Origin: Limosilactobacillus oris DSM 4864
GTDB lineage: Bacteria; Bacillota; Bacilli; Lactobacillales; Lactobacillaceae
Direction of reading: 5' to 3'
Assembly: GCF_001434465.1 (NCBI RefSeq)
Contig: NZ_AZGE01000015.1
Coordinates: 1 to 41,944, forward strand
Length of the DNA stretch: 41,944 bases
This document shows, piece by piece, positions 1-41,944 of the stretch. The notes below the pieces were generated by a model that saw only the letters and a list, made by a program, of their open reading frames with translations, had not been told where the DNA came from and searched no databases. The first letter of the stretch is position 1, and every line of letters begins with the position of its first letter. Both the position numbers and the translations under genes were made by a program.

Positions 1-23
1 AAAGAACAACTAGGATTAAGGAG

Positions 24-53
24 GAACTGGAGAGTAATCCCCAGTTCTTTTTT
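24..53 (+). terminator. Hairpin plus T-run at the left edge
   Basis: GAACTGG (24-30) pairs with CCAGTTC (41-47) and TTTTTT follows (48-53). This has the form of a rho-independent terminator for a gene lying left of the window. It abuts the ATG at 54, so it could also be coding or affect translation of that ORF. Confidence 0.5.
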
Positions 54-263
54 ATGGATAAAGAAAAAATTTATCAACAACAGCAGCGAGTCCAGCACCG
101 TTTAGTCGCCTGGATTGTTTTGACCATCTGTTTTCAAATTATTACGGCGCTGACCGGTTGGCTCCTAGTAAAAGTAATTGCGTGGCTTGCCACAGCCTAC
201 TGTGTCCTATTAATTATCTTATGGTGCTATTTAGAATTATGGCTGTTGCGTAAGCATGACTAG
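54..263 (+). CDS. Small two-helix membrane protein, unknown function
   Basis: From the ATG at 54 this is a 69-residue protein with a charged, glutamine-rich start (residues 1-17) and two hydrophobic stretches at about 18-40 and 43-63, ending in a basic tail. It therefore looks like a small integral membrane protein. I do not recognise a family. The start is uncertain: the ATG directly follows the T-run of a hairpin (24-53) and has no ribosome-binding site at normal distance; AAGGAGG at 18-24 is 29 bases away. The frame stays open upstream to the window edge, so the gene may begin outside the window, or the hairpin may be a terminator for the preceding gene. It precedes a ROK regulator on the same strand by about 50 bases. 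Confidence 0.55.
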   Translation: MDKEKIYQQQQRVQHRLVAWIVLTICFQIITALTGWLLVKVIAWLATAYCVLLIILWCYLELWLLRKHD

Positions 264-272
264 CAAACGTGT

Positions 273-278
273 TATAAT
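273..278 (+). promoter_or_regulatory. Putative -10 box for the ROK gene
   Basis: TATAAT lies 37 bases before the ATG at 316. I see no good -35 at 16-18 bases, so this is only a candidate. Confidence 0.35.
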
Positions 279-315
279 AAGGGCATTGGATATTAATGGA
301 TGAAGTAGGGATAAC

Positions 316-1497
316 ATGACAATTGACCATCGCAATTTATCGCGAATAAACAATCGAAAATTAGTATTACAACAACTATTTAACAACCAAGAAACATCGC
401 GGGCGGAAATCGCCCGTCAGCTAAAGCTGAATAAGTCGACCGTTTCCTCAATCTATACTGAGTTAGATGATGCCGGCTTGATTCAGGAGGTGCGTCAGGG
501 CGAGTCGACGAGTAGTGGGGGACGGAAGCCAAACCTGGTTCGTTTGAACCCTAACTATGGTTTCGTGGCGAGCTTCAACATTGGGACTGCCTATATGGCT
601 TCGATGTTTAACTACATTAATGGGGAAATTATCCGCTATAATCGACAGCCAATCGAGCGTTTTGATATTCTGACGATTATGCAGATGATTAAAAAAGAAA
701 TTCAACAGATGCAGGAGTTTGACCAGACCAACCGCGGCCTGCTAGCAATCGCCTTTTCAATTCATGGGATTGTGTACAATAACAAGGTGCTGGATTCCCC
801 GTTCTTAGACCTCGACGGAATTGACCTGCAGGGGTACTTTGAGAAGGAGTTTGGCGTACCGGTCGTCCTAGAGAACGAGGCGAACCTATCAGCGGTGTTT
901 GAGAATGACTTTTGTGTAGCTGATAATATTCGAGGCCTCATTACTATCAGTATTCACCGGGGAATCGGGGTTGGTGTGATTGCCAACGGCCAGCTCTACC
1001 GGGGAAATCGCGGGATGGCCGGGGAAATCGGCCGGACACTGATGATTGACCGCTTTGCTACCGGGAGTAAAAAGCTGGTGAAGATGGAATCACTGTGTTC
1101 CGAGGACGCAATTATTGGTCAAGTAAAAGCAGTCAAGGGGATAGACAAGATTAGCAGCGCTGAGCTGGTCCGCCTCTACCACTATGATAGCCAGGTCCTG
1201 CAGATCTTTGACCACGCGGCGGAATTGATCGCGGAAGCATCGTATAATGCGATTGTTTCCTTTGGCCCGCAGGAGGTCTACTTTAACTCGACCCTCTTTG
1301 AGGATATTCCAGAGCTGTATGAACAGATTCGGACTAAATTAGTGGAGATGGGAGCCTTCTCACCGATTAAAAAGATTGTGGGCTCACGGATGACTTCGCT
1401 GTTGGGAGCCAGCTCATTAGCAATTCATCGGGCACTCCAGCTTGACCATTACCAGCTTCGTCTGCGTTGGCCAAACGAGGTAAAAAATGTAGAGTAA
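316..1497 (+). CDS. ROK-family transcriptional repressor (XylR/NagC-like)
   Basis: A 393-residue protein with an N-terminal winged helix-turn-helix (about residues 10-75: NRKLVLQQLFNNQETSRAEI, then STVSS in the recognition helix) and a C-terminal ROK sugar-kinase-like fold (about 85-385). Such proteins bind operator DNA and release it when sugar binds. The kinase motifs are degenerate: no DxGxT phosphate loop (FNIGTAY instead) and no CxCGxxGC zinc motif after RGMAGEIGR, so it should be a regulator and not a kinase. The ATG at 316 has a weak AAGTAGGG box six bases upstream. It ends in its own terminator and is convergent with the sugar porter at 1582-2952. It is clearly paralogous to the ROK protein at 7898-9061. 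Control of the neighbouring porter is an inference from position and from the operator at 3022-3044. Confidence 0.9.
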   Translation: MTIDHRNLSRINNRKLVLQQLFNNQETSRAEIARQLKLNKSTVSSIYTELDDAGLIQEVRQGESTSSGGRKPNLVRLNPNYGFVASFNIGTAYMASMFNYINGEIIRYNRQPIERFDILTIMQMIKKEIQQMQEFDQTNRGLLAIAFSIHGIVYNNKVLDSPFLDLDGIDLQGYFEKEFGVPVVLENEANLSAVFENDFCVADNIRGLITISIHRGIGVGVIANGQLYRGNRGMAGEIGRTLMIDRFATGSKKLVKMESLCSEDAIIGQVKAVKGIDKISSAELVRLYHYDSQVLQIFDHAAELIAEASYNAIVSFGPQEVYFNSTLFEDIPELYEQIRTKLVEMGAFSPIKKIVGSRMTSLLGASSLAIHRALQLDHYQLRLRWPNEVKNVE

Positions 1498-1500
1498 AGC

Positions 1501-1529
1501 AAAACGTCTCGCATTGTGCGGGACGTTTT
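1501..1529 (+). terminator. Terminator of the ROK gene
   Basis: AAAACGTC-CGC pairs with GCG-GACGTTTT around an ATTGT loop directly after the ROK stop codon. The 3' tail is only moderately T-rich. Confidence 0.65.
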
Positions 1530-1535
1530 AATGTA

Positions 1536-1571
1536 TACAAAAAGCGTTGGCGAAAGTTATCGTCAACGCTT
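1536..1571 (-). terminator. Terminator of the minus-strand sugar porter
   Basis: On the minus strand AAGCGTTGACG pairs with CGCCAACGCTT around ATAACTTT and is followed by a T-run. It lies just beyond the stop codon at 1582. Confidence 0.75.
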
Positions 1572-1581
1572 AATTTAATTA

Positions 1582-2952
1582 TTAATCGTTCTTAGCTGCT
1601 TTCTTCTTGGCAGCCTGGTCACGCAGCCATTGTTCGATACTTTCCAGGGACTTGCCTTGGGTTTCGAAGACCTTGGCGTGGACAAACCAGATGGCGAGCA
1701 GACAGAAGACACCGTAACCGATGAACAGAGTACCCTTACCAAAGAAGCTCAGAAGAGGTGGGAAGGTCAGGGAAACGATCATGTTTGCGGTCCAGTTGAC
1801 ACCAGCGGAGAAGGAGTTTCCTAAACCACGGATGTTCAGTGGGAACATTTCACCAATCATTGTCCACATGATTGGGCCCCAGGTACCAGAGAACGAAGCG
1901 ATGTAGATTACCATGGAAATTACGGCAACGTCAGCGGCAAACTTGGAATCGCTGGAGTGCATCAGTCCCCAGCACATGATGAATAGGGTAATAGCCATCA
2001 GCCAACCACCGACGATTAACATCTTCCGCCGGCTAACCCGGTTCATCAGCCAGATCCCGATCACAGTAACGATGACGTTGAAAATCCCAATCCAAATGTG
2101 GGAGAGCAGTGCGAAGTGCACACCGAAGCCTGCATCAGTAAAGATGGTTGGGGCGTAGTAGAGCACCGTGTTACAACCCATTACCTGTTGGAAAATTGCC
2201 AGGCCGACAGCGGCAATCAGGGCTGGCCGAACCATCAAACCAAACAGTTCGCTCCAACCACCAGATTTAATGGCGGCCTGCTTTTGAATCTTGGCAATAT
2301 CATCATTAACCACGTTGGCATCGTTTTGGTTCATTGCCATCAGAACTTCACGGGCAACGTTTTCCTTGTCGTTCCGTACCAGGTAACGTGGCGATTCAGG
2401 CAGGATAATTGCCCCGACAAAGAGAACGGCAGCTGGTACGGCAGCCAAGCCAAGCATCCACCGCCAACCGGTGTAAATGCCCTGCAACCAGTAGTTGAAC
2501 AGGTAGGCGAACAGCAACCCGGTCATAACCATTAGCTGGAAGAGTCCGGACATCATTCCCCGTTTAGCAACTGGTGCTAATTCGGCCAGGTAGGTTGGAA
2601 TCAATGCTGAAGCAGAACCAACACCGAGCCCCAGAATTACCCGGGAAATAATCAGTGTCCAGAATTCAGGAGCAACCCCGGAACCTAAGGCCCCAACGAA
2701 GAAGATAATTGAAGTAACCATCAGGAGCTTCCGCCGACCAAAGCGGTCTGAGAAAGGTCCAATGGTAACGGCACCCAGAATAGCACCCAGCAATACAGCG
2801 GAAACGACGGAACCTTGTTGCCAAGAATTCAAGGATAATTGCTTTTCAATAAATAGGATGGCACCAGAAATGGATCCCGTATCGTAACCGAAAAGTAAGC
2901 CACCCAAAGCGGCAAAGAAATAAATCCACCCTGCAGATAGTTTATGTTTCAT
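1582..2952 (-). CDS. Sugar:H+ symporter, sugar porter family (probable xylose or pentose permease)
   Basis: A 456-residue, 12-helix major facilitator of the sugar porter family (XylE/AraE/GalP relatives). Visible signatures are GGLLFGYDTGSISGA at residues 17-31, GRRK in the loop after helix 2, PESPRYLV before the central loop, QQVMGCNTVLYYAP in helix 7, and a second RRK in the loop after helix 8. It would import a monosaccharide with a proton. D-xylose is the best guess because a XylR-like operator and a cre box lie in its promoter and the rest of the region degrades xylosides, but L-arabinose or another sugar cannot be excluded. AAGGGG is placed eight to ten bases before the ATG at 2952. It is divergent from the AraC gene at 3183 and convergent with the ROK gene. 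Confidence 0.88.
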   Translation of the reverse strand: MKHKLSAGWIYFFAALGGLLFGYDTGSISGAILFIEKQLSLNSWQQGSVVSAVLLGAILGAVTIGPFSDRFGRRKLLMVTSIIFFVGALGSGVAPEFWTLIISRVILGLGVGSASALIPTYLAELAPVAKRGMMSGLFQLMVMTGLLFAYLFNYWLQGIYTGWRWMLGLAAVPAAVLFVGAIILPESPRYLVRNDKENVAREVLMAMNQNDANVVNDDIAKIQKQAAIKSGGWSELFGLMVRPALIAAVGLAIFQQVMGCNTVLYYAPTIFTDAGFGVHFALLSHIWIGIFNVIVTVIGIWLMNRVSRRKMLIVGGWLMAITLFIMCWGLMHSSDSKFAADVAVISMVIYIASFSGTWGPIMWTMIGEMFPLNIRGLGNSFSAGVNWTANMIVSLTFPPLLSFFGKGTLFIGYGVFCLLAIWFVHAKVFETQGKSLESIEQWLRDQAAKKKAAKND

Positions 2953-2999
2953 GATTTTAACCCCTTATATAAAAACAAGAATAAATGTAAGTTAACAGA

Positions 3000-3017
3000 G
3001 TGAGTTAGTTGTTTATA
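3000..3017 (+). promoter_or_regulatory. Second operator half-site in the porter leader
   Basis: GTGAGTTAGTTGTTTATA differs at one base from the left part of the xylA operator region (21801-21818). The right arm is missing here, so it may be an auxiliary half-site next to the full operator at 3022-3044. Confidence 0.5.
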
Positions 3018-3021
3018 ATTG

Positions 3022-3044
3022 TGTTGGTTTGATTAACCAACTAA
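3022..3044 (-). promoter_or_regulatory. XylR/ROK-type operator
   Basis: On the minus strand TTAGTTGGTTAA is followed by TCAAACCAACA, an inverted repeat of the same type as those before xylP and xylA. It sits just downstream of the -10, where a repressor would block transcription of the sugar porter. Confidence 0.6.
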
Positions 3045-3049
3045 CGTCT

Positions 3050-3055
3050 ATTATA
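3050..3055 (-). promoter_or_regulatory. -10 box of the sugar porter promoter
   Basis: TATAAT on the minus strand, immediately upstream of the operator at 3022-3044. The -35 is not clear; the region overlaps the cre-like site at 3076-3089. Confidence 0.5.
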
Positions 3056-3075
3056 ATAACATAAAAAGACGAAAT

Positions 3076-3089
3076 TGGAAGCGTTTTTA
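3076..3089. promoter_or_regulatory. cre-like box (CcpA)
   Basis: TGGAAGCGTTTTTA fits the catabolite-responsive element TGNAANCGNNNNCA with one mismatch. It lies between the divergent sugar porter and AraC genes. Confidence 0.45.
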
Positions 3090-3182
3090 CAAATGTTTTT
3101 ATTTAGAAGATAGTTATAAATAGACAAATTTTGGTAATAAAAAGACTAATTAGGATTGGTTGTTAATCGAGGGGTGACAAGG

Positions 3183-4094
3183 GTGCAGCAGTTTATTTCT
3201 TTTCCGACAATTGAATCGGGCTTATATATGTTTGGCGGACACCGCCATACGGTTGCTGGAGGCTGGCATTTTTTTGAGCAACGACACCAGGTATTTGAAC
3301 TGATGACCATTAGCAAGGGGTGTCAATTGACGGAAATTAAAGGTGGCCCCACCATCGAATTAGGCCCGGGTGACGCGATTATTATTGCACCAGAAACTTA
3401 CCATACAAATAGCAACCAGAGTGCTCAAACGCCCATGACGTATAGCTGTCTGCATTTTGACTTTGAGGATATGCTCGTGCGGTCCCGGTTGATTGGGCTG
3501 GTTGCCAATCAGCGGATTCCCGCCGGATCAGTACTGGCACGAATCTGTACCGATACTTTGGCAGCAATTGCCCAGCTCAGCAGTAACCGGGAACAGGTTA
3601 ATAATTTTGCCAACCGGGTTGCAATTGAAATTACACTCCTTAACTTCCTTCGGGACGTTGACCAGGAGATTGACCGGGTCAAGGACCACCACCGGCTGCC
3701 ATACTCAGACAAAGAAGCCAAAGTGGCCCGAGACCTGGTTGTCAGTATTGAAAATCGGGTCAATAATGACGATGAAAATCCTTCATTCAACTTTGAGGAA
3801 ATTTGTTATCACTTGGGAATTAGCAGCGGCTACGGTCACCGGATCTTTAAGAAGGTTTATGGGATTACGCCCCTGTATTACATTAATCGGGAGCGTTATC
3901 AAAAGGCGCAACGCCTTCTGGAAAACTCCTACAATTCAATCGATGAAATTGCCAGCTTAGTTGGGGCAGGCAATATTTCAATTTTCAGTAAACAGTTTAA
4001 GAAGTGGTCGGGCGTTACGCCGAGCGAATACCGTAAGCAGACCCGGCGGAAGCGGTCTGTTACTTCTAAAAACCGGACAGGTTATTTTGAATAG
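3183..4094 (+). CDS. AraC-family regulator, probable activator of the GPH/GH120 operon
   Basis: From the GTG at 3183 this is 303 residues, with an N-terminal cupin-like sensor (about 10-100; ERRHQ-type region replaced by EQRHQVFELM) and a C-terminal pair of helix-turn-helix motifs (about 200-290, ending in the family signature GVTPSEYRK). I chose GTG 3183 because GAGGGG (3169-3174) is eight bases upstream; a TTG at 3156 and a GTG at 3174 are in frame but poorly spaced. Members bind an inducing sugar and activate nearby operons. The GPH transporter and GH120 genes start 165 bases downstream, beyond a terminator, which suggests they are its targets. It resembles the AraC protein at 28274-29167 in length and layout. 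Confidence 0.88.
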   Translation: MQQFISFPTIESGLYMFGGHRHTVAGGWHFFEQRHQVFELMTISKGCQLTEIKGGPTIELGPGDAIIIAPETYHTNSNQSAQTPMTYSCLHFDFEDMLVRSRLIGLVANQRIPAGSVLARICTDTLAAIAQLSSNREQVNNFANRVAIEITLLNFLRDVDQEIDRVKDHHRLPYSDKEAKVARDLVVSIENRVNNDDENPSFNFEEICYHLGISSGYGHRIFKKVYGITPLYYINRERYQKAQRLLENSYNSIDEIASLVGAGNISIFSKQFKKWSGVTPSEYRKQTRRKRSVTSKNRTGYFE

Positions 4095-4106
4095 TTAATT
4101 AATAAA

Positions 4107-4150
4107 AGGTCATAAATTGACAAATAACTGTCAGTTTATGACCTATTTTT
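4107..4150 (+). terminator. Terminator after the AraC gene
   Basis: AGGTCATAAATTGAC (4107-4121) pairs with GTCAGTTTATGACCT (4130-4144) and is followed by ATTTTT. This separates the AraC gene from the GPH/GH120 operon. Confidence 0.8.
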
Positions 4151-4156
4151 CGCCAT

Positions 4157-4170
4157 TGAAAGCGAATACA
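4157..4170 (+). promoter_or_regulatory. cre box (CcpA) upstream of the GPH/GH120 operon
   Basis: TGAAAGCGAATACA matches the cre consensus TGNAANCGNNNNCA at every fixed position. Glucose repression of the operon through CcpA is the expected consequence. Confidence 0.7.
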
Positions 4171-4206
4171 ATGATCATGGATTAAAAATTATCCGCTCTT
4201 ATTCAG

Positions 4207-4215
4207 CTAACTTAC
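4207..4215 (+). promoter_or_regulatory. CTAACTTAC element before the GPH transporter
   Basis: This nonamer also flanks the xylP, GH43 and (inverted) xylA operators. Here the left arm of the operator is not recognisable, so only a half-site is supported. Confidence 0.35.
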
Positions 4216-4259
4216 TTTAATTGCTATTTTTAGTTTTGATTTGAAAGGACGAATCTTCA

Positions 4260-5726
4260 ATGGACAATACTTCTAAGCAAGCAGTAAATGAGTTTGCTAA
4301 ACTTTCGTGGCGTGAGCGAATTTGTTATGGTGCCGGTGATTTAGCACAAAACCTAATTTTCGGAACAATTGGTTCCATGCTGCTCTTCTACCTGACGACG
4401 GTTTTTGGAATTTCAGCCGCGGCTGGGGCGACAATTTTCCTGATTGTTCGGTGGGTCAACGTTTTTTGGGACCCCTGGGTTGGAACTGTTGTCGATAAGA
4501 GCCACTTTAAGCATGGCGGCAAGTACCGTCCGTTCCTAATTTACTTTGGGATTCCGCTGACGATTTGCTGTGCTTTGCTCTTCCTGCCGATTCCTGCGGT
4601 ACGGGGGAACGTCCTGTACGCTTTCTTCTCCTACCTTGCAACGGCGTTAATCTACTCCTTTGTTAATATCCCATACGGGTCGCTGAACGCTTCGTTGACC
4701 CGTGATAATGACGAAGTATCGACCTTAACGACCGTCCGGATGACAGAAGCCAATATCGGGAACCTCTTGGTTTACACCTTCTTGCCGCTGTTTGTGCAGC
4801 TGGCATCGCCTGCCAAGCAGCTTAAAGACATTGGCTTTTTTGGCATTAAACTAAATTTGGGTAACTATGCTTCACCGCAGGCGGCTGGAGCCTACTTTAA
4901 GGTGATTTCAGTCTACATGGTCATCGGTTTCATCATGCTCCTCTGTACCTACTTTGGAATTAAGGAACGGGTCCTGCCCACCCAGGAAGAAACGGCTTCG
5001 GTTAAGTTTTCCGATTTGTGGAATGAACTGATTCAAAATAAGCCATTACAAATTCTGGGGTGGTTCTTCCTCATCGGCTTTACTTTCATGTTCTTTGGAA
5101 ATACCGTTTGGCCATTCTTCGTTCAGTATAATATTGGTCACTCTGAATGGATGGCTTCAATTAACCTGATTGGGTCAATCCCGGGGATTTTCCTCGTCTT
5201 TCTCTGGCCGATTGTCCGGCGTAAGATTGGGAAGAAGGGCTTCTTCTACCTCTTCCTGATTCTCTTTATCATTGGTCAATTGATTCTGTGGGTCTGGTCA
5301 TTCCCAGCCTTCAAGAACAGCATTGCTTTGGGATACATTGGCCGGTTTATCATGCAGTGGGGAATCACGGCGGCAACTGGTTACATGTGGTCGCTGGTTC
5401 CAGAAGTCATCTCCTATGGTGAATGGCATTCTAAAAAACGGGTCGCCGGAATCATCAACTCCATCATGGGACTATTCTTCAAGATTGGTTTAGCGCTCGG
5501 TGGAATTATTCCGGGGTACATCAACGCCTTTTGTCACTTTGACGGTAATAAGGCTAGTCAGCCTGCCTCAGCCCTGACAGGAATTTCGATTTCGATGATC
5601 TGGGTACCAATTGTTCTCGCCTTGATTGCAATGTGGATTATGAGCAAATACCCACTGTCAGATCCGGAGGTAGATAAGATTAACCACGAAATTGAGGACC
5701 AGCGAAATACAGCTGTTAGCAAGTAA
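4260..5726 (+). CDS. GPH-family sugar:cation symporter (probable xylo-oligosaccharide importer)
   Basis: A 488-residue transporter with about 12 membrane helices. The family start is visible in RERICYGAGDLAQNL at residues 18-32, with DPWVGTVVDKS after helix 2 and the conserved VNIPYGSLNASLTRD segment. GPH symporters (XylP, XynB/XynT, MelB) take up glycosides with a cation. GAAAGGA lies ten bases before the ATG at 4260. The next gene, 19 bases downstream, is a GH120 beta-xylosidase, so beta-1,4-xylo-oligosaccharides are the likely cargo; this is inference from context. Similar to but distinct from XylP at 9279. Confidence 0.88.
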   Translation: MDNTSKQAVNEFAKLSWRERICYGAGDLAQNLIFGTIGSMLLFYLTTVFGISAAAGATIFLIVRWVNVFWDPWVGTVVDKSHFKHGGKYRPFLIYFGIPLTICCALLFLPIPAVRGNVLYAFFSYLATALIYSFVNIPYGSLNASLTRDNDEVSTLTTVRMTEANIGNLLVYTFLPLFVQLASPAKQLKDIGFFGIKLNLGNYASPQAAGAYFKVISVYMVIGFIMLLCTYFGIKERVLPTQEETASVKFSDLWNELIQNKPLQILGWFFLIGFTFMFFGNTVWPFFVQYNIGHSEWMASINLIGSIPGIFLVFLWPIVRRKIGKKGFFYLFLILFIIGQLILWVWSFPAFKNSIALGYIGRFIMQWGITAATGYMWSLVPEVISYGEWHSKKRVAGIINSIMGLFFKIGLALGGIIPGYINAFCHFDGNKASQPASALTGISISMIWVPIVLALIAMWIMSKYPLSDPEVDKINHEIEDQRNTAVSK

Positions 5727-5745
5727 ACGAAAGAAGGTTATTAGG

Positions 5746-7788
5746 ATGAAAATTTATGTAGATATTAATGCGCCTATCAACGGAGACGGTTCCCAGGAGC
5801 GTCCTTTCAAGGCCATCCAGTCAGCAGCCAATATTGCCATGCCGGGGGATGAGGTCCTAGTTGCGCCAGGAACCTATCGGGAAAACGTTGATCCCAAGCA
5901 CGCTGGGACCGCGGACCAGCGGATTATTTACCGGTCAACTGAACCACTGGGCGCAGTAATTACCGGAGCCGAACGGGTTGCCACGTGGGAAGCACTGGCT
6001 GGCGATGTTTGGCAAGTGCGGATTCCGAATAGTATTTTTGGTAACTATAATCCGTATACTACCCGGGTCCTAGGAGATTGGTTTGATGCCCGGATCGTTG
6101 CCCATACGGGGGAAGTGTACTTGAACGATAAGGCCCTTTACGAAGTTAATAGCTTGGACGAGGTTAAGTCACCAGTCAAGAATATGAAGTCCTGGTACCC
6201 TGAAGACACGCTGTTGACCTGGTTCACGGAACAGGACGTGGAACAAAACGAAACGGTGATTTACGCCAACTTCCAGGGGGCGGACCCAAACGAAGAGAAC
6301 GTAGAAATCAATGTTCGTGAGAATTGCTTCTATCCTCAGCAAGAGGGAATTGGTTACATTACGCTGGCTGGCTTCGGCGTTACTAAGGCGGCAACCCAAT
6401 GGGCCCCGCCGACAGCTTACCAGGAGGGGATGATTGGCCCGCACTGGTCTAAGGGCTGGATTGTAGAAGACTGTGATGTTTCGCACTCCAAGTGTTCTGG
6501 TATTTCCCTTGGCAAGTACCTCCAACCAAACAATGATAATAAGTGGCTCAAGTGGAAGTACAAGGATGGTACCCAGACTGAGCGGGACGCCATTTGCCAG
6601 GCTTCCTACGAGGGCTGGGATAAGGAGCATGTGGGCTCCCATATTATCCGCCGCAACCATATCCATGACTGTGGGCAAACCGGAATCGTTGGGCACCTCG
6701 GTGGTATCTGCTCCTTGATTGAAGATAATGATATCCACGATATTAATGTCCGCCAAAACCTGGCCGGGGCCGAAATCGGTGGCATCAAGATGCACGCCGC
6801 CATCGACGTTACTTACCGGCACAACCACATTCACCACTGTACGCGAGGCCTGTGGCTGGACTGGCAGGCACAGGGAACCCGGGTCACCCAAAACCTTTTT
6901 GACCACAACAGCCTGCCAAATGACTTTAAGGTTGACCAGGACAACATCGATGACGTCCTGAGCGGCTTGGGCGAAGACATTTGGATCGAAGTCTCCTTTG
7001 GGCCAACCCTGATTGACAACAACCTCTTCCTTTCGGAGCGCTCAATCCGCTTTGCCGCGCAAGGGGTTGCCATGGTGCATAACCTGATTGCCGGGAGCTT
7101 TACCGCTACCGGTCGGGGGACCGACAATAACTCAGTTAACCTGCCATCGAACCGGTTTACGCCTTACCACGAAATTCATGGTACCAAGGTCATGGGCTTC
7201 ATGACCATCCAGCATGGTGATAATAAGTTCTACAACAACATCTTCGTTCAACAGCAGCTGCGTCCAGAAATGCAGAAGCTGGCGGCGATGAAGAAGGACG
7301 AGCCAGATGACTGGGATGACTACAACTTCGAAGTTGGCACTAAGCCATTTAGTGACTATCCGACCTTTGCGGAATGGGATAAGCAGTTTGACGGCTACTG
7401 TGGGATTTACGCGCCAAACAGCGACCACTATTACAGCCATTTGCCGGTTTGGTCAGCGGGGAATGTCTACTTGAATGGCGCCCAGGCCACGGCGAAGGAG
7501 GAGAATCCGTTTGTCGACACCGCTGACCAGGTCAAACTAGCACTTGAAAAGCGGGATGACGGCCTTTATTTGAAGACCAACCTGTACGACTTTGTTCCTG
7601 AAAAGACCGACGGCGTGATTTCTACGGCGACGATTCCAATGGCCTTTGAACCAGAAGAAAAGTACGAAAACCCTGATGGAACCCCAATCACCTTTGATAG
7701 TGACTACTTTGGCAACCACCGTGACGGGGTGAAGGTCACTGCAGGACCATTCGGCAGTGCGGTGGAAACGGAACAAAAACTTTTCTAG
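5746..7788 (+). CDS. GH120 beta-xylosidase, right-handed beta-helix
   Basis: A 680-residue intracellular enzyme without a signal peptide. The N-terminus (PFKAIQSAANIAMPGDEVLV, a DUF1565-type beta-helix start) and TIYANFQGADPNEENVEIN, AATQWAPPTA, GPHWSKGWI and GHLGGI blocks match what I know of Thermoanaerobacterium XylC, the GH120 reference. By that comparison the nucleophile is D372 (in GLWLDWQAQGTR) and the acid/base is E415 (in IWIEVSFGP). It should release xylose from the non-reducing end of xylo-oligosaccharides. The start is ATG 5746, eight bases after AAGAAGG; the frame is open further upstream but that part lies inside the transporter gene. The spacing between the two catalytic residues is 43, about 20 longer than in XylC. 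A terminator follows at 7809. Confidence 0.9.
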   Translation: MKIYVDINAPINGDGSQERPFKAIQSAANIAMPGDEVLVAPGTYRENVDPKHAGTADQRIIYRSTEPLGAVITGAERVATWEALAGDVWQVRIPNSIFGNYNPYTTRVLGDWFDARIVAHTGEVYLNDKALYEVNSLDEVKSPVKNMKSWYPEDTLLTWFTEQDVEQNETVIYANFQGADPNEENVEINVRENCFYPQQEGIGYITLAGFGVTKAATQWAPPTAYQEGMIGPHWSKGWIVEDCDVSHSKCSGISLGKYLQPNNDNKWLKWKYKDGTQTERDAICQASYEGWDKEHVGSHIIRRNHIHDCGQTGIVGHLGGICSLIEDNDIHDINVRQNLAGAEIGGIKMHAAIDVTYRHNHIHHCTRGLWLDWQAQGTRVTQNLFDHNSLPNDFKVDQDNIDDVLSGLGEDIWIEVSFGPTLIDNNLFLSERSIRFAAQGVAMVHNLIAGSFTATGRGTDNNSVNLPSNRFTPYHEIHGTKVMGFMTIQHGDNKFYNNIFVQQQLRPEMQKLAAMKKDEPDDWDDYNFEVGTKPFSDYPTFAEWDKQFDGYCGIYAPNSDHYYSHLPVWSAGNVYLNGAQATAKEENPFVDTADQVKLALEKRDDGLYLKTNLYDFVPEKTDGVISTATIPMAFEPEEKYENPDGTPITFDSDYFGNHRDGVKVTAGPFGSAVETEQKLF

Positions 7789-7808
7789 TTAATAATATAA
7801 GAGAACGT

Positions 7809-7857
7809 AATGGCCTTCAGAGATTCGGTTTTTACCGATCTGTGAAGGCCATTTTTG
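7809..7857 (+). terminator. Terminator after the GH120 gene
   Basis: AATGGCCTTCA (7809-7819) pairs with TGAAGGCCATT (7843-7853), with an inner CGGT/ACCG hairpin, and ends in TTTTT. It also lies downstream of the convergent xylR, but the minus-strand tail lacks a T-run. Confidence 0.85.
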
Positions 7858-7897
7858 CGGACTGTACTATGGAAAATAGTGCGAAACTATACTTTTC

Positions 7898-9061
7898 CTA
7901 ACCGATTTTACGGAACCATTGGAACTGGAGGGCAACGTCTTCTAAGCCAAGAACCTGACGAATTAAGAGGGCACCGGCGCCGAGCAGCGACACATATTGG
8001 GCACCCTTGATGATAATTACGGGCACCTGGCAGCCGCATTGGATGGTCGCCGCCTGAATTAGGGCGCCTAGCTCTGGAATATTTTCAACGAGGGGGGAAT
8101 TGATTAAGATTTTTTCTGGTCCATACAGCATTTGAAGGTTGAAGATCAACTGGCCAGTAACGGTCGCAAAATCAGTCAGGACCGCTTTAGTAGCGTCATC
8201 ATGCTGTCGAACTGCCTGCTGAGCAGCGGTGAAATTGTTAATGGTGGTGCCAGTAGCTTGGCCTAGGCGGGCGAGAAAGTGGTCGCTGGAGAAGACGTCG
8301 CCAAGCTCTGTGACCTGCCCCTGCCGGTTTGGAATCTTAACGCTGCCGAGCTCTCCCACCATGCCCCGGTAGCCAGTGAAGAGTTCACGGTTGGCAATGA
8401 CGCCAATCCCTGGTCCCCGGTGAATACTGAGGACCAGAAAGTTGTCCGCACTGTTCTGCTTCCCATAGTCCCGTTCGTATATTGCGGCCAGGTTTGCTTC
8501 GTTGCCAATTTTAACTGGGACGTGATAACGATCCTGATAATACTTCTGGAGGTTGATTCCGTGGAGGGGGTAGTAAGGAGAGTGAACAATTTGATTGTCT
8601 TCGACCACGGCATGAATGGAGAAGCTGATGCCTAGTAAACCATGCTCGGTATCGTTGTGCGCTGCGGTTGTGGCTAACTGCTGATTAATGATTTCCATTA
8701 CCTGCAAGAGCTCGTGGTTAGTTAAGGCAATTTGCTGAAAACTAATTTCCTGGCCGTCAGCATAGAGAAACATAACGTAAAGACTATCGTAAGTCAGGTT
8801 AAAGCAGGCAATGTAGCCGTAATGGGTGTTGATAGTGTAGAGTTCCGGCTTGCGGCCGCCGTTTTCCGTCGCTTGCCCGCGCCCGAGGTGACGAACGAAT
8901 CCTTGCCGATCGAGTTCGGCGAACAACGAGGAGGTTGTTGACCGAGTTAATCCCGTATTCCGGGCAACGGCTGCCCGGGAAATTGCGGGATGGTTAAAAA
9001 GTTGTTGTTTGACGAGCTTCAGGTTGGTGAGCCGGTTGAGGTCACGGTTAGTAGATGACAA
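7898..9061 (-). CDS. xylR: Xylose-responsive ROK repressor XylR
   Basis: A 387-residue ROK repressor: winged helix-turn-helix at about residues 10-75 (LVKQQLFNHPAISRAAVARN and the STTSS recognition helix), then a kinase-like fold without DxGxT, CxCG zinc motif or the usual ENDAN catalytic loop (GNEAN here). The start codon is TTG at 9061, with GGAGG at 9070-9074 eight bases upstream. It is divergent from xylP, whose promoter carries a 25-base operator, which fits XylR of the Lactobacillus pentosus xyl locus. It probably represses xylPQ, xylAB, the sugar porter and GH43, with xylose or isoprimeverose as inducer; the target list is inferred from shared operators. Confidence 0.87.
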   Translation of the reverse strand: MSSTNRDLNRLTNLKLVKQQLFNHPAISRAAVARNTGLTRSTTSSLFAELDRQGFVRHLGRGQATENGGRKPELYTINTHYGYIACFNLTYDSLYVMFLYADGQEISFQQIALTNHELLQVMEIINQQLATTAAHNDTEHGLLGISFSIHAVVEDNQIVHSPYYPLHGINLQKYYQDRYHVPVKIGNEANLAAIYERDYGKQNSADNFLVLSIHRGPGIGVIANRELFTGYRGMVGELGSVKIPNRQGQVTELGDVFSSDHFLARLGQATGTTINNFTAAQQAVRQHDDATKAVLTDFATVTGQLIFNLQMLYGPEKILINSPLVENIPELGALIQAATIQCGCQVPVIIIKGAQYVSLLGAGALLIRQVLGLEDVALQFQWFRKIG

Positions 9062-9179
9062 TGTATGTTCCTCCAGTATCCATCATGGCAACTCGCCAGG
9101 ACGGCGAAGTGCTGGGTAATAATTTGATTGTACTACAATCTGGCGGGGGAAATTGGGCCCTGGTCGTAAATTATTTAAA

Positions 9180-9193
9180 ATAAAGCGTTTACA
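9180..9193 (+). promoter_or_regulatory. cre box overlapping the xylP -35
   Basis: ATAAAGCGTTTACA matches the cre consensus with one mismatch. Its right end is the TTTACA -35 hexamer, so CcpA binding would directly block polymerase. Confidence 0.6.
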
Positions 9194-9216
9194 AACGACA
9201 AAAATGGTGGTATTTT
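9188..9216 (+). promoter_or_regulatory. xylP promoter
   Basis: TTTACA (9188-9193) and TATTTT (9211-9216) are separated by 17 bases. The -35 lies in the cre box and the -10 touches the operator. Confidence 0.65.
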
Positions 9217-9240
9217 TAGTTTGTTGTGAAACAAAACTAA
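9216..9240 (+). promoter_or_regulatory. XylR operator of xylPQ
   Basis: TTAGTTTGTT (9216-9225) and ACAAAACTAA (9231-9240) form a near-palindrome around GTGAA, directly after the -10. It is followed by CTTAC, giving the CTAACTTAC flank seen at other promoters in the window. Confidence 0.75.
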
Positions 9241-9278
9241 CTTACGAAATACTTATATCATTTGAGGATGTGATTATT

Positions 9279-10670
9279 GTGCAAAACCAAGCACTTAACG
9301 CCACGGATATTAAACTGCCCTGGCGGCAAAAATTTGGCTGGGCCACTGGTGATTTCGCCCAAAACCTTATCTACACTACCATTTCAACATATTTGTTGTT
9401 CTTCTATACAAACGTGTATGGCTTGCCGGCAGCTGATGCAGCAACGATGTTCTTAATTGTTCGTTTGATCGATGCAATCAACGATCCAATTGTTGGTACC
9501 TTTATCGATAAGCATACGACTCGTTTTGGTAAGTACCGTGGCTACTTGCTCTACATGGGCTTGCCACTCGCGGTGTTGGCGATGCTCTGCTTCTATGTGC
9601 CGGACTTCAGTCAAATGGGGAAACTGGTTTACGCTTACGTTACCTACGTCGGCCTTTCGGTGATTTATACCACTGTTAACATTCCGTATGGTTCATTGAA
9701 CGCGGCGATGACCCGGAACAACAAGGAATTGGTTTCCATGTCATCAATTCGGATGTTCCTTGCCAACATGGGATCGCTGACCGTCAGTTTCGGTGTTCCA
9801 GTTTGCGTTAAGCTCTTCTCTGGTGGTTACTACTCCGGTGCAGCATCCAAGATGGGCTGGTTCCTGACGATGGTCGTTTACGGGATCGCCGGGGCATTAG
9901 TGCTGGTCTTCTGTTTCAGCCAGTCGACTGAACGGATTCACATGCCAGCCGATACTGAAGCGTCGGTCTCAGTGAAGGACCTTTTCCACCAGCTCAAGAT
10001 TAACCAGCCACTCCGGGTATTAGCAATCTTCTTCATTATTACATTTGGTCTGATGTCTGTTGTGAACTCCGTCGGGGCTTACTACATGACTTACAATGCC
10101 CACAATGCTGGCTTGATGCAGTGGTACAACCTGCTCGGGACGCTGCCAGCCTTCTTGACTGTTCCGATTACCCCATGGTTGAACCGGAAGCTGGGAACCC
10201 AAGTATTGATGCAGGGGAGCCTCTTAGTAATTGTCATTGGTTTTCTAATTATGTTCATGGTCCCCGCAACTAACATTACCTGGACCTTTATCGGACGGGC
10301 AATTGAAGCTGCCGGCGTGACCCTGTCAACTGGATTCCAGTGGGCCTTAGTTCCACAGGTAATTACTTACGGTGAATGGAAGACCGGTAAGCGGGAGAAC
10401 GGGATCGTCAATGCAATCGTTGGTTTCTTCTTCAAGTTTGGGATGGCCCTTGGGGGAGTTATTCCAGGTTATGTATTAGCGGCCTACGGTTTCGTGGCTA
10501 ACCACCAGCAAACGGCACACAGCTTGTTTGGTATCCGGATGACCACGACGATCATTCCAATTATTGTTACGATTTTGGCCATGATTGTCTTTGCATTCTA
10601 CCGCTTGACTGATGAAAAGATTGAACAGATGAACGAGGAAATCAGCCAACGCTCAGCAGCCAAAGACTAG
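9279..10670 (+). CDS. xylP: GPH-family isoprimeverose/xyloside symporter XylP
   Basis: A 463-residue GPH transporter with about 12 helices, starting PWRQKFGWATGDFAQNL; DPIVGTFIDKHTTRFGKY and TVNIPYGSLNAAMTRN mark the conserved loops. L. pentosus XylP transports isoprimeverose (alpha-xylosyl-1,6-glucose), and the pairing with a downstream XylQ alpha-xylosidase supports the same role. I set the start at GTG 9279, eleven bases after GAGG, and not at the far upstream ATG (9153), because the cre box, promoter hexamers and operator at 9180-9240 would otherwise be coding. xylQ begins 15 bases after its stop, so the two form an operon repressed by XylR. Confidence 0.88.
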   Translation: MQNQALNATDIKLPWRQKFGWATGDFAQNLIYTTISTYLLFFYTNVYGLPAADAATMFLIVRLIDAINDPIVGTFIDKHTTRFGKYRGYLLYMGLPLAVLAMLCFYVPDFSQMGKLVYAYVTYVGLSVIYTTVNIPYGSLNAAMTRNNKELVSMSSIRMFLANMGSLTVSFGVPVCVKLFSGGYYSGAASKMGWFLTMVVYGIAGALVLVFCFSQSTERIHMPADTEASVSVKDLFHQLKINQPLRVLAIFFIITFGLMSVVNSVGAYYMTYNAHNAGLMQWYNLLGTLPAFLTVPITPWLNRKLGTQVLMQGSLLVIVIGFLIMFMVPATNITWTFIGRAIEAAGVTLSTGFQWALVPQVITYGEWKTGKRENGIVNAIVGFFFKFGMALGGVIPGYVLAAYGFVANHQQTAHSLFGIRMTTTIIPIIVTILAMIVFAFYRLTDEKIEQMNEEISQRSAAKD

Positions 10671-10685
10671 GAAAGGAAGTTTACC

Positions 10686-12977
10686 ATGAAGTTTACAAAT
10701 GGTTATTGGTTAGACAAGAAGGAATATCAAATTAATCATCCCGAAGAAGCCTTTACGGCAGAACAGGAAGGCAAGGAACTGAATGTTTTTGCTCCTTACA
10801 AGCGGATTAACGGCCGGGGGGATGAATTAAATATCGGGATGACCACGATTAAGCTCAGCTCACCCGCCGAGGATGTAATCGGGGTCAAACTAACGCACTT
10901 TGACCAGAACAAGAAGGAACCCTCCTTCGAATTGACCGACTGGCACCCGGATGTCGATATTCACGTTGACGACCAGGCGGCCTCATTGCAGAGTGGGCGC
11001 CTTCAAGTTAACGTGCCGCTGCGGCAAGAATTCGCCATGACCTTTAACGCTGATGGGAAGGAAATCACGGCCTCCCGTCACCGCGCCCAGGGTGAAATTA
11101 CCAACCGGGACAACGGCAAGCACTACATGCGGGAACAATTGTCCCTCGGCGTCGACACCCACGTTTACGGCTTGGGTGAACGCTTTGGCAACTTTGTAAA
11201 GAACGGTCAGGAAGTCCGGACAATTAACAAGGATGGTGGGACTGGCTCTGACCAGGCCTACAAGAACGTTCCGTTCTACATCACTGATGACGGCTACGGT
11301 GTCTTTGTCAACCAGCCGGAACCGGTGGACTTCGAAGTCGCTTCTGAGAATGTTGACCGGGTTCAATTCAGTATTGAAGGCCAGTCACTCGAATACTTCG
11401 TCATCTACGGGCCAACGCCACAGGAAATTTTGCACAAGTACACCGAATTAACTGGTAAAGTTCAACTGCCGCCTTCCTGGTCATTTGGTCTGTGGCTGAC
11501 CACTTCCTTCCTGACCGATTACAGTGAACAGACTGTGATGAAGTTTATCAATGGGATGGAAGAACGCCATATTCCGTTGGACGTCTTCCACTTCGACTGC
11601 TTCTGGCAACGCGACTTCGAGTGGAGTAACTTGACCTGGAACAATGATGAATTCCCGGACCCTGAAAAGTTAATTCAAGAAATCCACAACAAGGGGATTA
11701 AGGTCTGCGTATGGATCAATCCATATATCGCCCAAAAGAGCCAGATGTTCAAGGAAGGTAAGGAACACGGCTATCTGGTTAAGCGGACTGATGGCAATGT
11801 TTGGCAGTGGGACCTCTGGCAAGCAGGGAACGGCTTCATTGACTTTACCAACCCGGATGCCGTTAAGTGGTACCAGGGTAAGCTGAAGAAGTTGCTCGCA
11901 ATGGGAGTGGACTGCTTTAAGACCGACTTCGGTGAGCGGATTCCAATGGAAGACGCGGTTTACTTCGACGGCTCCGACCCTAAGCGGGAACACAACTACT
12001 ACACTTACCAGTACAACAAGGCCACTTTTGATGCAATTGCTGAAGCAAAGGGCCGTGACGAAGCCGTTGTCTTTGCCCGGTCCGCAACGGTCGGCTCACA
12101 GAAGTTCCCAGTTCACTGGGGTGGTGACTGCCTTTCAACCTTTAAGTCCATGTCTGACACCCTCCACGGTGGGCTGTCATTCCTGAGCTCCGGCTTTGGC
12201 TTCTGGAGCCACGATATTGGAGGCTTTGAAGACGGTCCAGACACGCCAACTGCTGACCTTTACAAGCGGTGGACGCAGTTTGGTCTGCTATCCTCGCATA
12301 GTCGCTACCACGGCAGTGACGTTTACCGGGTTCCATGGAACTTCGATGATGAAGCGGTTGAAAACACGCGGAAGTACGTTGACCTCAAACTTTCATTGAT
12401 GCCATATCTGTATACCCAGGCGGCCCACAGTGCCCACTACGGGAACCCACTGATGCGGCCAATGTGGTTTGAATTTGGTGATGACTACAACACGCACACG
12501 ATTGCTAACCAGTACATGTTCGGTAGCCAAATCCTGGTTGCCCCAGTCTTCACCCCAGAAGGGAACGTGCACTTCTACCTGCCAGCAGGGAAGTGGACCA
12601 GTATCGTCCAGGACGGCGAACACTATGAAGTCGCTGCCGGTGGTCAATGGTTGAACAAGCACTACGATGAACTTCACCTGCCAGTGCTGGTTCGTGACAA
12701 CACTATCCTGATAATGCGGGATAAGCCAGAACACGCTGATTACGACTACACGAAGGACGTTAACATCCAGCTCTTTGATATGCACGAGGGGACGACCAAG
12801 GTTCAAGTGGTTGATAAGCACGGTGAGGACGCGGCCGAAGTTGTCGTAACTCGGCAGGGTAACCACTTCACGGTCAAGACGACTGGCCTGAGCGGTGACT
12901 TGACCCTGACGGTTCACGAAAATGGACGGGCTCAAGACGAACAGCTGACTAACGGTGCAAGTGATTTCACACTCTAA
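10686..12977 (+). CDS. xylQ: GH31 alpha-xylosidase XylQ (YicI type)
   Basis: A 763-residue cytoplasmic GH31 enzyme. The catalytic nucleophile is D414 in CFKTDFGERIP, the arrangement of E. coli YicI (D416), and the acid/base is D481 in VHWGGDCLSTF. An N-terminal beta-sandwich (1-245), a TIM barrel (about 255-590) and two C-terminal beta domains fit the family length. The KTDFGER form is typical of alpha-xylosidases acting on isoprimeverose and related alpha-1,6-xylosyl glucosides, giving xylose and glucose. GAAAGGAAG precedes the ATG. It is the last gene of the xylPQ operon and has a terminator at 12992. A second, different GH31 lies at 37540-39594. Confidence 0.92.
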   Translation: MKFTNGYWLDKKEYQINHPEEAFTAEQEGKELNVFAPYKRINGRGDELNIGMTTIKLSSPAEDVIGVKLTHFDQNKKEPSFELTDWHPDVDIHVDDQAASLQSGRLQVNVPLRQEFAMTFNADGKEITASRHRAQGEITNRDNGKHYMREQLSLGVDTHVYGLGERFGNFVKNGQEVRTINKDGGTGSDQAYKNVPFYITDDGYGVFVNQPEPVDFEVASENVDRVQFSIEGQSLEYFVIYGPTPQEILHKYTELTGKVQLPPSWSFGLWLTTSFLTDYSEQTVMKFINGMEERHIPLDVFHFDCFWQRDFEWSNLTWNNDEFPDPEKLIQEIHNKGIKVCVWINPYIAQKSQMFKEGKEHGYLVKRTDGNVWQWDLWQAGNGFIDFTNPDAVKWYQGKLKKLLAMGVDCFKTDFGERIPMEDAVYFDGSDPKREHNYYTYQYNKATFDAIAEAKGRDEAVVFARSATVGSQKFPVHWGGDCLSTFKSMSDTLHGGLSFLSSGFGFWSHDIGGFEDGPDTPTADLYKRWTQFGLLSSHSRYHGSDVYRVPWNFDDEAVENTRKYVDLKLSLMPYLYTQAAHSAHYGNPLMRPMWFEFGDDYNTHTIANQYMFGSQILVAPVFTPEGNVHFYLPAGKWTSIVQDGEHYEVAAGGQWLNKHYDELHLPVLVRDNTILIMRDKPEHADYDYTKDVNIQLFDMHEGTTKVQVVDKHGEDAAEVVVTRQGNHFTVKTTGLSGDLTLTVHENGRAQDEQLTNGASDFTL

Positions 12978-12991
12978 AATTAATATAAACG

Positions 12992-13023
12992 AAGGCATCT
13001 TCCAAATGGGGGATGCCTTTTTT
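12992..13023 (+). terminator. Terminator of xylPQ
   Basis: AAGGCATC-TCC (12992-13003) pairs with GGGGATGCCTT (13008-13018), followed by a run of seven T. It marks the left border of the accessory island. Confidence 0.85.
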
Positions 13024-13091
13024 GGCATCAATGACAGATGATAAAACCGCTGGCTTCCCTGTACGGCAAAATTAGCTCACCAATTTGCCAG

Positions 13092-13121
13092 TTGTTAATT
13101 AATGGCCTGCAAGATTATAAT
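13092..13121 (+). promoter_or_regulatory. Promoter of the restriction-modification genes
   Basis: TTGTTA (13092-13097) and TATAAT (13116-13121) are 18 bases apart, 64 bases before the ATG at 13185. Confidence 0.6.
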
Positions 13122-13184
13122 AAATACCGTAGCTAACCGTTTACATACGGAAGAATTATTTAAATTACTTGGGGATTAGACGAT

Positions 13185-16100
13185 ATGAAAAGTAACTTCT
13201 CATTTTTAATGGATGAACCGTTAACGGCGCAGTACTTTGAAAGTGCAATGCAAGCCGAAGCTATCTACACGCAAGGGTTTTATAATCCGGTATTGACGCT
13301 GACGCGGACCGTCGCCGAAAACCTGGCACGCGATATTGCTGACCAGAAGTTTGTAAAGGTCGGGGCACACAGTACCTTTAGTAATGTTTTGCATGACTTG
13401 AAGCAGAAAAATATTATTGATTCCTATGCAATTGACCTCTTTTACGCAATCAAGAAGCCTGGAAACAGAGCTGCTCATGAACTGGCAACTGCAACCCTGA
13501 TTAGTCAGGAAGAGGCGCTTGACACAATTAAGCATCTTTATATCTTATTGGTCTGGTTCGTCAATACTTTTTATGATGAGAAGGTAGATGTGACGGCTTT
13601 TAAGGAGCCAAAACTTGATGACTTCTTGTACTCAACGACGGTGCGTCCGCCGGCATCAGACCGTAATATCATCTACGTTCAAAGTGCTGATACCTCGAAT
13701 GGGCACTTTGCAGAATACGTGGGCAACCTCAAGATTGGGAAAGCTCAGGCTGGTGACTTGGCCCGTGATAATAGTGATAACAGCCCTGAGATGCGTGAGG
13801 ACGCCGAAAAACGGATTAAGCAGTATATGACCACATCCGGGCTTCCGCTAAATCTTGAGTGGGTCGAGCTGGCATACCGGAAGTCAGACGACATGTGGTT
13901 CACGGATACTGACGTTCACCGGGTTCTTGAACGTTCTGGTGTTAAGCACAGTGATATTTTACAGGGACAGGAGTGGTTTCACACCGACCTTCCGACAGCA
14001 AAAGCAGCCATCAAGGCCGTTAAAAACCAACAGTCGACCATTGATTTGAAACGGCAGGGTCAGCCGAGAGTCAAAATTGTTCTCCGGCCGGAGCAAAAAG
14101 AGGCTGTCGAAAAAGCAAAGAAGGCATTTAAGAAGCATAACAAGATGTTGTGGAATGCCAAAATGCGCTTTGGTAAAACGCTCTCAGCCTTGCAACTGGT
14201 CAAGGATGAAAAATTTGAACATGTGCTAATCATGACTCACCGGCCGGTCGTAGATGAAGGTTGGTTTGAAGATTTTAAGAAGATTGGGATGCCTGAAGCT
14301 GGTTACCTGTACGGTTCTAAGAAACAGGGTGCCACCTTCAATGAGCTTGAAGACTCTGACCTGCCTTTTGTCTACTTTGCTTCCCTTCAGGACTTACGTG
14401 GTTCTGAAGAGGCCGGCGGGAAGGCCGGTGATAAGAACCGAGAACTTTTTGATACTCATTGGGACCTGGTAATTATTGATGAAGCCCATGAAGGAACCCA
14501 GACAGAGTTAGCGCAGAACGTTACGAAACTTGTTTCTAGTGACGATACCAAGCTTCTCAAGCTGTCGGGGACTCCATTTAATATCCTTGATGAGTACGGT
14601 GAAGATCAGGTTTACACCTGGGATTACACTCAGGAGCAACAGGCAAAACTTCAATGGGGAATTGACCATCCGGGTGAACCAAACCCGTATGCAAGCCTGC
14701 CTAAGGTTAATATGTTTACCTTTGAAATGAACAAGAACTTTGATGAGCCACAGTTTATAGGGGATGGTACGCACTCCTTTAACTTCAAGGAATTCTTCCG
14801 TGTCAATAGCCAGGGGAAATTTGTGTATGAGGATAAGGTAAAACAATTCCTCGCAAACATTACTTCGCCGGATAGCCGGACCAATTACCCATTCTCAACG
14901 AAGGAGTTCCGGGATAATCTCCGCCACACACTCTGGATTATGCCCGGTGTAAAGGAAGCTGGCGCGATGGAGGCGCTCCTTAAGAAGGATCCGGTTCTGG
15001 GCGAGGCAAGTGGCTACCAGATTGTCAACGTGGTGAAGAATGTTGCCGGGGACGATACCGGGATAACTTCAGAAAGTGATGTGGACCGGGTTAATGAGGC
15101 AATCGGGGATGACCCTGCTGCTACCAAGACGATTACTTTGACGGTTCGTAAGCTCACAACCGGTGTAACGGTCAAGCCGTGGACGGGTGTTGTATTCCTG
15201 TCTAACACCAACAGTGCCATGCAATACCTGCAAGCGGCTTTCCGTGCGCAGACGCCGTACTCGTCGCCAACTTTCGGGAAGAAGACCAATTGCTATATCT
15301 TCGACTTTGCTCCTGACCGGGCTTTGACGGTTATGGCCGAATCAACCCAACTGCGAACTGGGGTTGGTAAGCGAACCAGTAGTGCTCAGAAGGACCAGAT
15401 GAAAGAGCTGATGAACTTCCTCCCAATCATTGGAATGAACGGGAACGGAATGAAACGTTACAGTGTTGACACTATGCTGGCACAAATTAAGCGAGTTTAC
15501 GCCGAAAAAGCAGTCCGGACTGGTTTTGATGATGACTCCCTGTACAGTGATGAGTTGCTGATGCTGAAAGATGTTGATCTGAAAGAATTCAATGATCTTA
15601 AGGCAATCGTCGGGACAACTCCATCTGAGAAGAAGCCAGTGAAAGTCGATATTAACCACCAGGGGCTCACTGATGAAGAGTACAATGACGCACTAAACGG
15701 TAAAGAAAAGAAGCGGAAGAAAGACCGAACGCCAGAAGAAGAAGCCGCCATCGAAAAGATGAAGGAGCTGAAAAAGCAGCGGAAGACTATGATCTCAATT
15801 CTGCGGTCCATTTCGATCCGGATTCCAATGATGATTTACGGGATGGACATTAAACTGTCTGATGACGTGAACATCAATAAATTCATTGAAAACGTCGATG
15901 ATGAGTCCTGGAAGGAATTCATGCCGAAGGGTGTTACCAAAGAGCTCTTCCGTAAATTCAGCAAGTACTATGATCAGGATGTCTTTATTGAAGCGGGTCG
16001 AATTATCCGGCGGAAGGTTAAAGATCTGGATAAGTTGGATCCAATCGAACGGGCCGAAAAATTAGCCGAAATTTTCGGGACGTTTAGGAACCCCGATAAG

Positions 16101-17606
16101 GAAACCGTTCTGACACCATGGAGGGTTGTCAATATGCACCTGGGTAAGACCATTGGGGGACTTTCCTTCTTTGACGATTCTTACCAGTACACTACTAAGG
16201 ACGGTGTAAGTGCGAACCACTGGATTCAAACCGAATATACGGACCAAGTATTTAAGGACGACACGCACATCTTAGAAATTAACTCCAAGACGGGGTTGTA
16301 CCCACTCTATGCGGGGATGACCTTGTACTGGCAAGCATTCCAGAAGCTAAATGAAAAGACCGCTGGAAAATTTGGCTTGGACGACCAGTTATTTATTTGG
16401 CAGCGGATTTTGCGTGAAAACTTATTTTTAATCGCTAAGACACCGATGGCCAAGACGATTGCTCAACGGACCCTTGCTGGCTACCAGGATTTTGATATGA
16501 ACGTCGAGTATGTGCCAAACATCGTTAAAGATGCTAAAGAAGATGTAAGCGCAGAAGCAAAGAAAATTAAAGGGGTATTTGGTGGTATGAAGTTTGATGT
16601 TGTGATTGGAAATCCGCCGTATCAAGAATCTACGAATAATACTAGTGATAATTCTATTTACAACTTATTTATGGATCTTTCATTTGAGCTCTCTGGTCTA
16701 GTGACTTTAATAACACCTGCTAGATTTTTGTTTAATGCAGGAAAAACTCCAAAAGCTTGGAATAAAAAAATGCTGGAGGATCCACATTTGAAAGTTGTTA
16801 AGTATTATAAAACAAGTGATTTGGTGTTTCCTCGAACTGACATTAAGGGTGGTGTAGTAATAACCCTTAGAGATGATAAAAAAAGGTTTGGGGAAATTGG
16901 ACTATTTACACCTTATGAGGAAATTGACCATATAATTAAGAAAGTTAGATTGATTTCAGACATATATTTGTCCAGTATCGGTTTTGGGCAGAATAGCTTT
17001 AAATTCACAGATGTGCTCTATGAAAAGAACCCAGATTTGCTAGGAGTTCAGAGTAAAGGTCATAAATATGACTTAAAGTCTAATGTTTTAGAAAAAATGA
17101 ATAAAGTATTTCAGCCCAACAAGATGCCTGGTAAAGAACAAGTAATTATTATAGGTCGCCTAAATAATGAACGGATTTCAATGGCTATAGAAAAGGAATT
17201 TATCACTAATGATACGAACTTAAATGGCTTTAAGCTTGTGCTGCCAAAGGCTAATGGTACCGGGAAATTAGGAGAAAAAATTAGTGAGCCATTTATAGCA
17301 GGGCCCGGTGTTGGATTAACGGAAACCTTTATCAGCTTTGGAAATTTTAAAACAAAAGATGAAGCCAATAATTTACTTAAATATGTAAAGACAAAATTTG
17401 TTAGGTTAATGTTAGGTACGATAAAAATCACTCAGGATAATACAGTGGCTAAATGGAGAATGGTTCCCTTACAGGAATTTACGTCTAATTCTGACATTGA
17501 CTGGTCCAAGTCTATTCCAGATATTGATCAACAACTTTACAGAAAATATGGTTTATCCCAAGATGAAATTAATTTCGTTGAAACAAAAGTACAAGCAATG
17601 CAATAA
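13185..17606 (+). CDS. Helicase/methyltransferase fusion of a restriction-modification system
   Basis: A 1473-residue multidomain protein. Residues 1-130 resemble DUF4145-type N-termini of restriction enzymes. Residues about 160-275 have the pattern of a GIY-YIG/T5orf172 nuclease (NIIYVQS, NLKIGKA, TTSGLPLNLEWVEL, VHRVLERSGV, GQEWFHTDLP); this is tentative. An SF2 helicase follows, with Walker A MRFGKT (327-332), DEAH (432-435) and a QAAFRAQ motif VI near 683-689. N1143-P-P-Y1146 (VVIGNPPYQES) is motif IV of N6-adenine methyltransferases, followed by about 330 residues likely to include the target-recognition domain. No SAM-binding FxGxG/EPSAGxG motif is seen in this protein; it lies in the next gene, 12 bases downstream. 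The role would be restriction of foreign DNA, probably ATP-driven. From about 16590 the gene becomes markedly AT-rich. GGGGA lies nine bases before the ATG. Confidence 0.85.
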   Translation: MKSNFSFLMDEPLTAQYFESAMQAEAIYTQGFYNPVLTLTRTVAENLARDIADQKFVKVGAHSTFSNVLHDLKQKNIIDSYAIDLFYAIKKPGNRAAHELATATLISQEEALDTIKHLYILLVWFVNTFYDEKVDVTAFKEPKLDDFLYSTTVRPPASDRNIIYVQSADTSNGHFAEYVGNLKIGKAQAGDLARDNSDNSPEMREDAEKRIKQYMTTSGLPLNLEWVELAYRKSDDMWFTDTDVHRVLERSGVKHSDILQGQEWFHTDLPTAKAAIKAVKNQQSTIDLKRQGQPRVKIVLRPEQKEAVEKAKKAFKKHNKMLWNAKMRFGKTLSALQLVKDEKFEHVLIMTHRPVVDEGWFEDFKKIGMPEAGYLYGSKKQGATFNELEDSDLPFVYFASLQDLRGSEEAGGKAGDKNRELFDTHWDLVIIDEAHEGTQTELAQNVTKLVSSDDTKLLKLSGTPFNILDEYGEDQVYTWDYTQEQQAKLQWGIDHPGEPNPYASLPKVNMFTFEMNKNFDEPQFIGDGTHSFNFKEFFRVNSQGKFVYEDKVKQFLANITSPDSRTNYPFSTKEFRDNLRHTLWIMPGVKEAGAMEALLKKDPVLGEASGYQIVNVVKNVAGDDTGITSESDVDRVNEAIGDDPAATKTITLTVRKLTTGVTVKPWTGVVFLSNTNSAMQYLQAAFRAQTPYSSPTFGKKTNCYIFDFAPDRALTVMAESTQLRTGVGKRTSSAQKDQMKELMNFLPIIGMNGNGMKRYSVDTMLAQIKRVYAEKAVRTGFDDDSLYSDELLMLKDVDLKEFNDLKAIVGTTPSEKKPVKVDINHQGLTDEEYNDALNGKEKKRKKDRTPEEEAAIEKMKELKKQRKTMISILRSISIRIPMMIYGMDIKLSDDVNINKFIENVDDESWKEFMPKGVTKELFRKFSKYYDQDVFIEAGRIIRRKVKDLDKLDPIERAEKLAEIFGTFRNPDKETVLTPWRVVNMHLGKTIGGLSFFDDSYQYTTKDGVSANHWIQTEYTDQVFKDDTHILEINSKTGLYPLYAGMTLYWQAFQKLNEKTAGKFGLDDQLFIWQRILRENLFLIAKTPMAKTIAQRTLAGYQDFDMNVEYVPNIVKDAKEDVSAEAKKIKGVFGGMKFDVVIGNPPYQESTNNTSDNSIYNLFMDLSFELSGLVTLITPARFLFNAGKTPKAWNKKMLEDPHLKVVKYYKTSDLVFPRTDIKGGVVITLRDDKKRFGEIGLFTPYEEIDHIIKKVRLISDIYLSSIGFGQNSFKFTDVLYEKNPDLLGVQSKGHKYDLKSNVLEKMNKVFQPNKMPGKEQVIIIGRLNNERISMAIEKEFITNDTNLNGFKLVLPKANGTGKLGEKISEPFIAGPGVGLTETFISFGNFKTKDEANNLLKYVKTKFVRLMLGTIKITQDNTVAKWRMVPLQEFTSNSDIDWSKSIPDIDQQLYRKYGLSQDEINFVETKVQAMQ

Positions 17607-17618
17607 GAGAATTTAGTA

Positions 17619-18332
17619 ATGAGTGATGAAAAAATAATCAAATCTGCCGACCGGGTGAAGAACCATGGTGAGGTCTTTACGCCTAAGCGGGTAGTCGACC
17701 TAATGCTCGACCAACCAGAAATAACGGCCAAGATTAATGACCTGCACGCCACCTTTCTAGAACCGTCTGCTGGTGAAGGTGCCTTCTTAACCGAACTCTT
17801 GAAGCGGAAACTCAAGGTTGCCGCCAAGCAAAGCAAGACTGCTAGTGCCTTTAATACAAACGCGCTGGTCGCATTATCAACGTTATACGGAATTGAGTAC
17901 CTTGAAGACAATGTTGAGATGCTCGTGATGAACATGATGATGACGTTTACTCAGACCTATTCAAGAATCACTGTCGATGACTTTAAGGGACGGGTTAATG
18001 ACCATGTTCTGAAGAGTGCTCAAGTGATTATCCGGGCCAATATGGCGCAGGGGGACACACTCAAGGGAATTACTGACACGGGAGCGCCAATTGTGTTTAG
18101 TGAATGGCAAGCGGTGAATGGCCAGCCTAGCAAGGTACGACGCATGGAATACACCTTTGAGTCAATTCTGAATCAAAGTGGCCCTACTGGAACGGTTCAG
18201 CATTCTAGTCAGCAATTAGATTTATTTGCTGGGACGGAAGACTTTGATGATGCAAAGCAAGAAGATGATATTTCGTTGCCACAGTACGCACTTTGCAAGT
18301 GGACGGATATTTATAAGCAGGAACTTGAATAG
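17619..18332 (+). CDS. DNA N6-adenine methyltransferase subunit with SAM-binding half only
   Basis: A 237-residue protein. NHGEVFTPKRVVDLM (residues 14-28) is motif X, TFLEPSAGEGAFL is motif I (SAM binding), GIEYLEDNVEMLVMN fits motif II, and ANMAQGDTL fits motif III. The catalytic (N/D)PPY motif that should follow is absent; the C-terminal 80 residues are acidic and end with QQLDLF-type text. The matching NPPY motif is in the preceding protein. I infer that the two polypeptides assemble into one working methyltransferase. The gene is 12 bases after the large gene, clearly in the same operon, and its base composition returns to about 50% GC after the AT-rich end of that gene. A terminator follows. 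Confidence 0.82.
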   Translation: MSDEKIIKSADRVKNHGEVFTPKRVVDLMLDQPEITAKINDLHATFLEPSAGEGAFLTELLKRKLKVAAKQSKTASAFNTNALVALSTLYGIEYLEDNVEMLVMNMMMTFTQTYSRITVDDFKGRVNDHVLKSAQVIIRANMAQGDTLKGITDTGAPIVFSEWQAVNGQPSKVRRMEYTFESILNQSGPTGTVQHSSQQLDLFAGTEDFDDAKQEDDISLPQYALCKWTDIYKQELE

Positions 18333-18340
18333 TACGAAAG

Positions 18341-18373
18341 CAGTGTTTGGCAAGATACCAGGCACTGTTTTTT
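18341..18373 (+). terminator. Terminator after the methyltransferase subunit
   Basis: CAGTG-TTGG pairs with CCAGG-CACTG around CAAGATA, then a six-T run. It closes the restriction-modification operon. Confidence 0.8.
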
Positions 18374-18475
18374 ACTTTGCTCCATTTCAGCAAATGACAT
18401 AGGACAAATCTGCAAATTCACGCAAGTTTGCATAAATTTGGTAGATTTATCGTGTATGAAATGCCAGAAAATGAC

Positions 18476-18505
18476 TTGTCAGCATATCCAGCAGACTAAT
18501 ATAAT
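18476..18505 (+). promoter_or_regulatory. Promoter of the Sel1/unknown gene cluster
   Basis: TTGTCA (18476-18481) and TATAAT (18500-18505), spacer 18 bases. A strong consensus fit, 54 bases before the ATG at 18559. Confidence 0.7.
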
Positions 18506-18558
18506 TACCATAAAAAGGCTTTCTGAAATGTGTAAGCTACGTGACATGGGGAATCAAG

Positions 18559-19047
18559 ATGAATTATGAAAGAATGCGAGCTTTGAATCCCAATAAGATG
18601 CTGGAGAAGGGAAAGCGGTATGCCCGGGCAGGAAATCAAAAGAATGCTTTTTTGTGGTATAAGCAAGCGGCAAAACGTTGCAGTCCAGAAGCTTGCTTTT
18701 TAATGGGTGAGGCGTATTTCTTAGGTAAGTATGTTAAGCAGGATTATCGACAAGCATTGCAATATTACAAGTTGGCGGGAAAATATTTAGGTAGTGAGAA
18801 ACAAGATGGCCCGATTATGGCAGATATTTTGTATCGATTATCAGTTTGCTACTTTTACGGTTATGGGGTAACTCCAAATAATCTACAAGCTCTGGCATAT
18901 GAAGATGATGCGGAGGCGTTTATCGTGTATACTCGTTCAGACCCCAGAAAGTATGAGTGGCAATGTCGGCGGATTTTCTATTTAGGGCTTAAAATACGCC
19001 GGGCTTATGAGCGAGAAATAATGGACAAAGATAGCGAGGATTTGTAG
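18559..19047 (+). CDS. Sel1-repeat (TPR-like) protein
   Basis: A 162-residue protein made of alpha-helical Sel1-like repeats: KGKRYARAGNQKNAFLWYKQ, then CFLMGEAYFLGKYVKQDYRQ and YRLSVCYFYGYGVTPNNLQA, each with the typical A/G spacing (yFlG-G-v-qdy-qAl-yy). No signal peptide is evident, so it is probably cytoplasmic. Sel1 proteins are interaction scaffolds; the partner is unknown. GTG 18541 is in frame, but ATG 18559 has GGGGA about seven bases upstream and is preferred. It leads a run of five small genes (18559-21093) that I read as one transcription unit. Sel1 proteins also occur among immunity genes of toxin systems, which is only a suggestion here. Confidence 0.78.
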   Translation: MNYERMRALNPNKMLEKGKRYARAGNQKNAFLWYKQAAKRCSPEACFLMGEAYFLGKYVKQDYRQALQYYKLAGKYLGSEKQDGPIMADILYRLSVCYFYGYGVTPNNLQALAYEDDAEAFIVYTRSDPRKYEWQCRRIFYLGLKIRRAYEREIMDKDSEDL

Positions 19048-19094
19048 TAATTGGTCCTAGAACTTGAAGTCTAGACTAGGAGGCTTCCTAAACT

Positions 19095-19784
19095 ATGTAT
19101 GCGTGGATAAGTGACGAAACGAAAAAAACTTGGCGGGGGATGATTTTTGCTTATTACGGTTCTGAGCAGGATCCCTATGATTTTCACTATGTTGTGCTTG
19201 ATGCGGATAAAAATCACCTAATTAACGTAAACCTTTACCATACCGGACCAAGCCGACAAATCCAAACTCGGGTAGTATTAATTGATTCGGGGATGGATGA
19301 TTGGATTCAAACTAAAAATCAGGGGATTGTAAATTTCCTAAGTGGCTACTGTGCGTCTCAACTTGCAGAGCAAATTTCACCGGAGCTTTTAGAGAAATGC
19401 ATCCATTTGGACAAGCAATACAACTATCAAAAGATTGTAGAGGTGAAGGGAGCAACAGGGATTGAGAACCTATTGGAGATTACTGGCTACTTTCATGATG
19501 CCCACATAATTAATGTAGAAAGAAAAGATCCTGACCACCTTAAGGTTTTTTTCGAACCAACTTGGGGCTATAAGTTGACGCTATTTTTCTATGGGCAGAC
19601 CAGTTATGATCTCGGCGCTGATCCAGAATACAATTGGTGGCTTGAGGCCTCGTTATTTTTTGAGGATGGCTATTATTGTTTGTGTGATGGTGAGGATGTT
19701 CGGCATTTTTCCATAAAGGAACTTAATTGCTGGTTCAGGTCGAGGAAAATGGCGTATAAATTAGAACCGTGGCCGTTGAGTTAG
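19095..19784 (+). CDS. Hypothetical protein, 229 aa
   Basis: No family recognised. The protein is soluble, acidic and rich in aromatic residues (WRGMIFAYYGSEQDPYDFHY, LGADPEYNWWLEASLFFEDG), with no membrane segment or signal peptide. The C-terminal part (about 130-225; ENLLEITGYFHDAHIINVER, then YKLTLFFYG) has the beta-rich look of small immunity or DUF-type proteins in which a short beta-sheet core binds a partner. AGGAGG (19078-19083) is 11 bases before the ATG. It follows the Sel1 gene by 47 bases and nearly touches the next gene, indicating co-expression. Confidence 0.7.
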   Translation: MYAWISDETKKTWRGMIFAYYGSEQDPYDFHYVVLDADKNHLINVNLYHTGPSRQIQTRVVLIDSGMDDWIQTKNQGIVNFLSGYCASQLAEQISPELLEKCIHLDKQYNYQKIVEVKGATGIENLLEITGYFHDAHIINVERKDPDHLKVFFEPTWGYKLTLFFYGQTSYDLGADPEYNWWLEASLFFEDGYYCLCDGEDVRHFSIKELNCWFRSRKMAYKLEPWPLS

Positions 19785-19794
19785 GGTGAGCAAG

Positions 19795-20247
19795 ATGAGA
19801 AAAGAGGTTGCAGTAACTTTAAAAACACCGGTAGGGAACTTTTGGCTGGATGCGGATGGTCGGCGCTTGACCTTCGATGTGATTGATGTAACGCGCGAAG
19901 TAAATGCAACGGATGACTCTTTTGGCGTTGAAAGATCATTTATTTTAGCACCACACTTGCCTGAGCACTTTAAGATTGAATCGCTGATGCTGAAAACCAA
20001 TTTGTGGCTATCAAAACGAAACTATTATGATAGTTGTTCCGATGAATTTCAGGATGGCTCGGTGTGGATTATTAATGATAAGGCACTTCAAGTAGCGATA
20101 TACGTCGAGAATGAAGAGTATGACGATGTCGTTGTTTCAATGGACTGGCAGAGACTCCCGGAGTATGCCCACGTTGATGAGAAATACCGCACCCGAATGA
20201 TTTTTCAGGTGACGTATAAAGCTGGCTGCCCCATTCTTACAACATGA
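19795..20247 (+). CDS. Hypothetical protein, about 150 aa
   Basis: No family recognised. Soluble, predicted mixed alpha/beta, with WLDADGRRLTFDVIDVTREV near the N-terminus and a tryptophan-containing VVVSMDWQRLPEYAHVDEKY near the C-terminus. GTG 19786 is in frame two bases after the previous stop, but ATG 19795 has AGGGTG six bases upstream and fits better. Overlap of the ribosome-binding site with the previous stop codon suggests translational coupling. Confidence 0.65.
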   Translation: MRKEVAVTLKTPVGNFWLDADGRRLTFDVIDVTREVNATDDSFGVERSFILAPHLPEHFKIESLMLKTNLWLSKRNYYDSCSDEFQDGSVWIINDKALQVAIYVENEEYDDVVVSMDWQRLPEYAHVDEKYRTRMIFQVTYKAGCPILTT

Positions 20248-20263
20248 GAAAGAGGGCAGCGAC

Positions 20264-20677
20264 TTGTCCTTATTCGATGTCTGTGGTCAGATGATGTTCC
20301 TCCAAAGGGGCCAGTTTCCTGCGACTATTGAAACATACGTGGACTATAACCAGCTGATACTCTATCGCTTTAACGGGCGTTGCTATCACCGTTATCCACT
20401 TACGTTCAAGCGTAGTCCGATTGATATTTCAGGATTTAAAGTTCGGGTTACCACACTGGATACCAAGCGATATGCGGGCTTTGTGGCAAACTACCGTAAC
20501 TGCACCCATGATGGCTTCCTGCAGATTAATCGCTATGATTTTGCTAATCAATCTCAGGAACCAGCTCAAATATTCATTCCTTTAGCTGATATAGCGCAGG
20601 TTGAAGCAATTTTACAAAGTCGACCCCGGTGGGATGGTAGTGACAATAATGATTTCTCGTTTAGATGGAGGAGGTAG
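20264..20677 (+). CDS. Hypothetical protein, 137 aa
   Basis: No family recognised. The 137-residue protein is basic and beta-rich, without membrane segments. It starts with TTG at 20264; AGAGGG (20251-20256) is seven bases upstream. Its stop codon lies just before the ribosome-binding site region of the next gene, so the two are probably coupled. The start is the best available because no in-frame ATG occurs near a ribosome-binding site. Confidence 0.6.
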   Translation: MSLFDVCGQMMFLQRGQFPATIETYVDYNQLILYRFNGRCYHRYPLTFKRSPIDISGFKVRVTTLDTKRYAGFVANYRNCTHDGFLQINRYDFANQSQEPAQIFIPLADIAQVEAILQSRPRWDGSDNNDFSFRWRR

Positions 20678-20682
20678 CCCCT

Positions 20683-21093
20683 ATGCAAGACATCACCAAA
20701 ATCCAACTCGATTCAGAAAATTTTTCTTTCTTTTCGCCACCAAAGCGGGGCGAGGAGGTTGGCCAAGTACTGACGATTTTTGCGGATGGTCGGGTAGTAT
20801 TCTCAGCAGAAGATGGCATCGGCGAGGTTCGCCATATCGAAAAGCAGATTGATGCTGATACAGCGGAAACTGTCTTGGGAATGGTGGCTGCAAAATTCCG
20901 GCACCCCCACGACCGGGAAGACTTTGTTACTGATGTCGGAACCTGGCAATTGACGATATTCCATTCTATTGGGCAGTCGGAGTTTACGGGTTCCGTATTT
21001 CCTAACCCCCGCCTGGCAGATATTTCCGACACTATCCGGCAGGTGACGGCGATTCCTAATCTGTGGGTATTCGATGGCATCCAGCTTTACTAG
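20683..21093 (+). CDS. Hypothetical protein, 136 aa
   Basis: No family recognised. A small soluble acidic protein with beta-strand rich text (GQVLTIFADGRVVFSAED; DVGTWQLTIFHSIGQSEFTG). The pattern of a short readout strand followed by a W-x-L-T-I strand resembles small DUF proteins that occur beside toxin or immunity genes, but I cannot name one. GGAGGAGG lies eight bases before ATG 20683; an in-frame ATG at 20665 is part of that ribosome-binding site and is rejected. Last gene of the five-gene run, followed by a terminator. Confidence 0.65.
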   Translation: MQDITKIQLDSENFSFFSPPKRGEEVGQVLTIFADGRVVFSAEDGIGEVRHIEKQIDADTAETVLGMVAAKFRHPHDREDFVTDVGTWQLTIFHSIGQSEFTGSVFPNPRLADISDTIRQVTAIPNLWVFDGIQLY

Positions 21094-21122
21094 CCCACCA
21101 TACAAATTTAATAAATTTCTCA

Positions 21123-21160
21123 GCCTGCACTTTGTGAAAAACAGATTGCAGGCCTTTTAT
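21123..21160 (+). terminator. Terminator of the unknown gene cluster
   Basis: GCCTGCA (21123-21129) pairs with TGCAGGC (21147-21153), followed by CTTTTATTT. Confidence 0.65.
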
Positions 21161-21246
21161 TTCAATAAAAGTTTTTATCCAAAAGTATTTATTAGTTTTT
21201 GTGAAAAACTTTTTCGAAATCTGATCGTAGAAATGGAGATCTTGGA

Positions 21247-21622
21247 ATGAGTTTTTATAGTGAACAACAAGAAGCGATGATTGACTATAATATCTCCGAC
21301 GCACAGCTCCACACGATTACCAACCTGGGCCACCCCGCAAGCCAATGTAATTATCGCGCACGGGCTAGCGGAATACGCTGGCCACTTTGACCTATTGCCA
21401 GCTACCCGGTCTAATACGACTGCAATGTTTTCCTCCGCGACCATATTCAGAAGATCACCGACAATCCTCTACCTCCAGGGTCTGAAGGATGGCCTAATCA
21501 GCTTCAAGGACAAATAGCGTCACGTCAACTCGTTCCAGATACACGAGATCTTGAACGAAATGAACCGGAAGTGGGAGATCTACGACGAAATCTTCCGCTG
21601 GATTAACAAACGTAGATATTAA
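21247..21622 (+). pseudogene. Decayed alpha/beta hydrolase (lysophospholipase/monoglyceride lipase type)
   Basis: Three reading segments make up a remnant. The first (ATG 21247) reads MSFYSEQQEAMIDYN. After a frameshift near 21330 it continues as PQANVIIAHGLAEYAGHFD, the oxyanion-hole region of monoglyceride-lipase-like hydrolases. The middle of the gene, including the nucleophile-elbow GxSxG, is missing. After DGLISFKDK there is an in-frame TAG (21515-21517), and the same frame then reads the conserved C-terminus (QIHEILNEMNRKWEIYDEIF, RWINK) to TAA at 21622. At about 125 codons it is less than half of a normal 270-300 residue enzyme and cannot be active. Confidence 0.8.
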
Positions 21623-21638
21623 TTCACATTAAATTGCT

Positions 21639-21667
21639 AGGAAGCATAACCATGCTTCCTGTTTTTT
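21639..21667 (+). terminator. Terminator after the hydrolase remnant
   Basis: AGGAAGCAT pairs with ATGCTTCCT around AACC and is followed by G and six T. It has outlived the gene and insulates xylA from upstream transcription. Confidence 0.85.
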
Positions 21668-21756
21668 GCCCGCTTGTCATTTCAGAGACCGACGTCAGCC
21701 GCCTGCGGACCCAATTTCGTTTTGTGAAAATAACAACGAATTTTGAACTTTTACCA

Positions 21757-21770
21757 AGAAAGGGTTTACA
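21757..21770 (+). promoter_or_regulatory. cre-like box overlapping the xylA -35
   Basis: AGAAAGGGTTTACA fits the cre pattern except for G in place of the central C. It ends in the TTTACA -35, the same layout as at xylP. Confidence 0.45.
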
Positions 21771-21793
21771 AAACAAAAATCGGGGAGTATATT
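21765..21793 (+). promoter_or_regulatory. xylA promoter
   Basis: TTTACA (21765-21770) and TATATT (21788-21793) with a 17-base spacer, followed 12 bases later by the operator. Confidence 0.7.
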
Positions 21794-21805
21794 AAGACTT
21801 GTAAG

Positions 21806-21826
21806 TTAGTTGTTTATACAAACTAA
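21806..21826 (+). promoter_or_regulatory. XylR operator of xylA
   Basis: TTAGTTGTTTATA runs into CAAACTAA, a 21-base near-palindrome in the transcribed leader. It is preceded by GTAAG, giving GTAAGTTAG, the inverse of the CTAACTTAC flank at xylP and GH43. Confidence 0.75.
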
Positions 21827-21849
21827 ATCATTTCAGGAGGCTATTAATT

Positions 21850-23199
21850 ATGGCTGATTTATGGGAAAACATTGGTGACATTAAATATGAAGGCCCACAC
21901 AAGAGTCTGAAGTCCGGCTTGTTCTATCAATACTACAACCCAGACGAAGTAATCTTAGGTAAGAAGATGAAGGACTGGTTACGGTTCTCAGTTGCTTACT
22001 GGCACACCTTTGACCAACGGCTGGTTGACCCATTCGGTGACGGAACTGCTACTCGTCCATATGACAAGTACAGTGACCCGATGGACCAAGCACTTGCCAA
22101 GGTGGACTACGCATTTGAATTTTACAAGAAGTTAGGCGTTGACTTCCTTTGCTTCCACGACCGGGACTTGGCTCCAGAAGGTGACACTCTGCGTGAAACC
22201 AACAAGAACCTGGACAAGGTTGTTGACAAGATTGTGGAATACCAAAAGGACACCGGCATGAAGGTTCTGTGGAACACTTCCAACCTGTTCACGAACCCTC
22301 GCTTCCTGTCCGGTGCTGGTACTGCACCATCATCCGAAATCTACGCTTACGCTTGTGCCCAATTGAAGCACAGTCTGGAAATTGGTAAGCGGGTTGGCTC
22401 AGAGAACTACGTCTTCTGGGGCGGCCGTGAAGGTTACGAATCACTTTGGAACACCGAAATGAAGCGTGAACAATCACACATTGCCAAGATGTTCCACATG
22501 GCAAAGGACTACGCTAACGAAATTGGTTTCGACGCTCAAATGCTGCTGGAACCAAAGCCAAAGGAACCAACCACGCACCAATACGACTTTGATGCCGCAA
22601 CAACTATCAACTTCATGCGTGAATACGGCCTGGACAAGGACTTCAAGCTCAACCTTGAAGGTAACCACGCTAACCTGGCCGGCCACACTTACCAGCACGA
22701 AATCCGGGTTGCCCGTGAAGCTGGCCTGCTTGGTTCTCTGGATGCTAACCAGGGTGACAAGCTGATTGGCTGGGATATTGATGAATACCCATCCAACCTG
22801 TACGAAACTACCGCTGCTATGTGGGAAGTTATCGAAAACGGTAGCATCGGCCCTCGTGGTGGTCTGAACTTCGATGCTAAGCCACGGCGGACTTCCTTCA
22901 AGCCAGAAGACCTCTTCTACGGTTACATTGTCGGCATGGACAGCTTTGCCGCAGGTCTGCGGGTTGCTGCTGCCATGAAGGAAGACGGCTTCATCGACGA
23001 CGTTCTCAAGACTCGTTACGCTAGCTGGGACGAAGGTCTGGGCAAGGAAATCGAAGACAGCAAGGAAGACTTCAAGAGCCTTGAAGCTAAGGTTATTGAT
23101 ACTCCACAAGCACAACTGCGGGCCGCAACTCAGTCTGACCACCTGGAAGAAATCAAGGACACGATCAACCACTACATGATTGAAACTCTTGCTAAGTAA
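21850..23199 (+). CDS. xylA: Xylose isomerase
   Basis: A 449-residue class II xylose isomerase converting D-xylose to D-xylulose in the cytoplasm. Visible residues are catalytic H103 and D106 ([12 protein letters not shown]), W and E of [12 protein letters not shown], metal ligand E234 and K236 ([10 protein letters not shown]), E270 and H273 ([14 protein letters not shown]), and D298 in [10 protein letters not shown]. Length and motifs are those of lactobacillar XylA. AGGAGG lies nine bases before the ATG. It is the first gene after the accessory island and is controlled by the promoter and operator at 21765-21826. Its codon use (GAA, AAG, AACC rich) looks like that of a highly expressed gene. 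Confidence 0.97.
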
Positions 23200-23303
23200 T
23201 TCACCTCAAAACCGCGAAATTACATGTAATAACAATTACTAACTATCAATCCAAGAAATGTTCACTAAAAATATTAACAGCATGAGTAGTGTCAGCTAAT
23301 ATA

Positions 23304-23339
23304 AGGGCCGAGGCAATCAACTTTGCCCCGGCCCTTTTT
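23304..23339 (+). terminator. Hairpin with T-run between xylA and xylB
   Basis: AGGGCCG-GGCAA pairs with TTGCC-CGGCCCT around a short loop and is followed by TTTTT (23335-23339). It ends only about 20 bases before the xylB start, so it probably acts as a partial terminator or mRNA stabiliser that makes xylA more abundant than xylB. Confidence 0.75.
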
Positions 23340-23358
23340 GCAGAAAGGAATGAATGTG

Positions 23359-24867
23359 ATGAATGAATACGTAATCGGCGTTGACCTCGGGACCAGTGCC
23401 GTCAAGGTTTCCGCCATGGACAGGGAAGGTCAGATTGCTGCCCAGCAAAGTTACGGCTATGACCTCCACCAGCCCCACCCGGGATACAGTGAACAGGACC
23501 CCCGTGACTGGCTATACGGAACTACCATCGCCATTGACCGGCTCATCCTCCGGGACGGCCTCAAGGCGGAGGAAATTAAGGGGATTTCCTTCTCCGGTCA
23601 GATGCACGGCCTCGTCCTGCTTGACGAAAACGGCCAGGTTCTGCGGCCAGCAATGCTCTGGAACGATACCCGGACGACGAAACAGTGTGAAGAGATTCGG
23701 GAAAAACTCGGCGACAAGTTTATCGACATTACCGGTAACCGGGCCTTGGAAGGCTTTACCCTGCCAAAGCTGCTGTGGGTCAAGGAAAATCAGCCCGACA
23801 TCTGGGCGAAGGCAAAGAGCTTCCTCTTGCCAAAAGACTACGTTCGCTTCATGATGACCGGCAAACAGGCCATTGACTACTCTGATGCCACGGGAACGGT
23901 TCTCTACGACATCAAGAAGGGGACCTGGAGCAAGGAAATTTGCGACGCCTTTGATATTCCAATGTCGATGTGCCCACCACTGATCCGGTCGATTGACGAG
24001 GCGGGGACAGTAACGGACAACTATTCCATGTTCTCCGGCCTGAAAACATCAACCAAGGTCTTTGGCGGTGGCGGTGACAACGCCTGCGGGGCGGTTGGTG
24101 CCGGCATCCTCCAGCCCAACATGGTGATGTCCAGTATCGGGACCTCTGGGGTGGTACTCAAATACGAGCCGGACGCTAACGTCAACTACCACGGGGCCCT
24201 CCAGTACGAGTGTCACGCTATTCCCGACACTTACTACTCAATGGGGGTTACCCTGGCGGCTGGTCACTCGCTGAACTGGTTTAAGCACACCTTCGCGGCG
24301 GACGAGGACTTTACGGAAATGGTCAACCGGGCTTCCCAACGACCATTGGGGGCCAACGGATTGCTCTTTACCCCGTACGTGGTTGGTGAGCGGACCCCGT
24401 ACGCCGATGCCGATATCCGGGGGAGTTTCATCGGCGTGGACAGTATGCAGAATAAGTATGACTTTGTCCGGGCCGTAATTGAGGGGATTACCTTTAGCTT
24501 CCGGGATATTTTGAATATCTACGACCAGCATGGGCAGGACTTCGATACCGTGGTCGCCATCGGTGGAGGTGCCAAGAGTGACTTCTGGCTCCAGCTCCAG
24601 GCGAACATCTTCAACAAGAAGGTGGTGGCCCTGACCAACGAACAAGGCCCTGGCTTGGGGGCCGCCATGCTGGTTGCTGTAGGACTTGGCTGGTATGATT
24701 CCTTGCAAGATTGCGCGAAGAAGTTCGTTCACTTCGGCAAGACCTACCAGCCACAAGCCGATCAGGTCGCCAAGTACAATGACCTGTACAAGGTTTACCA
24801 CCAGGTATATGACCAGACCAAGGGCCTCAGCCACCAGTTGATGACCCTGCGGAATAGCTGGGATTAG
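23359..24867 (+). CDS. xylB: Xylulokinase
   Basis: A 502-residue FGGY kinase phosphorylating D-xylulose to xylulose 5-phosphate for the phosphoketolase pathway. Seen: N-terminal phosphate loop [13 protein letters not shown], substrate loop [15 protein letters not shown], catalytic D240 in [12 protein letters not shown], and the adenosine loop [11 protein letters not shown]. The start is ATG 23359, with AAAGGA nine bases upstream; ATG 23350 is in frame but too close to that site. It is the second gene of the xylAB unit, after a hairpin, and ends at a strong terminator. Confidence 0.95.
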
Positions 24868-24877
24868 GATAAAAATA

Positions 24878-24929
24878 AACAGGCTGTCAATGCTCGGTAA
24901 AACCGGGCGTTGACGGCCTGTTGCTGTTT
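24878..24929. terminator. Bidirectional terminator between xylB and the YagU-like gene
   Basis: A roughly 21-base stem (AACAGGCTGTCAATG... against the arm at 24902-24922) around a TAAA loop has T-rich tails on both strands, serving two convergent genes. Confidence 0.85.
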
Positions 24930-24943
24930 TTGTGGGAATTTGA

Positions 24944-25441
24944 TTACTTTTGCTTTAACTGGCGAAGAACTTCGTCGGCAATCTCATGGTTGGTCCACAT
25001 CCAAACGGCATGGCCCAGCGCTTCGGAAAGGTGTTCTTCCCACGGCTGGTCGTGGACGCTGGGAACGGTCTTCATGGCGGGCATAATCACCAGGTGGAAG
25101 GCGACCCAAACCGCGAGGCCAAAGGGAATCCCCTCTCCAAGGGTTAAACTCCGAACCTTTTCATCCAGCAGGGCGGCGTAGGCAGTCGCAAAACTAATTG
25201 AAAAGCCAAAGTGCACCAGGTAGCTGACCCATGGCAGGTCTTCACCTGAATAGCAGTAAGTTGCCTGGGTAAGCGCCGCGGGAACGCCGAGCTGCTGCAA
25301 GAGCTTTTGCGGCGGGTTAACTTTATTGCGCTCTGGTGTCCGGGGCGGGAGAATATTTTCCCAGCCCAACTTGACTAGGCCGGAAATAACCCCCGCGCTC
25401 ACGCCTGCGAGTAAAACGTGTTTATAATTCAACTTTGCCAT
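24944..25441 (-). CDS. YagU/DUF1440-family inner membrane protein
   Basis: A 165-residue protein with membrane segments at about 8-26, 70-92 and 98-118 and a C-terminal region rich in H, W and E (HAVWMWTNHEIADEV). The GVSAGVISGLVKLGWENILPPRTPER start and the TYCYSGEDLPWVSYLVHFGF segment are typical of YagU (DUF1440) proteins, known in E. coli as an inner-membrane protein linked to acid tolerance. Its substrate or partner is unknown and no link to xylose is evident. AAAGGA is about ten bases before the ATG at 25441. Confidence 0.82.
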   Translation of the reverse strand: MAKLNYKHVLLAGVSAGVISGLVKLGWENILPPRTPERNKVNPPQKLLQQLGVPAALTQATYCYSGEDLPWVSYLVHFGFSISFATAYAALLDEKVRSLTLGEGIPFGLAVWVAFHLVIMPAMKTVPSVHDQPWEEHLSEALGHAVWMWTNHEIADEVLRQLKQK

Positions 25442-25507
25442 TAGATCACATCCTTTAAGGTTAATTATAGCAGGGGCTGTGCTATAAGTCCTATTATTGA
25501 AACCAAA

Positions 25508-25560
25508 ATCAAGGAGTGCCTTCCCGAGTACGGTAGAACCGAGCTTGGGAGGGCGCTTAT
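25508..25560 (-). terminator. Hairpin after the AraC gene
   Basis: An imperfect hairpin (GCC-TCCCGAG against the GGGAGGGC arm, with CGGTAGAACCG inside) lies beyond the stop at 25616. The minus-strand T-run is weak. Confidence 0.4.
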
Positions 25561-25615
25561 TTATTCTGGATAAGGTTGTAAATTACGGCGGAAGTGTCAG
25601 CCCCGGCAGTCGGTA

Positions 25616-26452
25616 CTAGGGTTGCTTTTCGGTCGGCCGCGTGCTGTTTTTCTGCTGGCGAACTTCACTGGGGAGCCTGCCAAACATTTCCCGGAAAAAT
25701 TTACGGGCGGTCCGGGGATTGGTCAGACCGTTCTTTTGGAATAACTGTCTGATGTCAGTATCCGTGTTGACGAGGTCGTTGTAAAGGTGGTTGAGCTTGA
25801 CCAGGTAAATATAGTGGATCAGGGAAATGCCGACTTGCTGCTTAAAGCGGCGGGAGAGGTAGTTAGGATTATAACCGAATTCACGGGCAAGTGCGGCGAC
25901 GGAAAGCGGTTCGGTGCTGTGATCATTGATGAAAATCAGCAGCTGTTTAACGCTGTCACTATTGGCGACCTGCCTATCGGGATCACGAAGCTCGGTAAAA
26001 AGCACCTTTAAAAGCGATACGAAGGCGACCTGGCTGTCGAAACGAAAGGCGGGCGGCTGCTTAATCAATAGGGTGCCGAGACGTTTGATGAGGGTTAAGG
26101 CCGTTGCATAGGCCGGACTGGCAACCTGGTTATTGATGAAGCTAACCCGCTCGGGGTGATCAATGTAGGGCTCAATGACCCGTAACGGAATCTGAAAGAC
26201 ATAGCCGATGTTGGGCTGGTTGGCTACGGCATGAACCACGCCCGAGGGGATTACAATGAATTGGTTTTTAGTAACGGTAACGGTCTGACCATTGATCGTA
26301 TAATCGAGCCGCCCTTTTGGAACATAATTAAGCTCAATGCTGCTGTGCCAGTGGAAGGGGACGTATCCCCGGGTACTGACCTCCGACCGCCAAAAGCGGA
26401 TCCCGATACTGGTGTTAACGACCACGTTTTCGTGGTGCAGGTTATCCATCAT
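25616..26452 (-). CDS. AraC-family regulator, probable activator of the GH43 gene
   Basis: About 278 residues with an N-terminal cupin (PFHWHSSIELNYV, metal- or sugar-binding type; about 30-85) and a C-terminal helix-turn-helix pair (about 172-268; LAREFGYNPNYLSRRFKQQV). The second motif is unusual: LFQKNGLTNPRTARKFFREM ends in FGRLPSEVR in place of the common TPxxYR. The start region reads TTG ATG ATG; I take ATG 26452, about ten bases after AAGG. It is divergent from the GH43 gene with a shared regulatory region containing a cre box and a candidate operator. Confidence 0.85.
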   Translation of the reverse strand: MMDNLHHENVVVNTSIGIRFWRSEVSTRGYVPFHWHSSIELNYVPKGRLDYTINGQTVTVTKNQFIVIPSGVVHAVANQPNIGYVFQIPLRVIEPYIDHPERVSFINNQVASPAYATALTLIKRLGTLLIKQPPAFRFDSQVAFVSLLKVLFTELRDPDRQVANSDSVKQLLIFINDHSTEPLSVAALAREFGYNPNYLSRRFKQQVGISLIHYIYLVKLNHLYNDLVNTDTDIRQLFQKNGLTNPRTARKFFREMFGRLPSEVRQQKNSTRPTEKQP

Positions 26453-26516
26453 CAATCACCAACCTTACAATTCTTACCTAAGAGGATTCACAAGTGAACT
26501 AAAGCGCCTAATTATA

Positions 26517-26545
26517 TTGACCTGAAAGCGGATACAATATACTAT
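26517..26545 (+). promoter_or_regulatory. GH43 promoter
   Basis: TTGACC (26517-26522) and TACTAT (26540-26545) are 17 bases apart, or TATACT (26538) at 15. The cre box fills the spacer. Confidence 0.55.
26523..26536 (+). promoter_or_regulatory. cre box (CcpA) in the GH43 promoter
   Basis: TGAAAGCGGATACA is a full match to TGNAANCGNNNNCA, nearly identical to the cre at 4157. Confidence 0.7.
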
Positions 26546-26553
26546 CGTTACAG

Positions 26554-26574
26554 TTAATTTATTGAACACACTAA
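26554..26574 (+). promoter_or_regulatory. Degenerate XylR-type operator before GH43
   Basis: TTAATTTATTG followed by AACACACTAA matches the xylA operator at 15 of 21 positions, and CTAACTTAC (26571-26579) overlaps its right end as at xylP. Confidence 0.5.
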
Positions 26575-26627
26575 CTTACAAAGACTATTATAGCAGTGTT
26601 TATTTGCTAAAAGGAAGGAAGTAAACA

Positions 26628-28277
26628 ATGAGCGTAATTAAAAATCCAATTATTCCCGGGATGGCCCCGGATCCGTCAATTTTAAGAGTAGGTGAAGATT
26701 ATTACATTGCCACCTCGACTTTTCACTGGAAGCCGGCGATTCAAATTTTTCATTCGCGCGACCTCGCTAACTGGCAGCTGCTTACCTACGCTTTAGACGA
26801 TGAGGAGGTCGACCTCCAAGGGACTAATACCCCGGCGGGAATCTGGGCGCCACACCTGTCATACGACAAGCAGACCGGAAAATACTGGCTGGCTTTCTGC
26901 CACATTCAAAACATGGCTGATCGCGAGTTTAATGCCGAGAGCTACATCATGTCCGCGGACCAGATCACGGGGCCCTGGACCAAGCCGGCATACCTGACCT
27001 CGATTGGCTTTGACCCCTCGCTCTTCCATGACGAAGATGGCAAGCACTATGCGGCCGTGTTGGAATGGGAAACACGGGAAGGCTACCAGGCCCCAGGCCA
27101 CATCGTGATCGCGGAAGTTGATTTGCCGAGCGGCCGGGTTCATGAATGGCACCGCGTGGCCACGGGCTTTACTACCCGGGGATGTGTCGAAGCACCGCAG
27201 ATTTACCGCCACGATGGCTATTATTATTTGCTGTTGGCTTCCGGCGGGACCGGCTACGCTCACGGGGTGGAAATCGGCCGGTCAAAGGAGATCTTTGGAC
27301 CATACGAACCAGGTCCGACTGGTGAACCAATCATCACTTCGTCACCCCACCACCTTTTCTCGCTGGGTGATCCAGATGCGGGGCATTTTGAGATGTATAA
27401 CCCACACTCTAAGCTGCAAAAATCCGGTCACGGTTCGCTGGTAGAAACTCCTGATGGTCGTTGGTACATGGCCCACTTAACTTCACGACCGTTACCAGGC
27501 CAAAAACTTAACCCTCTGGGACGGGAAACCGCCTTGCAAGAGATGCGTTGGACCCAGGAGGGCTGGCTGGAACTGGCCGATGGCAGCAACCTGGCGAAAG
27601 AAACGGTGACGGTTCCGGGAACGGTCAAGCAGGATCGGCAAGCCTTTGACGTCGAGGACCACTTTGCTACCGACCACTATGACCACCGCTTTATGACCCC
27701 TTACCACGGGCAAAGCAGTGACTGGGTGACGGTTCAAAACGGGCACCTGCTGATCAGCGGTCGGAATTCCCTCTTCTCCCAGGTGGCGCCTTCGATTATG
27801 GGAACCCGGGCAACTTCATTGCACTATAACCTGCAGACAAAGGTGACCTTTCACCCCGATCATTACTCAGAAACAGCGGGCGTTGGTCTGTACTATGACG
27901 CTAATAACTGGTTCTATGTCCGTCTAGTGCAAGCAGATAATGAACGGGAAACGGTCTTGCGTGTCCTCCAGGCTAAACAGGGCCAGCGGATTGATTATTA
28001 CCTTGACGAGGTTCCGGTCCCTGACGAGAGCGTGGAGGTGCGGCTCCGTTATAACGAGGGCCAAGTGGTAGTCGCTTACCGCTTTACTTCCCAGGATGAA
28101 TGGCAGCAGTTAGGCGGTCGCTACGATTTGGCCTACCTCTCCGATGAGGGGGTCAACGGCGAGCCCGGAGAAATTGGCGGCTTTACGGGGCTGTTTAACT
28201 TTATTGGAGCGGTCGACGCGTACCAGCACCAGTCTGTCGGGAAATTCGCCTATTACAGCGTTCACAACCGGGACTAA
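26628..28277 (+). CDS. GH43 beta-xylosidase
   Basis: A 549-residue two-domain enzyme: five-bladed beta-propeller (1 to about 325) and C-terminal beta-sandwich (about 335-545). Catalytic residues are D15 (APDPSI), D129 (GFDPSLFH) and E188 (CVEAPQIY), almost the numbering of the Selenomonas beta-xylosidase. It removes xylose from beta-1,4-xylo-oligosaccharides; some relatives also act on arabinofuranosides. No signal peptide, so it works in the cytoplasm. AAGGAAGG precedes the ATG. Together with GH120 it gives the cell two unrelated beta-xylosidases. Its stop overlaps that of the convergent AraC gene (28274-28277) and no terminator is visible between them. Confidence 0.93.
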   Translation: MSVIKNPIIPGMAPDPSILRVGEDYYIATSTFHWKPAIQIFHSRDLANWQLLTYALDDEEVDLQGTNTPAGIWAPHLSYDKQTGKYWLAFCHIQNMADREFNAESYIMSADQITGPWTKPAYLTSIGFDPSLFHDEDGKHYAAVLEWETREGYQAPGHIVIAEVDLPSGRVHEWHRVATGFTTRGCVEAPQIYRHDGYYYLLLASGGTGYAHGVEIGRSKEIFGPYEPGPTGEPIITSSPHHLFSLGDPDAGHFEMYNPHSKLQKSGHGSLVETPDGRWYMAHLTSRPLPGQKLNPLGRETALQEMRWTQEGWLELADGSNLAKETVTVPGTVKQDRQAFDVEDHFATDHYDHRFMTPYHGQSSDWVTVQNGHLLISGRNSLFSQVAPSIMGTRATSLHYNLQTKVTFHPDHYSETAGVGLYYDANNWFYVRLVQADNERETVLRVLQAKQGQRIDYYLDEVPVPDESVEVRLRYNEGQVVVAYRFTSQDEWQQLGGRYDLAYLSDEGVNGEPGEIGGFTGLFNFIGAVDAYQHQSVGKFAYYSVHNRD

Positions 28278-29167
28278 CGATTGCGGTTGCGGTACTGGTT
28301 GGGCGTCATCCCAGTCCAGCGTTTAAACTGCCTGGCAAAGTGTGACTGTTCGTTGTAGCCGAGCGCGGTACTGATTGCCAGAATGCTGTAATCAGGAATC
28401 AGCAGGAGGTGTTTAGCTTCCACGAGCTTTAGTTCGGAAAGGTAGGCACGGGGTGAGACGCCGTAAACGTCTTTAAAAACCTCCGAACCATAACTGAGGC
28501 TGATCTGCGCTTCTGAAATAACCTTTTTAACGGTTAAAGCGGCAGTCAGCCGGGGGTCAATGCCGTGGTGGTTGAAGTCAAAGATTTGCTTTTTCAGCTG
28601 TTGCTGGAGACCGCTGGCAATCATTCCGGCGTATTTGAGCTTGGTCAGACTCGTTGCCTGTTCCCGAATCGTGGTTTGCCGGTTGAGGGTGATTAAAAAG
28701 TCGGTGAAAAACTTTTGCACCTTGAGCTTCGTGTCAAAGTCGTACTGCATATCGGGGCGGATCAGCCGCCAGAGTTCCGTCAAACTGGGCACCAGCTCCT
28801 TATTTTGCTGGGTCGAGCGGGGATAGTAAATCAACCCGCGCTCAATCAGCCGGGTACTGAGTTCCTGGTCGTCGAGGCCGAAGTGAAAATTAAAGTAGGA
28901 CATGTCTTGAAGACAGGTGATGTCATGGTCAAGGTTCGGGGGAATGATTAGGATATCCCCGGTAGTTAGGACAAAGGCGTCCTGGGCCAGGTGAACTCGT
29001 TCGGACCCGGCGAGAATCTGTATCAGTTCAAAGGCCAGGTGACGCTCGGTTCCGATATGCCACCCCGCCTTTACCTGCTGGGAGTGGCCGCCAAAGAAGG
29101 TTAGCCGCCAGCTGAGGGCGGGAAGGCGCAGAGCGTTTTTCAATGTTTGCGAATGATATGGTTCCAT
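28274..29167 (-). CDS. AraC-family regulator, probable activator of the GH42 operon
   Basis: A 297-residue protein with an N-terminal cupin-like sensor (about 20-100; GTERHLAFELIQI, ILIIPPNLDHDI) and a C-terminal helix-turn-helix pair (about 205-295) ending in the signature GMTPNQYRNR. GAGG is nine bases before the ATG at 29167. It is divergent from the GH42-MFS-GH5-GH3 operon, whose expression it likely controls. The inducer is unknown; a galactosyl- or glucosyl-oligosaccharide would fit the operon. Confidence 0.86.
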   Translation of the reverse strand: MEPYHSQTLKNALRLPALSWRLTFFGGHSQQVKAGWHIGTERHLAFELIQILAGSERVHLAQDAFVLTTGDILIIPPNLDHDITCLQDMSYFNFHFGLDDQELSTRLIERGLIYYPRSTQQNKELVPSLTELWRLIRPDMQYDFDTKLKVQKFFTDFLITLNRQTTIREQATSLTKLKYAGMIASGLQQQLKKQIFDFNHHGIDPRLTAALTVKKVISEAQISLSYGSEVFKDVYGVSPRAYLSELKLVEAKHLLLIPDYSILAISTALGYNEQSHFARQFKRWTGMTPNQYRNRNR

Positions 29168-29254
29168 TAGTAATTACCTCGAAAAGGGACAATTTTGCCC
29201 AAATAAGACGCTGTGAATATGCTTACATTAACACGATAATAAAAGCGTCGCAAA

Positions 29255-29268
29255 TGAAATCGATTTCA
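29255..29268 (+). promoter_or_regulatory. cre box (CcpA) upstream of the GH42 operon
   Basis: TGAAATCGATTTCA is a perfect palindrome and a full match to the cre consensus. It lies 30 bases before the GH42 start codon. Confidence 0.7.
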
Positions 29269-29297
29269 AAATGGACAGACAGAAAGGACTACTTGAG

Positions 29298-31301
29298 ATG
29301 AAACAGCTTTTGTATGGGGTGGCTTACTACTTTGAGTACCTGCCCTATGACCGGATCGACAAGGATATTTCAATGATGCAGGATGCGGGGATCAATGTCG
29401 TTCGGATCGGTGAAAGTACCTGGAGTACTTATGAGCCCCAGGACGGTTTGTTTGATTTTACTAAGCTCACCTATGTTTTGGACAAAATGAAGGCGGCGGG
29501 GATGAACGTGATTGTGGGAACCCCCACCTATGCCTTTCCAACCTGGCTAGCTAAAAAGTACCCCGAGGTCCTGGTGGAAAATAACGGCCAGCGGAAACCC
29601 TACGGCGCCCGCCAGATCATGGACATCACCAGTCCGGTGTACCGCTACTATGCCGAGCGGGTGATTCGGCACATGCTGGCGGTGACGGCTAAGTATGACA
29701 ACGTGATTGGTTACCAGATCGATAACGAAACGAAGCATTACGGAACTTCTAGCAAGAATGTTCAGCGGGGCTTTGTGGAGGCTATCAAGAAAAAGTATGA
29801 CGGCGACTTAGACCGGTTTAACCACGACTTTGGACTTGACTATTGGTCGAACCGGATTAACGCCTGGGAGGACTTTCCGTCGGTGAACGGGGCAATCAAT
29901 GGCAGTCTGGCCGGTGAGTTTGCTAAGTACCAACGGCAGCTGGTCACGGACTACCTCGCCTGGCAGGCCCGGATCGTCAATGAGTATAAGCATGAGGGAC
30001 AATTCATTACCCATAACTTTGACTTTGAATGGCGGGGCTACTCCTTTGGTATCCAGCCGGACGTCAACCACTTCGCGGCAGCAAACTGCTTGGACGTGAT
30101 TGGGATTGATGTTTACCACCCGTCCCAACGACAGCTGACTGGGGCAGAATTATCGTTTGCTGGGGATGAGGCCCGGAGCATTAAAATGCAAAACTACCTG
30201 GTATTGGAAACCCAGGCCCAGGCTTTTAAGACCTGGACGCCCTACCCGGGCCAGCTCTACCAACTCGCCTTTAGTCACGTGGCGAGCGGGGCTAACATGG
30301 TTGAATATTGGCACTGGCACTCCATTCATAACTCCTTTGAAACTTACTGGAAGGGCTTGCTGAGCCATGATTTTGCACCGAACCCGGTTTACAACGAGGC
30401 CAAGAAGGTTGGTCGCGACTTCCAACGCCTGTCACCTAAGCTGGTGAACCTCAAGATCAACTCCCGGGTGGCCTTTGTGGTCGACAACGAGAGCCTGACA
30501 GCAACGAGCGGCAACTGGATGGAGTTTGGAATTGGCAAGGACAAGTACAATGACGTCTTCCGGCGATTGTACGACGCCTTTTACCGGCAAAACATTCGGA
30601 CGGATATCCTGAATCCGGCGACTATTGACCTGTCGAAGTATGACCTGGTCGTTGTGCCAATGCTGTACGTCACTGATGACCAGTTCTTAGAACGGCTGAA
30701 CGATTACGTTCGCCAGGGGGGACACGTGCTGTACACCTTCAAGGACGGGGTGACGGATGAGCACGTCAAGGTCCGCACCTGCCAGCAGCCGGGGATTATC
30801 AGTGAGGCTGTCGGTGCCCACTACGAAATGTTTGTTGACCCGAATGGCGAGCAGCTTGCAGACCGTTCTGGAATCTTTCAAGACGTTGACCCGACGATTG
30901 ACCAGTGGGCTGAACTGCTGATTTCTGATGGGGCGAAGGTCCTCGCTGGCTATGACAACCATTGGAAGGAATATGCCGCCATTACGGAAAACCAGTATGG
31001 TCAGGGGATGACCTGGTACCTCGGCTGCTGGGCCAACCCGGCTGTCATTGCTAAGCTGGTCGAACACGTTTGCCAGCAGGTAGGACTCGTACCGAACTAC
31101 GATGCTCATTTCCCGGTAATTGTTAAATCTGGCATCAACGAAGAACAACGGCAAATTGACTTTATCTTTAACTATTCCGCTGATGAGGAGCAGGTGACCG
31201 TACCGGTAAAGGGAACGGAACTGCTCGGCGGGAAGACCGTGGCAGCGGGTGAACAAATGACGCTCCAGCCGTGGGCGGTCAAAATCATTGAAGAACAATA
31301 A
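29298..31301 (+). CDS. GH42 beta-galactosidase (or related arabinopyranosidase)
   Basis: A 667-residue GH42 enzyme with TIM barrel (1 to about 385), trimerisation domain (about 395-590) and C-terminal beta domain. E144 (QIDNET) is the acid/base and E304 (LVLETQAQ) the nucleophile; GESTW and HNFDFEW are family blocks. It would cut terminal beta-galactosides from imported oligosaccharides. Because it is co-transcribed with gluco-oligosaccharide genes, galactose side chains of xyloglucan are one plausible target, but lactose-type or arabinopyranosyl substrates cannot be excluded. The start is ATG 29298, ten bases after AAAGGA; ATG 29271 is in frame without a ribosome-binding site. First gene of a four-gene operon. 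Confidence 0.9.
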   Translation: MKQLLYGVAYYFEYLPYDRIDKDISMMQDAGINVVRIGESTWSTYEPQDGLFDFTKLTYVLDKMKAAGMNVIVGTPTYAFPTWLAKKYPEVLVENNGQRKPYGARQIMDITSPVYRYYAERVIRHMLAVTAKYDNVIGYQIDNETKHYGTSSKNVQRGFVEAIKKKYDGDLDRFNHDFGLDYWSNRINAWEDFPSVNGAINGSLAGEFAKYQRQLVTDYLAWQARIVNEYKHEGQFITHNFDFEWRGYSFGIQPDVNHFAAANCLDVIGIDVYHPSQRQLTGAELSFAGDEARSIKMQNYLVLETQAQAFKTWTPYPGQLYQLAFSHVASGANMVEYWHWHSIHNSFETYWKGLLSHDFAPNPVYNEAKKVGRDFQRLSPKLVNLKINSRVAFVVDNESLTATSGNWMEFGIGKDKYNDVFRRLYDAFYRQNIRTDILNPATIDLSKYDLVVVPMLYVTDDQFLERLNDYVRQGGHVLYTFKDGVTDEHVKVRTCQQPGIISEAVGAHYEMFVDPNGEQLADRSGIFQDVDPTIDQWAELLISDGAKVLAGYDNHWKEYAAITENQYGQGMTWYLGCWANPAVIAKLVEHVCQQVGLVPNYDAHFPVIVKSGINEEQRQIDFIFNYSADEEQVTVPVKGTELLGGKTVAAGEQMTLQPWAVKIIEEQ

Positions 31302-31318
31302 ATTTTTTTGAATGGAAT

Positions 31319-31332
31319 TGAAAACGCTTAAT
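31319..31332 (+). promoter_or_regulatory. Weak cre-like site between GH42 and MFS genes
   Basis: TGAAAACGCTTAAT has the left half and CG core of a cre box but not the terminal CA. Low support. Confidence 0.25.
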
Positions 31333-31344
31333 AGGAGGAAAATT

Positions 31345-32598
31345 ATGCAAAACGCACATCAAAAAGCACAAGCGGACATTTCTAAAGCTGAGCGAGTCCG
31401 CTTCTCACTATCATTCTTTGTTTGTTCATTACTGTGGATGAGTGGTTTGGGGATTGTTTCGGCAGTCCTGCTGCCACAGCACCTGAAGGATGTTGTCGGT
31501 GGTGCTCAGGCTACGACTATCTTTGGAATTATTAATGCGGTTACCGCGATTGCGTCGCTGGTTTCAAACCTGCTTTTCGGTAACCTTTCCGACCGGACCC
31601 GGTCCCGGTATGGTCGCCGGACACCCTGGATTGTTGGCGGGGGAATCGTTGGTGGTGTAACCCTGTTCTTGACGGGGGTATTTGACAATGTTTGGCTGAT
31701 GGGGCTGATGTACTGCATTTGTATGTTCGGCCTGAACGCGATTATCGCACCGGTGATTGCAACCCTGTCTGACCGGGTTCCAGATGACCTGCGGGCAACG
31801 ATGTCGGCCTTTTACTCCGCGGGAACGACCGTGGGGACGTCCATCGGTACGCTGGTCGGTGCCTACTTTATCACTATTCAGATCCCCGGCTTTATTTCGG
31901 CGGGAGTTCTGATGGGAATTGCCGGCCTTGCTACGGTAATCGTTTGGCCGAGTGAACAGTCATCTAAGGACATGGCGCCGGTCAAGGGTGGTTTGAAGGA
32001 ATTCATGCTCTCGTTCCGGCCGCCGATGAAGGGTGCCCGGGACTTCTGGCTAGCTTTCGTTGGCCGGACCCTGTTGATCTTTAGCTACTACATGATTTTG
32101 AACTACCAGCTCTATATTTTGGAAATGTACATTGGCCAAGGAAAGAAAGCCGCCGCGGCAACAATTTCGGTAATGTCAGTGATTACAATGATCGTGGGTC
32201 TGGTTGGTTCATTGGCTTCCGGTGCCATTTCCGATAAGATTGGTCGGCGGAAAGTGCCGGTAATCGTTGCGTCCTTCCTGCTGGCCCTCGGTTACTTCTT
32301 GCCATGGGTCATGAAGTCGCCAAGTTCGATGATGCTGTTCGCCGGATTTGCCGGGTTAGGTTACGCCGTTTACGGTGCCGTCGACCAGGCGCTCAACGTG
32401 GACGTCCTGCCATCAAAGAAGGAAGCCGGAAAAGACCTCGGGATTATCAACATGGCGACGACTTTGGGCCAGACAGCGGGGCCAATCGTAACCAGCGCGC
32501 TGGTGGCTGCGGCTGGTTACCAACTGGTCTTCCCAGTAGCGATCGCCTTTGCCATTATTGCCTGTGTATTTATTCAGATGATTCGTTGCACTAAGTAA
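31345..32598 (+). CDS. MFS transporter (oligosaccharide/glycoside importer candidate)
   Basis: A 417-residue, 12-helix major facilitator. FGNLSDRTRSRYGRRTPWI in the loop after helix 2 and SDKIGRRKVP in the loop after helix 8 are the family marks; the RTRSRYGRRTPW form is that of sucrose/maltose-type (SLC45-like) sugar transporters. The start is ATG 31345, after AGGAGG (31333-31338); an upstream in-frame ATG at 31312 lacks a ribosome-binding site. Between GH42 and GH5, so it presumably imports the oligosaccharide these enzymes degrade. Confidence 0.85.
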   Translation: MQNAHQKAQADISKAERVRFSLSFFVCSLLWMSGLGIVSAVLLPQHLKDVVGGAQATTIFGIINAVTAIASLVSNLLFGNLSDRTRSRYGRRTPWIVGGGIVGGVTLFLTGVFDNVWLMGLMYCICMFGLNAIIAPVIATLSDRVPDDLRATMSAFYSAGTTVGTSIGTLVGAYFITIQIPGFISAGVLMGIAGLATVIVWPSEQSSKDMAPVKGGLKEFMLSFRPPMKGARDFWLAFVGRTLLIFSYYMILNYQLYILEMYIGQGKKAAAATISVMSVITMIVGLVGSLASGAISDKIGRRKVPVIVASFLLALGYFLPWVMKSPSSMMLFAGFAGLGYAVYGAVDQALNVDVLPSKKEAGKDLGIINMATTLGQTAGPIVTSALVAAAGYQLVFPVAIAFAIIACVFIQMIRCTK

Positions 32599-32614
32599 TC
32601 GGGGTGAACAGAAA

Positions 32615-33781
32615 ATGAACGAAAAGATTAAAGGAGTTAACTTAGGCGGCTGGCTTGTCCTAGAAAAGTGGATGTCACCGCACCTGTTTGATGGAACGGC
32701 AGCCGACGACGAGTATTACCTGGCCCAAGACCTGCCGGCCGCTGTCTACCAGGCCCGAATCAGCCAGCACCGGGCGAACTTTATTACGGAAGAAGACTTT
32801 TTACGGATTGCCAGTCTTGGCTTTAACCTGGTTCGTCTGCCAGTTCCGTACTTTGTTTTTGGCGACCGGGCACCGTTTATCGGGGCAATTGCCGAGGTCG
32901 ACCGCGCCTTTAACTGGGCAGAAGCGTACGGAATTAAGATCCTGCTGGATTTGCATACCGCGCCGGATAGCCAAAATGGCTTTGACAACGGTGGAATTTC
33001 CGGGGTCTGCAAGTGGGCGAGTGAGCCGACCGAGGTTGAGTTTGAAAAAAGCGTCGTCAAGCGGTTCGCGGAACGCTATGGCAAGCGGCCGGGCTTATAC
33101 GGGATTGAAGTCCTTAATGAACCTGCAACGGCGGCGATGTTTAATGATATGCAACGGCGCTTTCCACCGCGGGACCCGGCAAAGGCAGCTGGCAGTGCAC
33201 CAATTACCTTTGACTTCCTGTACCAGTACTACCGGGACTGCTATGACTTATTGCGGCCACTCCTGCCGGCTGACAAGGTGATTATGTTTCACGACGGCTT
33301 TGACATTGACAAGTGGGAAGACTTTTTCAAGCAAAATGATTTTGAGAACGTCGTTTTGGACACCCACCAGTACCTGATGATGGCGGAAATGAAAAACCAC
33401 GATCTTTCGCTGACGGCTTACGAAAAAACGATGACGGACTTTGGCAAGAAGATTGCCGCGGTGAATAAGGTTGTGCCAGTTGTGACCGGTGAATGGTCAC
33501 TATTTAATTCCTATACCGCTGGGGTCGACACGAATGGCGGGATTAACCCGACCCAACAGGAATTTGCCGGGGCCACGCACTTGAGCAAGGAAGAATTGCA
33601 ACATGCCTACCAAACCCTTTGGAAGACCCAGGTGGACGCCTGGAACCAGGGGATTGGCTACATCTACTGGACCTATAAGCTAAATATCGACACCATCAAC
33701 GAACCGGCCTGGTACGGGTGGGACTGCTGGGCTCTCCAGCGGGTAGTTGACAAAAAGTGGTTAGCTCCGCAAGATATTTAG
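32615..33781 (+). CDS. GH5-family beta-glucanase, intracellular
   Basis: A 388-residue TIM-barrel GH5 enzyme without a signal peptide. The start GVNLGGWLVLEKWMSP is characteristic of the exo-beta-1,3-glucanase-like branch of GH5. E169 in IEVLNEPA is the acid/base and E293 in VTGEWSLF the nucleophile; LLDLHTAPDSQNG is the third conserved block. Expected action is hydrolysis of beta-glucosidic bonds in short oligosaccharides; the linkage (1,3, 1,4 or 1,6) cannot be read from the sequence. GGGGTGA precedes the ATG. It begins 17 bases after the MFS gene and precedes GH3 in the same operon. Confidence 0.88.
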   Translation: MNEKIKGVNLGGWLVLEKWMSPHLFDGTAADDEYYLAQDLPAAVYQARISQHRANFITEEDFLRIASLGFNLVRLPVPYFVFGDRAPFIGAIAEVDRAFNWAEAYGIKILLDLHTAPDSQNGFDNGGISGVCKWASEPTEVEFEKSVVKRFAERYGKRPGLYGIEVLNEPATAAMFNDMQRRFPPRDPAKAAGSAPITFDFLYQYYRDCYDLLRPLLPADKVIMFHDGFDIDKWEDFFKQNDFENVVLDTHQYLMMAEMKNHDLSLTAYEKTMTDFGKKIAAVNKVVPVVTGEWSLFNSYTAGVDTNGGINPTQQEFAGATHLSKEELQHAYQTLWKTQVDAWNQGIGYIYWTYKLNIDTINEPAWYGWDCWALQRVVDKKWLAPQDI

Positions 33782-33812
33782 GTAGAGGAAACAGAAAGGA
33801 TCGGTGACAGGA

Positions 33813-36020
33813 ATGGTAAAAGTTGATTTGCAGTTTGTCCAGGGACTGACTTTAGAGGAACGGGCGGCCCTGGTTTCCGGTAAGGACTTCTGGTTTACCG
33901 CCAAGGTGCCGGGGATTAACCGAATGATGATGTCGGACGGGCCGTCTGGCTTGCGGAAACAGGACATTGATGTGGACCCGACAGATATTAATAACTCCGT
34001 TGACGCGGTCTGTTTCCCGTCGTCAGCCCTGACGGCCAGTTCCTTCGATGACCAGCTGCTTTACCGCTTAGGTCACCAGTTGGGAATTGCAGCCAATGCG
34101 GAACGTTTAGGAGTTTTGTTGGGCCCCGGTGTTAATATCAAGCGGAGTCCACTGGCAGGTCGCAACTTCGAATACTTCTCTGAAGACCCGCTGCTGGCGG
34201 GGCGGATGGGCGTTGCTTACGTCAAGGGCGTTCAAGAGGAGGACGTCGGTGTCAGCGTCAAGCACTTTGCGGCGAATAACCGGGAAAACCAGCGCTTTAC
34301 CTCCTCGTCCAACATTGATGAACGGGCGTTGCGGGAAATCTACCTTGCCCAGTTTGAGCGGATCGTCAAGGAGGCCCAGCCGGCAACTTTGATGTGTTCT
34401 TACAACCGGCTCAACGGGACTCTCAATTCACAGAACCAGCGGCTCCTGACGGAAATTCTCCGGAACGAGTGGGGATTCCAGGGGCTAGTCATGTCTGACT
34501 GGGGAGCCGTGGCGGACCACGTGGCGGCAATCAAGGCCGGCCTGGACCTGGAGATGCCGGGCAAGGGCCAGGCATCGGTCGACGAGATCGTGCAAGCAGT
34601 CAAGGAGGGCCGCTTGCAGGAATCAACGCTGAATCGGTCCGTTCTCCGGGTCCTCAAGATGGTTGAACGCTGGGGCAAGGATGTTGCCCATCCAGCTGAG
34701 TACGATAAGGAAGAACAGCACGAGTTTGCCCGGCAGGTGGCTGACGATAGTATTGTCCTGTTGAAGAATACTGACCAGCAATTACCGCTGCAGACTGGCG
34801 AGTCGCTGGCGGTAATTGGGGAGCTAGCCGTTAAACCACGTTTTGAGGGCGGTGGGAGTTCTCACGTTAATGCCCATCACGTAGTTACTCCGCTGGCTGC
34901 GGCTCCTGCTGGTGCAAAGTATGCTGCTGGCTACCGCCTTGCCGAGACGGCGCCGGACCAGGAACTGACCACGGAGGCTGTCCAACTGGCTAAGCAGAGT
35001 GACCGGGTAATCTTCTTTGCCGGCTTCCCAGAGAGCATGGAAACGGAAGGCTTTGACAAGGATTCCATCGCCCTGCCAGCCAACCAAAATGAGCTCCTGA
35101 CGCAAATCATTGAGGCCAACCCCAACATCACCGTAGTTTTGCAAAACGGGTCCGTAGTGGAAATGCCGTGGGCGGACCGGGTACCAGCAATCGTGGAAAC
35201 CTACCTGGCCGGAGAAGCGGTCGGGGAGGCCACCTGGGACATCCTGACGGGGAAGGTCAACCCGTCAGGAAAACTTTCCGAGAGCTTTCCGCTCCGCGTG
35301 CAGGATAACCCGACCTATGGAACCTTTGCCAAGGATCATGATGAAGAGGATTACCATGAGGGTATCTTTGTCGGCTACCGTTACTATGACCTGCATGAGA
35401 TGCCGGTTCGCTTCCCATTTGGGCACGGCCTAAGCTATACGAACTTTACTTACAGTGACCTGACGGTGAGTGAAGAGAGCAATGATGTGAAGGTGCGGTT
35501 TACGGTTACCAATAGCGGCCAAGTAGCCGGCAAGGAAGTCGCCCAGGTTTATGTTGCCAACCACGTCAGCCGGGTTGAAATGCCGGTTAAGGAGTTGCGG
35601 GACTTCACGAAGCTAGCACTGGCGCCGGGTGAGAGCCAGACGGTTACGTTGACCTTGCCGCGCCGGGCCTTTAGTTACTACAACGTTGCTCAAGAGCAGT
35701 GGGAAGCCGACAATGGCGAGTACGAGATCATGGTCGGCAGCTCTTCCCGTGACATCCGCCTCACTGCCCAGTTTAAGCTGACGATTGGTGTTAACCCGCT
35801 GGGGACGGTGACGGAAGATACCTACCTCGGCGACCTTTGGAATGACACGGATCCAAAGGTACAGGCCGCGTTAAAGTCCTCCGGCTTGTATGAGGTCTTG
35901 AAGCCGATGATGGCGGATAAGGATTGGGTCGCGATTTCCGCGAATATGCCGTTACGGTCATTAGCCGCGACGGGGATTTCCGAAGAGGTCCGCGAAAAGT
36001 TCTTCCAGGCATTGCGGTAA
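33813..36020 (+). CDS. GH3 beta-glucosidase
   Basis: A 735-residue three-domain GH3 enzyme: barrel (about 1-290) with nucleophile D229 in VMSDWGA and the substrate segment KHFAANNRENQR, alpha/beta sandwich (about 300-510), and a fibronectin III-like domain (about 560-640; GKEVAQVYV). It releases glucose (or xylose in some relatives) from beta-linked oligosaccharides. No signal peptide. ATG 33813 and GTG 33804 are both possible; AGAAAGGA is 12 and 3 bases before them respectively, and I prefer ATG. Last gene of the operon, ending near a shared terminator with the convergent MFS gene. About 80 C-terminal residues after the beta domain contain KSSGLYEVLKPMMADKDW, a tail seen in several lactobacillar GH3 enzymes. 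Confidence 0.92.
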   Translation: MVKVDLQFVQGLTLEERAALVSGKDFWFTAKVPGINRMMMSDGPSGLRKQDIDVDPTDINNSVDAVCFPSSALTASSFDDQLLYRLGHQLGIAANAERLGVLLGPGVNIKRSPLAGRNFEYFSEDPLLAGRMGVAYVKGVQEEDVGVSVKHFAANNRENQRFTSSSNIDERALREIYLAQFERIVKEAQPATLMCSYNRLNGTLNSQNQRLLTEILRNEWGFQGLVMSDWGAVADHVAAIKAGLDLEMPGKGQASVDEIVQAVKEGRLQESTLNRSVLRVLKMVERWGKDVAHPAEYDKEEQHEFARQVADDSIVLLKNTDQQLPLQTGESLAVIGELAVKPRFEGGGSSHVNAHHVVTPLAAAPAGAKYAAGYRLAETAPDQELTTEAVQLAKQSDRVIFFAGFPESMETEGFDKDSIALPANQNELLTQIIEANPNITVVLQNGSVVEMPWADRVPAIVETYLAGEAVGEATWDILTGKVNPSGKLSESFPLRVQDNPTYGTFAKDHDEEDYHEGIFVGYRYYDLHEMPVRFPFGHGLSYTNFTYSDLTVSEESNDVKVRFTVTNSGQVAGKEVAQVYVANHVSRVEMPVKELRDFTKLALAPGESQTVTLTLPRRAFSYYNVAQEQWEADNGEYEIMVGSSSRDIRLTAQFKLTIGVNPLGTVTEDTYLGDLWNDTDPKVQAALKSSGLYEVLKPMMADKDWVAISANMPLRSLAATGISEEVREKFFQALR

Positions 36021-36099
36021 AAACGGCTCGGTAGCAGGATAGCACGATTAATAGCAGCCGGGCTGTCTTCCGAATATTGACTTTCCAACTTTAAAAATT

Positions 36100-36138
36100 A
36101 AAATCGTCTGCTGTGGCTTTGACCGCAGTAGGCGATTT
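36100..36138. terminator. Bidirectional terminator between GH3 and MFS genes
   Basis: AAAATCG-CTGC pairs with GCAG-CGATTTT, with T-rich tails on both strands. It separates two convergent operons. Confidence 0.8.
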
Positions 36139-36168
36139 TGTTATTTCAATCGATTTGATTTTTTCGAT

Positions 36169-37527
36169 TTAACCTTTGACAGCGACCCCCTCGTGAACTC
36201 CCCGGACCGCGATGGCGGCACAAAAGAGCGAGAGGCCGGCAATCAGCATCATCATCGGCTGGCTGTGACCAACTAACGGGAAGATGACGAAACTGAGCAG
36301 GGACGCCACGATTTGCGGGAGGCAAATGCCGATGTTAAAGAGCCCAATGTAGGCGCCCTCGTTCTCACCGTTGAGCGAAGAGGTCAGGAGGGTAAACGGC
36401 AGGGTGTGGATCGTAAAGTAGCAGATTCCAAAGAGAATGAAGGCAAGCACGGTCAGCCACTGGCTGTGAACCAGGGAGACCATTACCAGGCCAATTCCAC
36501 CGAGTACGAGGCCGGTGGCGTACCACTTTTTCCGTGTCGTCGTCTTGGCGTGGGAGTAGAGGAAGCCCCAGCAGATTCCGGCGATACTAAGGATGGCGGT
36601 GAGGACTCCGTACCAGTTGCCTGCCGCTTGAAAGCCGGCACTGGTGGGGTCAGTCGTGTGCCAGACGTTTTTCGCGAGGGTGCCGGTTGCGTAAGTCCAA
36701 ACATACATGATGCCGACCCAGCTGAAAAACTGTATCAGACAGAGTTCCCAAAAGGCCCGGGGAGCAACCTTCGTGAGGTGCCAGAGGCTGACGGACTTTT
36801 GGTTGTCCTGAGGATTGATCCCGTGGTACTTAGCGTAGGTCTGGGGATCGTATTCCTTAACGTTGAAGACGGTCCACATACTGGTAATCAGCAGGACGGC
36901 CGCCGCGACCACGTAAGCGTAGATGACGGTATTCGGCACTACTCCCCGCTTCGCCGTATTATGCATTCCACAAGCAGTGAAGATAAAGGGCAGCAGGGAG
37001 GCCAGGATGCCCCCACCGTTGAAGAAGATTTGCTGGAGGGACCAGGCGAAGTTCTTCTGCTTGTTGTTCACCATGTCACCGACGATCATCCGGAAGGGCT
37101 GCATACAAATGTTGTTGAAGAGGTCCATGAAGCAGACGGCAAAGGCAGCAAAGACCATTGCGGCCATCGAACCGTAGCCGAAGCCGAGGGAGCCAGAGAA
37201 CGGCAGCATTAGCAGGACCAGGGCCGCGATAGGTGCCCCAAATAGGAGGTAGGGCATCCGCCGGCCAAAGCGGTTCCAAGTCCGGTCAGAGTACTTCCCA
37301 ATTAATGGCTGGACGATCATTCCCATTAGGCCGGGAAAGATGAAGAAGAAGCCGAGGCTATTCGGGTTGGCCCCGATTGACTGGAAAATCCGGCTCATTT
37401 GAGAGCTTTGGAGTGAGAAACCCATGTTGATCCCGAGAAAGCCAAAGGTAATGGAAAAGATAACCCATTTTGAGAGGTCGGGCAGGCCGGCGTCGAGGTT
37501 GACTTGTTTTGTCTTTTGCTTATTCAT
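36169..37527 (-). CDS. MFS transporter, sucrose/maltose-type (glycoside importer)
   Basis: A 452-residue, 12-helix transporter. GKYSDRTWNRFGRRMPYLLF after helix 2 is the hallmark of SLC45-like sugar:H+ symporters (sucrose, maltose, related disaccharides). Paired with the GH31 gene 12 bases upstream, so the cargo is probably an alpha-glycoside such as an alpha-xylosyl or alpha-glucosyl oligosaccharide. The start is ATG 37527, eight bases after AGGGGG; a GTG at 37536 is in frame but inside that site. Second gene of the minus-strand operon 39594-36169. Confidence 0.87.
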   Translation of the reverse strand: MNKQKTKQVNLDAGLPDLSKWVIFSITFGFLGINMGFSLQSSQMSRIFQSIGANPNSLGFFFIFPGLMGMIVQPLIGKYSDRTWNRFGRRMPYLLFGAPIAALVLLMLPFSGSLGFGYGSMAAMVFAAFAVCFMDLFNNICMQPFRMIVGDMVNNKQKNFAWSLQQIFFNGGGILASLLPFIFTACGMHNTAKRGVVPNTVIYAYVVAAAVLLITSMWTVFNVKEYDPQTYAKYHGINPQDNQKSVSLWHLTKVAPRAFWELCLIQFFSWVGIMYVWTYATGTLAKNVWHTTDPTSAGFQAAGNWYGVLTAILSIAGICWGFLYSHAKTTTRKKWYATGLVLGGIGLVMVSLVHSQWLTVLAFILFGICYFTIHTLPFTLLTSSLNGENEGAYIGLFNIGICLPQIVASLLSFVIFPLVGHSQPMMMLIAGLSLFCAAIAVRGVHEGVAVKG

Positions 37528-37539
37528 GACTGCCACCCC

Positions 37540-39594
37540 CTAGTCCTTTTCAGCAGGAACGGTGAAGTTGAGCAAACTGTCGAGGGGATGACTAGCACGG
37601 GTAAAGAGGGGCAGGGTGTCAATTGGGCAATCAACGGTGACGGTCTGGCCGCCCTGGTAGGTCTGCTTAGTGTTGACATCAATCCAGTCCTCACCCGCTG
37701 GCAGGTAAACGTCCCGCTTGGTCTGACCAGCGTGAAGAATTGGGGAAACCAAAACGTCCGGGCCGAACATGTACTCGTCCGAAATATCCCAGGTCTGGCC
37801 GTCCTTAGCGAAGTCATAGAAGAGGGGCCGCATGACCGGTGTGCCGTCTGTGTGGGCCTTCTTCATCTGCTCCATGACGTACGGGCGAATGGCCTCCCGC
37901 ATGAAGAGGTACTTGCGCAGGATTTCGTAAGTTGGCCGCGGGTATTTATAGATTTCGTTAAAGGCCCCGCTACCAAATGGCTGGTTGAACATCCGGTCGG
38001 CGTGTTCAATCGTCTGTTCTGCGGGCTCCCGGAAACCATGCAAGCGCATGACCGGGCAGAAGGTCCCGAATTGGAACCAGCGGGTCAGCAGTTCATGGAA
38101 TTGCGGGTCATGGACGTTGCCACCGGTAAAGCCACCGATATCGGTGGTCCACCAGGAAATACCAGAGAGGCCTGCGTTTAGTCCAGCGACCACCTGCTTT
38201 TGCAGCGACTCAAAGGTTGAGTGGACGTCACCAGACCAGAGGACGACCCCGTACTTTTGGCTGCCGGCCCAGACACAGCGGACGAGGTTAACGATGTCCT
38301 TTTGCCCGGCGGCCTTCTGACCTTCGTAAAAGGCCTTGGCATAGTCAAGCGGGTAGACATTGCTGAGCTTGAGGGCGGGACCCAGGTAGTAGCGGAAGTG
38401 GTCGAAGTCGTACATGAAGCCGTACTCCGGTTCCGCTTCGTCGAGCCAGAACATCCGCACGCCATTGTCGTAGTAGTTTTGCTTAGCCTTGTCCCAGACG
38501 TACTTCCGGGCACCCGGATTAGTGGCGTCGAAGAAGGTTTCGTTGCCCATGAAGTGGTAAGAATCCTGGTACATCCGTTCGGACCGGACGAGGTAGCCCT
38601 TGTCGTTCATCTCGTCATAGTTTTCACTGTTGACGTCGACGGTCGGCCAGATGGAAACCATCAGCTTGATCCCCATCTGCTTTAGCTCGTCGACCATCCC
38701 CTTTGGATCCGGCCAGTACTTGGGGTCAAACTTCCATTCACCCTGATTTGGCCAGTGGAAGAAGTCAATGACGATCACGTTGATGGGCAGGCCCTTGTCC
38801 TTGTACTCGTGGGCCACCTTCAGCAACTCTTCCTGGGTCTTGTAACGGAGCTTGCATTGCCAAAAGCCGCTGGCAAATTTTGGCATCATCGGGACCTTCC
38901 CGGTGGCGGCCGTGTAGTTTTCGACAATTTGGGCTGGCGAGTCCGCGGCCGTTACCCAGAAGTCGAGTTGGTCGGTGTCCCGGGCTTCCCACTTAGTTTC
39001 GTTATTGGCAAAGGTGACTTGACCGATTGCGGGATTGTTCCACAGAAAGCCGTAACCCCGGTTAGAGAGGACAAAGGGAACGGTTGCCTGGGTATTCCGC
39101 TGGGCAAGTTCGAGGATGCAGCCCTTGTAGTTGAGCTGCTTTTCCTGCCGCTGCCCCATCCCGTAGATCTTTTCGTCGTCAAAGGCCTCAAAGCGCAGGG
39201 TCGCCTGGTAGTCCCCACCGATAATCGGTTTAAGTTCCCGGCCGGGGATGCCGAGGGGGCTGGTTTTCTTACCACCCGGTTTGACCTGCCAGCGTTCTTC
39301 CAAGAGGACTTTGCCATCCTGGTTGGTGATGGTTAACCAGCCAAAGCGGTTGATGCTGGCGGTGATGCTGCCGTTGCTGATCGCACAGCTGTTGGCTTCT
39401 TCGTCGAGTTTGATTTGGTCGTAGCTGCCAGTGTGTTCCTTAGAGTAGGCTAGTGCCCAGTCTTGGTCGGGTGTAAAGTGACTGTTTTTAGTTACCCGGA
39501 AACGTAGGCTGTCCTTACCCCACGGCTGGATGAGAACCTGTTCGGCAGCGTGCTCCCAATACAGGCCGTTCGCCATTTTTTTCATTACTGCCAT
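37540..39594 (-). CDS. GH31 glycosidase, probable alpha-xylosidase of another subgroup
   Basis: A 684-residue GH31 enzyme. Nucleophile D385 lies in RMFWLDEAEPEYG and the acid/base candidate D456 in LWSGDVHSTFES; GLSGISWWTTDIGGF follows. The WLDEAEPE form differs from the KTDFGER form of XylQ and is found in xyloglucan-active alpha-xylosidases and some alpha-glucosidases, so xyloglucan oligosaccharides are a plausible but unproven substrate. No signal peptide. GAAAGGAAG lies before the ATG at 39594. Divergent from an AraC gene and followed by a transporter, it forms a complete import-and-cleave unit. Confidence 0.88.
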   Translation of the reverse strand: MAVMKKMANGLYWEHAAEQVLIQPWGKDSLRFRVTKNSHFTPDQDWALAYSKEHTGSYDQIKLDEEANSCAISNGSITASINRFGWLTITNQDGKVLLEERWQVKPGGKKTSPLGIPGRELKPIIGGDYQATLRFEAFDDEKIYGMGQRQEKQLNYKGCILELAQRNTQATVPFVLSNRGYGFLWNNPAIGQVTFANNETKWEARDTDQLDFWVTAADSPAQIVENYTAATGKVPMMPKFASGFWQCKLRYKTQEELLKVAHEYKDKGLPINVIVIDFFHWPNQGEWKFDPKYWPDPKGMVDELKQMGIKLMVSIWPTVDVNSENYDEMNDKGYLVRSERMYQDSYHFMGNETFFDATNPGARKYVWDKAKQNYYDNGVRMFWLDEAEPEYGFMYDFDHFRYYLGPALKLSNVYPLDYAKAFYEGQKAAGQKDIVNLVRCVWAGSQKYGVVLWSGDVHSTFESLQKQVVAGLNAGLSGISWWTTDIGGFTGGNVHDPQFHELLTRWFQFGTFCPVMRLHGFREPAEQTIEHADRMFNQPFGSGAFNEIYKYPRPTYEILRKYLFMREAIRPYVMEQMKKAHTDGTPVMRPLFYDFAKDGQTWDISDEYMFGPDVLVSPILHAGQTKRDVYLPAGEDWIDVNTKQTYQGGQTVTVDCPIDTLPLFTRASHPLDSLLNFTVPAEKD

Positions 39595-39640
39595 AAAAAA
39601 ACTTCCTTTCGGTCAATCTGCTATAATAATCGCTGACAAG

Positions 39641-39663
39641 TTAATTGGTTAAATCAACTTACA
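39641..39663. promoter_or_regulatory. Candidate operator before the GH31/MFS operon
   Basis: TTAATTGGTTAA followed by ATCAACTTACA matches 11 of 12 left-arm positions of the sugar porter operator. Binding by a ROK repressor is an inference. Confidence 0.4.
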
Positions 39664-39693
39664 AGAATAATTAAACCTTTTTACAGCTGAAAA

Positions 39694-39707
39694 TGTAACC
39701 GTTTTAA
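39694..39707. promoter_or_regulatory. cre-like box between GH31 and AraC genes
   Basis: TGTAACCGTTTTAA fits the cre pattern with one mismatch, between divergent genes. Confidence 0.45.
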
Positions 39708-39806
39708 TGGACGAAAAGGTGGTAAAATGAATTATAATTTGGACATAAGTGTCGATTTAGCTAACCAATAGCGCCAAAAAGTAGATGAATGTGAGGGTGG
39801 ATATCC

Positions 39807-40727
39807 GTGAAAGTGGACAAAAGTAACCATGACGTATACCTCTTTAATAGTGACCGGCCATTCCATCATTATGCTTCGGGCCAACTAGTCCTCGCCAGGG
39901 AAGAGGCGTCCAAACTCTTTGAACTGGGTGACGCCTATGAATTGCTAATCTGTGCTGGTGGTCAATGCCGGGTGAGCTGGGGGCAGCAAAGGCAGGTGCT
40001 CAAGCGGGGCAGCTGTCTGCTAGTGGCGCCCCATACCCGGCTGGAGCTAGCGGGGGGTGAGTCCCCAGTTACCTGTTATTGGATTCAGTTTTTCCCTAAG
40101 GATAGTGAAGAACGGGTTGCCTACCAGCACGTTGCGGATGCAATCCGTGACCGTTACGATTTGGGACGGTTGGCAAATAACGTGATTTTGCCCCAGTACT
40201 ATCAAATTCGGGAATTTAACCGGATCAATACGATGTGTTTGCAGACCCTCCTGCTGATTCGCGGGAACTACTATACGGAAGCGCTGCCGTCGTATGCGAT
40301 TACTGAGCTGATGCTTGAAATTACCAATGACTTTATTACGGGGCTGCACCATTTAACACGGGCCAACCCTAAGGCGACAGAGATTATTGACTGGCTGAGC
40401 AGTCACCTGGATGCCGATTTGACGGTTCGGGGATTGGCCGACCATTTTGAAATGAACTATCGGTACGTCAGCCGTCTGATTAAAAAGGAGACCGGGATGA
40501 CGGCTTCCCGTCTGATTTTGCAGAAAAAGCTGGACATTGCCTGCGGGCTCCTTTTGAAGTCAAACCTGCCCCTCAAGCTAATTGCGGATCAGGCGTACTT
40601 CAATGATGAAAAGTATTTTTTGCGTTGTTTTAAAAAGCAGCTGGGTCAAACGCCGACCCAGTATCGGCAGCAGTACATGGACGACTTTCTCCTGAATGAT
40701 ACTAGGACCCGTGAGGCAAGGCGGTAG
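39807..40727 (+). CDS. AraC-family regulator, probable activator of the GH31/MFS operon
   Basis: A 306-residue protein with an N-terminal cupin-like sensor (about 15-100; LLICAGGQCRVSWGQ, CLLVAPHTRLELAGGE) and a C-terminal helix-turn-helix pair (about 195-292), ending in GQTPTQYRQQ. It starts with GTG at 39807; GAGGGTGG (39793-39800) is six bases upstream. It is divergent from the GH31 gene across a 212-base region with a cre-like box and a candidate operator, the arrangement expected for a local activator. Confidence 0.87.
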   Translation: MKVDKSNHDVYLFNSDRPFHHYASGQLVLAREEASKLFELGDAYELLICAGGQCRVSWGQQRQVLKRGSCLLVAPHTRLELAGGESPVTCYWIQFFPKDSEERVAYQHVADAIRDRYDLGRLANNVILPQYYQIREFNRINTMCLQTLLLIRGNYYTEALPSYAITELMLEITNDFITGLHHLTRANPKATEIIDWLSSHLDADLTVRGLADHFEMNYRYVSRLIKKETGMTASRLILQKKLDIACGLLLKSNLPLKLIADQAYFNDEKYFLRCFKKQLGQTPTQYRQQYMDDFLLNDTRTREARR

Positions 40728-40745
40728 GCACAAACCTACTATAAA

Positions 40746-40788
40746 AAAGGCCCCCGCAAGGACTGAACTGTCACTTGCGGGGGCCTTT
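40746..40788. terminator. Strong terminator between AraC and nitroreductase genes
   Basis: A perfect 15-base stem (AAAGGCCCCCGCAAG against CTTGCGGGGGCCTTT). The minus strand continues with T, serving the nitroreductase gene; it can also stop AraC transcripts. Confidence 0.88.
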
Positions 40789-40850
40789 GAGGCAAGGGGA
40801 GTAATTCGGCTGGATAATGCTACTAGCAGGCTAGCTTCACTGCACGGTGC

Positions 40851-41453
40851 CTATTTAATGAGCTTAAATACCTGTTGTTCATCTAAATAATCTTTATTAC
40901 CAGCGGGAGCTTCGATTGAACCGAACGGCATTTCCGCTCTGAGCTGCCACTCGGCAGGGAGGTCAAAGGCGTGGTGAATTGCGTCGTCAATCAGGGGGTT
41001 ATAGTGCTGCAAACTAGCGCCGATTCCCTGCTCAGCAAGTGCTGTCCACACCGCCTGCTGGCTCCCGCCAATTGCCTGCTCTGCCCATGGAGCAAAGTTG
41101 GCAGCGTAGGCGGGAAACTGCTCTTCAAGTTTGTGCACGCTGCTGGTGTCTGTTAGGTAGAGTACGGTACCAATACCAGCCCGGAAGCTGGCAATTTTTT
41201 GCTTGGTCTTTTCAAAAGCTGCTGGGTCAGTGACGATTTTTGCCAATGTTTCCTCGACGATATCCCAAACCTGATCACTAGCCTGGTTAAATAAGACCAC
41301 GGCGCGCACGGTCTGGCTATTAAAGGCACTTGGGGAATTGCGGACTGCCGTAGTTACCAGTTCGTAGATTTCCTCAGGTGTTGCTGTGACGTTCTTTCCT
41401 AAAGCGTAAATTGATCGCCGCTGGGCAGCCAGTTGATTGAATTCTGATTTCAT
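40851..41453 (-). CDS. Nitroreductase-family FMN oxidoreductase
   Basis: A 200-residue nitroreductase-like flavoprotein. RRSIYALGKN near the N-terminus holds the conserved RRS/FMN-phosphate contact, NSPSAFNSQTVRAVVLF the FMN/dimer segment, and EQGIGASLQHYNPLID and MPFGSIEAPAG the C-terminal FMN loop. It reduces quinones, nitro compounds or similar electrophiles with NAD(P)H. AAAGGAGG is ten bases before the ATG at 41453. Divergent from an HxlR regulator that probably controls it. Not related to the sugar genes. Confidence 0.9.
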   Translation of the reverse strand: MKSEFNQLAAQRRSIYALGKNVTATPEEIYELVTTAVRNSPSAFNSQTVRAVVLFNQASDQVWDIVEETLAKIVTDPAAFEKTKQKIASFRAGIGTVLYLTDTSSVHKLEEQFPAYAANFAPWAEQAIGGSQQAVWTALAEQGIGASLQHYNPLIDDAIHHAFDLPAEWQLRAEMPFGSIEAPAGNKDYLDEQQVFKLIK

Positions 41454-41469
41454 GAGTAGTCATCCTCCT

Positions 41470-41500
41470 TTAGGGTTATTACTTACTAATAGTAACCTAA
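41470..41500. promoter_or_regulatory. Inverted repeat, likely HxlR operator
   Basis: TTAGG-TTATT and AATAGTAACCTAA face each other around TACTTACT in the nitroreductase leader. Inner ACTAATAGT is itself palindromic. Confidence 0.5.
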
Positions 41501-41532
41501 AATCATAGATAGACAAGGCGTGAATTATTTTT

Positions 41533-41544
41533 CACTAGCTAGTG
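41533..41544. promoter_or_regulatory. Perfect 12-base palindrome before the HxlR gene
   Basis: CACTAGCTAGTG lies close to the TAAAAT hexamer at 41550 and may be a second operator site or the autoregulatory site. Confidence 0.4.
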
Positions 41545-41579
41545 TGTGCTAAAATTAATGTCAAAAGGGGGAAAAACAA

Positions 41580-41888
41580 GTGGCCAAAGCAATTGATAAC
41601 TGCCCGATTGATCATACTCTGCAGCAGATTGCTGGCAAGTGGAAGGGACCAATCATCATGATGCTGCTGGAACACCCGAATTGTCGTTTTAACGAATTAG
41701 AAAAATTGTTGCCAGCTTGTTCCCGGCGGATGCTGGCCTTGCAACTGAGGGAGCTCGTTACAGCGGGGATTATTGCAAAGAAGGTAACGGCTACCGTGCC
41801 GGTCCAAACCAGCTACTCGCTGACGCCCCGGGGTCAACAGTTGCGTCCCGTTATTGAGGGAATGCAGGAGTGGGGACAGCAAGGTTAG
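41580..41888 (+). CDS. HxlR-family (MarR-like) transcriptional regulator
   Basis: A 102-residue winged-helix protein starting with GTG at 41580; AAAGGGGG lies about eight bases upstream. NCPIDHTLQQIAGKWKGPII is the HxlR signature, with a cysteine at position 8 that senses quinones or oxidants in relatives such as YodB and HypR. RMLALQLRELVTAGII is the recognition helix region, and SLTPRGQQL the wing. It is divergent from the nitroreductase gene, the classic arrangement for a redox switch. Confidence 0.9.
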   Translation: MAKAIDNCPIDHTLQQIAGKWKGPIIMMLLEHPNCRFNELEKLLPACSRRMLALQLRELVTAGIIAKKVTATVPVQTSYSLTPRGQQLRPVIEGMQEWGQQG

Positions 41889-41944
41889 CCGCACTAGTTT
41901 TAACTGGGAATTAACTCAACCTCTTAACTATTTTATAGCTCAAT

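Follow-up and report, generated by a model that had tools for sequence, protein, structure and literature searches.

A candidate two-gene restriction-modification system in which the SAM-binding and catalytic motifs of an adenine methyltransferase seem to lie on different chains

Introduction

Do two adjacent genes of Limosilactobacillus oris DSM 4864 encode one N6-adenine methyltransferase divided between two polypeptides and, if not, what does each of them contribute? The pair lies in a stretch of 41,944 nucleotides (contig NZ_AZGE01000015.1), called the window throughout. An earlier note had described a 1473-residue protein with the catalytic motif NPPY at residues 1143–1146 and with no recognizable SAM-binding motif, followed by a 237-residue protein with GEVFTP, EPSAGEGAF and GDTL motifs and no NPPY, and had proposed that the two hold a methyltransferase split between motifs III and IV, with its catalytic half fused to a helicase. 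Both open reading frames and the motifs ascribed to them are confirmed (Table 1), and the fusion of the catalytic half to a helicase is borne out, with a predicted nuclease on the same chain; the remaining claims had to be revised as described below.

Results

Domain layout of the gene pair

The large gene and its neighbor, designated S, share strand and frame, and the gap between them consists of the TAA codon plus four codons. Along the large protein, a DUF4145-like region is followed by a GIY-YIG-like nuclease, an SF2 helicase, a degenerate SAM half (A′), a catalytic half (B) and a variable C-terminal region that we interpret as a putative target-recognition domain. Pfam recognizes DUF4145, MUG113 (below its cut-off), ResIII and Eco57I in the large protein, and the first part of N6_Mtase as the sole family match of S. 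The N-terminal region matches DUF4145 at residues 38–117 (Pfam), PDC-M16A at 1–144 (PADLOC) and PRK11448 at 1–149, and is missing from some relatives, such as that of Enterococcus faecium (L023). Sequence searches of the PDB with P0001, P0002 and the alignments A1, A6 and A8 detected no significant relative, the best matches being Type I M subunits (E = 0.06 and 0.22). Past S, positions 18541–21093 of the window hold small open reading frames, the first with Sel1 repeats and the rest without clear Pfam families.

Table 1. Positions of the genes, domains and motifs of the pair in the window
Feature	Positions	Strand	Basis
Large protein, 1473 aa	13185..17606	+	ORF list, Pfam, PADLOC, alignments
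DUF4145 / HsdR-N-like N-terminal region, residues 1-144	13185..13616	+	Pfam, PADLOC
GIY-YIG-like (MUG113/T5orf172) nuclease domain, residues ~160-279	13662..14021	+	Pfam, conserved residues
SF2 helicase/translocase core, residues ~286-752	14040..15440	+	Pfam ResIII 1.3e-15
A′, degenerate SAM half (motif X, I, II, III-like), residues ~960-1130	16062..16574	+	
B, catalytic half with NPPY, then variable target-recognition region	16575..17603	+	Pfam Eco57I 1.4e-24
S, small protein, 237 aa, half-methyltransferase, motifs X, I, II, III intact	17619..18332	+	
QLDLF in S, residues 199-203	18213..18227	+	matches clamp-binding consensus QL[SD]LF

The assignment of the nuclease to the GIY-YIG-like group is credible because Tyr164, Lys183, Gly185, Asp241 and Glu263 are each identical in 95 of the 95 aligned relatives and Arg210 in 94 of them; moreover, His245 is kept in 92, and the nuclease of one phage relative matches T5orf172 (2.3e-9). 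A Pfam scan of the large protein at E ≤ 1 returned no Mrr-like nuclease family. The helicase has RFGKT at residues 328–332 and DEAH at 432–435, and 107 of 111 helicase proteins combine RFGKT with DEAH or DEYH.

Opposite conservation of A′ and S

The NPPY of B is encoded at nucleotides 16611–16622, and NPPY or NPPF is retained by the intact B parts listed. Upstream of it, A′ has a motif X-like stretch, ETVLTPWRVVNMHL, at residues 973–986 and a variant motif I, ILEINSKTGLYPLY, at about residues 1029–1042, roughly 110 residues ahead of NPPY. In the core of the latter, EINSKTG (residues 1031–1037, nucleotides 16275–16295), Lys1035 stands at the place of the first glycine, and Ala1084 is found where the motif II acid would be expected. 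Thus, the large protein, taken by the earlier note to have no SAM-binding motif, carries the corresponding half, with lysine for glycine in motif I and with the motif II acid absent. The note would have been refuted by a large protein with a complete SAM-binding motif; against this condition the outcome is intermediate. The same departures recur across the family: in the aligned columns of 113 A′ sequences, the first motif I glycine is lysine in all 113, the second glycine is kept in all 113, the position of the motif II acid is occupied by alanine, glycine, serine or proline in all 113, and a threonine or serine invariably (113/113) stands two places past it. This set leaves out the first-set loci excluded for S (see below), duplicates, CL165, which is not an A′, and the one clear exception, L081, which has no KTG motif; phage chains with a lost motif I lie outside it. 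The SAM site of the large chain is accordingly non-canonical in both the GxG of motif I and the acid of motif II, the latter being, to our knowledge, nearly universal among SAM-dependent methyltransferases.

S presents the reverse pattern. In the window its motifs are GEVFTP (residues 17–22), EPSAGEGAF (48–56) and GDTL (145–148), and in the aligned columns of 134 distinct S sequences, motif I (E-P..GxG), an acid (D/E) in motif II, an asparagine ahead of motif III and a tryptophan (FSEW) after it are each present in 134 of 134. An NPPY-like motif, which would have spoken against a division of labor between the two proteins, occurs in none of the 134. Left out of this set were S matches below 140 bits, duplicates, L001–L021, both S-B fusions and ten broken or fragmentary loci (L037, L038, L042, L054, L056, L079, L127, L128, L135 and L139); four of these ten contigs turned up again, with other locus numbers, among the loci of the second viral scan, where any S above the limit was counted. 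An earlier pattern tally found motif I in 156 of 162 S open reading frames, the other six being the fragments L018, L019 and L056, L049 with a slightly different spelling, and the viral L147 and L148.

The S profile matches A′ weakly, and the two are homologous halves. From their opposite conservation patterns, SAM-binding determinants and catalysis seem to lie on different chains: A′ looks SAM-dead yet is attached to the catalytic motif, and S looks like a SAM-competent second copy of the A′ half that lacks this motif. The notion of one methyltransferase spread over two genes therefore survives as regards the complementary motifs on separate chains, but it has to accommodate a large chain that keeps a degenerate X-I-II-III half of its own. 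Furthermore, given the strict conservation of its lysine and threonine or serine, A′ may bind something, possibly SAM.

A separate observation concerns the A′-B proteins of three-gene loci (e.g., L027, 8740–10281), in which a Cys-x-x-Cys stretch, GKCIFCGA, lies between motif III and NPPY; both cysteines are invariant in 11 of 11 aligned sequences, and the stretch is possibly metal-binding.

Distribution and gene organization of the relatives

Among 295 genomes of the window's order, 20 gave an S match, in a few cases a fragmentary or weak one; the corresponding figure for 72,556 plasmid records was 70, with 47 covering most of S. A genome scan yielded at least 548 relatives, and the analysis continued with the best 80, in 77 of which methyltransferase and helicase parts accompany S. 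Among the 58 loci of a viral scan, the profiles used recognized methyltransferase parts in 29 and helicase parts in 27. In a second viral scan with A′-B rather than S as the query, S adjoins a full A′-B in 37 of 39 loci, and because these loci were gathered without S as query, the linkage of S to A′-B is more than chance. The two remaining loci are L192, at a contig edge, and L201, where no S was found. At the latter, A′-B and helicase occupy positions 1245–4462, and upstream of them are a 344-residue open reading frame and a 737-residue one with NPPF that by eye resembles M.EcoRI.

The 95 loci in the S tree fall into four architectures. In architecture A (39 loci, the window among them), one giant chain is accompanied by S, with the large gene first in the window and in L022 and S first in L023–L026. 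Architecture B (39 loci) consists of three genes, for S, A′-B and nuclease-helicase. In architecture C (15 loci), B alone forms a gene of about 350 residues, and A′ is on the helicase chain where this is complete. Architecture D (two loci, L060 and L066) combines an S-B fusion with a separate helicase gene; the helicase chain of L060 carries A′, and in L066 the helicase open reading frame is short and A′ was not seen in it. On the S tree these labels need five changes, and D is a single event with full support.

Several plasmid records hold pieces of the system in which S is not annotated, namely Enterococcus faecalis pTEF3 (L224), with a 612-residue piece of the large gene and an IS256 transposase gene upstream; an E. 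faecium plasmid (L225), with a 990-residue piece; and Treponema pTS1, whose record ends with the B gene and does not cover its upstream side.

Predicted structure and coevolution

The window pair was modeled by AlphaFold2 as a single chain, linked in frame. Residues 1025–1144 of the large protein, from motif I to NPPY, are predicted as strands and helices with pLDDT 80–93, the motif X-like stretch of A′ having pLDDT below 50. Residues 926–1239 (model residues 2–315) align with whole methyltransferase domains, at an rmsd of 3.6–6 for nearly all of the 50 matches listed, which is consistent with one folded domain; with NPPY or NPPF and a complete predicted fold, the large chain has the features of the gamma class of N6-adenine methyltransferases. 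S and A′ fit the same place of the methyltransferase fold. In the model, B is paired with A′ and not with S. Hence, the idea that the methyltransferase of the window is divided neatly between motifs III and IV is rejected, A′ being present on the large chain and pairing with NPPY in the predicted fold. Nor did the expectation that the two halves make one fold find support in the natural S-B fusion of L060, for which S and B are predicted as separate halves: matches spanning both have an rmsd of 13.7–21.1, and the beta4/NPPY block has pLDDT 40–58, although in this case the linker contained misaligned S rows, the conserved tryptophan being absent from its column in 69 of 70.

In a mirror-tree comparison over 108 loci, distances between S proteins correlate with those of A′ at r = 0.81, of the B core at 0.67 and of the recognition region at 0.49, compared with values of at most 0.125 reached by 200 permutations of each. 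A mean-field coupling analysis of S-A′ versus S-B contacts was uninformative and was set aside, because Neff was 43 and the signal was dominated by B.

Phage relatives with S and B

The search for homologous pairs and single-chain versions that the earlier note had called for brought up both kinds. Pairs are present in L152/L228, one partial contig in which an S of 139 residues is followed by a B open reading frame of 283 residues starting at strand beta4, and in L232/L233, in which the B frame opens 28 residues before NPPY and S comes next. Single chains are represented by the fusions L060 and L066 and by p090 of Aeromonas phage Aeh1 (L235, 3001–4248), 415 residues long, in which NPPY is close to the N-terminus and S spans residues 285–384; annotated as hypothetical, it appears to be a circularly permuted adenine methyltransferase made of S and B halves. 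In L152/L228, L232/L233 and Aeh1 no A′ was recognized, S and the NPPY half being the only halves there. These relatives hint at the role of S: in some phages, S combined with B resembles the natural methyltransferase unit, although their versions lie far from that of the window.

A further arrangement is seen in L155, L157, L234, Ah1 (gp104) and S-CAM7, in which the NPPY chain retains a stretch in the place of A′ and an S half lies nearby. Neither by eye nor by pattern was a motif I detected in these five NPPY chains; as to the nearby S, L155, L157 and Ah1 have an intact motif I, S-CAM7 has LDN..GxG, and in L234 the second glycine is missing as well. By eye, Ah1 gp104 (L028, 4285–5922) consists of a GIY-YIG-like N-terminus, a degenerate half and one with NPPF, with no helicase among them, and its S is the gene right after it. 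Other loci do not fit the picture of S plus B: L229–L231 are ordinary single chains, and in L154 an NPPF chain with its own glycine-rich motif I adjoins S. Moreover, S-like genes may also stand alone, possibly as lone SAM-binding halves, or serve other purposes, given that, of 23 distant viral S loci, 17 (L126, L138, L141, L142, L144, L145, L147, L149–L151, L156, L158 and L161–L165) showed no NPP-bearing open reading frame near S (plus strand, more than 180 residues, about 3.5 kb).

A clamp-binding-like peptide in S and a divergent recognition region

The QLDLF of S belongs to a C-terminal region with pLDDT below 50 and matches QL[SD]LF, which we take to be the beta sliding clamp-binding consensus, so that we refer to it as clamp-binding-like. 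The strict form is found in 35 of 134 S proteins, against 0.07 expected by shuffling, and in none of 115 A′ or A′-B and 106 helicase proteins; a looser form, Q[LM].[LIM]F, occurs in 56 of 134 S, 13–48 residues from the C-terminus. Among the proteins of the system, only S carries the peptide. The recognition region diverges freely, with a median distance of 0.64 over 238 pairs of close S relatives, as expected of specificity change.

Discussion

The layout that emerges, with predicted nuclease, helicase, A′, B and recognition parts on one chain and S as a second copy of the A′ type, is demonstrated at the level of domain assignments and models. On this basis, we propose that the locus encodes a two-gene restriction-modification system of Type ISP-like build, with a GIY-YIG-type nuclease, with SAM binding on the second polypeptide and with methylation that needs S, a proposal toward which the evidence tips slightly. 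S would deliver SAM to the catalytic motif of B, such that methylation of the target adenine would require it, and A′ would keep B folded and tethered to the motor for recognition and restriction. Against this proposal stand the AlphaFold2 models, which pair B with A′ and leave S and B of the L060 fusion apart, the distant viral S loci with no NPP-bearing frame seen nearby, the NPPF chain of L154, the closer tracking by S of A′ than of the B core, and the strictly conserved lysine and threonine or serine of A′. Recruited to replicating DNA via its clamp-binding-like peptide, S could re-methylate the new DNA, meeting B either by displacing A′ or by docking on A′-B.

A bolder form of this explanation, compatible with it, holds that B is common to two partners, A′, which with B on the motor would form a restriction complex able to read the target adenine of an invader but not to methylate it, and the clamp-recruited S, which with B would form the modification enzyme for new host DNA. 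Such an exchange would make the most economical use of both NPPY and the SAM site of S, and it agrees with A′ belonging to the helicase chain in architecture A, in C and in one D locus (L060), with B having a gene of its own in C and being joined to S in D, with the homology of S and A′ and their common place in the fold, and with the confinement of the clamp peptide to S. However, architecture B has A′ fused to B and not to the helicase, and AlphaFold2 formed no S-B assembly, so that we consider the exchange doubtful. If it does occur, whether DNA is cut or marked would depend on the choice of half rather than on separate enzymes.

The main rival explanation takes A′-B to be a fully functional methyltransferase whose SAM site is unusual, S being a regulatory or SAM-sensing subunit. 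A single predicted methyltransferase domain, the retained NPPY, the K..G and T/S residues conserved in 113 of 113 sequences, as expected for a functional site, and the mirror-tree, in which S tracks A′ best, would all be accommodated by it; nevertheless, the loss of the motif II acid from all 113 A′ sequences counted, the several phage NPPY chains that have no motif I and a separate S nearby, and the relatives without a recognized A′ that use S with B render it rather improbable. Finally, that S is the decaying leftover of a methyltransferase, with no role, as half a fold without NPPY might suggest, is hardly believable and is rejected because of the conservation of its motif residues, identical over 134 divergent S proteins, to which its place beside A′-B in 37 of 39 loci can be added.

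Restriction enzymes with their own methyltransferase risk protecting the invader before cutting it. If the two-gene system with S-dependent methylation is real, a SAM-disabled cutting chain and an outsourced, apparently clamp-targeted subunit would avoid this risk with one recognition domain, and a plasmid gene family annotated as 'N-6 DNA methylase' without a catalytic motif would find an explanation. Relatives of the pair, which occur across many bacteria, plasmids and phages, point to an unusual means of coupling marking and cutting to one recognition part.

Comparison with known systems

Type IIG enzymes have their nuclease and methyltransferase on a single polypeptide that lacks a helicase motor, and a simple enzyme of this type is rejected here because the large chain has a helicase. 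PADLOC nevertheless labels the large protein as a Type IIG restriction enzyme-methyltransferase (PDLC03626, a model of 1359 positions), which it matches best over residues 1107–1471, unfused phage relatives matching over the helicase and methyltransferase parts; this label names one chain and covers neither S nor the degeneration of the SAM site. In M.AquI and M.EcoHK31I, split or circularly permuted m5C methyltransferases, the motifs of one enzyme are likewise distributed over two polypeptides, and Aeh1 p090 appears to be a permuted joining of this kind. Unlike these m5C enzymes, the present system is of the N6-adenine type by its motifs and keeps a SAM-dead copy of the split-off half on the restriction chain.

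In the open-licence literature as far as available to us, we found no published description of the pair of S and large chain, and the available portions of PMC9519451, PMC12707154, PMC10853773, PMC3874165 and PMC7736820 do not describe it; REBASE may hold a prior annotation. The DAM domain of DndH, according to the accessible part of its description (PMC10853773), is inactive, with an eroded SAM motif and with [SDN]PP[FYW] also lost. The large chain resembles DndH, as described there, in placing a methyltransferase domain with an eroded SAM motif inside a restriction protein and differs from it in that NPPY is retained and the SAM half would be supplied by S.

The closest parallel in overall build is with the Type ISP enzymes LlaGI and LlaBIII, in which, in the sections of PMC3874165 consulted, an N-terminal Mrr-like PD-(D/E/Q)XK nuclease is followed by an SF2 translocase, a gamma methyltransferase and a C-terminal TRD, all functions, SAM binding included, reside on a single polypeptide, and ATP-dependent translocation leads to cleavage between head-to-head sites. 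The window system has the SF2 translocase, the gamma methyltransferase and the putative TRD in the same order on one chain. In contrast to LlaGI and LlaBIII as presented there, a GIY-YIG-like nuclease replaces the Mrr-like one, and, as judged from sequence, the SAM site of the large chain is degenerate and a second gene, S, is present. The system is thus of Type ISP build with two of the features that define that type, as given in the same sections, replaced: the Mrr-like nuclease by a predicted GIY-YIG-like one, and the single polypeptide by a large chain and S.
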